A DNA stretch of 64,000 bases from the NCBI GenBank assembly GCA_014156375.1, contig RQJH01000002.1, forward strand, positions 92,331 to 156,330, written 5' to 3'. Made by a program: the position numbers and the translations under genes. This stretch comes from Enterobacteriaceae bacterium 89. Lineage in GTDB: Bacteria > Pseudomonadota > Gammaproteobacteria > Enterobacterales > Enterobacteriaceae. The notes below the pieces were generated by a model, which was not told where the DNA came from, did not search any database, and saw nothing but the letters and a program-made list of their open reading frames with translations. Shown in pieces: positions 1 to 64,000 of this stretch (position 1 is the first letter of the stretch; each line of letters opens with the position of its first letter).

Positions 1-1232
1 CCATTTACGCGGTTGATATTGCTGAGCCCTTTCTCAGCAGCCGTTTGTTTGCCAGCGGCTGGGACGATCCGATGATGGCGGGCTACGCCTGCTGGTATAA
101 CCTGCATCAGCTTTTTAGCTGGCTGGCGGCGAAAAAATGGGCGGTGCTGCTGCATACGGGCCTGACGACCCGCGCCGATCTGCTGAAAGATTTTTTACGC
201 CAGGCCGTTAACCACTTCCCGCCAGAGGTGACATCCAGCTGGCAGTTTGTCTGGCACTGGTCGCCTCAGGCTGCCGAAGAGACGCGGGAAAGCGTGTGGC
301 AGGCACAGCGCGCCATTCTTCATCAATATCTGCCGAACGCGAAATTTGGCCTCTGGCATCGCTTTGCCCCCAGCCCTTCACCGGACAGCGATGAGACCTT
401 CTTCAGATCAAAAGTTCTGAAACAGGCCGATTTCCTCGCCTGCCCGGCAGATGCCAACGAATTGCTCGACCTGGCACAGCTCGATCCTGCACTGCTGGCC
501 TCGACGGAAAACTACCCGGTGCAAAAGATCCGCAGCATCCAGTCTGCGCTGCGTCAGCAGCAGATTTCCCTGCCAGTCTGGCTGCTTTCGTGGAATACGC
601 TGACCGGCAATACGCGGGCCACCAACGGCTGGTTTTTCCGTGGCGCACTGCTGATGCAGAACCTGCTGAGTTTGTCTGAACAGGTCTGGCTGGCAGGATT
701 CTGGCTCAACTCTGATTTACAGGGCGAGGCGCGTGCCAACGACATTATCGATACCTCAAGCCTCGCGCTGCAATATCACCACGGGCTGCCGCGGCCTGTT
801 TACTGGGTGCTGTGGCTGTGGAAACGGCTGCGCGGCGAAGTCTTAATCAACGATAAAAACCTGTTGCTGTTGCGCCATCAACAAGGCTACCAGCTCCTGC
901 TGCTCAATACGGTGGTCTTCAACCCGTGGCTTTCCAGCGAAGAGGCGTTTATTCAGCGTTTTCGCCAGCAGTATCACCTGCAGCTTCAGGGCCTGAAGGG
1001 AAAGTGGCGGGTCAAATGCCATCTGTACGATCGGCATAACGGCGCGCTGTTTCCGCTGCTCGATCCGTTTCGTACCGAAACCGGGCCTGACGAAGAAGTC
1101 TGGCGCTGGGCGCGGCATAAAGCACGGCCAACCCTGTCCGTTCGCGATGAGCAGCTGCACGGCAGCTGGCATTCAGCGGATTCACTGGAGAGCAACGCGC
1201 TGGTGCTTTACGAATTAACCCCACTGCATTGA
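1..1232 (+). CDS. C-terminal part of a GH39-like (xylosidase-fold) protein, possibly an AraC-type regulator
   Basis: The frame is open to the left edge of the window, so the start is missing; about 409 residues are visible. The W- and F-rich sequence, the NGWFFRGALL segment, the GLPRPVYWVLWLWKRL segment and the hydrophobic end ALVLYELTP resemble the TIM-barrel plus beta-sandwich of family-39 glycoside hydrolases. In enterobacteria this fold is often fused behind an AraC-type DNA-binding domain. No DNA-binding domain is visible here; it could lie outside the window. The gene sits 90 bases upstream of sapA on the same strand, where E. coli and Salmonella carry other genes. Function is unproven; the fold call is an inference from sequence pattern. 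Confidence 0.45.
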   Translation, partial: IYAVDIAEPFLSSRLFASGWDDPMMAGYACWYNLHQLFSWLAAKKWAVLLHTGLTTRADLLKDFLRQAVNHFPPEVTSSWQFVWHWSPQAAEETRESVWQAQRAILHQYLPNAKFGLWHRFAPSPSPDSDETFFRSKVLKQADFLACPADANELLDLAQLDPALLASTENYPVQKIRSIQSALRQQQISLPVWLLSWNTLTGNTRATNGWFFRGALLMQNLLSLSEQVWLAGFWLNSDLQGEARANDIIDTSSLALQYHHGLPRPVYWVLWLWKRLRGEVLINDKNLLLLRHQQGYQLLLLNTVVFNPWLSSEEAFIQRFRQQYHLQLQGLKGKWRVKCHLYDRHNGALFPLLDPFRTETGPDEEVWRWARHKARPTLSVRDEQLHGSWHSADSLESNALVLYELTPLH

Positions 1233-1322
1233 CGACTTTTACAGCGGTTGAGCGCAGAGTTTTGTACCTGGTCGGGCTAAGTGCGATACACTTTGCAGAT
1301 CGGTCTGAAATTTGAAGAAATT

Positions 1323-2972
1323 ATGCGACTTACATTCTCATCGTTACTGGCAGTTTTAGGAGCTTTTGCGGGCCAGGCCTTTGCGGCTGCGCCCCCTGCG
1401 CTGCCAGCGAATGCTGACATTCGCGACAGCGGCTTTGTCTATTGCGTCAGCGGGCAGGTCAATACCTTTAACCCGCAAAAAGCCGGCAGCGGCCTGATCG
1501 TCGACACGCTTGCGGCTCAGCTTTATGATCGCCTGCTGGACGTTGACCCCTATACCTATCGCCTGGTGCCGGAGCTGGCCGAAAGCTGGGAAGTGCTGGA
1601 TAACGGCGCGACCTACCGCTTCCATCTGCGCAGCGGCGTGCCTTTCCAGACTACGCCATGGTTTAAACCTACGCGTTCCTTTAACGCAGACGATGTGGTC
1701 TTTACCTTCGAGCGCATTTTCAATCGCGATCACCCGTGGCATAACGTTAACGGCTCGCAGTTTCCTTATTTCGACAGCCTGCAGTTTGCCGACAGCGTCG
1801 AAAGCGTCCGCAAACTCGACAGCCGCACCGTCGAATTCCGCCTGAAGCGACCTGATGCCTCCTTCCTCTGGCATCTGGCTACCCACTACGCCTCGGTGAT
1901 GTCAGCCGAATACGCAGCGAATCTGGCCAAAGACGGACGCCAGGAATTGATGGACAGGCAGCCAGTCGGCACCGGTCCTTATCAGCTTGATGAATATCGC
2001 GCCGGACAATACATTCGCCTGCAGCGTCATGCCAGCTTCTGGCGCGGCGAACCGCTGATGCCGCAGGTGGTGGTTGATCTGGGCTCCGGCGGCACCGGGC
2101 GTCTGTCTAAATTGCTGACGGGTGAATGTGACGTTCTGGCCTGGCCTGCCGCCAGCCAGCTCACCATTCTGCGTGACGATCCCCGTTTACGCCTGACCTT
2201 ACGCCCGGGAATGAACATTGCCTATCTGGCGTTCAACACCGACAAGCCGCCGCTGAACCGCCCGGAAGTGCGCCATGCGCTGGCGCTGTCGATCAACAAT
2301 CAGCGCCTGATGCAGTCGATTTACTACGGTACGGCGGAAACCGCAGCGTCTATTCTGCCGCGCGCCTCCTGGGCCTATGACAATGAAGCTAAAATTACCG
2401 AATACAATCCGGAAAAATCGCGCGAGCAGTTAAAAGCGCTGGGCCTGGAAAATATGACGTTGAAGCTGTGGGTGCCGACTACGTCTCAGGCGTGGAACCC
2501 CAGTCCGTTAAAAACCGCAGAGCTTATCCAGGCCGATATGGCGCAGGTGGGCGTGAAGGTGATCATCGTTCCGGTTGAGGGTCGTTTCCAGGAAGCCCGG
2601 CTGATGGATATGAATCACGATTTAACCCTTACCGGCTGGGCCACCGACAGTAACGACCCGGACAGCTTCTTCCGTCCGCTGCTGAGCTGTGCAGCTATTG
2701 GATCGCAAACGAACTTTGCCCACTGGTGCAACCGTGAATTCGACAGCGTGCTGCAAAAAGCGCTGGCCTCGCAGCAGTTAGCGTCACGAATTGATGCCTA
2801 TGATGAAGCGCAGCAGATCCTGGCGCGCGACCTGCCGGTACTGCCGCTGGCTTCGTCGCTGCGGCTTCAGGCCTATCGTTATGATATTAAAGGGCTGGTT
2901 CTGAGCCCGTTCGGTAATGCGTCGTTTGCCGGTGTGTCACGCGAGAAACAGGAAGAGGTGAAAAAACCATGA
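1323..2972 (+). CDS. sapA: SapA, periplasmic peptide-binding protein
   Basis: Family-5 solute-binding protein of the Sap ABC transporter, linked in enterobacteria to antimicrobial-peptide resistance and, in E. coli, to putrescine export. The 549 residues follow E. coli SapA almost throughout (for example [16 protein letters not shown] and [19 protein letters not shown]). The ATG at 1323 gives a normal signal peptide (MRLTF... cleaved near AFA-A at residue 21). A GTG 14 codons earlier is in frame but would add a tail before the signal. First gene of sapABCDF; its stop overlaps the sapB start by four bases. Confidence 0.97.
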
Positions 2973-3934
2973 TTATTTTTACCCTCCGCCGCCTGCTGCT
3001 GCTGATGGTCACCCTCTTTCTGTTGACCTTTGTCAGCTTCAGCCTGAGCTACTTCACGCCTCACGCGCCGCTTCAGGGGGCAACGCTTGGCAACGCATGG
3101 CTGTTCTGGTTCAAAGGCCTGCTGCACTGGGATTTTGGCGTCTCCAGCATTAACGGCCAGCTGATTTCCGAGCAGCTGAAAGAAGTGTTCCCGGCAACGA
3201 TGGAGCTCTGCATCCTCGCTTTTGGCTTTGCGCTGCTGGTGGGGATCCCGGTCGGGATGCTGGCAGGCATTATGCGCGACAAATGGCAGGACAAAGCGAT
3301 TAACGCCCTGGCCCTGCTCGGCTTTTCGATCCCGGTCTTCTGGCTGGCGCTGCTGCTGACGCTGTTTTTCTCACTGACCCTGGGCTGGTTCCCGGTGTCC
3401 GGGCGTTTCGACCTGCTGTATGAAGTGAAAAACGTTACTGGCTTTGCGCTGATCGATGCATGGCTGTCAGATTCGCCGTGGCGGGAAGAGATGATCGTCA
3501 GCGCCCTGCGTCATATGGTTCTGCCGGTGCTGACGCTGGCGGTTGCCCCGACGACCGAAGTCATCCGCCTGATGCGCATCAGCACCATTGAGGTCTACGA
3601 CAGTAATTATGTTCGGGCCGCAGCGACGCGTGGTGTTTCACGCCTGACTATTTTACGTCGCCACGTGCTGCACAATGCCCTGCCGCCGGTGATCCCGCGT
3701 CTTGGCCTGCAGTTTTCCACCATGCTGACGCTGGCGATGATCACCGAGATGGTGTTCAGCTGGCCGGGCCTAGGTCGCTGGATGATTAATGCCATTCGCC
3801 AGCAGGACTATGCGGCCATTTCCGCAGGCGTGATGGTGATTGGCGCGCTGGTGATTATTGTGAACGTGATTTCTGACATTTTGGGTGCCATGGCGAACCC
3901 GCTGAAACATAAGGAATGGTATGCCTTACGATAG
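2969..3934 (+). CDS. sapB: SapB, ABC transporter permease
   Basis: Inner-membrane permease of the Sap system, 321 residues as in E. coli. An N-terminal membrane segment ([17 protein letters not shown]) is followed by the binding-protein-dependent transport domain. The EAA loop region, where the ATPase docks, reads [17 protein letters not shown]. The ATG overlaps the sapA stop (ATGA), and the end overlaps sapC by 14 bases, so the genes are almost certainly translated together. Confidence 0.97.
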
Positions 3935-4811
3935 CGTCTATCTGGAGAAACGCCCGCCCGGCGTGATCCGCACCGTATGGCGTAAATTCTACGGTGATAC
4001 CACGGCGATGATCGGCCTGTACGGCTGCGTGGGCCTGGCTGCGCTGTGTATCTTCGGCCCCTGGTTTGCCCCTTATGGCATCGATCAGCAGTTCCTTGGC
4101 TATCAGCTGCTGCCGCCTTCCTGGTCGCGCTATGGCGAAGTCTCCTTCTTCCTCGGCACTGACGATTTGGGTCGCGACGTGCTGAGCCGCTTGCTGAGCG
4201 GCGCGGCCCCGACCGTTGGCGGTGCATTTGTGGTAACGCTGGGCGCCACGCTGTTTGGTCTGGTGCTTGGCGCGGTAGCGGGCTCAACCCGTGGGCTGCG
4301 TTCCGCCGTGTTGAACCACATTCTCGACACCCTGCTCTCCATTCCTTCACTGCTGCTGGCAATCATTGTGGTCGCCTTCGCCGGGCCTCATCTGCTGCAC
4401 GCGATGTTCGCCGTCTGGCTGGCCCTGCTGCCGCGCATGGTGCGCTCGGTCTACAGCATGGTGCACGACGAACTGGAAAAAGACTACGTCATCGCCGCCA
4501 GGCTGGACGGCGCAACCACGCTCAATATTTTGTGGTTTGCCGTGCTGCCTAACATTGCCGCCGGGCTGGTCACCGAGATCACCCGCGCGCTGTCGATGGC
4601 GATTCTGGATATTGCGGCGCTGGGCTTTCTCGATCTCGGCGCACAGCTGCCTTCACCGGAATGGGGCGCGATGCTTGGCGATGCGCTGGAGCTGATTTAC
4701 GTCGCACCGTGGACCGTGATGCTGCCGGGTGCTGCAATCATGATCAGCGTGCTGCTGGTGAACCTGTTGGGCGACGGTGTTCGCCGCGCAATTAATGCGG
4801 GGGTGCAGTAA
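3921..4811 (+). CDS. sapC: SapC, ABC transporter permease
   Basis: Second inner-membrane permease of the Sap transporter, 296 residues as in E. coli. Near residues 190-200 the EAA-loop equivalent reads [15 protein letters not shown]. Several hydrophobic helices flank it, and the N-terminal cytoplasmic extension typical of DppC/OppC-type permeases is present. The start codon lies inside the sapB reading frame and the last base is shared with the sapD ATG (TAATG), consistent with one polycistronic message. Confidence 0.97.
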
Positions 4812-5803
4812 TGCCATTGCTGGATATTCGCAACCTGACCATTGAGTTTCGCACCAGCGAAGGCTGGGTGAAGGCCGTGGATCGCGTCAGCATGACGCTG
4901 GCGGAAGGAGAGATTCGCGGGCTGGTCGGTGAGTCTGGCTCCGGAAAAAGCCTGATTGCCAAAGCGATTTGCGGGGTCACCAAAGACAACTGGCGCGTCA
5001 CCGCAGACCGCATGCGCTTTGACGATATCGACCTGTTGCGGCTCTCCAACCGCGAGCGGCGTAAGCTCGTTGGCCATAACGTGTCGATGATTTTCCAGGA
5101 GCCACAGTCCTGTCTCGATCCTTCTGAGCGCGTTGGCCGCCAGCTGATGCAGAACATTCCCGGCTGGACCTATAAAGGACGCTGGTGGCAACGCTTCGGC
5201 TGGCGTAAACGTCGGGCCATCGAGCTGCTGCACCGCGTCGGCATCAAAGATCATAAAGACGCGATGCGCAGCTTCCCGTATGAGCTGACGGACGGTGAAT
5301 GTCAGAAGGTCATGATTGCTATCGCTCTGGCGAACCAGCCGCGCCTGCTGATTGCCGATGAGCCGACCAACGCCATGGAGCCAACCACTCAGGCGCAGAT
5401 TTTCCGCCTGCTGACCCGGCTCAATCAGAATAACAACACCACCATCCTGCTCATCAGCCACGATTTGCAGATGCTCAGCCAGTGGGCCGATAAAATTAAC
5501 GTGATGTACTGCGGGCAGACCGTTGAGTCCGCGCCGAGCGAAGATCTGGTGACCATTCCGCATCATCCGTACACCCAGGCGCTGATCCGCGCCATCCCGG
5601 ATTTTGGCCGTTCGATGCCGCATAAAAGCCGCCTGAACACCATGCCGGGGGCGATCCCGCTGCTGGAATCCTTGCCGATTGGCTGTCGTCTTGGCCCTCG
5701 CTGTCCGTACGCGCAGCGCCAGTGCATTGAAACGCCGCGTCTGACCGGTGCCAAGAACCATCTGTTCGCCTGTCATTTCCCGCTCAACATGGAGAAAGAG
5801 TGA
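4811..5803 (+). CDS. sapD: SapD, ABC transporter ATPase
   Basis: Cytoplasmic ATPase of the Sap transporter, 330 residues. The Walker A motif GESGSGKS is at about residues 40-47 and Walker B LLIADEP at about 179-185. The ABC signature is the divergent LTDGE (about 159-163) instead of LSGGQ, which is also the form in E. coli SapD, so this is not a sign of decay. The C-terminal oligopeptide-transporter extension with clustered cysteines ([14 protein letters not shown]) is intact. In E. coli, SapD also supports Trk potassium uptake. It is one base away from sapF. Confidence 0.97.
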
Positions 5804-5804
5804 G

Positions 5805-6611
5805 ATGGTCGAAACCCTGCTCGAAGTCCGCAATCTGAGTAAGACCTTTCGCTACCGCACCGGGATGTTTCATCGTCAGACCGTTGAGGCAGTAAAGCCG
5901 CTGAGCTTTACCCTGCGTGAAAAACAGACCCTGGCGATCATTGGTGAGAACGGTTCGGGTAAATCGACGCTGGCAAAAATGCTGGCGGGGATGATTGAGC
6001 CCACCAGCGGCGAGCTGCTGATTGATGACCACCCGCTGACCTTCGGCGACTACTCTTTCCGCAGCCAGCGCATCCGCATGATTTTTCAGGATCCCTCAAC
6101 GTCCCTGAACCCGCGCCAGCGCATTTCTCAAATTCTGGATTTTCCGCTGCGCCTGAACACCGATTTAGAACCTGAAGCGCGCCAGAAACAGATCATCGAA
6201 ACACTGCGCATGGTCGGTCTGCTGCCGGATCACGTCAGCTATTACCCGCACATGCTTGCGCCCGGGCAAAAGCAGCGTCTGGGTCTGGCCCGCGCGCTGA
6301 TCCTGCGTCCAAAAGTGATTATCGCCGATGAGGCGCTGGCCTCGCTGGATATGTCGATGCGCTCGCAGCTGATTAACCTGATGCTGGAGCTGCAGGAAAA
6401 ACAGGGCATCTCCTACATCTACGTGACGCAGCATCTGGGGATGATGAAACACATCAGCGACCAGGTGCTGGTGATGCACCAGGGCGAAGTCGTCGAGCGC
6501 GGCAGCACCGCCGACGTGCTCGCCTCCCCGCTGCACGATCTGACCAAACGCCTGATTGCCGGGCATTTTGGCGAAGCGTTGACAGCGGATGCGTGGCGAA
6601 AAGATCGCTAA
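5805..6611 (+). CDS. sapF: SapF, ABC transporter ATPase
   Basis: Second ATPase of the Sap transporter, 268 residues from the ATG at 5805; an in-frame ATG 57 bases upstream lies within sapD and is not needed. Walker A GENGSGKST is at residues 47-55, Walker B VIIADEA at about 171-177. The signature loop is LAPGQ (151-155) rather than LSGGQ, as in E. coli SapF. Last gene of the sap operon; fabI follows after 123 bases with its own promoter. Confidence 0.97.
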   Translation: MVETLLEVRNLSKTFRYRTGMFHRQTVEAVKPLSFTLREKQTLAIIGENGSGKSTLAKMLAGMIEPTSGELLIDDHPLTFGDYSFRSQRIRMIFQDPSTSLNPRQRISQILDFPLRLNTDLEPEARQKQIIETLRMVGLLPDHVSYYPHMLAPGQKQRLGLARALILRPKVIIADEALASLDMSMRSQLINLMLELQEKQGISYIYVTQHLGMMKHISDQVLVMHQGEVVERGSTADVLASPLHDLTKRLIAGHFGEALTADAWRKDR

Positions 6612-6633
6612 AAACCGGCCCCAAGTGGTCGGA

Positions 6634-6694
6634 TTAACTCTCCCGGCGAGTCTGTGCTAGAATCGCCGACGTTTAACGACGGACTGCCTATAAT
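6634..6694 (+). promoter_or_regulatory. fabI promoter candidates
   Basis: Two sigma70-like possibilities lie between sapF and fabI: TTAACT (6634-6639), 18 bases, TAGAAT (6658-6663); and a perfect TATAAT at 6689-6694 with a weak -35. Transcription start was not determined. Confidence 0.45.
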
Positions 6695-6734
6695 TGATGC
6701 AGCCGCTACAACAATGACATAAGGATTAAAAGCT

Positions 6735-7523
6735 ATGGGTTTTCTTTCCGGTAAGCGCATTCTGGTCACTGGCGTTGCCAGCAAACTGTCCATCGCCTAC
6801 GGTATCGCACAAGCTATGCACCGTGAAGGCGCTGAGCTGGCCTTCACCTACCAGAACGACAAGCTGAAAGGCCGTGTTGAAGAGTTTGCCGCGCAGCTGG
6901 GTTCCAGCCTGATTCTGGAATGTGACGTTGCTCAGGACGAAAGCATCGATGGCATGTTCGCTGAACTGGCTAAAACCTGGCCGAAGTTCGACGGTTTCGT
7001 GCACTCCATCGGCTTCGCACCGGGCGATCAGCTGGACGGCGACTACGTGAACGCAGTAACCCGTGAAGGTTTCAAAATCGCCCACGACATCAGCTCTTAC
7101 AGCTTCGTGGCGATGGCCAAATCCTGCCGTTCTATGCTGAACCCAGGTTCTGCTCTGCTGACTCTGTCCTATCTGGGTGCTGAGCGCGCTATCCCTAACT
7201 ACAACGTGATGGGTCTGGCAAAAGCCTCTCTGGAAGCTAACGTGCGCTACATGGCGAACGCGATGGGCCCAGAAGGCGTGCGCGTTAACGGTATCTCCGC
7301 TGGTCCAATCCGTACTCTGGCGGCTTCCGGTATCAAAGATTTCCGTAAAATGCTGGCGCACTGCGAAGCGGTTACCCCAATTCGCCGTACCGTGACTATC
7401 GAAGACGTGGGCAACAGCGCAGCGTTCCTGTGCTCTGACCTGTCTGCCGGTATCTCCGGTGAAGTCGTTCACGTTGACGGCGGTTTCAGCATCGCTGCCA
7501 TGAACGAGCTGGAACTGAAATAA
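6735..7523 (+). CDS. fabI: Enoyl-ACP reductase (NADH), FabI
   Basis: Catalyses the last step of each cycle of type II fatty-acid synthesis, reducing trans-2-enoyl-ACP with NADH in the cytoplasm; the target of triclosan. The 262 residues match E. coli FabI in length. The nucleotide-binding start GVASKLSIA is at 13-21, the catalytic Tyr156 and Lys163 are present, and the triclosan-related Gly93 is wild type. Codon use looks more optimised than in the flanking genes, as expected for a highly expressed enzyme. Single gene with its own promoter and a strong terminator. Confidence 0.98.
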
Positions 7524-7537
7524 GTCTTTAAGACTTG

Positions 7538-7570
7538 AAATGCCCGGTGGCGCTTCGCTTACTGGACCAG
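7538..7570. repeat. REP-type half element after fabI
   Basis: Contains the enterobacterial REP core GCCCGGTGGCGCTTCGCTTA directly after the fabI stop and before its terminator. Confidence 0.6.
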
Positions 7571-7581
7571 GGTAAACAGTA

Positions 7582-7606
7582 AAATCCCTCTTCGGAGGGA
7601 TTTTTT
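7582..7606 (+). terminator. fabI Rho-independent terminator
   Basis: AAATCCCTC-TTCG-GAGGGATTT hairpin with a UUCG tetraloop followed by six T residues. Confidence 0.9.
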
Positions 7607-7610
7607 GTGT

Positions 7611-7650
7611 TTGCTCCCTCTCCCCGTGGGAGAGGGTTGGGGAGAGGGCA
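7611..7650. repeat. CTCTCCC palindromic intergenic repeat
   Basis: The imperfect palindrome CCCTCTCCCCGTGGGAGAGG followed by GTTGGGGAGAGGGC is an interspersed repeat common between genes in Enterobacter and Klebsiella. Two more copies lie at 62203-62300. Confidence 0.65.
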
Positions 7651-7782
7651 TCAGGCAAATTATCTTCGCAGTTTCTTCCGTTATTCCTCTTCGTTATTTG
7701 TTATCACCCTTCAATCTTTTCCCCGCTCCTTCCATGCGTCACGATAGTCAGCCATAAGCATCAGACGGCTGAAGGAATTCCC

Positions 7783-8898
7783 ATGGAGCAACACCACCTG
7801 ACCGGTAAAAGCCAGTGGTATCATGAAACGCAATCCCGAAACCAGGATGCCGATGTGCTGCCGCTGGTGCCAGAAGCTGCGCACGTCGCCGATCGATTTT
7901 TACTGGACCTGCCACTCCCTCAGCCCGTCAGCGATTGCTGCTCAGAGTGGCTCAACGTTTCATCGCGCATCGCCAGCCACTTGTTTCCTGCGACGCTCCC
8001 GCTTTCCCGGCTTAACACTTTCAGCGTTTATGAGCGACTCAGTACGGCGCTGACGGTCGCTCAGGTGTCCGGCGTCCAGAGGTTGTGTAATCACTACGCT
8101 GCCCGTCTGGCTCCCCTTCCCGGCCCGGACTCATCGCGGGAAAGTAATTACCGGCTGGCACAGATCACCCAGTACGCCCGCCAGCTAGCCGGTTCGCCTT
8201 TTATCATCAGTGCGGATTCCCGCCAGCAGCTGGATGCCGTTGGGCTGACCGCCCCTGACATCGTGCTGATCACCCAGATTGTCGGTTTTGTCGGCTATCA
8301 GGCCCGCGTCATCGCCGCAGGCCAGGCTTTGCTTGGCATGCCTACCCGCTGGATCCCCGGTATGCCGATGCAGGATGAGGCTCCGGCTTCGCTGTTCAGC
8401 GGTGAAAATACCGAATGGAAAGCGGGACTGACTGAGATGGCTCAACCAGAGTTCACAGAATCGCCGAATGCGAAAAACAAGCTTATGTCGCTGCTGGCCT
8501 GGGACAGTCCTCTGGCTGATCTCGGTAGTCAGTTACTGGATTTATTTAAGCCTGAATGCGATCAGGCGACATTTATCGCCGTGGTGAATGCCCGGATAAA
8601 CGGCAGCAGCGACTGTTTTCGCCTGCACGCCGTTTCCCCCTCACTGGCTGAATCTGCGCGGCAAGGCGAAAAAGCCCTGCAACGCTGGTGTCAGGACCAA
8701 CCACCGCTGCACAGTCTCCTGCAGGCCGTGCTGATGCTCACCAAAGCGCCGGACCGCTTTAGCGAAACTCTGATAAGCCCACTATTTGAGCATGGACATT
8801 CGCAGAGCCGGGTGCTGACCCTTCTCGCCTGGAGCGGCTTCAGCGGCTGGTATAACCGCCTGAAAATCGGTCTTGGCGAGGTTTCGCCCGTTACGTAA
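7783..8898 (+). CDS. yciW: YciW, carboxymuconolactone-decarboxylase-like (AhpD-fold) protein
   Basis: 371 residues, the same position (between fabI and rnb) and close to the length of E. coli YciW, a CMD/AhpD-like helical protein reported to be controlled by CysB and connected with cysteine and methionine metabolism. The central CMD-like segment is around residues 90-190 ([21 protein letters not shown] ending near [13 protein letters not shown]). No CxxC peroxidase motif is visible, so alkylhydroperoxidase activity should not be assumed. The ATG at 7783 follows GAAGGAATTCCC. cysB and the CysB target tcyP are in the same window. Confidence 0.85.
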
Positions 8899-8977
8899 AG
8901 GGCTAAAGACCACTTGCTGCAACAGGGATATTCGCGTAAAACTGTCAGCCGCTCTTAGGCCACGAAAATACATCATT

Positions 8978-10915
8978 ATGTTTCAGGATAACCCGCTGCT
9001 CGCGCAGCTAAAACAGCAGCTTCACTCTCAGACTCCGCGCGCTGAAGGCGTGGTAAAAGGCACCGAAAAAGGCTTTGGTTTCCTCGAAGTCGATGCGCAG
9101 AAAAGCTACTTCATCCCGCCTCCGCAGATGAAGAAAGTGATGCACGGTGACCGCATTATTGCCACCATCCACAGTGATAAAGGCAAAGAAAGCGCCGAAC
9201 CAGAAGAACTGGTTGAGCCTTTCCTGACGCGTTTTGTTGGCCGGATCCAGAAAAAAGACGATCGCCTGTCTATCGTTCCCGATCATCCGTTGCTGAAAGA
9301 TGCCATCCAGTGCCGCCCTGTGCGCAGCCTGGAACACGATTTTAAAGAGGGTGACTGGGCCGTTGCTGAAATGCGCCGTCATCCGCTGAAAGGCGACCGC
9401 GGTTTTTATGCCGAACTGACCCAGTTTATTACCTTTGGCGACGATCACTTCGTGCCATGGTGGGTGACGCTGGCGCGCCACAACCTGGAAAAAGTGGCTC
9501 CTGAAGGCACCACGACCGAGATGCAGGACGAAGGTCTTGAGCGTCGCGATCTGACCGCGCTGAATTTTGTCACCATCGACAGCGCCAGCACCGAAGATAT
9601 GGACGATGCGCTATACGCCGAAACCACCGAAGACGGCAAGCTGCATCTGACCGTCGCTATCGCCGATCCGACTGCGTGGATTGCCGAAGGCAGCAAGCTG
9701 GATAACGCCGCGAAAATCCGCGCGTTCACCAACTATCTGCCTGGCTTCAATATCCCGATGCTGCCGCGCGAACTCTCCGACGACCTGTGCTCGCTGCGCG
9801 CTAATGAAGTGCGTCCGGTGCTGGCCTGCCGCATGACCATCGCCGCCGACGGTGCGATTGAAAACGATATCGAGTTCTTTGCCGCCACTATCGAGTCCAA
9901 AGCCAAGCTGGCCTATGACGATGTTTCAAACTGGCTGGAAGGCAATAACGACTGGCAGCCGCAGAGCGAAGCCATCGCTGCGCAAATCAAGCTGCTGGAG
10001 CGCATCTGCGCCCTGCGCGGCGAATGGCGCCATAATCACGCGCTGGTGTTCAAAGACCGTCCGGATTACCGTTTCGTGCTGGGTGAGAAAGGCGAAGTGC
10101 TGGACATCATCGCCGAGCCGCGTCGTATCGCCAACCGCATCGTTGAAGAATCAATGATTGCTGCCAATATCTGTGCGGCACGCGTGCTGCGCGATAAACT
10201 CGGCTTTGGCATCTACAACGTTCACACCGGCTTTGATGCAGCGAAAACTGAACAGCTGGCTGAGCTGATGAAGACCCACGACGTTCACGTCGATCCGCAG
10301 GAAGTGCTGACCCTCGAAGGTTTCTGCAAGCTGCGTCGTGAACTCGACGCGATGCCGACCAGCTTCCTCGACAGCCGTATTCGCCGCTTCCAGTCCTTCG
10401 CTGAAATCAGCGTCGAGCCTGGCCCGCACTTTGGTCTCGGTCTGGAAGCTTACGCAACCTGGACTTCGCCAATCCGTAAGTACGGCGATATGGTCAACCA
10501 CCGCCTGCTGAAAGCCATCATCAAAGGTGAAAATCCTGCCCGTCCGCAGGACGAAATCACGGTACAGATGGCAGAGCGCCGTCGCCTGAACCGCATGGCG
10601 GAGCGCGATGTTGCCGACTGGCTGTATGCCCGTTTCCTGAAAGACAAAGCAGGGACAGACACCCGCTTTGCCGCTGAAATCATCGATATCAGCCGCGGTG
10701 GCATGCGTGTGCGTCTGGTCGATAACGGTGCCGTTGCCTTCATTCCTGCACCGTTCATTCACGCCGTGCGTGATGAAATGGTTTGCAGCCAGGAAAGTGG
10801 CACCGTGCAAATCAAAGGCGAGACAGTTTATAAAGTGACCGACGTTATCGACGTCACTATTGCTGAAGTGCGAATGGAAACCCGCAGCGTTATCGCTCGT
10901 CCATTCCAGGCTTAA
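8978..10915 (+). CDS. rnb: Exoribonuclease II
   Basis: Processive 3'-to-5' hydrolytic exoribonuclease that degrades single-stranded RNA, 645 residues (E. coli 644). Domain order is two N-terminal cold-shock domains, the RNB catalytic domain, and a C-terminal S1 domain ([21 protein letters not shown]). The metal-binding aspartates are in [13 protein letters not shown]. The ATG at 8978 gives [11 protein letters not shown] as in E. coli; the frame is open upstream into yciW but has no supporting similarity there. Followed by a terminator. Confidence 0.97.
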
Positions 10916-10920
10916 TACTT

Positions 10921-10955
10921 AAGGGCGGCTTATCGTTGATAACCGCCCTTCCTTT
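10921..10955 (+). terminator. rnb terminator
   Basis: AAGGGCGG...CCGCCCTT stem (10921-10928 with 10943-10950) and a T-rich tail. The rest of the 289-base gap before rpfR is AT-rich, with no further feature that I can assign. Confidence 0.8.
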
Positions 10956-11204
10956 CTCCAGTGCGATGTTTTGCACAATTTTTTTCTTCTTTTTCCCCAC
11001 ATTCCATCAAAAGCGATCACAATAAAATAAAGCCTTCCATTGCGGTTCAATAAGCTGCCTGGTCGGCGTTCTTTTTTCGCCATCCGGGTCTAGTATAGGA
11101 TCACAAGCTAATACAATATGTTGAATTCAGAAGTCCCGTGAATGGCCTGGCAGTGACAGTTTGCACTTTTATCAGGACGCGCTTAAGTGGGTTTGGGAGA
11201 AAAC

Positions 11205-13202
11205 ATGGCTGAGGAACTGGAGCACAATCTGCTCTATCGGTATCTGGGAACTACCAGTCCTTACTGGCGCTTATCCGGTGACAGCAATGCGCTACACCTG
11301 TCAGCCAGCGAGGAGACCGATACTCGTCAGGTTATTGCCCTGAGCAACGAGCAGGCCGATCGCATTCGCGAAATGACGGTGATCACCTCCAGCCTCACCC
11401 TGAATCTCGATCTTTTCGGCAACCTCGTTCCTGTTCATCTCGTCGGACGCAAAATCAATAAATTACAGTGGGCTGGCAGCGCTTCCGCCTGGGACGATAC
11501 CGGTTCGGTAGCCCGTGACCTGGTGCAGGGCCTTTCTTTTGCTGAACAGGTGGTTTCAGAAGCCAACTCGGTGATCGTCATTCTCGACAAGCTGGGCAAT
11601 ATTCAGCGCTTTAATCGCCTGAGCGAAGAATATACCGGGATGAAAGAACACGAAGTCATCGGGCAGAACGTTTTTAAGCTGTTTATGAGCCCGGCGGAGG
11701 CCGCTGCTTCACGCCGTAATATCAGCGGTTTTTTCAAAAACGGCAGCTCGTATGAGGTTGAGCGCTGGGTGAAAACCCGCAAAGGCCAACGCCTGTTTTT
11801 GTTCCGTAATAAATTCGTCCACAGCGGCAGCGGTAAGAATGAAATCTATCTGATCTGCTCAGGCACCGACATCACCGAAGAGCGTCGTGCCCAGGAACGC
11901 CTGCGCGTGCTGGCTAATACCGATACCATCACCGGGCTGCCGAACCGCAACGCCATCAACGACATGATCACCGAGGCAATTAACGCCCGGGGTGACCATC
12001 AGGTGGGCATTGTCTATCTGGATCTCGATAACTTTAAAAAAGTGAACGATGCCTACGGGCATATGTTTGGCGACCAGCTGTTACAGTCCGTTGCGCTGTC
12101 GATTTTAAGCTGCCTGGAAGAAGGCCAGACGCTGGCGCGCCTCGGCGGCGATGAATTTATCGTGCTGGCCACGAATACGTCCCAGGGCAGTCTGGAAGCC
12201 ATGGCTTCCCGCATCCTTAATCGCCTGCGCGACCCTTTCCGCATCGGGCTTATCGAAGTGTATACCGGTTGCTCGCTGGGGATTTCCCTGGCGCCGCAGC
12301 ATGGAAACGATCGAGAAAGCCTGATCCGCAACGCCGATACCGCGATGTACACCGCGAAAGAAGGTGGACGCGGCAAGTTCTGTGTGTTCTCGCCGGAAAT
12401 GAACCAGCGGGTATTTGAGTATCTGTGGCTGGATACCAACCTGCGCAAAGCGCTCGATAACAACCAGCTGGTGATCCACTATCAGCCGAAAATTACCTGG
12501 CGCGGTGAAGTCCGTAGTCTGGAAGCGCTGGTCCGTTGGGAATCGCCTGAGCGCGGGCTGATCCCCCCTACCGACTTTATTTCCTACGCTGAAGAGTCCG
12601 GGCTTATCGTTCCGCTGGGCCGCTGGGTCATGCTGGACGTGGTGCGCCAGGTCGCCCTGTGGCGTGACAAAGGGATTAACCTGCGCGTCGCGGTGAACGT
12701 CTCGGCTCGCCAGCTTTCCGACCAGACTCTGTTCAGCGATCTGAAACAGGCGCTGAAGGATCTCAATTTTGAGTATTGCCCTATCGATGTCGAGCTGACC
12801 GAAAGCTGCCTGATTGAGAACGAAGAGCTGGCACAGTCGGTTATCCAGCAGTTCAGCGCACTCGGCGCTCAGGTCCATCTGGATGACTTCGGCACCGGCT
12901 ATTCGTCTCTGTCGCAGCTGGCGAGATTCCCGATTGACGCCATTAAGCTGGATCAGGTGTTTGTCCGCGATGTTCATAAGCATTCGGTCGCCCAGTCGCT
13001 GGTTCGTGCGATTGTTGCAGTGGCTCAGGCGCTGAATTTGCAGGTGATCGCTGAAGGGGTGGAAAGTGCCAAAGAGGATGCTTTTCTGACCAAAAATGGC
13101 GTCGGTGAACGGCAGGGATTTCTGTTCGCTAAACCTATGCCGGCGAACGTGTTCGAACGCTGGCTCAAACGGCGGCAGACCCGCAAAACATCCCTCAAAT
13201 AA
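11205..13202 (+). CDS. rpfR: RpfR (E. coli Gmr/PdeR), PAS-GGDEF-EAL cyclic-di-GMP enzyme and DSF receptor
   Basis: 665 residues. The first ~95 residues correspond to the RpfF-interaction domain described for Cronobacter RpfR. A PAS domain follows (about 110-235, which in RpfR binds cis-2-unsaturated fatty acids), then GGDEF (intact at about 314-318) and EAL (intact at about 440-442). Catalytic motifs of both output domains look conserved, so both cyclase and phosphodiesterase activity are possible. The E. coli orthologue PdeR controls curli genes through DgcM/MlrA. The start ATG at 11205 follows GGGAGAAAAC. An rpfF gene lies tail-to-tail 54 bases away, which supports the name rpfR. Confidence 0.9.
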
Positions 13203-13211
13203 CTTTCATAT

Positions 13212-13236
13212 CAGGGACAACTGGTGGTTGCCCCTG
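13212..13236. terminator. Hairpin between convergent rpfR and rpfF
   Basis: CAGGGACAAC and GTTGCCCCTG form a near-perfect stem (one mismatch) with a five-base loop, in the 54-base gap between the two convergent genes. No long T run on either side, so termination efficiency is unclear. Confidence 0.5.
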
Positions 13237-13256
13237 TGTACTATTGTCTGAAATCA

Positions 13257-14126
13257 CTAACTGGCTTTACGCAACGCCACCTGAGTATGGCGATTTTGCA
13301 GCATCACCAGCCGTTCCATGTAGGCAATATCCTTTTCCTCTAAGCAAAAGGCGGCATCCACCCAGTCTTCGGTGATATCCATCAGCTCACTTCTGGGCAG
13401 AGCCAGCACACGCTGCCGTGCGCGCAGCATCGCGCGAACGCCGTTAAGCTTCGGCCGCAGGGTGTCGATGAACGTCCGGGTTGCTATATAGCTGCTCCCC
13501 GGTTCAAATAATCCATCAACCAATCCCCGCTGCTCGTGCCACTCCGCCGTATGGGCCTCTCCACGGTTAATCAGCTGCTCCGCGAGTTTCATTCCGGAGC
13601 GACGACTGACCAGAGAGTATCCACCCATCCCGGGAAAGAGATTAAAAGCTATCTCCGGAAATCCCATACGAGCATCACGCTGTGCGAGAACAAAGTGGTG
13701 TGCCAGCGCCGCTTCAAACCCGCCACCGAGCGCACTGCCTTCCACCATTGCGATACTAATGGCCCCTGTGTCGAACGCACGTGAAGCGGCATGAACGCAG
13801 TCAACGCACGCCCGCGCATATGCCCTTAATGCTTCACGACGGCCATTGCGGATGCACTCCACGAAGAAGCGCAAATCGCCCCCGGTGTTGTAGATCCCGC
13901 TCACCAGCGAACCGGTCACCCAAAAATCGACCACAAACCCCTGCTGTTTCACCAGCCAGGACAGGTTCATGATCTCTTCAATCAGCACATGATTGAAGCA
14001 AGGCCGTGGCTGGGCACGTAACATCATCCAGGCCGTTCTTCGCTCCTCCTCATAGTAGGCTGACAGCTGGGTGAATCGTTCAGTATCGGTAAACAATTTA
14101 CAGGTAGCCTGATTAATCACGGTCAT
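13257..14126 (-). CDS. rpfF: RpfF, DSF-family signal synthase (crotonase fold)
   Basis: 289-residue crotonase/enoyl-CoA hydratase superfamily protein. The decisive segment is GSALGGGFEAALAHH...MGFPEIAFNLFPGMGGYS, which matches Xanthomonas RpfF closely. The two catalytic glutamates fall at 138 and 158, the same 20-residue spacing as RpfF Glu141/Glu161. The oxyanion segment NTGGDL is at 80-85. RpfF makes cis-2-unsaturated fatty-acid signals from acyl-ACP by thioesterase and dehydratase steps. Placed convergently with its likely receptor gene rpfR; fabI, from the same fatty-acid pathway, is 6 kb away. E. coli lacks this gene at the locus. Confidence 0.88.
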   Translation of the reverse strand: MTVINQATCKLFTDTERFTQLSAYYEEERRTAWMMLRAQPRPCFNHVLIEEIMNLSWLVKQQGFVVDFWVTGSLVSGIYNTGGDLRFFVECIRNGRREALRAYARACVDCVHAASRAFDTGAISIAMVEGSALGGGFEAALAHHFVLAQRDARMGFPEIAFNLFPGMGGYSLVSRRSGMKLAEQLINRGEAHTAEWHEQRGLVDGLFEPGSSYIATRTFIDTLRPKLNGVRAMLRARQRVLALPRSELMDITEDWVDAAFCLEEKDIAYMERLVMLQNRHTQVALRKAS

Positions 14127-14755
14127 AATCTATTCCTCATAGAAAAAAGCGCGTTGCGCGCAAGACCAGACTAATCCAGCACATTTAGCACGGGAATGTG
14201 ATGGTACTAATTTATTAACAGGACTTATGCGTTTTGAGGAAAGGCGGCAGACTAGTTTTGTATAACACATTGATTTTAATGAATCAGAGATGCGAGAGTC
14301 TTACGGAAAAGAACGCCCTGTCTGCTTATAGATTTGCCATACGTACACCTACCCCTTTTCCCTCTCAGGTATTTATTGCTATGAGTTGAACATTCAACAT
14401 CAGAGATAATATTTCATTAACATTCGCAAGCATGATTTCTGTTCATGGCAAATAATATTCACTAATAAAAATTCATATCTATTGAAATTAATAACAAACA
14501 TCTTGATTCTGGTTTTTTCCTGATGGTGCTTCGCTTATCAGACCTACAAATTCAACACATTATGTCGAACACGTAGGTCCGGTAAGCCTGCGCCACCGGG
14601 CATTTAGGTACGTTTTAATTTATAAGCATCATGCTCTCTACCGATCCCGCGAGCCTTATGCACTTATCATCAAAACAGATGAACATTTTTCGCTTCTCTT
14701 TTGCCCCTATTTTTTGCATCATTGATTTTTCTTACTTTTCTTTCAGAGATGGCCT
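14127..14755. other. Long AT-rich intergenic region upstream of rpfF and yciZ
   Basis: 629 bases with no convincing gene. 14127-14330 should hold the rpfF promoter (minus strand). 14340-14520 is markedly AT-rich. 14524-14605 is a REP pair. The last 150 bases lead into yciZ. The composition suggests H-NS binding, but that is inference. Confidence 0.6.
14524..14605. repeat. REP pair (BIME-like)
   Basis: Two inverted REP cores, GGTGCTTCGCTTATCAGACC and GGTCCGGTAAGCCTGCGCCA, face each other around a short linker. Confidence 0.75.
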
Positions 14756-14938
14756 ATGTCCCACCTTGATGCGCGTCAGCTGGCTCAACGTATTGATACC
14801 GTGCTGGATATTCTGGTCGCAGGCGATACCCCTTCTGCTATCAACAATCTGGAAATCCTGAAAGCGGAGTTGCTCTCTCAGGCCACCGGCGAGCAGGAGC
14901 AACCTTCTGCCCAGCCTAAGTCCCCCTGGGAAATTTGA
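14756..14938 (+). CDS. yciZ: YciZ, UPF0509 small protein
   Basis: 60 residues, UPF0509 family (E. coli YciZ is slightly shorter): [20 protein letters not shown] at the start and the conserved tail PKSPWEI. Soluble and mostly helical in appearance; no known function. Same place as in E. coli, between gmr/rpfR and yciT, 18 bases before yciT, so the two may be cotranscribed. The frame is open 42 codons upstream, but the match to the family starts at this ATG. Confidence 0.85.
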
Positions 14939-14956
14939 TAAGCGTAGCTATTTGAC

Positions 14957-15706
14957 ATGAACGCCCGACAACAATCTATTTTGCAAATGGTGATCGACAA
15001 AGGCCGCATGAGCGTTGCCGATCTCTCACGAATGACCGGTGTTTCAGAGGTGACGATCCGTCAGGACCTGAATCTACTGGAAAAACAAAGCTATCTGCGC
15101 CGCACCCACGGTTTTGCTGTGCCGCTGGACAGTGAAGACGTTGAAACGCGAATGATGAACAACTTCGCCCTCAAGCGTGAACTGGCCGCCTTCGCCGCCA
15201 GGCTCGTCTCACCGGGTGAAACCGTGTTTATCGAAAATGGCAGCAGCAACGCGCTGCTGGCTCGTGCACTGTCTGAACAGCCGGGCATCACTATCATTAC
15301 CGTCAGCAGCTATATTGCTCACCTGCTGAAGGAAACGCCGGGAGAAGTGATCCTGCTCGGCGGCATCTACCAGAAGAAAAGTGAAAGTATGGTGGGGCCA
15401 TTAACCCGCCAGTACATTCAGCAGGTGCATTTCAGCAAAGCGTTTATTGGTATTGACGGCTGGCAGTCTGAAACCGGCTTTACCGGCCGCGATATGATGC
15501 GTGCTGACGTGGTGAGTGCGGTGCTGGATAAAGGCTGTGAGTCGATTGTACTGAGCGACAGCTCCAAGTTTGGCGCGGTACATCCCTATCCTCTCGGACC
15601 TTCATCTAAGTTCAGCCGGGTGATCACCGACGACGGGCTGTCGGCCGCTCAGCAGCAGCTTCTCGAAAAATCTGGCCTGATGGTGAATATCATTCCACGG
15701 GTTTAA
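14957..15706 (+). CDS. yciT: YciT, DeoR-family transcriptional regulator
   Basis: 249 residues, as in E. coli. The N-terminal winged helix-turn-helix contains [20 protein letters not shown] followed by DLNLLEKQ (residues about 16-45). The C-terminal DeoR sensor domain has the IGIDGW and SDSSKFG segments typical of sugar-phosphate-binding DeoRC domains. In E. coli it is implicated in osmotic-stress gene control and it neighbours osmB here too. The effector is unknown. Downstream, TGCTCC...GGAGCA (15719-15745) could terminate it. Confidence 0.9.
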
Positions 15707-15928
15707 TCCGCTTTCTGCATGCTCCTTCCTCCGCCGGGGGAGCACTTTTCGTTCATTTCTGTCGCATTTCTCCACATTCTGACATATCTAAGATTGTTCT
15801 GACGCACCAATTAAGACTTTTCACCTCCCTGTTTTTTCCCGACGACGTAAAATTAATGTTAGCGATATAACAGGAAGTGACTATCACTTGCGTGATTTAA
15901 GTAACGCCTGCGCAACATGTTCCATGAG

Positions 15929-15945
15929 CGCTTAGGTTATTCCCG
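15929..15945 (+). promoter_or_regulatory. Possible RcsB-like box upstream of osmB
   Basis: The segment TTAGGTTATTCCCGA keeps the TATTCC half of the RcsB consensus but only part of the other half. E. coli osmB is activated by RcsB and sigmaS. Weak match. Confidence 0.25.
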
Positions 15946-16001
15946 ACGGATTAACTGATTGTAAGACGTCCTTGTGGATGAATTATCCTGGAGAAAATTT
16001 T

Positions 16002-16220
16002 ATGACTTCAATGAGCAAAAAAATGACAGCGGCCGTTCTGGCTGTGACCCTGGTCATGTCCCTGAGCGCATGCTCCAACTGGTCAAAACGCGATCGTAAT
16101 ACCGCAATTGGTGCCGGTGCTGGTGCACTGGGTGGCGCCGTTCTGACTGACGGCAGTACGCTGGGTACACTCGGTGGTGCTGCGGTAGGTGGTATTATCG
16201 GTCACCAGGTGGGCAAATAA
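16002..16220 (+). CDS. osmB: OsmB, osmotically inducible lipoprotein
   Basis: 72 residues from the ATG at 16002, preceded by GGAGAAAATTTT. Signal peptide with lipobox LSAC; Cys24 is the lipidated residue. The mature part is a glycine-zipper-like membrane segment (GAGAGALGGAVL and GTLGGAAVGGIIGHQVG), nearly identical to E. coli OsmB. Expected in the cell envelope, induced by osmotic stress and stationary phase. An earlier in-frame start at 15972 has no signal-peptide logic. Confidence 0.95.
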   Translation: MTSMSKKMTAAVLAVTLVMSLSACSNWSKRDRNTAIGAGAGALGGAVLTDGSTLGTLGGAAVGGIIGHQVGK

Positions 16221-16280
16221 TCCCCACGTATAAAACTATAAAGATAACAATATTCAGGTCTGACTTACGCACCAAAAAAT

Positions 16281-16312
16281 CAGGGCCACCCATTGGGTGG
16301 CCCTTGTTATTT
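16281..16312 (+). terminator. osmB terminator
   Basis: GGGCCACCC (16283-16291) pairs with GGGTGGCCC (16295-16303), then TTGTTATTTT. Confidence 0.85.
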
Positions 16313-16638
16313 TAACCGCCGGCCAGTTTGACTTTCATGCCTTTGGCTTCCAGCAGCGATTTAATTAAGTCACGCTTGTCGCCCTGGATTTCTATCACAC
16401 CGTCTTTCACTGCCCCACCGCATCCGCATTTCTTTTTCAGCTCTGCGGCAATTTTTGCCAGCTCCGCATCATCGGCATCGATGCCGGTCACCAGGCATAC
16501 GCCCTTTCCTTTGCGTCCGCTGGTCTGGCGTTGAATACGGACAATTCCGTCGCCTTTCGGGCGTTCTGCCACGGCTTTAGGTTCGTCAATGCGTCCGCTG
16601 TCTGTAGAGTAAACCAGACGGCTGTTGGAATCGTTCAT
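16312..16638 (-). CDS. yciH: YciH, SUI1/eIF1-family translation factor
   Basis: 108 residues, eIF1/SUI1 fold: GDGIVRIQRQTSGRKGKGVC, then KKKCGCGGAVKDGVIEIQGD, ending KLAGG. In E. coli it affects stringency of initiation-codon selection and is described as a stress-response translation inhibitor. Two consecutive ATGs occur; the second (16638) gives the E. coli length. The first overlaps the pyrF stop (ATGA), so translation is coupled to pyrF either way. Confidence 0.95.
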   Translation of the reverse strand: MNDSNSRLVYSTDSGRIDEPKAVAERPKGDGIVRIQRQTSGRKGKGVCLVTGIDADDAELAKIAAELKKKCGCGGAVKDGVIEIQGDKRDLIKSLLEAKGMKVKLAGG

Positions 16639-17363
16639 CATGCCCCCTTCAGTAGCGAGGCGTTAATGTCTCGCAGAGTCTGGGCCGGATCGGCGGATTG
16701 CGTCACCGGACGGCCAATCACCATGTAATCCACGCCAGCGGCCTGAGCCTGCTCCGGCGTCATGATGCGGCGCTGATCGCCTGCATCGCTTCCTGCCGGA
16801 CGAATACCTGGGGTGACCAGTTTAAAGCTTTGACCCAGTTCCTGTTTAAAGCGAGTCGCTTCCTGCGCGGAGCAAACCACGCCGTCCAGGCCACAGCGCT
16901 GAGTCAGCGCAGCCAGTTTAGCGGCGTGATCGGCTGGCGACAGCGAAATGCCCAAATCCTGCAAATCGCTTGCTTCCATACTGGTCAGAACCGTCACGGC
17001 AATCAGCAATGGCGCATCTTTGCCGAATGGCTGCAGGGCTTCACGCGCGGCAGTCATCATCCGGGCGCCGCCGGAGGCATGCACGTTCACCATCCACACG
17101 CCCAGGTCCGCAGCTGCGGCCACGGCATGCGCTGTGGTATTAGGGATATCGTGGAATTTCAGGTCGAGGAAAACGTCAAAGCCGCGCTGCTGCAGGTCAC
17201 GGACAAACTGTGGCCCAAACAGGGTAAACATCTCTTTCCCGACCTTCAGGCGGCAATCACGCGGATCGATACGGTCGACAAACGCGAGCGCTTTATCGCG
17301 ATTAGCGTAATCCAGAGCAACGACAACGGGAGAGGATGTAACAATACGGGATTCAGACGTCAT
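16638..17363 (-). CDS. pyrF: Orotidine 5'-phosphate decarboxylase
   Basis: Final step of de novo UMP synthesis, decarboxylating OMP. 241 residues from the ATG at 17363, preceded by AAGAAGGTCTGGTT. The active-site segment [10 protein letters not shown] is intact, as are VALDY at the start and the phosphate-binding GIRP and IGRPVTQS segments. The frame is open 50 codons upstream, but E. coli similarity begins at [19 protein letters not shown]. Part of a lapA-lapB-pyrF-yciH cluster on the minus strand. Confidence 0.97.
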
Positions 17364-17554
17364 AACCAGACCTTCTTGTTGATGGGCCGCAACCGGCGAA
17401 AAAACGGTAAACGGCGTGCATTCTACCTGCGAAGCGGTGAAATTGACAGGCGACATTTGGCCGAAGTCCCCTGCCAGGCGACAAAGCGCACGATGCCCAA
17501 GAGGGTTCAACAAAACTATAAGTATGTTGTAACTAATGAAGGAGTTTTTAAAAA

Positions 17555-18724
17555 TTACTGGCCGTCGAGGCCGCGAATAGGTTTAACGGTGGACCAGGCA
17601 CGACAGGACGGGCAATGCCAGTAGAGGGTGTAAGCAGTGAAGCCGCACTTCTGGCAGCGATAGCGCGGTTTGCTGCGCACCTGCTCGCCAACCATATCAC
17701 GGAGCACCATCAGGCTGTCTTTGGCGCGCCCTTCTTCCGCTTCGTTAAGGTGGTAGTCCATCAGCTTGTGGAACACGCGCATGGTCGGATGGCGCTGCAG
17801 CTGACGGGTTATATAGGTCTGCGCGGTGTCGACGCCTTCTCGCTGCTCCATCACCTGAGCCAGCATCAGTTCAGCGGTCGCACCGGTGTTTTCTTCTACC
17901 GCACGACGCAGGAAATGCTCCCACTCCGCATCTTTGCCCAACTGCTGATAGCAGGTTTGCAGCATTTCCAGGGTTTCACTGACCAGTTCACGATCCTGAT
18001 CGATAACGCGCTGTAGCGATTCAACCGCTTTGGCATAGTCACCATCGGCCATCAGCACGCGGCCCATCATGATAGAGATACGGGCGCTGTTTTTATCCGC
18101 TGCCGCACCTTTCTTCAGCAGCGTCATGGCTTTGTCCATGTCGCCATTGCCCATCTGCTGCAGGGCCAGCTCGCACCAGAAATGGGCGATTTCAGGACGA
18201 TGCTTTTCTTTGCCCAGCTTGACAAGACGTTCGGCGGTATCGATGGCTTTTTGCCAGTCGCTGGTGGCCTGATAAATTTGCAGCAGCTGCTGTAATGCGC
18301 TGATGCGGAAATCGGTTTCGTCCACCAGCTGGCTGAACATGTCTTCGGCACGGTCATAGAGGCCCGCCGCCATGTAGTCACGGCCCAACTGCTGTACGGC
18401 AAGCAGACGTTGATCGTAAGTCAGGGAGGCGCTTTCCATCAGCGTCTGGTGAATGCGGATGGCGCGGTCAACTTCACCGCGAGAACGGAACAGGTTGCCC
18501 AGCGTCAGGTGCGCCTCGACGGTTCCGGTATCCTCTTTAAGCATATCGAGGAACAGGTCGACGGCTTTGTCCTGCTGATTGCTGAGCAGGAAGTTAACGC
18601 CCGCGACGTAGTCACGGGAGAGACGGTTAGCATCGTCCTGTTTGGACAGTTGTGCACTTCTGCGCCCCATGTACCAGCCGTAAGCGGCGGCGACGGGTAA
18701 AAGCAGAAACAACAACTCCAGCAT
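17555..18724 (-). CDS. lapB: LapB (YciM), lipopolysaccharide assembly regulator
   Basis: 389 residues, as in E. coli. One N-terminal membrane anchor ([20 protein letters not shown]), then tandem TPR repeats over about residues 35-330, then a C-terminal rubredoxin-type metal site [18 protein letters not shown]. LapB works with FtsH to trigger LpxC degradation and so balances lipopolysaccharide against phospholipid synthesis. Six bases after lapA. Essential in E. coli under most conditions. Confidence 0.96.
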
Positions 18725-18730
18725 AGGGAA

Positions 18731-19039
18731 TTATTCCTTCACCGCCGGTACAACCGGCGCAGGCGAAACGGGCATAGTCGGAGAGAGCTGTTGCTCCAGG
18801 CGTTTGATTTTGCGTTCAGCACGCAGCAGTGAAACACGGGTCCGCAGCCAGAACAGGCCACAAACCAGCCAGCCGATGGCAAAACCTGCGGCAAAGAGCA
18901 CAGCCAGAAGCGTAGAAATGCGGAATTCGCCCTGCGCCAGCAGATAGTTAAACGTGACCTGCTGATCGTTCTGCGCACCCAGGGTGACGGAAATAATAAA
19001 AACCGCCAGCACCAATAAGAAAATCAGAAAATATTTCAC
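18731..19039 (-). CDS. lapA: LapA (YciS), lipopolysaccharide assembly protein A
   Basis: 102 residues. Two hydrophobic segments (KYFLIFLLVLAVFIISVTLG at the N-terminus and STLLAVLFAAGFAIGWLVCGLFWL in the middle), followed by a basic heptad-like stretch RTRVSLLRAERKIKRLEQQL that may form a coiled coil facing the cytoplasm. First gene of the lapA-lapB pair. The proline-rich tail PVSPAPVVPAVKE is variable in the family. Confidence 0.95.
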   Translation of the reverse strand: MKYFLIFLLVLAVFIISVTLGAQNDQQVTFNYLLAQGEFRISTLLAVLFAAGFAIGWLVCGLFWLRTRVSLLRAERKIKRLEQQLSPTMPVSPAPVVPAVKE

Positions 19040-19190
19040 ATTACTTCCCGTTATGTGGTTTATGTGAATAAAAGCTGCTCAATCTGCCACTTCCAGCCCT
19101 ATAAAGTATCATCTTCGCCGCAGCCGCGAAACTGGCAAGCGCGCTGGCGTTGAAGGATTTGTGGGCGAAAGGAGGAGAAATCAACCCGAT

Positions 19191-19955
19191 TCACGGATTC
19201 TGTTCCCGGTTTCGGATTTCCCTTGCTTCTTCGCCCGGTGGCGTTAGCGGGCCGCACAGTTTCTGCGTCAGCCAGGTCGCGAACGTCACCAGTATCCAGG
19301 AAATCAGCGTTGCCACCACTAAATCCCTTGGCCAGTGCATGCCTAACACCAGTCGGCTCCCCATCACCGCAGTGGCCCACAGCAGCAGTACGGCTATCGT
19401 CACCGTCCGGCGTCGCGGCCACAGCAGCCCTACCGCCAACAGCGCCCAGCTTGCCGCAAACATCGTATGTCCAGATGGAAAAGCAAAGCCCGTTTCTTTC
19501 TGCCAGTGCTGACGCAAAAATTCAGGTAAATCCGTGCGATGCTCAAGCTGTTGTTTAACCAGCTGCGCGCGCTGCTTACGCTTTAAAGTGTAGAACTCCT
19601 CAACCGGGACCTGCTGCGTTTTTTCCAGCCAGATAACGAAGGGCCTTGGCTCCTGCACTCGCTCTTTCACCCACGACTTCATTCCCTGGCCAACCATGAT
19701 CGCACCGCCAAGGATCAGGAACAGGACGATGGCCGCCCGCAGACGAAAACGCAGGCACCACAAAAACCAGCTGCACAGCAAAATATGGGTGATGATTCCC
19801 CACGGCTGAGTCACCGTTTCGGTCACCCAGTACAGCGGCTTAAGCCACCATCCAATATGATCGGGCTGCCATTTCCAGCCGGAAAGCCATACCACTACGG
19901 GCATGATCAGCAACAGCGCCGTTCCCACGGTCGTTCGACGGGCAATCGTTAGCAT
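19191..19955 (-). CDS. pgpB: Phosphatidylglycerophosphatase B / undecaprenyl-PP phosphatase
   Basis: 254 residues from the ATG at 19955 (SD AAGGAG), as in E. coli. Integral-membrane PAP2 phosphatase with the three family motifs: KSWVKERVQEPRP, PSGHT, and SRLVLGMHWPRD. It dephosphorylates phosphatidylglycerol phosphate, diacylglycerol pyrophosphate and undecaprenyl pyrophosphate on the periplasmic face. Six hydrophobic segments. An in-frame start 11 codons upstream (19988) is less likely. Confidence 0.96.
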   Translation of the reverse strand: MLTIARRTTVGTALLLIMPVVVWLSGWKWQPDHIGWWLKPLYWVTETVTQPWGIITHILLCSWFLWCLRFRLRAAIVLFLILGGAIMVGQGMKSWVKERVQEPRPFVIWLEKTQQVPVEEFYTLKRKQRAQLVKQQLEHRTDLPEFLRQHWQKETGFAFPSGHTMFAASWALLAVGLLWPRRRTVTIAVLLLWATAVMGSRLVLGMHWPRDLVVATLISWILVTFATWLTQKLCGPLTPPGEEAREIRNREQNP

Positions 19956-20136
19956 CAGCACTCCTTTTTCCTTTAACATCACAATCATAACTGAAAAAGC
20001 TGACTACGGTAAAAGAAGCAGAATTGTGCGCTTAAGCAGCAGACAGCCGCCAGCCATTAGGCGAAGCTGAACCGTTGTGGCAAAATGAGCGAAAACAGAA
20101 GGCATTCAGCCGTGCCGCATTACTCTGGAGAATCAC

Positions 20137-20727
20137 ATGCAGCTTAAACGTGTGGCAGAAGCCAAACTGCCAACCCCATGGGGCGATTTCCTGATGGTGG
20201 GTTTTGAAGAACTGGCAACCGGGCAGGATCACGTCGCCCTGGTGTTCGGCGATATTAGTGGCCATACCCCTGTTCTGGCCCGCGTGCACTCAGAGTGTCT
20301 GACGGGCGACGCGCTGTTCAGCCTGCGCTGTGACTGCGGCTTTCAGCTTGAAGCGGCCCTGACCCACATTGCAGAAGAAGGTCGCGGCGTGCTGCTGTAC
20401 CATCGTCAGGAAGGTCGTAACATTGGTCTGCTCAATAAGATTCGCGCCTATGCGCTGCAGGACCAGGGTTATGACACCGTAGAAGCCAACCATCAGTTAG
20501 GTTTTGCTGCCGACGAACGCGACTTCACCCTGTGCGCAGACATGTTCAAACTGCTGGGCGTCGATGAAGTTCGCCTGCTGACCAACAACCCGAAAAAGGT
20601 TGAAGTGCTGACTGAAGCCGGGATCAACATCGTTGAGCGCGTGCCGCTGTTGGTAGGACGCAACCCGAAAAACGAACATTATCTGGATACCAAAGCCGCT
20701 AAAATGGGCCATCTGCTGGGTAATTGA
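20137..20727 (+). CDS. ribA: GTP cyclohydrolase II
   Basis: First committed step of riboflavin synthesis: GTP to 2,5-diamino-6-ribosylamino-4(3H)-pyrimidinone 5'-phosphate, with formate and pyrophosphate released. 196 residues, identical length to E. coli. The zinc ligands Cys54, Cys65 and Cys67 sit in [19 protein letters not shown]. The GTP-site segments [10 protein letters not shown] and LTNNPKK are intact. Divergent from pgpB, with SD TGGAG. Confidence 0.98.
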
Positions 20728-20734
20728 GTGCGAT

Positions 20735-20759
20735 GCGGTGCTTTCGGGTGCCGCGTTTT
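20735..20759 (+). terminator. Probable ribA terminator
   Basis: GCGGTGC and GGTGCCGC pair (two wobble pairs) around a short loop, followed by GTTTTC. Moderate strength; it separates ribA from the trpS2 leader. Confidence 0.55.
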
Positions 20760-20805
20760 CTCATTGTTGATTGTGATAACTGGTAAATTGCGATAACTTC
20801 ACTGA

Positions 20806-20862
20806 ATGAACTGTATCGTTTCTTCCCCACTCATTTCTGCATTACGTTGGTGGCAGCCTTAA
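20806..20862 (+). CDS. Putative Trp-codon leader peptide of trpS2
   Basis: An 18-codon ORF, MNCIVSSPLISALRWWQP, ends 101 bases before trpS2 and contains two adjacent TGG codons (20848-20853) near its end, as in trpL. The in-frame codon just before the ATG is a stop, so this ATG is the only possible start. No good Shine-Dalgarno sequence is visible, which is the main weakness. A precedent for leader peptides before synthetase genes is pheM before pheST. Function is inferred. Confidence 0.5.
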   Translation: MNCIVSSPLISALRWWQP

Positions 20863-20946
20863 TCAAGGCAGCCTGATTTCCCCTATTCTTTTTTAATCTC
20901 AGGCCGCCGGAAGGCGTCCACTCTGTCAACAGAACCGTCTCCGGCG
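20856..20946 (+). promoter_or_regulatory. Putative mutually exclusive leader hairpins before trpS2
   Basis: Three alternative pairings follow the Trp codons. 1:2 is GCCTT (20856-20860) with AAGGC (20865-20869). 2:3 is GGCAGCCTGA (20867-20876) with TCAGGCCGCC (20899-20908), nine pairs and one mismatch. 3:4 is CGCCGGA (20905-20911) with TCCGGCG (20940-20946), a perfect seven-base stem ending six bases before the SD AGGAG (20953). No T run follows 3:4, so control of translation initiation is more likely than termination. Confidence 0.5.
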
Positions 20947-20963
20947 CATTACAGGAGCTTCTG

Positions 20964-21983
20964 ATGACACAAACTACTTCGAATTCACACCTGATTTTGA
21001 CCGGCGACCGCCCGACGGGACAGCTGCATTTGGGCCATTATGTCGGCTCACTACGCCAGCGCGTGACCCTTCAGGATCGCTATCCGCAGTACATTTTGAT
21101 TGCAGATCTTCAAGGGCTGACCGACAACGGCTCCCGGCCGGAGAAAATCGCCCACAACGTACTGGAAGTGATGGCCGATTATCTGGCCGTCGGCATCGAT
21201 CCACAGCGTTCGACGATTTGCCTGCAGTCGGCACTGCCTGCGCTGGCGGAACTGACCATGCTGTATATGAATATCGTGACAGTGTCACGCGTAGAGCGAA
21301 ACCCTACGGTCAAAAATGAAATTCAGCAGAAAGGCTTTGCCCGCTCGCTGCCCGCCGGGTTTCTGGTTTATCCGATAAGCCAGGCTGCCGACATTACGGC
21401 TTTCGGCGCCGATCTCGTGCCGGTCGGCGATGACCAGCAGCCGATGATCGAACAGACTAATGAAATCGTGCACAAGATGAACAGCCTGCTGCCCGAGCCT
21501 GTGTTGCGACACTGCCAGGCGTTGCTCAGCCCCGTTGGCCGCCTGCCTGGGGTGGACGGTAGCGCCAAGATGTCGAAATCTCTTGGAAACACGTTAACGC
21601 TTAGCGCTACAGAGGAAGAAATCCACAAGGCCGTCAGCGCGATGTATACCGACCCGCAGCACTTGCGCATCAGCGATCCGGGTAAGGTGGAAGGCAATGT
21701 GGTGTTTACTTATCTGGATGCTTTTCATCATGACACGGAGAAAGTCGCAGCAATGAAAACACACTATCAGCAAGGCGGGCTTGGCGACCGGCAATGCAAA
21801 AACGAGCTGGAAGAATGCCTGCAAGCTCTGCTGGCCCCCATCCGGGAGCGCAGAAAGACGCTGATTGCTGACAAAGGGATGCTGCTGGAGTTGCTGAAAG
21901 CAGGTAGCGAAAAAGCACATCAGAAAACCCAGCAAACGCTGGTCAAAGTGAAACGCGGATTGGGGTTACCGGTGATGTTCTGA
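20964..21983 (+). CDS. trpS2: Second tryptophanyl-tRNA synthetase (TrpRS II)
   Basis: Class I aminoacyl-tRNA synthetase charging tRNA-Trp, 339 residues. The HIGH-type motif is LHLGHYVG (about 21-28) and the KMSKS motif is complete (SAKMSKSLGNT). It differs clearly from the housekeeping E. coli TrpS, which lies far away in another gene cluster, so this genome probably carries two. Auxiliary TrpRS enzymes often resist inhibitors such as indolmycin; that role is inferred here. SD AGGAG at 20953. Isolated between ribA and acnA, where E. coli has no gene. Confidence 0.92.
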   Translation: MTQTTSNSHLILTGDRPTGQLHLGHYVGSLRQRVTLQDRYPQYILIADLQGLTDNGSRPEKIAHNVLEVMADYLAVGIDPQRSTICLQSALPALAELTMLYMNIVTVSRVERNPTVKNEIQQKGFARSLPAGFLVYPISQAADITAFGADLVPVGDDQQPMIEQTNEIVHKMNSLLPEPVLRHCQALLSPVGRLPGVDGSAKMSKSLGNTLTLSATEEEIHKAVSAMYTDPQHLRISDPGKVEGNVVFTYLDAFHHDTEKVAAMKTHYQQGGLGDRQCKNELEECLQALLAPIRERRKTLIADKGMLLELLKAGSEKAHQKTQQTLVKVKRGLGLPVMF

Positions 21984-21998
21984 GCTACGACTAAAAAA

Positions 21999-22074
21999 TC
22001 GCCCGGCGGCGCTTCGCTTGCACGGACCTACGAGCACATGTAGGTCCGGCAAGCCTGCGCAGCAGGGCAATGGT
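21999..22074. repeat. REP pair between trpS2 and acnA
   Basis: Inverted REP cores GCCCGGCGGCGCTTCGCTTG and GGTCCGGCAAGCCTGCGCAG separate the convergent genes trpS2 and acnA; no classical terminator is seen there. Confidence 0.75.
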
Positions 22075-22082
22075 TTTATAAA

Positions 22083-24758
<2,676 letters not shown>

Positions 24759-24892
24759 AGCTCCTCCTTAATGACAGGGATATATCCTGACTCTCCTCAG
24801 GGTCTACCATTAAAGATAACACACGCTAGTCGTAACGTTTTGATAACAACCCGAAATGCTAAATTCCTTACTTCTTTTTACAGGCGGAAAAT

Positions 24893-24920
24893 AAAAAACC
24901 CGATGAAACCATCGGGTTTT
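24893..24920 (-). terminator. Terminator after ymiC
   Basis: AAACCCGATG and CATCGGGTTT form a ten-base stem with loop AAAC, with a T run on the minus strand; it separates ymiC from acnA. Confidence 0.85.
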
Positions 24921-24927
24921 GCGGAAT

Positions 24928-25026
24928 TTATTTGATGATGATCCACAGCAGCTGACACCAGAACAGCAGCGACAGGGAAAAGACCCCGATCCAGGACCAG
25001 TATTTTACGTTGCGTTTCGTTTTCAT
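24928..25026 (-). CDS. ymiC: YmiC, tiny membrane protein
   Basis: 32-residue ORF read from the minus strand, beginning MKTKRNVKYWSWIGVFSLSL. A basic head is followed by a single hydrophobic segment that ends in WIIIK. Length, order and character match the small protein YmiC encoded between yciX and acnA in E. coli. Probably a single-pass inner-membrane protein with no known function. Ends just before a strong terminator. Confidence 0.75.
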   Translation of the reverse strand: MKTKRNVKYWSWIGVFSLSLLFWCQLLWIIIK

Positions 25027-25150
25027 TATTTGACACCAATAGTTATTCACTTTTACCGCCCATTCAGGCAGTAACCCTGGTGCTGTAGTGTATTTATTAA
25101 CGAGTACAAAAAGACAAACTCAACGAAGCGGAAACAGAAATAAGATTAAT

Positions 25151-25318
25151 TTAGCTTTTTTTATCATTATCTGAATTGAAGGAATCTATAAAGTCCTGCT
25201 GCTGCTGGGTCAGTTTCCAGTCCACCGGAACGGCAGCAGCGCGCTTCCGGGCGGTCTGTGCTTTGTCATTTGGCTGACTCACAGGCGTGGATGACGAGCT
25301 TCGTTGTGAAACAGCCAT
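25151..25318 (-). CDS. yciX: YciX small protein
   Basis: 55 residues from the ATG at 25318, preceded by GGGGTTAATA. Polar and basic: RSSSSTPVSQPNDKAQTARK, then a helical tail DWKLTQQQQDFIDSFNSD. Matches E. coli YciX in length and place. The frame is open 15 codons upstream, but that part overlaps ymiA. No known function. The start is only two bases after the ymiA stop, so translation is likely coupled. Confidence 0.85.
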   Translation of the reverse strand: MAVSQRSSSSTPVSQPNDKAQTARKRAAAVPVDWKLTQQQQDFIDSFNSDNDKKS

Positions 25319-25320
25319 TA

Positions 25321-25461
25321 TTAACCCCAATATTTCCAGATGAGCAGCGCCACGACGATCCAAAACGCCGCAGAGCCCAGGAATACCGCGAACCAGGCTT
25401 TTCTTTTCAGCTCAGCATCCCTCTGCGGTTGTTCACGTCCTGACGACATCGCTAGCCTCAT
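25321..25461 (-). CDS. ymiA: YmiA, tiny membrane protein
   Basis: 46-residue ORF on the minus strand: a polar head MRLAMSSGREQPQRDAELKR, then AWFAVFLGSAAFWIVVALLI as a single membrane helix and the tail WKYWG. Very close to E. coli YmiA, same length. With yciX (two bases downstream) and ymiC it forms the mini-gene cluster between cysB and acnA. Function unknown. Confidence 0.85.
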   Translation of the reverse strand: MRLAMSSGREQPQRDAELKRKAWFAVFLGSAAFWIVVALLIWKYWG

Positions 25462-25781
25462 AATCATCGATACCACTTATCATTTAGCACCAAACAATTG
25501 GTACAAGTAATCATCATTGAGATAAATCCTAATTAAAAAAGCGGCAGAAATCCAGCGATTTTATGAATCGTACAGATATCATTCTTGAATCTTTGACGAC
25601 AAATAAATATTTGATGTTGGAAATTTGCGTAGAGGCAAAATAGTTTCTACTTTTAGCGCCGATAAAGAATATCGCTGGCACTGTTTTCCATCTGGCAGGC
25701 TTTGTAACGAGGCATTAAATGCGAATGAAAAGGATTTTAAATATCCCCGCAGCCGGGGATATTCATTAATTTCTGCAGGGA
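25462..25781. other. Intergenic region between cysB and ymiA
   Basis: 320 bases without a gene. A hairpin at 25743-25765 (ATATCCCC...GGGGATAT) directly after cysB may terminate it, although its T run is poor. The rest is AT-rich and should contain the promoter of ymiA-yciX-ymiC. ACCAAACAATTGGT near 25489-25502 is a small palindrome that could be an operator. Confidence 0.5.
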
Positions 25782-26789
<1,008 letters not shown>

Positions 26790-26940
26790 CTAATACGATT
26801 TAATAATAAGAAATGGGTTAACTATAACCACTATATCATTTATGCCGGATGTGTATAGAGAGGAGAAAAAAATAATAACGCGGGTAATGACAAGGGCCGC
26901 AGTGCGGCCCTTGGGTGAGGTTCAGATCAGAAAGTGAAGG

Positions 26941-29550
26941 TTATTTCTTCGCTTCCTGCCATTTACCGTCGATAAAGAAGGCAGACCAGCCGGTCGCTTT
27001 GCCGTCTTTTTCCGAAGCCACATACTGCTGCTTGGTTTTACGGCTGAAGCGCACCATCGTTTTATTACCGTTCGGATCTTCCTGTGGTGCATCGGCAAGA
27101 TAACGCAGCTTCTCCGGCAGGCGATCGCGGAAGCGGAACAGCTCTTCTACCAGCGGCGCACGGGTTTCACGCGATTTCGGGAAGGTGTTAGCCGCCAGGA
27201 ACACGCCTGCCGCACCGTCACGCAGTACAAAGTACGCGTCTGATTTCTCGCACGGCAGCTCCGGCAGCGGGACCGGGTCTTCCTTCGGTGGCGCAACTTC
27301 GCCGTTACGCAGGATCTTACGGGTATTTTTACAGTCGTCGTTGGTACAGGCCATGTATTTACCGAAGCGCCCCATTTTCAGGTGCATTTCAGAACCACAT
27401 TTCTCACACTCAACGATTGGACCGTCATAGCCCTTAATGCGGAACTCGCCCTCTTCGATTTCGTAGCCGTCGCAGGTCGGGTTGTTACCACAGACGTGCA
27501 GCTTACGCTTCGGATCGATAAGGTAGCTGTCCATCGCGGTGCCACACTTCGCACAGCGACGTTTAGCGCGCAGCGCGTTGGTTTCGGCGTCGTCGCCTTC
27601 CAGCACGTTCAGCACTTCATTTTCCGGCACCAGGTTAATGGTGGTTTTGCAGCGCTCTTTTGGCGGCAGCGCATAGCCGGAACAGCCGAGGAACACGCCG
27701 GTGCTCGCCGTACGAATGCCCATTTTACGACCACAGGTCGGGCAGTCGATGCTGGTGAGGATCATGGCGTTCGGCTGCATGCCGCCCTCTTCCGGATCTT
27801 TCTCCGCCGTTTCCAGCTGACGGGTAAAGTCACCGAAGAAATCGTTCAGCACCTGCTTCCACTCGGCCTGATGGTTTGCCACCTGATCGAGGCTGTTTTC
27901 CATCTGCGCGGTGAAGTCGTAGTTCATCAGCTCGCGGAAGTTGTCTTCCAGGCGATCGGTAACAATCTCACCCATTTTCTCGGCGTAGAAACGGCGGTTT
28001 TCCACACGCACATAGCCACGATCCTGAATGGTTGAAATGATCGACGCGTAGGTAGACGGACGGCCAATCCCACGTTTCTCAAGCTCTTTAACCAGAGACG
28101 CTTCGCTGAAACGCGCAGGCGGTTTGGTAAAGTGCTGAGCAGGCAGCAGTTCGACCAGCGCCAGATCGTCGCCTTTCTTCACGGCAGGCAGTACGCGGTC
28201 TTCATCGCCCTTACGCAGCGCTGGCATGACTTTCGTCCAGCCATCAAAGCGCAGCGTACGGCCACGGGCTTTCAGTTTGAAATCACCTGCGGCAACGGTC
28301 AGCGTGGTGGAGTCGTACTGCGCTGGCGTCATCTGACAGGCCACAAACTGGCGCCAGATCAGCTGATACAGTTTCTGCGCGTCGGCTTCCATATCCTTCA
28401 GCGACTCGGCCAGTACGGCAACGTCAGAAGGACGAATCGCTTCGTGCGCTTCCTGAGAGTTCTCTTTGCTGGCGTACTGATTCGGATTTTCCGGCAGGTA
28501 TTTCTTGCCGAAATTATCGCTGATGTAACCGCGAACCATGCTAACGGCGTCCTGACTCAGGTTAGTAGAGTCGGTACGCATATAGGTGATGTAACCAGCT
28601 TCATACAGACGCTGCGCCATCATCATGGTTTTCTTCACGCCATAGCCCAGACGCGTGCTGGCAGCCTGTTGCAGAGTTGAGGTGATAAACGGCGCGCCAG
28701 GCTTGCTGCTGGTTGGCTTATCTTCACGTTCAACGACGCTGTAGCGTGCTTTTTCAAGCAGACTGACGGCAGCCATGGTTTCGTCACGGGTAACCGGACG
28801 GAACGGCTTATCGTGGTGATGGCTGACTTCCAGCGGCAGAGCTTCACCGGACGGCGTAGTGGTGTTGGCATCGATTTCCCAGAATTCTTCCGGAACGAAC
28901 GCCTTAATTTCACGTTCACGCTCAACCACCAGACGCACGGCAACGGACTGTACGCGCCCTGCGGACAGACCACGGGCGATCTTTTTCCACAGCAGCGGCG
29001 AGACCATATAGCCCACCACGCGGTCGACAAAGCGGCGCGCCTGCTGTGCATTCACACGGTCGATATTCAGTTCGCCCGGCGTGTCAAACGCCTGACGAAT
29101 CGCATTTTTGGTTATCTCGTTAAACACCACGCGGCTGTAGCGCGAGTCATCACCACCAATCACTTCCCGCAGGTGCCAGGCAATGGCTTCCCCTTCGCGG
29201 TCAAGGTCGGTTGCGAGATAGATGTGGTCGGCTTTTTCCGCCAACTGTTTGAGTTCTGAGACTACCTTCTCTTTGCCCGGCAGCACTTCATACTGTGCTT
29301 TCCAGTCGTGCCACGGATCCACGCCCATGCGGTTCACCAGGGCGCCACGTTCATCCTTCTTCGGCTTTTTCGCCGTTTTGGCAGCCGTTTTGGTGGAGGT
29401 AGAGTCAGCGCTCTTTTTGCTGGCTGAGCCACTGGTCGGCAAATCGCGGATATGACCGACGCTGGATTTCACCACGTAGTCATTTCCAAGATACTTATTG
29501 ATCGTTTTGGCTTTTGCCGGGGACTCAACGATAACGAGAGCTTTACCCAT
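26941..29550 (-). CDS. topA: DNA topoisomerase I
   Basis: Relaxes negative supercoils by cutting one strand through a tyrosine-phosphate link. 869 residues from [20 protein letters not shown]; two further in-frame codons upstream are ignored. The Toprim acidic cluster is [11 protein letters not shown], the active-site Tyr lies in [10 protein letters not shown] (about residue 323), and three C-terminal four-cysteine zinc ribbons start at [18 protein letters not shown] and CEKCGSEMH. The lysine-rich insert near residue 60 is slightly longer than in E. coli. Confidence 0.98.
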
Positions 29551-29974
29551 ATTCACCTTTACCTAGTTTGATTCTTCCAGGATTACGCGCCACTCCACAG
29601 GAGACGGCACATATATCGCACTTGAATTCACCTTCCTCTGGCGACGAACCTTGATATAGCGGCGGCGTCAGAGGATATCAACCCCTTCCTTTGCCCGGCC
29701 CCAGAAGCCTGAGACAGCGGAGTTAGTTGGCTGGCAAGTTCCTGCCAGGTGGTATAGCACGAAGAATTTTTGGTCGAATGTCAAGCAAATCTGTTGCCAG
29801 ATAGCCGAAAGCGTCACACTGTACCTGATAAAATTCGTTACGCAACTTTATTAGCATGCAAAAGCCAATCCCGCCAGCCGACGAAAGTTTGTGAAGTCCT
29901 TGTGATTTACAGGGAAGTTTGCCCGCGCCACGCTGTGGGCGTAGACTAATGGCAATGATTCAGAGGAGCCAGAG
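29551..29974. other. topA/yciN divergent intergenic region
   Basis: 424 bases with no gene seen. It must hold the topA promoters (several in E. coli, supercoiling- and heat-responsive) on the minus strand and the yciN promoter near its right end. I could not assign individual boxes with confidence. Confidence 0.5.
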
Positions 29975-30226
29975 ATGCAAGAACCATCCCAACCTATTGA
30001 CCGCCAGACTTTACTGGCAGAAGCCAACCGCCTGATTCGTGAGCACGAAGATACCATGAAGGGGATTGAAGCCACCGGCGTTGAACAACGCAACGGCGTG
30101 CTGGTGTTTAGCGGCGAGTACTTCCTTGATGAGCAAGGTCTGCCGACGCCAAAAAGCACCGCGGTATTCAATATGTTTAAATACCTGGCCCACCAGCTTT
30201 CAGAAAAATATCATCTGATCGACTGA
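29975..30226 (+). CDS. yciN: YciN family protein
   Basis: 83 residues, as in E. coli YciN. The conserved core runs from [19 protein letters not shown] through [20 protein letters not shown] to [13 protein letters not shown]. Small, soluble alpha/beta protein with no established function. SD AGAGGAG. Flanked by topA and sohB, as in E. coli; followed by a REP element. Confidence 0.93.
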
Positions 30227-30235
30227 CCGCCAGAG

Positions 30236-30306
30236 TGCCCGGTGGCGCAGGCTTACCGGGCCTACAATACCGTAGGCCTGATAAGGCGAAGCTACCATCA
30301 GGCAAT
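30236..30306. repeat. REP pair between yciN and sohB
   Basis: GCCCGGTGGCGCAGGCTTAC and GCCTGATAAGGCGAAGCTAC are inverted REP cores between two convergent genes. Confidence 0.75.
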
Positions 30307-30319
30307 CCCCGCCAACAGA

Positions 30320-31366
30320 TTACATCATCGGTTTTTGACCGCGCTGCCACCAGCGCATCAGCAGTCGATCCGCGCTTTCAGCGGCACTTCCCGTGAATCG
30401 GTCAAGCAGGCGTTTGCGCTGCAGATAGCGAACGTTCAGGACCTCACGCCCTTCCATCAGCCGCAGCAGCAGATCGTCGCTGGTCCCGACTTCATCCACC
30501 AGCCCTTTCTCCAGGGCCTGACTGCCGTACCAGTGTTCACCGGTTGCCACCTGTTCAATGTCCAGCGTTGGCCGCATTTTGTGCACAAACTCTTTGAACA
30601 ACAGATGCGTTTCGTTGAGATCCTCGCGGAATTTCTGTCGCCCTTCTTCGGTGTTTTCACCCAGCAGCGTCAGGGTGCGTTTGTATTGCCCTGCGGTGTG
30701 CAGCTCAATATCAATCTCTTTGTTCTTCAGGAAGCGGTTAAAGTTTGGGATCTGCGCGACCACACCAATTGAGCCGATAATCGCGAACGGCGCAGAGACA
30801 ATTTTGTCACCCACGCACGCCATCATATAGCCGCCGCTGGCCGCGACCTTATCCACCGCGATGGTGATAGGGATTTGCTTATCGCGCAGCCGCTGCAGCT
30901 GTGAGGCCGCCAGCCCGTAGCCGTGCACCACGCCGCCGGGACTTTCCAGACGTACAACCACCTGATCCTGCGGTTTAAACACGGCAAGCACCGCCGTGAC
31001 CTCTTCGCGCAGAGCGGACACTTCATGGGCATCCATACTCCCTTTGAAATCCAGCACCCAGACGCGAGGTTTATCAGCAGACTCTGTTATCCCTCTTTTC
31101 GCGTTGGTCTTCGCGGCTTTCGCCTCCAGCTTGTGCTTTTTCTTTTGCGCTTTATGCCAGAGCTTTTGCTGTGGACCGTCCAGCAGCGCCACGCTCATGT
31201 CTTCCTGCATCTCTTTATATTGCTCACTGAGATTAGTGATCCGCAGCTCTCCACGCTGCTTTTTGCGTTGGGTAAGATTCACGATAAATGTGGCAATAAG
31301 CACAATCGCGACGACAACCGTGGCGATTTTCGCCAAAAACAACCCATATTGAGAAAGTATTTCCAC
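30320..31366 (-). CDS. sohB: SohB, S49-family membrane serine protease
   Basis: 348 residues using the GTG at 31366, which follows AAGGTGGAAGC and aligns with the E. coli start (VEILSQYGLFLAK). An N-terminal membrane segment is followed by a charged linker rich in lysine and alanine, then the peptidase S49 (SppA-like) domain with the serine nucleophile in KVAASGGYMMAC. Inner membrane with the catalytic domain probably periplasmic. In E. coli, extra copies suppress loss of DegP (HtrA). Confidence 0.93.
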   Translation of the reverse strand: MEILSQYGLFLAKIATVVVAIVLIATFIVNLTQRKKQRGELRITNLSEQYKEMQEDMSVALLDGPQQKLWHKAQKKKHKLEAKAAKTNAKRGITESADKPRVWVLDFKGSMDAHEVSALREEVTAVLAVFKPQDQVVVRLESPGGVVHGYGLAASQLQRLRDKQIPITIAVDKVAASGGYMMACVGDKIVSAPFAIIGSIGVVAQIPNFNRFLKNKEIDIELHTAGQYKRTLTLLGENTEEGRQKFREDLNETHLLFKEFVHKMRPTLDIEQVATGEHWYGSQALEKGLVDEVGTSDDLLLRLMEGREVLNVRYLQRKRLLDRFTGSAAESADRLLMRWWQRGQKPMM

Positions 31367-31630
31367 GCTTCCACCTTGAAAAAGAATCACTCGGATATCA
31401 CGCACAGTGTACAACAGCCCTTTCAGGGCGTCTCCCGCCTGAATTGTACGTTGCGAGGACGCTTCCCGTTTTTCTTAACCGCTATGAAATGATTGCAAAA
31501 TGTTAATTCACAACACCCTTTCCGCCTGGCTGATTGAAATAGGCCGCCGTTTAGGGCATAAAGCCGAAAAGTGAACTGAAAGAACAAGAACAGCAACGTG
31601 GCTGCGTCGCAAAGCCACAGGAGAGAGTCC

Positions 31631-32389
31631 GTGCATTACCAACCGCAACGAGATTTGCTGCAACAGCGCATTATTCTGGTCACCGGTGCCAGCGATGGCA
31701 TCGGTCGTGAAGCCGCCCTGACCTACGCCCGCTATGGCGCAAGCGTCATTCTGCTGGGGCGTAACGAAGAAAAACTGCGCGCCGTCGCCCACGAGATCCA
31801 GCAGACCGGTGGTCATCCGGCCCAGTGGTTTACCCTCGATCTGCTGACCTGCACGCCTGAAGAGTGCCAACAGCTGGCGCAGAAAGTCGCCATTCACTAC
31901 CCACGCCTTGACGGAGTGCTGCATAACGCAGGCCTGCTGGGTGACGTGGTGCCGATGGATCAGCAAAAACCTGACGTCTGGCATGACGTTATGCAGGTGA
32001 ACGTCAACGGCACGTTCATGCTGACCCAGGCTCTTCTTCCTTTATTACTGAAGTCTGATTCCGGATCGCTGGTATTCACCTCATCCAGCGTCGGCCAGCA
32101 GGGCCGCGCAAACTGGGGAGCTTATGCCGTTTCCAAATTCGCTACCGAAGGGATGATGCAGGTGCTGGCAGAGGAGTATCAGGGCCGTCTGCGCGTCAAC
32201 TGTATCAACCCCGGCGGGACCCGCACCGGAATGCGCGCCAGCGCCTTCCCGACGGAAGATCCGCTCAAGCTCAAAACGCCCGCCGATATCATGCCGCTGT
32301 ATCTGTGGCTGATGGGCGACGACAGCCGCCGCAAAACCGGCACCAGTTTTGATGCCCAGCCGGGCCGTAAACCGGGAATTTCCCAATGA
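31631..32389 (+). CDS. yciK: YciK, short-chain dehydrogenase/reductase
   Basis: 252 residues from a GTG at 31631, preceded by AGGAGAGAGTCC. Classical SDR: TGASDGIGRE cofactor motif, NAG motif in LHNAGLLG, active-site YAVSK. The natural substrate is unknown. It overlaps btuR by four bases (ATGA), which couples the two genes as in E. coli, but no functional tie to cobalamin is established. Eleven additional in-frame codons upstream have no similarity support. Confidence 0.93.
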   Translation: MHYQPQRDLLQQRIILVTGASDGIGREAALTYARYGASVILLGRNEEKLRAVAHEIQQTGGHPAQWFTLDLLTCTPEECQQLAQKVAIHYPRLDGVLHNAGLLGDVVPMDQQKPDVWHDVMQVNVNGTFMLTQALLPLLLKSDSGSLVFTSSSVGQQGRANWGAYAVSKFATEGMMQVLAEEYQGRLRVNCINPGGTRTGMRASAFPTEDPLKLKTPADIMPLYLWLMGDDSRRKTGTSFDAQPGRKPGISQ

Positions 32390-32976
32390 GTGAAGATCGC
32401 CATCGCGAACGCCAGCAGCGTTTAAAAGAGAAGGTTGACGCCCGCATCGCCGGGGCTCAGGAAGAGCGCGGGATCATTCTGGTGCTGACCGGTAACGGCA
32501 AAGGGAAAACCACTGCCGCTTTCGGCACCGCCACTCGCGCCGTCGGGCACGGGAAAAAAGTAGGTGTGATCCAGTTTATCAAGGGCGACTGGCCGAACGG
32601 CGAGCGCAACCTGCTGGAACCACACGGCGTGGAGTTTCAGGTGATGGCCACAGGCTTTACCTGGGATACCCAGAACCGCGAGAGCGACACCGAGGCCTGT
32701 CTGGGCGTCTGGCAGCATGCCCGACGCATGATGGCCGACGAGAAGCTGGATTTGGTGGTGCTGGACGAGCTCACCTATATGGTGGCCTACGACTACCTGC
32801 CCTTAGAGGAAGTACTGACCGCACTGCGCAATCGCCCGCATCACCAGACGGTGATTATCACCGGGCGCGGCTGTCATCGGGAGATTATGGAGATGGCGGA
32901 TACGGTCAGCGAACTACGACCGGTGAAACATGCGTTTGACGCCGGTATTAAGGCGCAAATCGGCATCGACTACTGA
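32386..32976 (+). CDS. btuR: Cob(I)yrinic acid a,c-diamide adenosyltransferase
   Basis: Transfers the adenosyl group of ATP to cob(I)alamin, making coenzyme B12 (CobA in Salmonella). 196 residues. P-loop GNGKGKTT at 36-43; LVVLDELTYM and IITGRGCHREIMEMAD are the other family signatures. Starts in the yciK stop (ATGA). Confidence 0.97.
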   Translation: MSEDRHRERQQRLKEKVDARIAGAQEERGIILVLTGNGKGKTTAAFGTATRAVGHGKKVGVIQFIKGDWPNGERNLLEPHGVEFQVMATGFTWDTQNRESDTEACLGVWQHARRMMADEKLDLVVLDELTYMVAYDYLPLEEVLTALRNRPHHQTVIITGRGCHREIMEMADTVSELRPVKHAFDAGIKAQIGIDY

Positions 32977-32977
32977 C

Positions 32978-33005
32978 AAAAAAGGCCCTTTCGGGCCTTT
33001 TCTTT
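32978..33005. terminator. Bidirectional terminator between btuR and rluB
   Basis: AAAAGGCCC-TTTC-GGGCCTTTT with A and T tracts on the two sides, able to stop transcription from both convergent genes. Confidence 0.9.
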
Positions 33006-33006
33006 T

Positions 33007-33909
33007 TTATGAACCGCTGCCGTTGTTGCGGCTGCTGGAGCGGCGAGCACCGCCGCTTTTGGCTGGTTTCCCGCTCACCTGAGTGTGGCGTTTCACCGCA
33101 CGGCGAATCTGATTCGCCTTCATGCGACGACGGTCTTTCTCGACCGCAACTTTAGATTCGGTTTCTGGCTTCAGCTCAACCAGCTCACGCAGGTAGTTCG
33201 TCTGCGCCAGGTCCAGCTCGGTATAACCCCCGCGCGGCAGGCCTTTTGGCAGTGGAATATCACCGTAGCGCACACGAATCAGACGGCTGACCTGCACGCC
33301 AACGGCTTCCCACAGGCGACGCACTTCGCGGTTACGCCCTTCGGTCAGAGTCACGTTGTACCACTGGTTGATCCCTTCACCACCGGTAAATTTGATGGTT
33401 TTAAACGCCGCCGGGCCATCTTCAAGCTGCACACCGCGGGAAAGCTGGCGCACTTTGTTATCATCGATTTCACCAAACACGCGAACGGCGTATTCACGCT
33501 CAACTTCACGGCTCGGGTGCATCAGGCGGTTTGCCAGTTCACCGTCGGTGGTGAACAGCAGCAGGCCACAGGTGTTGACGTCAAGACGACCAACGGCAAT
33601 CCAGCGCGCACCGCGCAGTTTTGGCAGACGGTCGAAGACGGTTGGACGCCCTTCCGGGTCGCTGCGGGTGCAGAGTTCGCCTTCCGGCTTGTAATAAGCC
33701 AGCACGCGACAGATTTGCTCTACGGATTCTTTAACGGAGATCAGGTGCCCGTCGATACGGATTTTGAGGCCAGGGATCACCTCAACGCGGTCACCCAGGG
33801 TGGCAACTTTGCCATCAACGCTGACGCGACCGGCCTGGATCATGGTTTCGATTTCACGGCGGGAGCCGTGGCCAGCGCGAGCCAGCACTTTCTGTAATTT
33901 CTCGCTCAT
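33007..33909 (-). CDS. rluB: 23S rRNA pseudouridine(2605) synthase
   Basis: 300 residues. S4 RNA-binding domain at the N-terminus ([19 protein letters not shown]), then the RsuA-type catalytic domain with the active-site Asp in [15 protein letters not shown], and a basic low-complexity tail ([16 protein letters not shown], then a run of S/R/N/G). Modifies U2605 of 23S rRNA in E. coli. In E. coli yciQ lies beyond it; here that gene is absent. Confidence 0.96.
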
Positions 33910-34165
33910 CGAGCTTCCTTAAGGTGTCGCCTTCCCAGGCGTCTGAGGGTTCTGCATAAACAGCCAGCTAACAATTTAATGTAACTCACTGTTCTCTAGA
34001 AATTTTCTGTCTGAGCAGAAGCAGCAACAGCATCGCATCTGCAAACGTGACCGCACATACTACACGAATTTTAGAACAAATGGGTCATCTTGTTGAAAGC
34101 TACGGCGAAGGGATAGCAGGGAAAAGGCGGCTGGAATAACCACCAAAGTCATTCCAGCCTCAACA

Positions 34166-34693
34166 TCACTGCCCTGCCTTCCAGGGATAGTGGCTGAACA
34201 TTTGCGTCACGGCATCGTTAAGTTTCATCGGGTCGAGCGACTGCTCGCCGGCAGGTATCGCTTCGCTGGCCGTACCGCGCCAGATGAGCTGTTTCTTCTT
34301 ACTGTCCACGACGTCCACCGTTAAGGTTCCCTCTTCGGTGGTCCAGACGTTTTGATCGTATCCGGCCCAGCCGCCGTATCCGCCCCAGCCAATCACCGCC
34401 GGGCCGCCTTCGACATGTTCCTGTTCCACTTTTTTGGTGCTGATATACACCAACAGGTCAGCATTGTTGGCTTTGCGGTAGCCGCGATTGGTTAACTGCT
34501 GGGAGATATCGGTCCGCAGGGATTGTTCCGTCAGGGTCAGATAGCTTTGCGGCGTTTTTTCCGCGAAGGTGTAAGTCCGGTACTGGCTGCTGTTTACTGC
34601 TTTATCATAATCACTGTGAATTTGAGGTTTGCTGGCACAACCGGCCAGCGCTAAGACCACGCCAGAAATGGCGAGAGCAGGCATCAGGCGCAT
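34166..34693 (-). CDS. DUF4136 lipoprotein
   Basis: 175 residues from the ATG at 34693, chosen because GGGGA precedes it and it gives a clean lipoprotein signal (MRLMPALAISGVVLALAGC, lipidated Cys19). In-frame starts 7 and 13 codons earlier exist. The mature part fits the DUF4136 family: YDKAVNSSQYRTYTFAEKTP, LTNRGYRKANNADLLVYIST, a glycine/tryptophan-rich loop GWGGYGGWAGYDQNVWT, and EGTLTVDVVDSKKKQLIWRG. Probably outer-membrane anchored; function unknown. Divergent from the DUF1254 gene. It occupies the place of yciQ in E. coli. Confidence 0.75.
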   Translation of the reverse strand: MRLMPALAISGVVLALAGCASKPQIHSDYDKAVNSSQYRTYTFAEKTPQSYLTLTEQSLRTDISQQLTNRGYRKANNADLLVYISTKKVEQEHVEGGPAVIGWGGYGGWAGYDQNVWTTEEGTLTVDVVDSKKKQLIWRGTASEAIPAGEQSLDPMKLNDAVTQMFSHYPWKAGQ

Positions 34694-34984
34694 AAAGATT
34701 CCCCATGAAAACATGGCTTTCGGTTTGGTCACTTCGCTTTGCGAGGCTCATTGTCAATGATAGACAACGACAACAGACGTGCTGGCGCACATCGAGAATA
34801 TTTTTGCGTTATGCGCGACCGTTTCCCCCCTCGTTTTATGCCGCAAAGTACAAAAGTAAACGTCTCGCGGCTTGAGGGATGTCATTCGCCGACCTATTTT
34901 TGTCGTTCCAGTTAAATGAAAGCCTCTTAACTCTCCTATAGTTGAGATGTTTCTGCTGCCGTATTTTATTAAGGGGAAAAGAGA

Positions 34985-36496
34985 ATGGCGATGACTCGTC
35001 GTGAGTTTTACAAGCTCGCATTTGGTTCCGCAGTCGGCTTAGCCGTTTTGCGGCAGCCCGCATTTGCAGAAGAAAAATTAGTTAAAATCCCGATGAAATA
35101 CGGAGCTGGCGACAAAGGCGAAACGGCCAGCGGCCTGCCGCCCGTCAATGCTCAGTGCTCTGTTGATGACTTCAACTATCAAATCAAATACCAACGCGCT
35201 TTCGAAGCCGTACTGTGGAATATGCCTGCGGTGGCTATTTACAGTTTCCGTCGTGCGGCATTTGAACATCTTGGCATGAAAGACAACGATATCATCGCCT
35301 ATTCCAAAACGGCTACTCCACACCTGGAAGCCATTACCGCTAACAGCACCACCCCTTATATTTCCGCATTCACGGACTTACAAAAAGGGCCGGTTGTTCT
35401 CGAAGTTCCTGCTGCCGGGCCAGAAGGTAGCCTGTACGGGCAGATTGTTGACGCCTGGCAGTTCACCATTGCGGGCGTTGGTCCCTCGGGTATGGATGAA
35501 GGCAAAGGCGGTAAATACCTGCTGACCCCACCGGGCTATAAGGATGAAATCCCGGAAGGTTATCTGCATGTTCCGTCGCCAAACTACCGCGTCGCCTTTG
35601 CTTTCCGCTCCGTTCCTGCTCCGGGCAAAACCGCAGAAGATGCCTACCATTATTCTAAAAAAATGCGCATGTATTATCTGTCCGAGGCTGGAAATCCTCC
35701 GACGCAGAAATTTGTCGATCCAGCCAATAAACGCTATCCCACTCTGCCTTACTACGACGAGCGTCATTTCGACGATATGCATTCGGTCGCCGGCATTGAG
35801 CCCGTACGCGAGCAGGACAAAGTGATGATGGGGATGCTGGAGTCTCTGGGCATTCAGCAGGGCAAGCCGTTTGCTCCGGATGAAACCACCAAAAAAGCGA
35901 TGCGTCAGGCCGCCATCGATGCCTGGTATTACATGCAGTACTGGTACGACAATTTCCCGAAAGAGAAGCTGTACTGGCCGGACCGCCACTACGCTTCGCT
36001 GCTGCAGGCTGACGACAATAAGACCTTCACGTTCACCTACGCCGATCGCATTGATTTGATTAATCGCGCCGCCGAGTATTTCTGGTGTACCTATATGCCG
36101 AAAGAGCTGAGTGATTCCCCGGCCACACAGTATATGATGGCGGTCGCCGATAAAGACGGCAAACTGCTGGAAGCCGGTCAGCTTTATAAACTCACCGTTC
36201 CGGCTGAAATGCCGGTTAAGCAGTTCTGGGCGCTGACGGTGTATAACCGCGATACCATGTCCTTTATCTACAGCGAATCGGAGCGCACGACGCTGTCGTC
36301 CTACGATCTCGACAAGATGAAGAAAAATGCGGACGGCAGCGTGACCCTTTATATTGGTCCGCAAGCGCCAGAGGGGCTGGAAAATAACTGGATCCCAACC
36401 AGCGGTAAACGTCCGCTTCCGGCCATGCGCCTGTATGGCCCAACGGAAGAGTTTAATAACAAAACGTTTAAACTGGCGGATATTGAGCGCGCGTAA
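34985..36496 (+). CDS. DUF1254/DUF1214 protein with Tat signal
   Basis: 503 residues. The start MAMTRREFYKLAFGSAVGLA carries a textbook twin-arginine motif (T-R-R-E-F-Y-K) and a signal ending at AFA-E (about residue 28), so the protein is likely exported folded to the periplasm. A DUF1254 domain (about 60-200; QRAFEAVLWNMPAVAIYSFR) is followed by a C-terminal DUF1214 domain (about 350-490; FWALTVYNRDTMSFIYSE, GSVTLYIGPQAP). No known activity. SD AAGGGG. Alone between divergent and convergent genes and followed by a terminator. Not part of the E. coli K-12 gene order here. Confidence 0.85.
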   Translation: MAMTRREFYKLAFGSAVGLAVLRQPAFAEEKLVKIPMKYGAGDKGETASGLPPVNAQCSVDDFNYQIKYQRAFEAVLWNMPAVAIYSFRRAAFEHLGMKDNDIIAYSKTATPHLEAITANSTTPYISAFTDLQKGPVVLEVPAAGPEGSLYGQIVDAWQFTIAGVGPSGMDEGKGGKYLLTPPGYKDEIPEGYLHVPSPNYRVAFAFRSVPAPGKTAEDAYHYSKKMRMYYLSEAGNPPTQKFVDPANKRYPTLPYYDERHFDDMHSVAGIEPVREQDKVMMGMLESLGIQQGKPFAPDETTKKAMRQAAIDAWYYMQYWYDNFPKEKLYWPDRHYASLLQADDNKTFTFTYADRIDLINRAAEYFWCTYMPKELSDSPATQYMMAVADKDGKLLEAGQLYKLTVPAEMPVKQFWALTVYNRDTMSFIYSESERTTLSSYDLDKMKKNADGSVTLYIGPQAPEGLENNWIPTSGKRPLPAMRLYGPTEEFNNKTFKLADIERA

Positions 36497-36511
36497 GCTA
36501 ACCCGGGAATG

Positions 36512-36543
36512 AAAAACTCCTCTTTTAGCGAGGAGTTTTTTTA
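36512..36543. terminator. Bidirectional terminator between DUF1254 gene and yciO
   Basis: AAAAACTCCTC and GAGGAGTTTTT form an 11-base stem with a seven-base loop and T tracts on both strands. Confidence 0.9.
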
Positions 36544-36552
36544 TATCTGCGC

Positions 36553-37173
36553 TTACTCGAACGGCTTCACATCGCCCACGCCTTCGCGAACGACAACAGG
36601 CGAATCATCGGTCAGATCGATAACCGTTGTTGGCTGTTGGCCCAGATATCCGCCGTGAATAATCAAATCCACCACTTTTTCCAGTCGGTCTTTAATCTCT
36701 TCCGGATCGGATTCGGTGAATTCGCTGCCAGGCAGCATCAGCGAGGTGGAGAGCATCGGCTCACCCAGCGCTTCCAGCAGCATCTGCGCAATCGGGTTAG
36801 ACGGGACGCGCATACCGATGGTTTTACGTTTCTCCTGCAGCAAGCGGCGCGGCACTTCTTTTGTGCCTTTGAGAATAAACGTGTAGTTGCCCGGCGTATT
36901 GTTCTTAATTAGGCGAAACGCCACGTTGTCGACGTGCGAATAGATAGACAGCTCAGACAGGTCGCGGCACATCAGGGTGAAGTTGTGCCCGTCCGGCAGA
37001 TGACGGATGCGGCAAATCCGCTCCATCGCGCCCTTGTCTTCAATTTTGCAGCCCAGCGCGTAGCCAGAATCTGTTGGGTAGACGATCACGCCGCCTTTAC
37101 GCACGATATCCACCGCCTGGTTAATCAGGCGCGGCTGCGGGTTATCCGGATGTATATAAAAAAACTGACTCAT
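36553..37173 (-). CDS. yciO: YciO, TsaC/Sua5-family protein
   Basis: 206 residues, YrdC/Sua5 fold: AVDIVRKGGVIVYPTDSGYALGC start, KRKTIGMRVP, STSLMLPG. Related to TsaC, which makes threonylcarbamoyl-AMP for t6A in tRNA, but YciO is a distinct paralogue whose role is not settled. Its ATG overlaps the rnm stop by four bases, so the two are cotranscribed. Confidence 0.94.
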   Translation of the reverse strand: MSQFFYIHPDNPQPRLINQAVDIVRKGGVIVYPTDSGYALGCKIEDKGAMERICRIRHLPDGHNFTLMCRDLSELSIYSHVDNVAFRLIKNNTPGNYTFILKGTKEVPRRLLQEKRKTIGMRVPSNPIAQMLLEALGEPMLSTSLMLPGSEFTESDPEEIKDRLEKVVDLIIHGGYLGQQPTTVIDLTDDSPVVVREGVGDVKPFE

Positions 37174-38054
37174 ACTTCCCTCTCAGTAATCTTTTGGGGC
37201 TGGTTTTCCCAGCTCTGCCAGACGCCTTCCACGTCGGCAGGCAGCCACAGCTTGCGTCCGAGTTCGATCCACGGACAGGGCATGTGGAAATCAGAACCCT
37301 GTGAGGCCAGCAGCCCGTACTGACGGGCATAGGCCGCAAGCTGCGATCGTTCATGGGGAGCCTGCTGACACTGGGCGACTTCCATTGCGTCACCGCCGTG
37401 TTCACTGAAGTGTGCCAGCAGTCTTTTCAGCCACTTGGCAGAAAGCTGATAACGCCCAGGATGAGCAATCACCGCCTTGCCGCCAGAATGATGAATCACA
37501 TCAATAGCTTGTTCTATTGTACACCACTGTGGCGGAACGTATCCGGTTTTCCCACGGGCGAGATATTTTTTAAACACGTCGGCAAAATTACTGGCTTTTC
37601 CGGCTTCCACCAGAAAACGGGCAAAATGTCCCCGCGTCACCACCCCGCCGTCGGCAAGGGCTAATGCCCCTTCCCACGCGCCGGGGATCTGCGCCTTCTC
37701 TAGACGTTCAGCAATGAGCTTCGCCCTGAGCAGGCGGCGTTCGGCCTGCTCGGACAGAAACGTGGTCATCGCCGGGTGCTCAATATCAATATTCAGACCC
37801 ACGATGTGGATCTCATGGTTTTCCCAGACGGTGGAGATCTCCACGCCGCTGATTAAGTTTAGCGGTAATTCAGCGCGGGCAATCTCTGCCCTGGCCGCTG
37901 GAATGGCATCCACACAATCATGATCGGTGATAGCCAGGGTTCCTACGCGCATTTCCAGCGCACGATGCACCAGTTCTTCCGGCGTCAGACGGCCGTCGGA
38001 GGCCGTGGTGTGGCTGTGCAGGTCATAAATCACCGCGTAGTTGGTGTCGTTCAA
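37170..38054 (-). CDS. rnm: RNase AM (YciV/TrpH), PHP-domain 5'-3' exoribonuclease
   Basis: 294 residues. PHP phosphoesterase metal motifs: YDLHSHTTASDG at the start, ITDHDC at about 40, and SQGSDFH near the C-terminus. In E. coli it trims 5' ends of rRNA and small RNAs; it was earlier called TrpH because it lies upstream of trp. Divergent from the trp promoter; overlaps yciO by four bases. Confidence 0.94.
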   Translation of the reverse strand: MNDTNYAVIYDLHSHTTASDGRLTPEELVHRALEMRVGTLAITDHDCVDAIPAARAEIARAELPLNLISGVEISTVWENHEIHIVGLNIDIEHPAMTTFLSEQAERRLLRAKLIAERLEKAQIPGAWEGALALADGGVVTRGHFARFLVEAGKASNFADVFKKYLARGKTGYVPPQWCTIEQAIDVIHHSGGKAVIAHPGRYQLSAKWLKRLLAHFSEHGGDAMEVAQCQQAPHERSQLAAYARQYGLLASQGSDFHMPCPWIELGRKLWLPADVEGVWQSWENQPQKITEREV

Positions 38055-38130
38055 AAGGGTTTCCGTCCTGCGTTATCTGTCATAGCGACGCACATCATAG
38101 CGCCTGTGAATGATTTTCTGAAATCAGGGG

Positions 38131-38165
38131 TTGACTTTGCGTTATCGAACTAGTTAACTAGTACG
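38131..38165 (+). promoter_or_regulatory. trp promoter and TrpR operator
   Basis: -35 TTGACT (38131-38136), 17-base spacer, -10 TTAACT (38154-38159). The palindrome CGAACTAGTTAACTAGTACG (38146-38165) overlaps the -10 and is identical to the E. coli TrpR operator as I recall it. Predicts repression by TrpR bound to tryptophan. Confidence 0.95.
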
Positions 38166-38191
38166 CAAGTTCACATGACGAGGTATCTGCG

Positions 38192-38239
38192 ATGACCCAC
38201 TTTTCCGTTACTCTGCACAGCTGGTGGCGTACAACCTGA
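38192..38239 (+). CDS. trpL: trp operon leader peptide
   Basis: 15 residues, [15 protein letters not shown], with tandem Trp codons (38222-38227) and the WWRT ending also seen in the E. coli leader (GWWRTS); the first nine residues differ. SD AGGT at 38181. Ribosome stalling at the Trp codons when charged tRNA-Trp is scarce lets the antiterminator form. Confidence 0.93.
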
Positions 38240-38283
38240 TAAGGGCTGTGCGATCGCGTCTGTACAAGACGAACAGATACCCG

Positions 38284-38309
38284 GCCCGCCAGTGAGCGGG
38301 CTTTTTTTT
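38284..38309 (+). terminator. trp attenuator terminator
   Basis: GCCCGC (38284-38289) pairs with GCGGGC (38296-38301), followed by eight T residues. Same position and shape as the E. coli trp attenuator. Confidence 0.94.
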
Positions 38310-38342
38310 GAACCACGAATAACAGACCAGACGAGAACGACA

Positions 38343-39905
38343 ATGCAAACACAAAAATCCGCGCTCGAACTTCTGACCAGTGACGCCATCTACCGCGAAA
38401 ACCCGACGGCGCTGTTCCACCAGCTGTGCGGCGCGCGTCCGGCGACTCTGCTGCTGGAATCGGCAGACATAGACAGTAAAGATGATTTAAAAAGCCTGCT
38501 GTTAGTAGACAGCGCGCTGCGTATTACCGCTTTAGGTGACACTGTCACTATTCAGACACTTTCCGATAACGGTGCGGCGCTGCTGGATCTGCTCGACCAC
38601 GCCCTGCCCGCTGGCATTGATAATCAGCACCAGCCAAACGGCCGTACGCTGCGCTTCCCGCCGGTGAGTTCTCTGCTGGACGAGGATGCACGCCTGTGCT
38701 CGCTCTCCGTGTTCGATGCCTTCCGTCTGTTGCAGACGCTGGTCACCGTGCCGGAAAACGAACGTGAAGCGATGTTCTTCGGCGGCCTGTTCGCCTACGA
38801 CCTGGTGGCGGGTTTTGAAGATCTGCCGCAGCTCGAAAGCGATACCGCCTGCCCGGACTACTGCTTCTATCTGGCGGAAACCCTGCTGGTGATTGATCAT
38901 CAGAGCAAAACCACCCGCATTCAGGCGAGCCTGTTCACACCGTCGGCTGCTGAAAAACAGCGCCTGACTCAGCGCGTTGACCAGCTTCGCCAGCAGCTGA
39001 ACGAACCGCCAATGCCGCTGCCGGTGACCAAAATCGCGCAAATGCAGACCGAAGTGAACCAGAGCGACGACGAGTACGGCGTGGTGGTTCGCAAGATGCA
39101 GCGCGCAATTCGCGCCGGAGAGATTTTCCAGGTTGTCCCTTCGCGCCGCTTCTCGCTGCCGTGCCCGTCGCCATTGGCAGCCTACGACGTGCTGAAGAAA
39201 AGCAACCCAAGCCCGTACATGTTCTTTATGCAGGACAATGATTTCACTCTGTTTGGCGCGTCCCCTGAAAGTTCGCTGAAGTACGATGCCAGCAACCGCC
39301 AGATTGAAATCTATCCGATTGCCGGAACCCGCCCACGCGGTCGTCGCGCCGACGGCACGCTGGACCGCGATCTGGACAGCCGCATTGAGCTGGAAATGCG
39401 CACCGACCACAAAGAGCTCTCTGAACACCTGATGCTGGTGGATCTGGCGCGTAATGACCTCGCCCGCATCTGTACTCCTGGCAGCCGCTACGTGGCGGAT
39501 CTGACCAAGGTCGACCGTTACTCCTTCGTGATGCACCTGGTTTCCCGCGTGGTCGGCGAACTGCGTCAGGATCTGGACGTGCTGCACGCCTATCGCGCCT
39601 GCATGAACATGGGCACCCTGAGCGGCGCGCCAAAAGTCCGCGCGATGCAGCTGATTGCCGCCGCAGAAGGCAAACGTCGTGGCAGCTACGGCGGCGCAGT
39701 GGGTTACTTCACCGCCCACGGCGATCTCGATACCTGCATCGTTATCCGCTCTGCCTTTGTTGAAAACGGCATCGCCACCGTCCAGGCTGGCGCCGGTGTG
39801 GTACTGGACTCGGTACCGCAGTCTGAAGCCGATGAAACCCGTAATAAAGCTCGCGCGGTGCTGCGCGCTATTGCTCAGGCCCACCACGCACAGGAGATTT
39901 TCTGA
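38343..39905 (+). CDS. trpE: Anthranilate synthase component I
   Basis: 520 residues from the ATG at 38343, identical in length to E. coli. Converts chorismate plus ammonia (from TrpD glutaminase) to anthranilate. The tryptophan feedback site LLESADIDS includes Ser40. The chorismate-binding domain has [19 protein letters not shown] and GTLSGAPK. Shares its last base with trpD. The frame opens 17 codons upstream inside the attenuator, which is not translated. Confidence 0.98.
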
Positions 39906-41500
39906 TGGCTGACATTCTGCTGCTCGACAACGTCGACTCCTTTACCTATAACCTGGCGGATCAGCTGCGTGCCAACGGCCACGACGTCGTTATCTACCGT
40001 AACCACGTTCCGGCGCAGACTTTGATTGAGCGTCTGGAAACCATGAAAAACCCGGTGCTGATGCTTTCACCAGGGCCGGGGGCGCCGTCCGAAGCGGGTT
40101 GTATGCCTGAGCTGCTGACCCGCATGCGCGGAAAATTACCGATTATTGGCATCTGCCTTGGGCATCAGGCGATTGTCGAAGCCTACGGCGGCTACGTCGG
40201 TCAGGCCGGGGAAATCCTTCACGGTAAGGCCTCCAGCATTGAACACGACGGCCAGGCGATGTTTGCCGGGCTGCCTAACCCGCTGCCGGTTGCCCGCTAC
40301 CATTCGCTGGTAGGCAGTAACGTGCCAGCCGGGCTGACCATCAACGCCAGCTATAACGGCATGGTTATGGCGGTGCGTCACGACGCGGATCGCGTGGTCG
40401 GCTTCCAGTTCCATCCGGAATCTATTCTCACCAGCCACGGCGCACGTCTGCTGGAGCAGACCCTGGAATGGGCGCTGAAGAAACTCGAACCTGCGAATCT
40501 GCTGCAACCGATTCTGGAAAAACTGTATCAGGCGCAGACCCTGACCCAGCAGGAAAGCCACCAGCTGTTCTCTGCCGTCGTTCGCGGTGAAGTGAAACCA
40601 GAACAGCTTGCCGCCGCGCTGGTCAGTATGAAAGTGCGCGGTGAGCAGCCGCAGGAAATTGCCGGGGCTGCAACAGCGCTGTTGGAAAACGCAGCCCCGT
40701 TCCCACGTCCGGACTACCAGTTTGCCGATATCGTCGGCACCGGCGGTGATGGCAGCAACAGCATCAATATTTCTACCGCCAGCGCTTTTGTCGCAGCGGC
40801 CTGTGGCCTGAAAGTGGCGAAGCACGGCAACCGCAGCGTTTCCAGTAAATCCGGTTCTTCCGACCTGCTGGCTGCGTTTGGCATCAACCTGGATATGAAC
40901 GCGGATAAATCCCGCGAGGCGCTGGATGAACTTGGCGTGTGCTTCCTGTTCGCACCGAAGTACCACACCGGATTCCGCCATGCGATGCCGGTTCGTCAGC
41001 AGTTGAAAACCCGCACCCTGTTTAACGTGCTCGGTCCGCTGATCAACCCGGCACATCCGCCGCTGGCGCTGATTGGCGTCTACAGCCCTGAGCTGGTGCT
41101 GCCAATTGCCGAAACCCTGCGCGTACTGGGCTACAAACGCGCAGCAGTGGTTCACAGCGGTGGTATGGATGAAGTTTCCCTCCACGCTCCGACCGTGGTG
41201 GCCGAGCTGAAAGACGGCGAAATTCAGAGCTACCAGCTCAACGCCGATGACTTTGGCCTCACGCCGTATCGTCAGGAACAGCTGGCAGGCGGCACGCCGG
41301 AAGAAAACCGTGACATTCTTTCACGCTTGCTACAAGGTAAAGGTGAGAGCGCCCACGAGGCCGCCGTTGCTGCCAACGTGGCGATGCTGATGCGTCTGCA
41401 CGGCCATGAAGATTTAAAAGCCAACGTTCAGCAGATCCTGGACGTGCTGCACAGCGGTGCAGCCTACGATCGCGTGACCGCATTAGCGGCAAGAGGATAA
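39905..41500 (+). CDS. trpD: TrpGD fusion: glutamine amidotransferase and anthranilate phosphoribosyltransferase
   Basis: 531 residues. N-terminal class-I glutaminase (about 1-195; nucleophile Cys84 in GICLGHQ, His/Glu in QFHPES near 170-172) supplies ammonia to TrpE. C-terminal phosphoribosyltransferase (about 200-531; [16 protein letters not shown]) makes phosphoribosyl-anthranilate. This fusion is usual in Enterobacteriaceae. trpC follows after three bases. Confidence 0.98.
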
Positions 41501-41503
41501 AGC

Positions 41504-42862
41504 ATGGAAACCGTATTAGCCCGCATTGTGGCCGATAAGCGTCACTGGGTAGAAGCTCGTAAAGCTCAGCAGCCGTTAGCCAGTTTTCAGAATGAAGTGC
41601 ACCCGAGCAAACGCCATTTTTACGATGCCCTGCAGGGCGCACGTACCGCGTTTATTCTGGAGTGCAAAAAGGCTTCTCCGTCGAAAGGCGTGATCCGTGA
41701 AGATTTCGACCCGGCGCGTATCGCCGGGATCTACAAACACTATGCGTCAGCCATTTCCGTGCTGACGGACGAAAAATACTTTCAGGGCAGCTTTGATTTT
41801 CTGCCGATTGTCAGCCAGATCGCGCCGCAGCCGATCCTGTGCAAAGACTTTATCGTCGATCCGTACCAGATTTATCTGGCGCGTTACTACCAGGCAGACG
41901 CCTGCCTGCTGATGCTGTCGGTACTGAATGACGACGAATATCGTCAGCTCTCGGCGGTGGCTCACAGCCTGAGCATGGGCGTGCTGACCGAAGTGAGTAA
42001 CGAGGAAGAGCTGGAGCGCGCCATTGAGCTGGAAGCTAAAGTCGTGGGCATCAACAACCGCGACCTGCGTGACCTCTCCATTGACCTCAACCGCACCCGC
42101 CAGCTCGCCCCACGTTTAGGCGCAGGCGTGACGGTGATCAGCGAATCCGGGATTAACACCTACGGCCAGGTGCGCGAGCTGAGCCACTTTGCTAACGGCT
42201 TCCTGATTGGCTCCGCAATGATGTCGCATGACGATCTCAACGCCGCCGTTCGTCGCGTGCTGCTGGGCGAAAACAAAGTGTGCGGGCTGACCCGTGCGCA
42301 GGATGCTCAGGCTGCATTCGAAGCCGGGGCCGTGCACGGCGGGCTGATTTTCGTCCCTTCCTCCCCGCGCTACGTAAATGAAGCGCAGGCACGGGACGTT
42401 ATCGACAGCGCTCCGCTGAGCTACGTGGGCGTGTTCCGCGATACGGACATTGCCGACGTTGTGGCAAAAGCGGAAAACCTGAAGCTCGCCGCCGTACAAC
42501 TGCACGGTAACGAAGATCAGGCTTATATCGATGAATTACGCGCCAGGCTGCCGGAGTCCGTGCAGATCTGGAAAGCGCTGAGCGTGAAAGATTCCCTGCC
42601 TGCCCGCACGCTGAACCACGTAAGCAAATACGTGTTCGATAACGGCCAGGGCGGCAGCGGTCAACGCTTTGACTGGTCACTGCTGAACGGTCAGGACTTA
42701 AGCAACGTCCTGCTGGCCGGTGGCCTTAGCCCGGATAACTGCGTGGAAGCGGCAAAAAGCGGCTGCGCGGGGCTCGATTTCAATTCTGGCGTAGAGTCTG
42801 CACCAGGGATAAAAGATGCCGGTAAGCTGGCCTCCGTATTTCAGACACTGCGCGCCTATTAA
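41504..42862 (+). CDS. trpC: TrpCF fusion: indole-3-glycerol-phosphate synthase and PRA isomerase
   Basis: 452 residues, two TIM barrels. N-terminal IGP synthase (about 1-255; [27 protein letters not shown]). C-terminal phosphoribosylanthranilate isomerase (about 256-452; [36 protein letters not shown]). Performs steps four and three of tryptophan synthesis. An internal promoter for trpCBA, known in E. coli within trpD, was not searched in detail. Confidence 0.98.
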
Positions 42863-42872
42863 GGAAATGGAC

Positions 42873-44066
42873 ATGAAGACATTACTGAACCCGTATTTTG
42901 GTGAATTTGGCGGCATGTACGTGCCACAGATCCTGATGCCTGCCCTGCGCCAGCTGGAAGAAGCTTTCGTCAGCGCGCAGAAGGATCCTGAGTTTCAGGC
43001 GCAGTTCACCGACCTGCTGAAAAACTACGCGGGCCGCCCGACGGCGCTGACCAAGTGTCAGAACCTGACCGAAGGCACCAAAACCACGCTGTATCTCAAG
43101 CGTGAAGATTTACTGCACGGCGGCGCGCATAAAACCAACCAGGTGCTTGGCCAGGCTTTACTGGCGAAGCGAATGGGCAAAACTGAAATTATTGCTGAAA
43201 CCGGTGCTGGTCAGCACGGTGTGGCTTCAGCTCTGGCGAGCGCCCTGCTCGGCCTGAAATGCCGCATCTACATGGGTGCCAAAGACGTTGAGCGTCAGTC
43301 GCCAAACGTGTTCCGTATGCGTCTGATGGGCGCGGAAGTGATCCCGGTGCACAGCGGCTCCGCCACGCTGAAAGATGCCTGTAACGAAGCGCTGCGCGAC
43401 TGGTCTGGCAGCTACGAAACCGCGCACTATATGCTCGGCACCGCGGCGGGTCCGCACCCGTTCCCGACCATCGTGCGTGAATTCCAGCGCATGATTGGCG
43501 AAGAAACCAAAGTGCAGATTAAAGAGCGCGAAGGTCGCCTGCCGGATGCGGTGATTGCCTGCGTTGGCGGTGGTTCTAACGCCATCGGCATGTTTGCCGA
43601 CTTTATCGATGAAGCATCCGTGGGCCTGATTGGCGTTGAGCCAGCCGGTCACGGTATTGAAACCGGTGAGCACGGTGCGCCACTCAAGCACGGTCGCGTT
43701 GGCATCTATTTCGGTATGAAATCGCCGATGATGCAGACCGATGAAGGCCAGATCGAGGAGTCTTACTCTATTTCTGCCGGTCTCGACTTCCCGTCCGTGG
43801 GGCCGCAGCACGCGTTCCTCAACAGCATCGGCCGCGCAGACTACGTGTCGATTACCGATGACGAAGCGCTGGACGCCTTTAAAGAGCTGAGCCGTCACGA
43901 GGGGATTATCCCGGCGCTGGAATCTTCCCACGCCCTGGCCCACGCGCTGAAAATGATGCGCGAGAACCCCGAAAAAGAGCAGCTGCTGGTGGTTAACCTC
44001 TCCGGTCGCGGCGACAAAGACATCTTCACCGTTCACGACATTCTGAAAGCACGAGGGGAAATCTGA
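42873..44066 (+). CDS. trpB: Tryptophan synthase beta subunit
   Basis: 397 residues from the ATG at 42873 (SD AAGGA). PLP enzyme joining indole and serine; Lys87 in GGAHKTNQ forms the Schiff base, and GGGSNAIG binds the cofactor phosphate. Forms the alpha2-beta2 complex with TrpA. The TGATG overlap with trpA couples translation. Confidence 0.98.
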
Positions 44067-44875
44067 TGGAACGCTATGACAACCTGTTTGCTGAGCTGAA
44101 AACCCGCCAGGAAGGCGCGTTTGTTCCCTTCGTCACCCTGGGCGATCCAAACCCGGAGCAGTCGCTGAAAATCATCGACACGCTGATTGAAGCGGGTGCC
44201 GATGCGCTGGAGCTGGGGATCCCGTTCTCCGACCCGCTGGCTGACGGCCCGACCATTCAGAGCGCCACGCTGCGTGCATTTGCCTCCGGCGTAACGCCAA
44301 CACAGTGTTTTGAGATGCTGGCCGCCATTCGCCAGAAGTACCCAACGATCCCGATTGGCCTGCTGATGTACGCCAACCTGGTGTTCAACCGTGGCATTGA
44401 TGCGTTTTACGCAGAATGTGCGCGCGTTGGCGTGGATTCCGTACTGGTAGCCGACGTGCCGGTGGAAGAGTCCGCCGAATTCCGTCAGGCTGCGATGCGT
44501 CACAATGTGGCTCCAATCTTCATTTGCCCGCCAAACGCCGATGACGAACTGCTGCGCCAGATTGCCGAACACGGCCGTGGTTACACCTATCTGTTATCTC
44601 GTGCGGGCGTGACCGGTGCGGAAAACAAAGCCGCACTGCCGCTGCATCACCTGGTGGAAAAACTGGCTGAATACCAGGCGGCTCCGCCGTTGCAGGGCTT
44701 TGGTATTTCCGCACCAGAGCAGGTTAGCGCCGCGCTGGGTGCCGGTGCTGCCGGAGCGATTTCTGGTTCCGCTATCGTCAAAATTATCGAGAAAAACGTC
44801 GATAATCATCCGGCGATGCTGGCTGAGCTGAAAACGTTCGTGCAGAACATGAAAGCCGCCACCCGCAAAGCGTAA
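44066..44875 (+). CDS. trpA: Tryptophan synthase alpha subunit
   Basis: 269 residues. Cleaves indole-3-glycerol phosphate to indole, which tunnels to TrpB. Catalytic Glu49 and Asp60 are in [12 protein letters not shown]. Last gene of the trp operon, closed by a strong terminator. Confidence 0.98.
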
Positions 44876-44880
44876 TACCC

Positions 44881-44914
44881 ACGCCGTCTGGCTTAACGGT
44901 CAGACGGCGTTTTT
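44881..44914. terminator. Terminator after trpA
   Basis: CGCCGTCTG (44882-44890) pairs with CAGACGGCG (44901-44909), then five T. It also lies just past the 3' end of the convergent MarR gene. Confidence 0.9.
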
Positions 44915-45363
44915 CCCTTCACGCTTTCAGCGTACTTGCGCACCAGTCGGAACAACTCCCCTACGTCTTCTTCCTGCCAGTCGGCAAAAATCTGGTTCAT
45001 CAGCTTCTGCCTGGCGCTGTCGATATTTCTGGTTAACCCCAGCCCCTGCTCTGTCAGCGTCACTTCGCTGATGCGCTTATCCCGTTCAGCAGGCTGTTTT
45101 TGTGCCAGACTCATTTCCTGCAGCCGCTTTACCTGACGGCTTACCGTGGTGTAATCGCGGCCAAGATTATCGGCAAGCTCCACGATGCCAATCGGACCAT
45201 AGCGACCGATAGTGACCAGCAGCGGGAACAGCACCTGATCGAGCTTTACCTCAGCCGCCGCCAGCAGGGTTTCATCGCGCTTCGGCTGGTTCATCACGCC
45301 CATGATCTCCAGCAGCGCGCCGTGGAAATCGGTCACATCATATTTTTTATGTGCATCTTGCAT
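44893..45363 (-). CDS. MarR-family transcriptional regulator
   Basis: 156 residues from the ATG at 45363 (GGTGAG precedes it); a GTG four codons upstream is also in frame. The winged helix-turn-helix core is GIVELADNLGRDYTTVSRQV, followed by the wing KQPAERDKRISEVTLTEQG. Divergent from a quinone-oxidoreductase-like gene, with two palindromes in and beside the intergenic region, the usual layout for a MarR repressor that controls itself and a detoxification enzyme. The ligand is unknown. Not at this place in E. coli. Confidence 0.85.
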   Translation of the reverse strand: MQDAHKKYDVTDFHGALLEIMGVMNQPKRDETLLAAAEVKLDQVLFPLLVTIGRYGPIGIVELADNLGRDYTTVSRQVKRLQEMSLAQKQPAERDKRISEVTLTEQGLGLTRNIDSARQKLMNQIFADWQEEDVGELFRLVRKYAESVKGKTPSDR

Positions 45364-45366
45364 ATA
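45348..45366. promoter_or_regulatory. Candidate MarR operator 1
   Basis: TATGTGCATCTTGCATATA, a near-perfect palindrome overlapping the MarR start codon. Confidence 0.5.
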
Positions 45367-45398
45367 TTTTCTCACCGGCGTAGAGTGCCCTCATCAGA

Positions 45399-45417
45399 TA
45401 TGTGCATTTTACACATA
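45399..45417. promoter_or_regulatory. Candidate MarR operator 2
   Basis: TATGTGCATTTTACACATA: perfect TATGTG/CACATA arms, sharing TATGTGCAT with operator 1 and centred between the divergent genes. Confidence 0.55.
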
Positions 45418-45439
45418 ATAGTCTTTTGGAGGAAACAGA

Positions 45440-46387
45440 ATGAAAGCAGCAGTGATTTTTGACCTGGCCCAGGGCCCGGTATACGCCGATTTTGACCAGC
45501 CTGAGGCCGGTGACAATCAGCAGTTAATCAGGGTGAAGGCTTCGGCCATCAGCCACGTAGTAAAAGGCCGGGCTTCCGGTAAGCATTACAGTTTTGACGG
45601 CGTGCTGCCGTTTATCGCCGGGGTGGACGGTGTGGGCTATACACCCGAAGGGCAGCGCATCTGGTTTGCCTTCCCACCATCGCCGTGGGGCAGCATGGCG
45701 GAATTCGCGCCGGTTCCGCTTTCCCACTGCGTGGCGCTGGCTGACGGGCTGGATGACGCCGCCGCCGCCGCCATGGCTAACCCAGGGATGTCCGCGTGGG
45801 CCGCGCTGGTTAACCGCGCGGGCTTTCAGGCCGGGGAAACCGTGCTTGTTAACGGAGCGACAGGCAGTGCTGGCCAGCTCGCCGTGCAGCTCGCCCGCTA
45901 TCTCGGCGCAAAAAAAGTGATCGCCACGGGCCGTAACGCTTCCGTGCTGGCAAGTCTGGGTGCGGATGAGACCATCTTATTAACGGGTGACGAGAAAACC
46001 CTTTATCAGGCGTTCAGCGAACAGGCTGCGGCGCAGATTGATGTGGTGATTGATTATCTGTGGGGCAACGTGGCTGAACCGCTGCTGAAAGCGCTGGCCA
46101 AACATACGCCGGGTACCAAACCCGTTCGCTACGTACAGGTAGGCTCGCAGGCGGGCCAGGATATTACGCTGCCGGGCGCGGTATTGCGCTCATCCCCTAT
46201 TCTGCTGATGGGCAGCGGCATTGGCAGCCTTGCGTTGCCTGAACTGGTGGAAGCGACCGGGAAAATGCTGAACGCGGCCGTGGCGGGCAAATTTACCATC
46301 GCCCATAAAACCGTGCCCCTGTCAGAGGTGGCGCAGGCCTGGCCGCTGGATGACAGCAAAAACAGAACCGTTTTCCTGCTGCCGTGA
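45440..46387 (+). CDS. Zinc-independent quinone-oxidoreductase-like MDR protein
   Basis: 315 residues, medium-chain dehydrogenase/reductase superfamily. N-terminal GroES-like domain, then a Rossmann domain with the NADPH motif NGATGSAGQLAVQLARYLGA (about 138-157). The catalytic-zinc ligands of alcohol dehydrogenases are not visible, which suggests a quinone- or enone-reductase type. SD GGAGG. Probably repressed by the divergent MarR protein. Substrate unknown. Confidence 0.82.
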   Translation: MKAAVIFDLAQGPVYADFDQPEAGDNQQLIRVKASAISHVVKGRASGKHYSFDGVLPFIAGVDGVGYTPEGQRIWFAFPPSPWGSMAEFAPVPLSHCVALADGLDDAAAAAMANPGMSAWAALVNRAGFQAGETVLVNGATGSAGQLAVQLARYLGAKKVIATGRNASVLASLGADETILLTGDEKTLYQAFSEQAAAQIDVVIDYLWGNVAEPLLKALAKHTPGTKPVRYVQVGSQAGQDITLPGAVLRSSPILLMGSGIGSLALPELVEATGKMLNAAVAGKFTIAHKTVPLSEVAQAWPLDDSKNRTVFLLP

Positions 46388-46415
46388 TCACCCCAAAAAA
46401 GAAGGGGTTGAACTT

Positions 46416-46434
46416 CTTAATGAGAAGTATTATC
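46416..46434 (+). promoter_or_regulatory. Fur box and -10 of the RyhB-like gene
   Basis: CTTAATGAGAAGTATTATC matches the 19-base Fur consensus at 14 positions, by my count, and overlaps the -10 hexamer TATTAT (46428-46433). Predicts repression by Fe-Fur. Confidence 0.75.
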
Positions 46435-46439
46435 TTTCT

Positions 46440-46537
46440 CAACACCGAATAGTTGAGCAAATCACTCAGGTATTCGGTACGACATTGCTCACATTGCTTC
46501 CAGTATTATTTGCCCGCACTTGTGCGGGCTTTTTTTT
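46440..46537 (+). ncRNA. RyhB-like iron-responsive small RNA
   Basis: About 97 nucleotides. Positions 46479-46508 carry the RyhB family core, including CATTGCTCACATTGCTTCC, which matches the E. coli RyhB seed/Hfq region as I recall it. A 5' stem ACCGAATA (46444-46451) with TATTCGGT (46471-46478) replaces the different E. coli 5' stem. The 3' end is GCCCGCAC/GTGCGGGC plus eight T. A Fur box covers the promoter. The E. coli copy lies elsewhere (yhhX/yhhY), so this is probably a paralogue of the RyhB-2 type. The transcription start is estimated from the -10 box. Confidence 0.85.
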
Positions 46538-46544
46538 ACCTTTT

Positions 46545-47438
46545 TCAGCTAACCTGCTGCACGTTCAGCCCCTGATCGACAAACATGCAGCGATTTCTGC
46601 CGCTACGTTTTCCCCGATACATTGCCGTATCCGCACGCTCCAGCACCCGATGCAGAGATTCACCGTGATGAACGCGAGTCAGGCCGGAGGTCACCGTGAT
46701 CGACAGGCTGTCGGCATCCAGCTTGATTTGATGTTCAGAAATCGCCTTATTGATACGAAGCCCGGCATGACAGGCATCACGATCGTTACGGGCTTTGAGG
46801 ATAGTGATGAATTCTTCACCGCCAAAACGGTAGGAAGGTTCATAATTTCGGGTGCATTCCTGCAACTTTAACGCCAGCGCACGCAGCACGGCATCGCCTT
46901 TGAGGTGCCCCCATTTGTCATTGACGTTTTTAAAATGATCGACATCCATGATCAGGACATACAGATGCTCCTCAGTCTCTGCCTGTAGCTGGGTGGTAAA
47001 AGACTCATCGAGGATCCGCCGCAGCGGCAGCCCCGTCAGCGCGTCATAGCCGCTGCGTAACTGCAACAGGTGCCGCTGCCAGGCATTTATGGCCTGAATA
47101 AATGTCTGCAGAGCTGCGGTGAAAGTATCAAATAACTCCAGTCTGGCGTTACCCGCAGTCAGGGAAAGCACCAGCTCACGGCAGACACGATGTGTTTCTT
47201 CATGACACTGATACACCGCCTGGGCAAAACCTTTATCTCCCGTTGGCTGGCTCAGATAATTGTTAATCCAGCCACCAAAGCGACACAGACTGTGTGCCGA
47301 GTCAGAGATAATTTCGGGCGGCTCCCTGTCGCGGACGGAAATATAGCGGAACACTTCAACCAGCCACTTGTAGTGACTTTCAAGCGCTGCGTTTAAATCG
47401 GCGATTAAGATGTCAATTTCCTGAAGCTTTTTACTCAC
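46545..47438 (-). CDS. dgcZ: Diguanylate cyclase with zinc-binding CZB domain (DgcZ-like)
   Basis: 297 residues from a GTG at 47438 preceded by the near-perfect SD AGGAGGT. The N-terminal CZB domain has His22, Cys52, His79 and His83, the same four zinc ligands at the same positions as E. coli DgcZ. The C-terminal GGDEF domain has an intact GGEEF at 206-210. Zinc binding inhibits the E. coli enzyme, which drives poly-GlcNAc biofilm formation. The residues before GGEEF read RNYE, not the RxxD inhibitory site. Convergent with the RyhB-like gene. Confidence 0.88.
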   Translation of the reverse strand: MSKKLQEIDILIADLNAALESHYKWLVEVFRYISVRDREPPEIISDSAHSLCRFGGWINNYLSQPTGDKGFAQAVYQCHEETHRVCRELVLSLTAGNARLELFDTFTAALQTFIQAINAWQRHLLQLRSGYDALTGLPLRRILDESFTTQLQAETEEHLYVLIMDVDHFKNVNDKWGHLKGDAVLRALALKLQECTRNYEPSYRFGGEEFITILKARNDRDACHAGLRINKAISEHQIKLDADSLSITVTSGLTRVHHGESLHRVLERADTAMYRGKRSGRNRCMFVDQGLNVQQVS

Positions 47439-47603
47439 GGAACCTCCTGTTCCTGTCGCTAACATCAGCTTCGATAGTAGCAAGTAAAAATCCTAAACGT
47501 GAAGCGAGGCGGGAAAAATCGAAAGGAATATTGACTAGTCAAATCAGCCTTAAAGATGAGACGACGTGAACAATCAGCAGGGGATCAGTCATCGGAATGA
47601 GTT

Positions 47604-47626
47604 ATAAAAACCGATCTCACGATCGG
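47604..47626 (-). terminator. Terminator of the SYLF lipoprotein gene
   Basis: CCGATC-TCAC-GATCGG stem with a five-T run on the minus strand. Confidence 0.8.
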
Positions 47627-47634
47627 CATTTTCA

Positions 47635-48219
47635 TTACTTGTTCAAATCTTCATCCGGCCAGTACTTATAGCCGTTAAGCATCGCCTGAGCCGCCAGGCC
47701 CTTTTCAGTCATCTCATAGACGTTGACCTTGGCTGGCAGAGACTGAGTGTCTTTGGCGACAACGCTGGCAGAAGTCCCTGCTCCGGCACCTTTATCATCA
47801 TATTTCGCTGCCGCATTGGCATCCGCCCCCACCACGTAGCCGTTAGTGATGAACTTATTCAGCGCCGCACGATCGTGGAACACCAGTACGGTGCTGAGCT
47901 GTTTAATACCAATCCCAACCCCGGCCCCGCCCTGCGCGACTTTCATGTAGGTGTCTTTGCCGCTGTGCCGATCTTTAACAATGCCGTAGCCGCTGCCGAA
48001 GCCCACGACGAAAATCTTGCTGCTGTTGCTGGAGAACACCGCGTAGCCCTCAGAGTGCTGAATATCGCTGCGGGCTTCAGGATGAATTTCATAGAGCTGC
48101 GTCAGAATGTCCGTCCGCATTTTCTGGATCGTGGCGCGCTGCTGGCTCGGGGTATCGCCCTTTGCACTACAGCCAGCAATAGCCAGTACGGCCACCAGGA
48201 AAAGACTTTTGTATTTCAT
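47635..48219 (-). CDS. SYLF (YSC84-like) domain lipoprotein
   Basis: 194 residues from the ATG at 48219, chosen because it starts a lipoprotein signal MKYKSLFLVAVLAIAGC (Cys17 lipidated); the frame is open 38 codons upstream without similarity. The rest is a SYLF domain: EGYAVFSSNSSKIFVVGFGS, GIVKDRHSGKDTYMKVAQGG, GIGIKQLSTVLVFHDRAALN. In eukaryotes this fold binds phosphoinositides; the bacterial role is unclear, probably lipid-related in the envelope. Single gene next to ompW. Confidence 0.85.
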   Translation of the reverse strand: MKYKSLFLVAVLAIAGCSAKGDTPSQQRATIQKMRTDILTQLYEIHPEARSDIQHSEGYAVFSSNSSKIFVVGFGSGYGIVKDRHSGKDTYMKVAQGGAGVGIGIKQLSTVLVFHDRAALNKFITNGYVVGADANAAAKYDDKGAGAGTSASVVAKDTQSLPAKVNVYEMTEKGLAAQAMLNGYKYWPDEDLNK

Positions 48220-48338
48220 GTCAGAAATCTGCTTTGCAAGAGTAAAGCGCAGCATTCTAAGCAGATATTTTGCGGATGCGAGCGAACTGCCCGGACAAGA
48301 TGTAAGGAATTTATTTTTAAATTTCAAAGACAAACAAA

Positions 48339-48362
48339 AGAGTGGCTAACCGTAGCCACTCT
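48339..48362 (-). terminator. ompW terminator
   Basis: AGAGTGGCTA (48339-48348) pairs with TAGCCACTCT (48353-48362), followed by TTTGTTTG on the minus strand. Confidence 0.85.
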
Positions 48363-48370
48363 TCGCTGGA

Positions 48371-49003
48371 TCAGAAGCGATAGCCCGCAGAGAACATAAA
48401 CACCCACGGATCGAGTCGGGTGCTGACGGTGTGATTCTCACCCGCCGCCTTAAACTTCACGTCAGTATCGACATCCATATACCAGACCGAGGCGTTAATC
48501 AGCCAGTCGCGGTTGATGAGATAGTCCACCCCGACCTGGCCTGCCGCTCCCCACGAATCCTTCATACTGAGATCCGACAGCTGGGCATCTTTCCCGGTGT
48601 CGTTGAAATCGGTATTGAAGAAGGTGGTGTAGTTGATCCCTGCCCCGATGTAAGGGCGAAGTTTTGTCGACGAGTCAAAGAAATACCACTGCGCCATCAG
48701 CGTTGGCGGTAACAGATTGACGGTGGCAATCGTTCCGGTTGGGCCGGTCCCGACTTTGTTACGGAACGGCGTCGCGGCCAGCAGCTCGATGCCGATGTTA
48801 TCCGTTGCCATATAGGTAAAGGTTAATCCCAGCTGGGTATTGTTATCAACGGTGAAACTTCCCAATCCCAGGACGTCACCAGAGCCTTCCGTCGGACGTA
48901 CAGTCGCGCTACCGGCACGGATAAAGAACTCGCCCGCTTCATGCGCCCACGCCCCGCCAGAGACACTGCTTAAAACCAGCGCTGCCACTGCTAATTTTTT
49001 CAT
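48371..49003 (-). CDS. ompW: Outer membrane protein OmpW
   Basis: 210 residues from the ATG at 49003 (AAGGAG five bases before it); a GTG two codons earlier is also possible. Signal peptide ends at AWA-H. Eight-stranded beta-barrel with NTQLGLTFTYMATDNIG, LPPTLMAQWYF, VGVDYLINRDWLIN and the C-terminal Phe in MFSAGYRF. Small hydrophobic-solute channel and colicin S4 receptor in E. coli. An FNR-like site lies upstream. Divergent from yciC. Confidence 0.96.
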   Translation of the reverse strand: MKKLAVAALVLSSVSGGAWAHEAGEFFIRAGSATVRPTEGSGDVLGLGSFTVDNNTQLGLTFTYMATDNIGIELLAATPFRNKVGTGPTGTIATVNLLPPTLMAQWYFFDSSTKLRPYIGAGINYTTFFNTDFNDTGKDAQLSDLSMKDSWGAAGQVGVDYLINRDWLINASVWYMDVDTDVKFKAAGENHTVSTRLDPWVFMFSAGYRF

Positions 49004-49331
49004 TTCCACTCCTTCGTTATGGTTTTATAAGCGCGGTGAATATACCCACAAAAGAGTAAAAACGATCCAACGCAGATCACATTCAACCTGGAGATTTAAC
49101 ATTGATTGATCTGGATTAATTTTTTGTTGTGATTTTGGTTCGAATGAATCATATCCACATCAATTTTCAGTCTTTTTGATTTTTTCGGAAAACCGTTCTG
49201 GCTTGCGCTGACAGGCTTACCTCCTCTTTACAAAGATATGCTTTTCCATACAGGTGGTGATGCTGCCACTTTTACGCGGGCTGAGTTACAATTAGCGGCT
49301 AAATATCAGTAGTAAGACTCAAGGAGAGTGC
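49004..49331. other. ompW/yciC divergent intergenic region
   Basis: 328 bases, no gene seen. Holds the FNR-like site at 49106-49119 and AT-rich promoter DNA for both genes. Confidence 0.55.
49106..49119 (-). promoter_or_regulatory. Candidate FNR box upstream of ompW
   Basis: TTGAT-CTGG-ATTAA matches the FNR consensus TTGAT-N4-ATCAA at nine of ten positions. OmpW is controlled by FNR and oxygen in E. coli and Salmonella, which agrees. Confidence 0.65.
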
Positions 49332-50075
49332 ATGTCTATCACGGCAAAGTCCGTTTACCGTGACACGGGTAATTTTTTTCGCAATCAGTTCGTTACCATT
49401 TTACTGATTGCACTGTTGTGTGCATTTATCACGGTGGTACTGGGCCATGCTTTCTCACCAAGCGACGAGCAGCTCGCTCTGTTAAAAGAGGGTGACAATC
49501 TCGCTGGCAGCGTTGGGTTGTTTGAACTGGTGCAAAGCATGACTCCGGAGCAACAGAGTATTTTGCTGCGGGCTTCTTTTGCTTCGACTATCTCCGGGCT
49601 GATTGGCAATGCCATTCTGGCGGGCGGCGTGCTGCTGATGATCCAGATGGTTTCCGCCGGACAGCGTGTCAGCGCACTGAGGGCCATTGGCGCCAGCGCA
49701 CCGGTGCTGCCAAAGCTGTTGCTTCAGATCTTCCTCACCACTTTCATGGTGCAGATGGGGGTGATGCTGGTGGTGGTGCCGGGCGTACTGCTTGCCATCG
49801 TGCTGGCGTTTGCGCCAATCATGATGGTGCAGGATAAAATGGGGATCTTCACCTCCATGCGCAGCAGTATGCGTCTGGCCTGGGGCAATCTGCGTCTGGT
49901 GGCTCCGGCGGTGATGGGCTGGCTGCTGGCAAAAACGCTGCTGCTGATGTTCGCACCGAACTTTGCCGTGCTGACGCCTAACGTCGGCGCAGTGGTGGTG
50001 AACTGCGTCAGCAACCTGATTTCTGCTTTGTTGCTGATCTATTTATTCCGCCTGTATATGCTTATTCGTAACTGA
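49332..50075 (+). CDS. yciC: YciC, UPF0259 membrane protein
   Basis: 247 residues, as in E. coli. Polytopic, about six hydrophobic segments (first [20 protein letters not shown]). No catalytic motif. First of the yciC-yciB-yciA group; SD AAGGAGAG. Function unknown, envelope-related by context. Confidence 0.94.
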
Positions 50076-50138
50076 TCCCACAGAGCCCGGCTCGTCCGGG
50101 TTTCTGCTGAACTCCTTAATGAACGACGGAAATGATGT

Positions 50139-50678
50139 ATGAAGCAGTTTCTTGATTTCTTACCGCTGGTGGTGTTCTTTGCTTTTTATAAGCTTTACGA
50201 CATCTACGCTGCCACCACGGCCCTGATTATCGCTACCGCGGTAGTGCTGATTTATAGCTGGGTGCGCTATCGCAAAGTCGAAAAAATGGCGCTGATCACT
50301 TTTGTGCTGGTCGCCGTGTTTGGCGGCCTGACGCTGTTCTTCCATAACGATGAGTTTATCAAGTGGAAGGTTACCGTGATTTACGGCCTGTTCGCCGGTG
50401 CCCTGCTGATCAGCCAGTGGGTGATGAAAAAGCCGCTGATCCAGCGCATGCTCGGCAAAGAGCTGACGCTGCCTCAGTTCGTCTGGTCCCGTCTTAACGT
50501 GGCCTGGGCTGTCTTCTTTATTCTGTGCGGTCTGGCGAATATCTACATCGCCTTCTGGCTGCCGCAGAACATCTGGGTCAATTTCAAAGTGTTTGGCCTG
50601 ACAGCCCTGACGCTGGTGTTCACCCTGCTGAGCGGCATCTACATCTACCGCCATATGCCGCAGGATGACAGCAAATGA
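50139..50678 (+). CDS. yciB: YciB (IspZ), inner-membrane septation protein A
   Basis: 179 residues, five predicted membrane helices: [20 protein letters not shown] at the start, then [15 protein letters not shown] and [20 protein letters not shown]. Connects cell elongation and division complexes and affects envelope integrity in E. coli. Overlaps yciA by four bases. Confidence 0.96.
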
Positions 50679-51073
50679 CCGGCAGTACCGAATCGCCAGT
50701 AGGCGACCTGGTATTACGCACGCTGGCCATGCCGGCTGACACCAACGCCAACGGCGATATTTTTGGCGGCTGGCTGATGTCACAGATGGATCTCGGCGGT
50801 GCGATTATGGCCAAAGAGATTGCCCAGGGTCGTGTGGTTACCGTGCGGGTGGAAGGTATGACTTTCCTGCGCCCGGTGGCGGTAGGCGATGTCGTCTGCT
50901 GCTACGCGCGCTGCACCAAGCGCGGCAACACATCCATTACCGTGAATATTGAAGTGTGGGTGAAAAAAGTCGCTTCCGAGCCAATCGGTCAGCGTTATAA
51001 AGCCACCGAAGCGCTGTTTATCTACGTGGCGGTAGACAGCGAAGGTAAGCCGCGGCCCCTGCCGCCGGTCTGA
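50675..51073 (+). CDS. yciA: Acyl-CoA thioester hydrolase YciA
   Basis: 132 residues, hotdog fold of the acyl-CoA thioesterase II/BFIT type: the catalytic loop [16 protein letters not shown] and [18 protein letters not shown]. Hydrolyses a broad range of acyl-CoAs. ATG overlaps the yciB stop. Followed by a terminator; in E. coli tonB comes next, but here yniB does. Confidence 0.96.
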
Positions 51074-51077
51074 AAGC

Positions 51078-51106
51078 AACCCGGTCAGCAATGACCGGGT
51101 TTTTTA
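51078..51106. terminator. Terminator between yciA and yniB
   Basis: AACCCGGTCA (51078-51087) pairs with TGACCGGGTT (51092-51101), then a T run; next to the 3' end of the convergent yniB. Confidence 0.9.
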
Positions 51107-51643
51107 TTACAGGAAGCCTAACAGCTTAAAGAAGAAGTAGCCGGCGACAATCACAACGATCGGCAGGACATACAGGGGAAAGAACTGCAAAAAGATGGTG
51201 TGGTGCGGCACCACAATTTTCTCTTCAATCTGCGCCTGAGTCAGGCCATCCGCGCCTTTGGCTTTTTCGAGGATCATCTGATCCTGAACCCCTTCACGCA
51301 GGAACTTCGCCTGACGGCTCATTCGCGCACCGGAGGCCTGCAGCGCCAGTCCGACAAAAATCAGAGCAAAGATTATCCAGAAGCCGATATTCAGGCGGTG
51401 GTGAAAATCAGGCTGCGGCGAGTTGAACCAGAAAAAGTTCAGGAATGGCGTATTGAAACGCATCATTTCGATCATCACGTGAGCGAAATCGAGCAGTACG
51501 GCATCAATGCCAGGCTGTTTTTCGCTGTGCTCATACATAAACTTGAGCACGGAAATCAGTGTGGATAACACGGCGGGAATAAAGACCACCCAGCCCAAAA
51601 TGCGTTTCAGTACGGCAATGCGTCCAGCTTGTTGATACGTCAT
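51107..51643 (-). CDS. yniB: YniB family membrane protein
   Basis: 178 residues, matching E. coli YniB in length. Hydrophobic segments at the N-terminus (ILGWVVFIPAVLSTLISVL), the middle (LNIGFWIIFALIFVGLALQA) and the C-terminus (LQFFPLYVLPIVVIVAGYFF). No known function. Divergent from yniC, as in E. coli, although both sit in a different chromosomal neighbourhood there. Confidence 0.92.
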   Translation of the reverse strand: MTYQQAGRIAVLKRILGWVVFIPAVLSTLISVLKFMYEHSEKQPGIDAVLLDFAHVMIEMMRFNTPFLNFFWFNSPQPDFHHRLNIGFWIIFALIFVGLALQASGARMSRQAKFLREGVQDQMILEKAKGADGLTQAQIEEKIVVPHHTIFLQFFPLYVLPIVVIVAGYFFFKLLGFL

Positions 51644-51782
51644 GGTTTCCCCTTGTTCAGACGCGCTTTCTTGTTTCGCTGTAAGTCTACCCTGAGTTCC
51701 GCCTTTTCGCCTGCGCTTTAAAAGCGATATGGTGTACGATGAACCTCATTTCTTTGGCCTTTGACCTTACAGGAGTTGCACT

Positions 51783-52451
51783 ATGACAGCCCAGCGACAA
51801 ATCCTTGCCGCTATCTTCGATATGGATGGTTTACTGATTGATTCCGAGCCGCTCTGGGATCGTGCCGAACTGGATATTATTGCAAGCCTCGGCGTCGACA
51901 TCGGCCGTCGTAATGAGCTGCCTGATACGCTGGGCCTGCGTATCGATATGGTCGTCGAGCTGTGGTTTGCCCAGCAGCCGTGGAGCGGCCCAAGCCGTGA
52001 AGAAGTTACCGCCCGTATTATCAGCCGCGCCATTTCTCTGGTGGAGGAAGAGCGTCCTCTGCTGCCTGGCGTGCGTGAAGCCATTGCGCTGTGTAAAGCC
52101 AACGGGCTGAAAGTCGGTCTGGCGTCGGCCTCTCCGCTGCATATGCTGGAAAAAGTGCTGGATATGTTTGAACTGCGCGATCAATTTGATGCGCTGGCGT
52201 CAGCGGAAAAGCTGCAATACAGCAAGCCGCATCCGCAGGTTTACCTCGACTGCGCCGCCAAACTGGGTATCAGTCCGCTGAACTGCGTGGCGCTGGAAGA
52301 TTCTGTCAACGGGATGATTGCCAGCAAAGCCGCGCGCATGCGTTCTATCGTGGTACCGGAGCATGCAAATCATGCCGATCAACGTTACGTGCTTGCGGAT
52401 GCAAAACTCTCCTCGCTGCAGCAGCTGACGACCGCGCACCTGCTGGGCTAA
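51783..52451 (+). CDS. hxpB: Hexitol phosphatase B (YniC), HAD family
   Basis: 222 residues, HAD superfamily with a helical cap. Motif I FDMDGLLIDSE gives the nucleophile Asp13 and the acid Asp15; SASP is the motif-II region (about 119-122); KPHPQVY holds the motif-III Lys; ALEDSVNG is motif IV. E. coli YniC hydrolyses 2-deoxyglucose-6-phosphate and hexitol phosphates. SD CAGGAG. Confidence 0.95.
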   Translation: MTAQRQILAAIFDMDGLLIDSEPLWDRAELDIIASLGVDIGRRNELPDTLGLRIDMVVELWFAQQPWSGPSREEVTARIISRAISLVEEERPLLPGVREAIALCKANGLKVGLASASPLHMLEKVLDMFELRDQFDALASAEKLQYSKPHPQVYLDCAAKLGISPLNCVALEDSVNGMIASKAARMRSIVVPEHANHADQRYVLADAKLSSLQQLTTAHLLG

Positions 52452-52532
52452 CGCCCTGTTTTCTGGCGGCAGCCTCGTCGCCAGAAATATTTCACGAATA
52501 AGACAAACAGTTACACCGTCACCTCTTCCGCC

Positions 52533-52570
52533 TACTGTACAAAAACCCTATACTGTATGAATCGACAGTT
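52533..52570 (+). promoter_or_regulatory. Tandem LexA boxes upstream of ydjM
   Basis: TACTGTATGAATCGACAGTT (52551-52570) is a good SOS box with CTG-N10-CAG. TACTGTACAAAAACCCTATA (52533-52552) is a weaker one overlapping it by two bases. E. coli ydjM has the same tandem arrangement and is SOS-induced. Confidence 0.8.
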
Positions 52571-52584
52571 TACCGGGTTTGATC

Positions 52585-53175
52585 ATGACCGCCGAAGGCC
52601 ACCTGCTCTTTTCCATTGCTTGCGCAGTGTTTGCCAAGAACGCCGAACTGACTCCCGTTCTGGCGCAGGGCGACTGGTGGCATATTGTGCCCGCAGCGGT
52701 GTTAACCTGCCTGCTGCCGGATATCGATCATCCCAAGTCGTTTCTCGGGCAGCGGCTAAGCTGGATAGCAAAACCTATCGCGCGGGCTTTCGGCCATCGG
52801 GGATTCACCCATAGCCTGCTGGCGGTGTTCGCCAGCCTGACGCTGTTTTACCTGAAAGTACCGGAAACCTGGCTCATCCCTGCGGATGCCATTCAGGGTA
52901 TGGTGCTCGGCTATTTGAGCCACATTCTGGCGGATATGCTCACCCCGGCGGGCGTGCCGCTGCTGTGGCCCTGCCGCTGGCGTTTTCGCCTGCCAATCCT
53001 CGCCCCGCGTAAAGGCAACCAGTTGGAGCGCGTGCTGTGTATGGCGCTGTTCGTTTACGCCGTCTGGATGCCGCAGTCGATGCCAGAGAATAGCGCGGTG
53101 CGCTGGTCATCGAGCCTGATCAGTTCGCTGCAGTTACGCTTCGATCGCTTCATTAGTCAGCAAAGCGGACATTAA
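52585..53175 (+). CDS. ydjM: YdjM, DUF457 inner-membrane metal-dependent hydrolase, SOS-induced
   Basis: 196 residues from the ATG at 52585, same as E. coli. DUF457/YdjM family: MTAEGHLLFSIACAVFAKNA at the start, the metal-site-like motifs LLPDIDHPKSF and FGHRGFTHSL, and GYLSHILADMLTPAGVPLLW. Several hydrophobic stretches. The activity is not known. Under LexA control judging by the upstream boxes. Confidence 0.93.
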   Translation: MTAEGHLLFSIACAVFAKNAELTPVLAQGDWWHIVPAAVLTCLLPDIDHPKSFLGQRLSWIAKPIARAFGHRGFTHSLLAVFASLTLFYLKVPETWLIPADAIQGMVLGYLSHILADMLTPAGVPLLWPCRWRFRLPILAPRKGNQLERVLCMALFVYAVWMPQSMPENSAVRWSSSLISSLQLRFDRFISQQSGH

Positions 53176-53204
53176 ACCAGCGATAAAAGTCATTTCGCTA
53201 TAAA

Positions 53205-53222
53205 CCATTCCATTTGGATATA
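53205..53222 (+). promoter_or_regulatory. Candidate CysB site upstream of tcyP
   Basis: CCATTCCATTTGGATATA resembles the TTATTCC-N-TT...ATAT element of CysB-activated promoters, about 85 bases before the tcyP ATG. Confidence 0.45.
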
Positions 53223-53305
53223 AGCGCTACATCACACTTCTGCTACTCTTGCCGCATTAAAGTCGGCCTGATTCTGGGTCGTATAAAAACATCAGGAGAA
53301 CGGGG

Positions 53306-54697
53306 ATGAATTTTCCATTAATAGCGAACGTTGTGGTGTTCGTGGTTTTGCTGTTTGCTCTGGCGCAAACCCGACACAAACAGTGGAGCCTGGCGAAAAA
53401 AGTGCTGGTCGGTCTGGCGATCGGCGTAGTGTTTGGCCTGGCGCTGCAGCTGATCTACGGTTCCGATAATCCGGTTCTGAAAGATTCCATTCAGTGGTTC
53501 AACATTGTCGGTAACGGCTATGTCCAACTGCTGCAAATGATCGTGATGCCGCTGGTGTTTGCCTCAATTCTGAGCGCCGTCGCCCGTCTGCATAACGCTT
53601 CTCAGCTCGGTAAAATCAGCTTCCTGACTATCGGCACGCTGCTGTTTACCACGCTGATTGCGGCGCTGGTCGGCGTACTGGTCACCAATCTGTTTGGCCT
53701 GAGCGCTGAAGGTCTGGTTCAGGGCACGGCTGAAACGGCTCGTCTGAACGCCATTCAGAGCACTTACGTGGGCAAAGTCGCCGACCTGAGCGTACCGCAG
53801 CTGATCCTCTCCTTCGTACCGAAGAATCCGTTTGCCGATCTGACCGGTGCCAACCCGACGTCAATCATCAGCATTGTGATTTTCGCGGCCTTCCTCGGCG
53901 TGGCTGCACTGAAGCTGCTGAAGGACGATGAGCCAAAAGGCCAGCGCGTGCTGACCGCTATCGACACTCTGCAAAGCTGGGTAATGAAGCTGGTTCGTCT
54001 GGTGATGCAGCTGACTCCGTACGGCGTTCTGGCGCTGATGACCAAAGTCGTTGCGGGCTCTAACCTGCAGGACATCATCAAGCTGGGTAGCTTTGTGGTC
54101 GCCTCTTACCTCGGCCTGGCGATCATGTTTGTGGTTCACGGTCTGTTGCTGGGTGCTAACGGCGTCAATCCGCTGAAGTACTTCCGTAAAGTGTGGCCGG
54201 TGCTGACCTTTGCATTCACCAGTCGTTCCAGCGCGGCGTCTATTCCTCTGAACGTGGAAGCGCAGACCCGTCGTCTGGGCGTGCCGGAATCCATTGCCAG
54301 CTTCTCTGCCTCCTTCGGCGCCACTATCGGCCAGAACGGCTGTGCAGGCCTGTATCCGGCAATGCTGGCGGTGATGGTCGCTCCAACCGTAGGCATTAAC
54401 CCGTTCGATCCGCTGTGGATTGCGACTCTGGTCGGCATCGTGACCGTCAGCTCTGCCGGTGTGGCCGGTGTCGGCGGCGGTGCAACCTTCGCGGCTCTGA
54501 TTGTGCTGCCTGCGATGGGCCTGCCGGTTACTCTGGTTGCGCTGCTGATTTCCGTAGAACCGCTGATCGACATGGGCCGTACGGCGCTGAACGTCAGCGG
54601 CTCAATGACCGCAGGGACCCTGACCAGCCAGTGGCTGCGTCAGACGGACAAAGCGGTGATGGATAGCGAAGACGAAGTCGAGCTTGCGCACCGATAA
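53306..54697 (+). CDS. tcyP: L-cystine symporter TcyP (YdjN)
   Basis: 463 residues, as in E. coli; dicarboxylate/amino acid:cation symporter family with the usual eight helices and two hairpins. The transport core includes the serine-rich hairpin [20 protein letters not shown], the segment [16 protein letters not shown] and [20 protein letters not shown]. High-affinity sodium-coupled cystine uptake, activated by CysB in E. coli. SD CAGGAG. Closed by a terminator. Confidence 0.96.
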
Positions 54698-54718
54698 TAA
54701 TCTGTAAAGACAAAAAAA

Positions 54719-54741
54719 CCGCCGAACTCGGCGGTTTTTTT
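54719..54741 (+). terminator. tcyP terminator
   Basis: CCGCCG-AACT-CGGCGG stem followed by seven T. Confidence 0.92.
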
Positions 54742-54747
54742 ATGCGG

Positions 54748-54803
54748 AATGCCCGGCGGCACTTCGTTTACGCGGACCTACAGGAAAAGGTCAGCCTGCC
54801 CGG
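54748..54803. repeat. REP element between tcyP and cedA
   Basis: GCCCGGCGGCACTTCGTTTA and the complementary end CAGCCTGCCCGG form a degenerate REP pair at the 3' ends of convergent genes. Confidence 0.6.
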
Positions 54804-55046
54804 TTATTCTTCCACTTCCCCTTCCTGACGCATCTGTACCGCCCAGCGCTGCGCTGATTCCGGTACACTAAACGCCTGCGAACGTGCAAAACGATCGCCC
54901 ATCAACACAAACGCCACGTACTTCCCTCTCAGCAGCCAGACATCCCGAAAGCCATCCACTTTGGAGGCGTGATCGGGCGGTGCCGGTTCAATTCGCGGCA
55001 CGTAGCTGATAACAGGACGGTTGTTTTGTTGACGCAGCGGTTTCAT
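54804..55046 (-). CDS. cedA: Cell division modulator CedA
   Basis: 80 residues from the ATG at 55046, as in E. coli. Conserved RDVWLLRGKYVAFVLMG and VPESAQRWAVQMRQEGEVEE. CedA binds RNA polymerase (and DNA) and restores division in over-replicating dnaAcos cells. The frame is open 39 codons upstream but overlaps the chb terminator. In E. coli, katE lies next to it; here it is followed on the other side directly by the chb operon end. Confidence 0.93.
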   Translation of the reverse strand: MKPLRQQNNRPVISYVPRIEPAPPDHASKVDGFRDVWLLRGKYVAFVLMGDRFARSQAFSVPESAQRWAVQMRQEGEVEE

Positions 55047-55161
55047 AAGCAGGCAAAGCACCAGAACGTAAAACAGGATCAGACCCTTATGATAGCCGAT
55101 TGTCACCCCAATCGTCGCGCCTTGTGTGCGGATAGCGGTGTTCAATGGCAGGTTTTCAGGC

Positions 55162-55190
55162 AAAAAAATGCCGGGAACAGATAGCCCGGC
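55162..55190 (-). terminator. chb operon terminator
   Basis: GCCGGG (55170-55175) pairs with CCCGGC (55185-55190), with a seven-base T run on the minus strand. A second perfect hairpin, GATGCCCGG/CCGGGCATC, at 55205-55231 lies between it and chbG. Confidence 0.8.
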
Positions 55191-55242
55191 TTAACCCCTA
55201 ACAGATGCCCGGGGAGGAACGCCGGGCATCAAACGAGTCAAA

Positions 55243-56001
55243 TTATACGTCGCGGTAAGTCCCCAGACGGTAGCCACGTTCCGCCACTGCATATTTCAGC
55301 GACGGCGAGGTCAGGACGTCCAGTTCGGTCAAACGTGGGTAGCAATAGGCGCTGCCCATAATGGTGTTATCAACGAAAGCCGGATGGCACATCACTTCCA
55401 GAGAGTCTTCCCCTGCCCGCGCCGAGTTATCGAGCGTTTGCAGGAACAGCGCTTCGGTGATGGCATCGCCATAGAACTCACTGGCAAAACCATCGCTGCT
55501 GCGCACCCCTGAATCATCCAGACCGTGCAACTTCTGCAGACCGCGATCGATACGCATCGCAATCCCACGGGCTTTGGCAAACTCCGCCACAATCGGGAAG
55601 ATTTGCGGGATCATATGCACGTGATGGTGACCGTCGATATGCGTCGGCTCGCAGCCAAAGATATCGACGAAGCGGTGATACTGACAGTCCAGTTCACGCG
55701 CAATCTCCTCCAGCGGCAGAGTGTCTTCCTCTGCCATCTGCCAGATCCACTTACCGAGTTTGCCTTCACGGGTCAGCCCCGGCATGGCAGAAAGCGGCAT
55801 CCCGAGCGTCAGCACGAAGTGCATCCCCACGGCCAGCTCCGGCAGACAGCGGCTCAGCTGAGCCGCGTGGTCGATAGCCGCACCGTTTACCAGTGCGGTT
55901 GTGGAGGTCACCAGTCCGTTTTTGCAGGCGTCGACAATCCCGTAGTTCTGCCCTTTGCTCAGGCCAAAGTCATCGGCATTGACAATTAACACTCGTTCCA
56001 T
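55243..56001 (-). CDS. chbG: Chitooligosaccharide deacetylase ChbG (YdjC family)
   Basis: 252 residues from the ATG at 56001 (AGGAG before it). The metal site is formed by NADDFG at the start, [10 protein letters not shown] near 120 and a later His. Removes an acetyl group from chitobiose-6-phosphate so that ChbF can cleave it and ChbR can sense it. Last gene of chbBCARFG. Confidence 0.95.
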
Positions 56002-56013
56002 CTGCAACTCCTG

Positions 56014-57360
56014 TTACTGCTTGAGGGTTTTCACCGTTTCAGCAAAGTTTGGCAGCCATTTTTCATGCGCCAGAATCAGCTCGCGGGCCAGCACTTCTGC
56101 GTCTTTATCAGAGTGGATCAGCGGGCTCAGGTTCAGGGCCAGCAGCACGTCGTTGAACTCACCGCTCAGCGCCGCGTGGCTTGCTGCTACTTCGAAACCT
56201 TTGATGGTGTGGATAAGACCCAGCACTTTGTCATCAAAGTGAGTCAGACGCGGATGCGGCTTCGCCCCTTCGCTGCCCAGAATACAGGTCATTTCTACCG
56301 CCCAGTCAGCCGGAATGTTGTCGACGTGGCCGTGATGCGGCACGTTTACGTAATGCTCGGTCTGCTTGTTGTTGTAGATGGCGTTAATCACTTCACAGGC
56401 CGCATCAGAGTAGTATGCGCCACCGCGCTGCTCCAGCTCTTTTGGCTTGATGTTGAGGTCCGGATCTTTGTACAGATCGAACAGCTGCTTCTCAACTTTC
56501 TGCACCACCTGCGCACGCGCGCCGCCTTTGTAGTACTCGCCCATTTCAATCGCCAGCATCTCTTTCTGCTTGAAGTAGTACAGCAGATAGGAGCAAGGCA
56601 GCAGGTTCAGAGAGCGGATCAGGCCTTCGCTGAATGGCATATCAAAGATGTTTTTGACGGTATTGGCGGTGAGCTTACCGGAGGCCACGCCGTCCAGCAG
56701 TTCGGCAAAGCGGGATTCGCCGTTAACGATCACATCACGGATAAAGACCATATGGTTCAGACCAAACAGGTCGATGGAGAGATCGTCTTTTTCAGAAAGT
56801 TTCAGCACGTCGGTGATGAACATTTTCATGCCCACCGGGATGTTACACACGCCGATGAAACGCTTGAAGTTAGTGTGACGGTAAACGGCTTCGGTCACCA
56901 TGCCGGCCGGGTTGGTGAAGTTGATCACCCATGCATCCGGGCAGATTTCCTGCACGTCTTTAACGATGTCGAACACCACCGGAATGGTACGCAGACCTTT
57001 AAACAGACCACCAGCGCCGTTAGTCTCCTGACCGAGGTAGCCGTGGCTCAGCGGGATACGTTCGTCTTTTTCACGAGCCTGCAGCTGGCCAACGCGCAGC
57101 TGAGTGGTTACGAAGTCGGCATCTTTCAGCGCTTCGCGGCGGTTCAGGGTTTTGTGCACGGTCATCGGCACGCCCGCTTTCTGCACCATGCGCTCGCACA
57201 GGGCGTGAATGATATCGAGCTTCTCCTGCCCTTCGGCTACGTCCACCAGCCACAGCTCGGTAACCGGCAGTTCATGATAACGCTTGAGGAAACCTTCCAG
57301 TAATTCCGGGGTATAGCTGCTACCACCACCAATAGTCACGACTTTTAATTTCTGGCTCAT
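56014..57360 (-). CDS. chbF: 6-phospho-chitobiase/cellobiase ChbF (GH4)
   Basis: 448 residues from the ATG at 57360; eight more in-frame codons upstream. Family-4 glycosidase using NAD+ and Mn2+: dinucleotide motif TIGGGSSYTPEL, metal ligands Cys in GVCNIPVGMK and His in GLNHMV, and NPAGMVTEAV. Hydrolyses phosphorylated chitobiose/cellobiose. About 12 bases before chbG. Confidence 0.96.
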   Translation of the reverse strand: MSQKLKVVTIGGGSSYTPELLEGFLKRYHELPVTELWLVDVAEGQEKLDIIHALCERMVQKAGVPMTVHKTLNRREALKDADFVTTQLRVGQLQAREKDERIPLSHGYLGQETNGAGGLFKGLRTIPVVFDIVKDVQEICPDAWVINFTNPAGMVTEAVYRHTNFKRFIGVCNIPVGMKMFITDVLKLSEKDDLSIDLFGLNHMVFIRDVIVNGESRFAELLDGVASGKLTANTVKNIFDMPFSEGLIRSLNLLPCSYLLYYFKQKEMLAIEMGEYYKGGARAQVVQKVEKQLFDLYKDPDLNIKPKELEQRGGAYYSDAACEVINAIYNNKQTEHYVNVPHHGHVDNIPADWAVEMTCILGSEGAKPHPRLTHFDDKVLGLIHTIKGFEVAASHAALSGEFNDVLLALNLSPLIHSDKDAEVLARELILAHEKWLPNFAETVKTLKQ

Positions 57361-57460
57361 AACTTTCTCCCTCGTGATCCGCAAACGAAATGTGGAAGGT
57401 CCTCCACAACCGCGCGGATAGCTAAACGAATTCGTTGCATGCGGTAGTTACCGCAATGCG

Positions 57461-58300
57461 TTAATTAATAACGGTGAGCTGCTTGCGATACTGGCTTGGT
57501 GTGAATGAGGTCAGCTTTTTGAACGTCTTAATAAACAGACTCGGGCTGCTGTAACCAGATTCATACGCAATATCGGTCACCGAGTAATTGGTAATTTCCA
57601 GTTGCTTCATGGCGAAGTTGATGCGGATGTCGTTGATAATCTGCATCGGCGTTTTGCTGTAATAACGCTGGGTTGCCCGGGTTAAATATTCCTGCGACTT
57701 CCCGGACAGCGCCACCATATTTTCCAGCGCGCCTTCGCCAAATTTATGTTTATCGTGCATCTCTTCCACGGTAGTTTTTAACCACTGTGGGACAACGTCC
57801 TGGGCCTGTTCTTCACGGAAATGGCGCAGACGGTTAATCACATAGAAAGAGACAACTTCAATAAACTCATCAAATTCACTTTCGCGGAAATTGAGTGAAG
57901 CAATAACCGATTCTATATAGCTGAGAAAGGTACTTTTAACAGAGTAGACCTGCGAGGCCACCAGGAAATTTGGCAGCAGCGGCTGATAATGCTCTTCAAA
58001 GAAACGTTTGCTGATGCCAACGTTCAGGATGCGGGTCGCGCCAAACTCGTAAATGCTCTGGTGATGCGACCCCATCGGGATGAAGACAAAATCTCCGCGC
58101 TCCAGCATGACCCGTTTGCCATTGATCTCCTGATAATAGCGCCCGGTCAGGACGAGGGTGTACTCGTAGTAGTCATGCTGGTGCAGCCCGCTGATGCTTT
58201 CCGTTTTGTTGTAGATGAACACATGGAAATTTTTACCGTTAAACAGCTGCTGTTCAAGTGCGGTACTGATCTCCAGGGTTGTCATCTTCGGTTGCCTCAT
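57461..58300 (-). CDS. chbR: ChbR, AraC-family regulator of the chb operon
   Basis: 279 residues. N-terminal cupin ([32 protein letters not shown]...), C-terminal double helix-turn-helix ([31 protein letters not shown]). Represses chb without inducer and activates it, with CRP, when monodeacetylated chitobiose-6-phosphate is present. The first ATG is kept because it aligns with the E. coli start. Encoded inside the operon between chbA and chbF. Confidence 0.95.
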
Positions 58301-58315
58301 CGTGATATCTGCCTG

Positions 58316-58663
58316 TTATTGTACCTTCTCGTGCAGTTCAATCAATTCAGCAACCAGTTCACGGGCCAGCATTGAGGTCATAAGATGATCCTGCGCATGT
58401 ACCAGCACCAGGCTGACCTTCATTTTGCCTTCGCCTTCATCGCTTTCGATAAGCTGAGTCTGCACGCGGTGGGCTTCGCTCAGCGCCACGCGAGATTGTT
58501 CCATGGTGGCTTTCGCCGTTTCAAAATCGCCCTGTTTCGCTTGTTTCAGAGCGGTGTAAGCCAGGCTACGCGCCTGTCCGGAATTGATGATAAGCCCCAT
58601 CACCACTTCTTCGAGGTCGTTTTCCTTAACCTCATCTGCCACGATGTTATCCAGATCGAACAT
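58316..58663 (-). CDS. chbA: PTS chitobiose-specific IIA component
   Basis: 115 residues, lactose/chitobiose-type enzyme IIA. The phosphorylated residue is His89 in LVLVHAQDHLMTSM. Three-helix trimeric protein; carries phosphate from HPr to ChbB. Helical throughout, as expected. Confidence 0.96.
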   Translation of the reverse strand: MFDLDNIVADEVKENDLEEVVMGLIINSGQARSLAYTALKQAKQGDFETAKATMEQSRVALSEAHRVQTQLIESDEGEGKMKVSLVLVHAQDHLMTSMLARELVAELIELHEKVQ

Positions 58664-58719
58664 AGTTATTCCCTCTTTTACGTCTTGCAGTGCGGGAGGG
58701 TTTCCCGCACTGCGTTACC

Positions 58720-60078
58720 TCAGAATTTCAGTGCGTTAGCGATGTCTTCTTCGCTTTCCTGCTCATCAAGCACAGCCTGTGCCTTGTTGGATATCACCAC
58801 GAACGGCATGTAGACCATCACCGCTACGCCAAGGTTGAACAGAGCCACACAGAGTGCTGCGATACTGCCGTTACTGTTGAAGAAGGCGCCCAGGCCTGTT
58901 GGCATGGTCCACGGTGCCAGGTTAGTCACCGGTGGGATGATGCCCATTGAGTAAGCGGCCAGAGTAATCGCTGCCAGAATCGGTTGAATCAGCACGAACG
59001 GGATGAACATAACCGGGTTCATGATGATTGGCAGACCGAACAGAATCGGTTCGTTAATCTGGAAGATGCCTGATGGCAGCGCCAGTTTCGCAACCTGACG
59101 GTGATCCGCACGGCGTGAAGCGATGAAGATGGCGATAATCAGACCCAGTGTCGCACCAGAACCACCCAGCAGGACGTAGGAGTCGAGCATTGGTTTCGCC
59201 CAGAAGTGGAACTCTTTACCTGCCGCGATAGCCGCGTCAACAGAGCCGTACTGCTGGTACAGCGCGATGTTTTCCAGCGCCCATGGGGTCATGATGCCGT
59301 TGTCCAGCGCGGTCAGGGCCAGAGAGCCGTGTACGCCGAAGAACCACAGCAGGGAGTTGAACAGCACGTACGCCCAGCCCACTACGCTGCCCATTGCTGC
59401 CAGCGGCTTGGAGATGGAGTCCATGATGATCTGGTGGAAGTTGCTGCCGTGAGTCGCCAGGAACCAGGACAGGATGCCGAAGACGGACAGGATCAGGAAG
59501 CCCGGGATCAGCGCGGAGAAGGAGCGAGACACTGAGGCCGGTACGCTGGACGGCAGCGTAATCACCCAGTTTCTGCGGATCACGAAGGTGAACATTTCTG
59601 CCACCACCAGACCGATAATCATCCCCGATATGATGTTTGCCCCACCTAACCAGTTTGCACCTACGGCATAGGCTTCGCCCACGCTATAAGGGGTCACGGT
59701 CATGAATGCCGCAACGGCTAACAGGCCTGCTGCGAGTGGGTCAACCTTACGTTCTTCAGCCAGTGCCATACCAATGAAAAAAGGCGCCATCAGCGACATA
59801 ATGCCCAACGTACCGTTGTACACGTTGCCGCCGATAGCTTTAAAACCATTCAGGGTTTCAATGGTGGAAGCGTCTAACCGAATACCCATTGAATAGAAAA
59901 ACGAGCCTTCGCCGAAGCTTAAAAATACGTTGTTGATTAAGACGAACATCGCCCCTGCGAGTGTCAGCGGCATTAATTTAATAAAGCCGTTTTTAATCGC
60001 ATTGATGTGTGGCTGCTTTCCTATTTTAACTGCAAAAGGAAGGAGTACCTTTTCAAGAGAGCTAATAACATTACTCAT
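58720..60078 (-). CDS. chbC: PTS chitobiose-specific IIC component
   Basis: 452 residues from the ATG at 60078; an in-frame start eight codons upstream is ignored. Polytopic sugar-translocating EIIC of the lactose family, with [20 protein letters not shown], the substrate-site segment [17 protein letters not shown], and the C-terminal [12 protein letters not shown] shared with E. coli. Brings in chitobiose and cellobiose while ChbB phosphorylates them. Confidence 0.97.
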
Positions 60079-60169
60079 AGAAAATACCCTTAAAGGCCGC
60101 AATAAACTATTACGGCGATTGTGTGTGAAATTACTCTTTGACGGGAAAATTTAAATAAATCAAAAAAAA

Positions 60170-60490
60170 TTATTGTGCTGCAGCTTTCTTAATCGCGGCA
60201 ACCGCGGCTTTCAATACACCTAAACCATCGATTTTGCCGTACAGACCTGAATCGATTACTTCTACTGGTTTATTTGGCAGCAGACGCTGAATTTCTGGCA
60301 GCATATACGCAATTTGTGGGCCTAATAATACGACATCGGCTTTGGCACCTTTTTCACCAGCCAGCGTTTCAGGGAACGCTTCAATAACCACTGGCACTTC
60401 GTATTTCTCAGCCTGTGCGCGCATTTTAGACACCAGCAGAGATGTTGACATGCCAGCAGAACAGAACAGATAGATATGTTTTTTTTCCAT
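60170..60490 (-). CDS. chbB: PTS chitobiose-specific IIB component
   Basis: 106 residues. The phosphocysteine is Cys10 in [12 protein letters not shown]; the P-loop-like turn is complete. First gene of the chb operon, with a 295-base regulatory region upstream. Confidence 0.97.
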
Positions 60491-60668
60491 ACTCGCTTCC
60501 TCAATTTGCTTTTTCTGTCCGCCTCCGGCTGCGTCATCCTCTGCTCACCGGGGCTGGGTGATGATGGTTACCAATTGTTACTTTTGCTTCGTTGAGGTGA
60601 GTATACGGCAACAGCAAACGGCAAGATAATTCCTGGCAGAACAAAATTGTCTCTCATTGACCTTCGGT

Positions 60669-60714
60669 TATGACTACCTTCACAGTTTGGCAAATAATTC
60701 GCGCAATTAAATAA
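60669..60714 (-). promoter_or_regulatory. chb control region: CRP-like and NagC-like sites
   Basis: TATGA-CTACCT-TCACA (60669-60684) matches the CRP consensus at nine of ten core bases. AAATAATTCGCG followed by CAATTAAATAA (60692-60714) is an AT-flanked CGCG palindrome resembling NagC/Mlc sites. The E. coli chb promoter uses CRP, NagC and ChbR. Distances were not mapped to a transcription start. Confidence 0.5.
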
Positions 60715-60727
60715 GCATTAGCGCTCA

Positions 60728-60752
60728 GCAAAAAGCCCGACCATGGGGCCGG
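60728..60752 (-). terminator. osmE terminator
   Basis: AAGCCCGAC...GGCCGGGCTT stem with a T run on the minus strand, about 35 bases past the osmE stop. Confidence 0.8.
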
Positions 60753-60786
60753 GCTTGCTCGGGACTAAGCAGAATGTATGAAAAAC

Positions 60787-61125
60787 TTACTTCGCGGCCT
60801 GTGGGTCCGTATCGTACTCTGCACAGGTCTGATAGCCGGAGTTAATCACGCGTCCGGTGTCATCAAGGGCCACAAAGTAGGTTTCAGCTTTACCATCCCG
60901 TTGACCCAGGATGTAGGTCTGACAGGTTCCACGCGCGTGGATCATCGTCACTTCTGACGATGGTTTACCAGCGATCTGAGCGACCTGCTGGCGGGTCATG
61001 CCCTTTTTCACATCTTTGACGACAGGCTGGGTGAATTGATCGGTTGTACGGTCATAAGCGGTACATCCCGCCAGCATCGTCAGAACAGCTGCTGCACCTA
61101 AAAATCCTGCTACGTTGTTGTTCAT
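60787..61125 (-). CDS. osmE: OsmE, osmotically inducible lipoprotein
   Basis: 112 residues. Lipobox LTMLAGC (Cys21 lipidated) and a BamE/SmpA-like fold: [20 protein letters not shown], then [20 protein letters not shown]. SigmaS- and osmotically induced in E. coli. Divergent from nadE, downstream-adjacent to chb, as in E. coli. Confidence 0.95.
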
Positions 61126-61347
61126 ATTCCATCCTCTTTTTTTATCGGTGTCGCTTAAGCCTGGAATAAAGAATGATATTTTTCAACCTGATGTCACAAT
61201 GAGTGCCACTTTCAGAAAATTCCATGCATGTCAGGATCTCCTTCTGTATCGCCTTCTTTTCCACCGTTCAAAACTGTGATCCTTGTCGTTTTCCCGCCAA
61301 AGAGGTAGCTTTAGCGGATAGACGACAACCTTTTCGGGGAGAGGTAA

Positions 61348-62175
61348 ATGGCTCTGCAACAAGAGATTATCGCGGCACTGGGCGCGAAACCACAGGTCAA
61401 CAGTGAAGAAGAAATTCGCCGCAGCGTCGATTTTCTTAAATCCTATCTCGGCACCTATCCATTTATTAAATCGCTGGTGCTGGGGATCAGCGGCGGTCAG
61501 GACTCCACGCTGACCGGAAAACTGTGCCAGATGGCGATCAATGAACTGCGCCGCGAAACAGGTGATGAGCAATTGGAGTTTATTGCCGTCCGCCTGCCGT
61601 TTGGCGTTCAGGCTGATGAACAGGATTGCCAGGATGCCATTGAATTTATCCAGCCCGATCGCGTGCTGACCGTCAATATCAAAGGCGCGGTACTGGCAAG
61701 CGAACAAGCACTGCGTGAAGCAGGCATTGAATTAAGTGATTTTGTGCGCGGCAACGAGAAAGCGCGCGAGCGCATGAAAGCTCAGTACAGTATCGCGGGA
61801 ATGACCAAAGGTGTGGTTGTGGGAACGGATCATGCGGCTGAAGCCATCACCGGTTTCTTCACCAAATACGGCGACGGCGGTACGGACATCAACCCAATTT
61901 TCCGTCTCAATAAGCGTCAGGGTAAACAGCTGCTGGCAAACCTCGGTTGTCCGGAGCATCTGTATAAGAAAGCCCCAACGGCTGACCTTGAAGACGACCG
62001 CCCTTCTCTGCCGGACGAAGTCGCGCTTGGCGTGACTTACGACAACATCGACGATTATCTTGAAGGAAAAACCGTCGCGGCCGAAACGGCAAAAATCATC
62101 GAAGGCTGGTATCTGAAGACCGAGCACAAACGCCGTCCGCCAATCACCGTGTTCGACGATTTCTGGAAGCGTTAA
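61348..62175 (+). CDS. nadE: NH3-dependent NAD+ synthetase
   Basis: 275 residues, adenine-nucleotide alpha-hydrolase fold. PP-loop GISGGQDST at 46-54; [20 protein letters not shown] and [12 protein letters not shown] (the mobile loop) are conserved. Adenylates and amidates deamido-NAD in the last step of NAD synthesis. No N-terminal glutaminase, so ammonia is the donor. SD GGGGAGAGG. Confidence 0.98.
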
Positions 62176-62202
62176 TTTTAGGCGGAGCGGTCTGATTGAT
62201 TG

Positions 62203-62300
62203 CCCTCTCCCAACCCTCTCCTACGGGAGAGGGAGTAAACAATTCGGCTCGGTACAATTCCCTCTCCCTGAGGGAGAGGGTTAGGGAGAGGGGGAGAATC
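62203..62300. repeat. Tandem CTCTCCC palindromic repeats
   Basis: Two copies of the CCCTCTCC...GGAGAGGG repeat in opposite orientation, separated by about 20 bases (AACAATTCGGCTCGGTACAA), downstream of nadE. Same family as 7611-7650. They could form a long hairpin acting as a terminator for convergent nadE and the GntR gene. Confidence 0.7.
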
Positions 62301-62316
62301 CCGCACTAAACTTCAT

Positions 62317-62350
62317 TGCCCGGTGGCGGCTAACGCCTTACCGGGCCTAC
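62317..62350. repeat. REP-like element downstream of nadE
   Basis: GCCCGGTGGCGGCTAACGCC with TTACCGGGC forms a short REP-like inverted repeat at the 3' end of the GntR gene. Confidence 0.6.
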
Positions 62351-62363
62351 GTAAACCCAGTCC

Positions 62364-63029
62364 TCAGGTCTTGATAATTTCCGCAATCAAAGGCACCGGC
62401 GTCATCAGGTGACTCAGGATCATCGCTCCCGCCGCTTTCGCTTCACGCTTCAACACAATCTCCATCAAAGCCGCATGCTCTTCGCGCTTAATCTGCAATG
62501 CCTGTTCCGACAGCACGGTCTGTTTCAGCCACAGCTGACGATAGCGCTCGGCCTGATCCATCAAAAATGCCCGCGCCTGGAGCAGACTTTTGGATCCACA
62601 TCCCGAGGCAATGGCATCGTGAAACGCCTTGTGGCGCGCATCCCATAGTTCAATCATTTCCTGCGGCGTGTTGACCTCCGCGACTTTAGCCAGCGTATGC
62701 GCACTGGCGACAATACGGGCTTCCCAGTCATCGTCGCCCCGCTCCACCGCCATTTCAACAATCAGCGCTTCCAGACGCGCGCGCGCCTCATACACATCGC
62801 TCATTTCCGCAGCCGACATCGGTGCTACGCGATAGCCTTTCTGATTCACGGCCACCACCAGATGCTCTGCCACCAGCTTCGCCAGCACTTCACGCATCGG
62901 GCCAACGCCCAGCTCATAGCGCTCCTTCAGATCGCTCATCAGCAGCTTTTCGCCCGGTGGGTAAAGGCCGCGTAAAATGTCCGTTTTCAGCCGGTCATAG
63001 ACGGTCTCAGGGGAAAATTCAGGGGTCAT
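62364..63029 (-). CDS. glaR: GntR/FadR-family regulator, CsiR/GlaR-like
   Basis: 221 residues. N-terminal winged helix (TVYDRLKTDILRGLYPPGEK, then KERYELGVGPMREVLAKLVA) and a C-terminal FCD domain with metal-ligand-type residues (DVYEARARLEALI, WDARHKAFHDAIASG, EEHAALMEIVL). Moderately similar to E. coli GlaR (CsiR), the glutarate-responsive repressor of csiD/glaH-lhgO-gabDTP. In E. coli it is the last gene of that cluster; here it is divergent from glaH. Symbol given on similarity plus context. Confidence 0.75.
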   Translation of the reverse strand: MTPEFSPETVYDRLKTDILRGLYPPGEKLLMSDLKERYELGVGPMREVLAKLVAEHLVVAVNQKGYRVAPMSAAEMSDVYEARARLEALIVEMAVERGDDDWEARIVASAHTLAKVAEVNTPQEMIELWDARHKAFHDAIASGCGSKSLLQARAFLMDQAERYRQLWLKQTVLSEQALQIKREEHAALMEIVLKREAKAAGAMILSHLMTPVPLIAEIIKT

Positions 63030-63135
63030 ACGGGCTCCGAAAATCGATGTTCCATCCGTTTGCCGACAGTATAGCGGGATTCTTTATTCCTAAGAACAGC
63101 AGACAACTACCGCTCAATGACTATATTTACTCAAA

Positions 63136-63168
63136 ATGTAGATATTTTCACAAAGTGGTGATATTTAT
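63136..63168. promoter_or_regulatory. Candidate GlaR operator between glaR and glaH
   Basis: ATGT-AGATA-TTTT (63136-63148) fits exactly the ATGT-N5-TTTT half-site reported for CsiR/GlaR, as I recall it. TGGT-GATAT-TTAT (63156-63168), seven bases on, is a degenerate second half. Confidence 0.45.
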
Positions 63169-63221
63169 TAAACAAGCGTCTCACAAACCCTGCACCCACC
63201 GATAAGAAATGAGGCTTCGCT

Positions 63222-64000
63222 ATGCAAACGACTCAACCGACCATCGCACCCGCCACTCCTTCTTTTGACGTCACCAGAGGATTTACCGTTAAGCCTTCCT
63301 CTTACTCAAACCGCCTGCTGGAGCTGCGTTTTTCAAAAGAGACCGTTAACGCCTTCCTGGACGCCACCGCGCAATGGCCCGTTCAGGCGCTGGAATACAA
63401 ATCTTTCCTGCGTTTTCAGGTTGGGAAAGTGCTGGATGATATCTGTCACGGCACGCTGCGTCCGGCGATCATCACTACCCTGACTCAGCGTGAAACCGGC
63501 GGCCTGCTGGTGATCCCCGAAGGTCTGGATGACGTTTCACAGGCGGACGAGATGGTGAAATTTTCCACCGCCGTCGCACATCTGTTGGGGCGTTCCAACT
63601 TCGACGCGATGAGCGGCAAATATTACGCCCGCTTCGTCGTGGAGAACGTCGATAACTCCGACAGCTATCTTCGCCAGCCTTACCGCGTCATGGAGCTGCA
63701 CAACGACGGGACCTACGTCGACGAGATCACCGACTACGTGCTGATGATGAAAATTGACGAGCAGAACATGGAAGGCGGGAACTCGCTGCTGCTGCACCTC
63801 GACGACTGGCAGGAGCTGCAAAAATTCTATACTCATCCACTGGCACGCCATCCGATGCGCTGGTCAGCCCCGCCGAGCAAAAACGCCAGCAAAGAGGTGT
63901 TTCATCCCGTCTTCGGCAGCGATGCCATAGGCCAGCCAACCATGCGCTACATCGATCAGTTCGTTCAGCCAGAGAACTATGAACAAGGGTTGTGGCTGTA
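63222..64000 (+). CDS. glaH: Glutarate 2-hydroxylase GlaH (CsiD), truncated by window end
   Basis: 259 residues are visible and the frame is open at the right edge. Fe(II)/2-oxoglutarate dioxygenase converting glutarate to L-2-hydroxyglutarate in lysine catabolism. His160 and Asp162 (in [12 protein letters not shown]) are two of the three iron ligands, at the same numbers as in E. coli; the last His lies beyond the window. ATG at 63222 after GAGG. Carbon-starvation induced in E. coli (sigmaS, CRP). lhgO and gab genes are expected next but are not visible. Confidence 0.94.

Follow-up and report, generated by a model that had tools for sequence, protein, structure and literature searches.

A candidate tryptophan-responsive attenuator of translation initiation before trpS2 in Enterobacteriaceae

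The ribA-trpS2 gap

In the window, by which we mean the whole 64-kb stretch of DNA analysed, direct reading placed ribA at 20137-20727 and trpS2 at 20964-21983, leaving a gap of 236 bases in which the terminator scan indicated a probable ribA terminator at 20732-20757. The TrpS2 protein matched TIGR00233 at 239.9 bits and was 28.5% identical to the other (main) TrpS of the same genome. Its best solved relatives were 1yi8 and 2a4m, both from Deinococcus radiodurans; 2a4m is named tryptophanyl-tRNA synthetase II. At 21093-21128 (protein ILIADLQGLTDN), TrpS2 carries IADLQGLT at the position of IVDLHAIT in the main TrpS. The features of the gap and of trpS2 are as follows.

20771..20776, + strand: -35-like hexamer TTGTGA of the putative leader promoter; a weak match, positioned where the profile of 74 leaders is T-rich around -35
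20794..20799, + strand: -10-like hexamer TAACTT, spaced 17 nt from the -35 element and ending 6 nt upstream of the leader ATG
20806..20862, + strand: leader ORF of 18 codons, MNCIVSSPLISALRWWQP*, ending RWWQP; predicted to be leaderless
20848..20853, + strand: tandem Trp codons TGG TGG (putative sensor), present in 62 of the 63 family genomes with trpS2
20852..20860, + strand: strand 1; the 1:2 helix has 86.2% paired cells in 53 sequences
20865..20876, + strand: strand 2, partner of strand 1 or strand 3; the 2:3 helix has 95.9% paired cells
20899..20911, + strand: strand 3 and part of the loop; pairs with strand 2, 3' or 4
20913..20919, + strand: strand 3', the downstream arm of hairpin 3:3', which resembles a terminator in some relatives but lacks a T run in the window
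20930..20946, + strand: strand 4; its 5' part is the anti-Shine-Dalgarno (anti-SD), its 3' part pairs with strand 3
20953..20957, + strand: trpS2 Shine-Dalgarno (SD) AGGAG; SD-like sequence at 80 of 81 distinct trpS2 starts
20964..21983, + strand: trpS2, second tryptophanyl-tRNA synthetase, 339 aa (TIGR00233)

A sequence-only reading of this DNA had reported an ORF ending RWWQP with tandem Trp codons in the 236-base gap, followed by overlapping stems 2:3 and 3:4, and direct reading recovered them all, with 9/10 pairs in helix 2:3 (20867-20876 with 20899-20908) and 7/7 in helix 3:4 (20905-20911 with 20940-20946). To these we added helix 1:2 (20852-20860 with 20865-20873), hairpin 3:3' (20902-20908 with 20913-20919) and a helix between strand 4 and the trpS2 SD, termed 4:SD (20930-20934 with 20959-20963, and 20939-20942 with 20954-20957).

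Conservation of the leader ORF and its putative promoter

The hexamer TGGTGG occurred 79 times on both strands of the window against a shuffle mean of 31, in line with the caution of the sequence-only reading that this motif alone is weak evidence. Searching 392 family genomes at the protein level gave 63 with trpS2, and all 63 upstream regions were compared. An ATG-started, in-frame tandem-Trp ORF was present in 62 of them; the 63rd (L105, MITEHITQSLQLTLLWLPS*) had a single Trp and kept the frame, so that every trpS2-bearing family genome had at least one in-frame Trp in the leader ORF. The conservation of the Trp pair and of its frame that the sequence-only reading had named as a check was thus borne out in the family.

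Across 119 loci, the tandem-Trp ORF was found in 96 of the 106 distinct upstream regions; the other ten were L105, seven Firmicutes and two alphaproteobacterial MAGs (L080 and L083, 54% identity). Named alpha- and betaproteobacteria and other relatives also had the Trp leader. Among 398 genomes sampled more widely across the phylum, 25 had trpS2. Of these, 20 lay outside the family: 14 had tandem Trp codons, one had a single Trp (L129, MDNHAQTQTRFYWPSP*) and five were without (no such leader preceded trpS2 in L130, L132, L138, L142 and L143). Five of these 14 tandem-Trp leaders came from the same order, such as MKHIAQPTSFFFWWRSN*, and are called Aeromonas-like here as a guess. Two remote relatives among 369 genomes of the class, L120 and L121, had no leader.

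Among the 74 distinct leaders with a TrpS2 identity of at least 66%, the distance from the chosen ATG to the Trp pair was 11-15 codons, and from the pair to the stop 2-3 codons in 64 leaders and 6-15 in 10; Trp codons other than the pair were absent from all 74. Within flanks of up to 1.5 kb at 86 loci, ribA and acnA were confined to the window's genus, L035 and L011, and the leader therefore appears to have been kept for trpS2 and not for its neighbourhood; since flanking genes differed among the 86 loci, the ribA/acnA neighbourhood was ruled out as the cause of conservation. The sole decayed trpS2 found (G045, which is not among the 63 positive genomes; L152, minus strand, about 3216-2745) still had a recognisable leader, in which the Trp pair now reads RR. 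Judged by this comparison, the leader ORF before trpS2 is more than a chance occurrence, and the ribA-trpS2 gap, with a short upstream ORF holding clustered Trp codons, has the make-up expected of a ribosome-mediated amino-acid attenuator.

The leader ORF of the window has no SD, as the sequence-only reading had observed and had counted as a weak point. A [TC]AnnnT hexamer stood 6-7 nt before the ATG in 74/74 leaders, compared with 5.7% at control positions and 7.8% before other ATGs, although in 11 leaders with several ATGs the start was picked by this -10-like hexamer, which favours a leaderless reading. The stricter TAnnnT was present in 60 of the 74 (2.0% in controls) and a TGn extension of the -10-like hexamer in 54 (0.3%), and a T-rich -35-like block lay at about the right distance, with T at -35 in 56 leaders and at -34 in 57. 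SD-like sequences, found at 80 of the 81 trpS2 starts, occurred at only 12 of the 74 leader starts, each time as AGGA within a -10-like CAGGAT. The window's own leader promoter was weak (7/12 to consensus by eye), and the consensus promoter scan of the window did not find it. The pattern in these 74 leaders, a promoter placing +1 at the ATG and no SD, suggests that transcription probably starts at or beside the leader ATG. The leaderless mRNA that would result is the likely reason why the leader has no SD, so that the presumed weak point probably has an explanation.

Alternative helices and the proposed switch

Helix statistics were calculated from 53 aligned leaders with 500 shuffles; shared ancestry remains in the shuffle and swap controls, and the results are for this reason read as strong and not as probabilities. 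In hairpin 3:3', 94.3% of cells were paired and 49 cells had changed on both sides (17 in shuffles), and in helix 3:4 the values were 91.9% and 30 (7 in shuffles); none of the 500 shuffles reached the score of either helix, and pairings slid out of register scored worse than the native ones for both. When pairs showing any double change were counted, the values of four for 3:3' and three for 3:4 were reached by 178 and 68 of the 500 shuffles, respectively. Helix 2:3 (95.9% paired) was nearly invariant and, like helix 1:2 (86.2%), showed no covariation in the 53 sequences; as far as the alignment goes, these two helices are conserved but uninformative. The compensatory changes that the sequence-only reading had expected in both of its stems were accordingly seen in 3:4 and not in 2:3.

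The 4:SD duplex had a mean of -11.2 kcal/mol against -7.1 kcal/mol when shuffled. The native duplex was better than the shuffled mean in 51/53 leaders, and native partners were better than swaps between unlike leaders in 52/53 and 51/53; for the 3-loop-3' segment with strand 4, native combinations beat swaps in 32/38 and 33/38. In 22 of the 24 remote leaders with the Trp pair (L071 and L134 left out), mean SD pairing was 0.83 against 0.70 with shuffled upstream sequence, lying above the shuffled mean in 19/22 with a fraction below 0.1 in 15/22; with the tested segment badly placed, the count was 10/22. Apart from 3:3', the consensus fold that RNAalifold gave for the 53 sequences contained just a few pairs, all in the 1:2 region; 3:4 and 4:SD overlap 3:3' and thus cannot show in one nested fold. 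By these comparisons, 3:3', 3:4 and 4:SD co-vary or co-evolve and are conserved together with the frame of the Trp pair, which indicates mutually exclusive downstream helices under selection and an alternative pairing of the trpS2 SD. In the Aeromonas-like L125, the strand 4:SD pair is plain (GTATCTCC with GGAGATAC), and L124-L128 have a near-perfect 6-8 bp match of strand 4 to the SD, such as TATCTCC with GGAGATA, which is cleaner than that of the window.

Leaders were also folded with ribosome masks and with forced helices. With L001 masked on the second Trp codon, 2:3 reached 0.69 and 3:3' 0.08; masked at the stop codon, 3:3' reached 0.99 and 2:3 0.00. The seven sequences of the window lineage (L001-L006, L011) behaved alike, with 2:3 at 0.53-0.71 and 3:3' at 0.04-0.29 under the second-Trp mask and 3:3' at 0.88-0.99 under the stop-codon mask. 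Three leaders whose ORF extends past strand 2 (L047, L109 and L112) were odd in this respect, with 3:3' at 0.00, 0.45 and 0.48 under the stop-codon mask. Outside the window lineage, 3:3' remained at least 0.86 in all stalled states, and over the 53 leaders forced 3:3' was more stable than forced 3:4 (mean -34.1 vs -29.1 kcal/mol), from which it follows that outside this lineage the choice would be kinetic or transcriptional. Mean SD accessibility was 0.53 with 3:4 forced and 0.26 with 3:3' forced, being more than 0.1 higher with 3:4 in 42/53 leaders and lower in 2. In unforced folding, it was higher in the stalled state than at the stop in 20/52 leaders, with a mean of 0.22 in both. The sequence-only reading had supposed that a ribosome stalled at the Trp codons frees strand 2 whereas one at the stop codon covers it; the 2:3/3:3' switch that this implies was seen in the window lineage, and the opening of the SD on stalling was not seen in unforced folds. 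A strict domino, in which 2:3 and a loop/3':4 pairing are forced together, received no clean support from the forced folds.

We consider that the ribA-trpS2 gap holds a ribosome-mediated, Trp-responsive attenuator of trpS2 acting mainly on translation initiation, with a probability of roughly 0.8. In this model, the transcript would begin at or near the leader ATG, and the 18-codon leader would be translated from a leaderless 5' end. With ample charged tRNA-Trp, the ribosome would reach the stop codon and cover strand 2, strand 3 would fold into 3:3', and strand 4 would be free to pair with the trpS2 SD, turning the gene off. With scarce charged tRNA-Trp, the ribosome would halt on the tandem Trp codons and free strand 2, which would hold strand 3 partly open for the arrival of strand 4; strand 4 would then invade the exposed loop and strand 3 to form 3:4, and the released SD would turn the gene on. 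From the helices we infer both the sequence of steps and the sign of control. Because the anti-SD lies in strand 4, formation of 3:4 should turn trpS2 on, not off; 3:3' with 4:SD would be the closed conformation and 3:4 the open conformation, as the SD accessibilities in the forced folds suggest. The sequence-only reading had cast 3:4 as the repressing stem, and this is probably the wrong way round. Its broader proposal of a Trp attenuator on trpS2 with trpL-like geometry, acting on translation rather than transcription, is well supported by comparison in this lineage. Table 1 of PMC2805695 gives trpS2 (STM4508) as 2-fold up in a Salmonella Typhimurium biofilm in which trpDCBA were 5- to 11-fold and trpR 3-fold up, a joint rise that fits induction on Trp shortage and is no proof of it.

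A classical transcription attenuator, with 3:3' as intrinsic terminator, 2:3 as antiterminator as in trpL, and SD pairing as a secondary matter, is in our judgement rather unlikely. In many relatives, 3:3' is a strong short-loop hairpin, followed in some by a U-rich tail (GGCGGCATTTTTAT in L117/L119, TTTGTTATTT in L012); 2:3 and 3:3' exclude each other, and the persistence of 3:3' in stalled states outside the window lineage would suit a fast co-transcriptional decision. The count of T in the nine positions after 3:3' ranges from 2 to 7 across relatives. In the window, however, the hairpin is short and followed by 3 T in 9, the terminator scan found none there, and the lack of a T run described by the sequence-only reading held. 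Termination alone would also leave the covarying strand 4, the coevolving anti-SD and the SD pairing of remote relatives unexplained. Some relatives may terminate transcription at 3:3'; the window's genus probably does not.

We regard as improbable that the RNA switch is real and the leader peptide merely couples translation, the signal being TrpR, a small RNA or the general translation rate. The leader ORF does pass through strand 2 in some clades (L044, L106 and L109), and the rise of trpR alongside trpS2 in the Salmonella biofilm (PMC2805695, Table 1) would agree with such a signal, but within an otherwise variable peptide that holds no other Trp, the tandem Trp varies least. A TrpR operator before the leader was ruled out, the best match in the window to a trp operator consensus being 10/18. 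That a chance ORF lies here among GC-rich repeats is scarcely credible: with TGGTGG so common in the window, its sequence alone could not exclude chance, but the Trp pair, its frame, the promoter spacing and three helices persist across genera despite changing flanks.

Related leaders and comparison with known systems

In a plasmid collection, 89 records matched, of which four were read (L170, L171, L172 and L173); some of these may be chromosomal. The leader before trpS2 is MNTKRSNATQRHLRWWLPS* in a Salmonella record, and leader and gene also occur together in records of Klebsiella pneumoniae and E. coli. L171 has IS26 close to the pair, and L172 has IS3000 and a predicted fragment of fosA8. 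Distant blastn of this leader-trpS2 DNA against 5426 E. coli genomes gave two plasmid matches and none on a chromosome.

When 246 family genomes were searched with a model built from the trpS2 leader, 39 had matches; apart from trpS2 leaders, these included DNA before a sodium-dependent transporter gene (NF037979; NSS-type) in one Edwardsiella-like and two Hafnia-like genomes, with a weaker match in G200. The transporter leaders end in Leu codons (...NLQLSLLLLII* and ...RRLLNLLLLLST; a Leu-rich example is MTMPVQRRLLNLLLLLST). In the 246 genomes, a Leu-rich leader preceded 7 of the 11 transporter genes found and was missing before 4. These loci (L149/L160, L151/L159, L161, L165, L167, L168 and L169) show a look-alike of the hairpin/strand-4/SD layout of trpS2, which may stem from shared descent or from convergence, and in L165 and L167 the strands have changed together (GCCACC/GGTGGC/CTGGTGG). 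In L165-L169, an extra short ORF seems to separate the leader from the transporter. Weak hits in G065, G114, G190 and G240 look like hairpins near other genes and were set aside. We tentatively propose, at somewhat less than even odds, that the trpS2 leader belongs to an unrecognised, modular family of proteobacterial attenuators combining a sensor ORF with an exchangeable switch (strands 2, 3, 3' and 4 and the SD). If so, the switch could respond to tRNA charging by acting on transcription, on translation or on both, with a leaderless sensor ORF in the case of trpS2.

The trpS2 leader had no Rfam match at gathering score in the window and none at E ≤5 within 20700-21100, and a scan of 17 loci yielded no T-box at the Rfam cutoff; with no match over the switch region, identity with a known Rfam leader or T-box was ruled out. 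The canonical Trp_leader (RF00513, 63.8 bits) lies at 38216-38309, about 17 kb from the trpS2 leader, and other Rfam matches in the window were STnc180 (24886-25100, minus strand) and RyhB (46473-46537).

The trpS2 leader resembles trpL in its short tandem-Trp ORF and overlapping alternative stems, and in both the stop codon adjoins strand 2. It differs in controlling a synthetase, in its proposed read-out at the SD and in having neither a T run in the window nor a leader SD. In the ermC/cat translation attenuators, which respond to drugs, a leader ribosome stalls, alters the pairing and frees a sequestered SD. Release of the SD by a stalled leader ribosome, proposed here, is the likeness to that class (ermC is named in PMC2965389). 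The trpS2 leader has conserved Trp codons instead of a drug response, and should for that reason sense charged tRNA-Trp. A T-box binds tRNA directly and, unlike the trpS2 leader, needs no leader ORF. The translational T-box of actinobacterial ileS described in PMC1262725 likewise puts a synthetase gene under predicted SD sequestration through tRNA charging. In Sinorhizobium meliloti, the leaderless trpL (rnTrpL) controls trpE(G) by transcription termination (PMC7298713). The likeness there is a Trp leader ORF on a transcript starting at the ATG, a start that is predicted in our case, and the difference is trpE(G) termination as against trpS2 and an SD switch in Enterobacterales.

Vecchione and Sello reportedly worked on a Trp attenuator of TrpRS1 in S. 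coelicolor. PMC1262725 predicts an attenuator before S. avermitilis trpS2, and the idea of a Trp attenuator before trpS is therefore not new. Those of Streptomyces share with ours a Trp leader before the gene of a second tryptophanyl-tRNA synthetase, but they are classical attenuators of Actinobacteria, whereas the present one is proteobacterial and would sequester the SD. We found no description of a Trp leader before proteobacterial trpS2 in the open-access literature; as far as that literature shows, novelty lies in the proteobacterial element itself, in its SD switch and in its predicted leaderless start. The likely rule for use of this second, very different tryptophanyl-tRNA synthetase, Klebsiella and Salmonella records included, would be expression on demand, in response to any fall in charged tRNA-Trp, whether from shortage or from failure of the main enzyme. 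One element would combine a trpL-like sensor with output at translation and a leaderless start; its natural variants differ in how terminator-like their hairpin is (2 to 7 T in 9).
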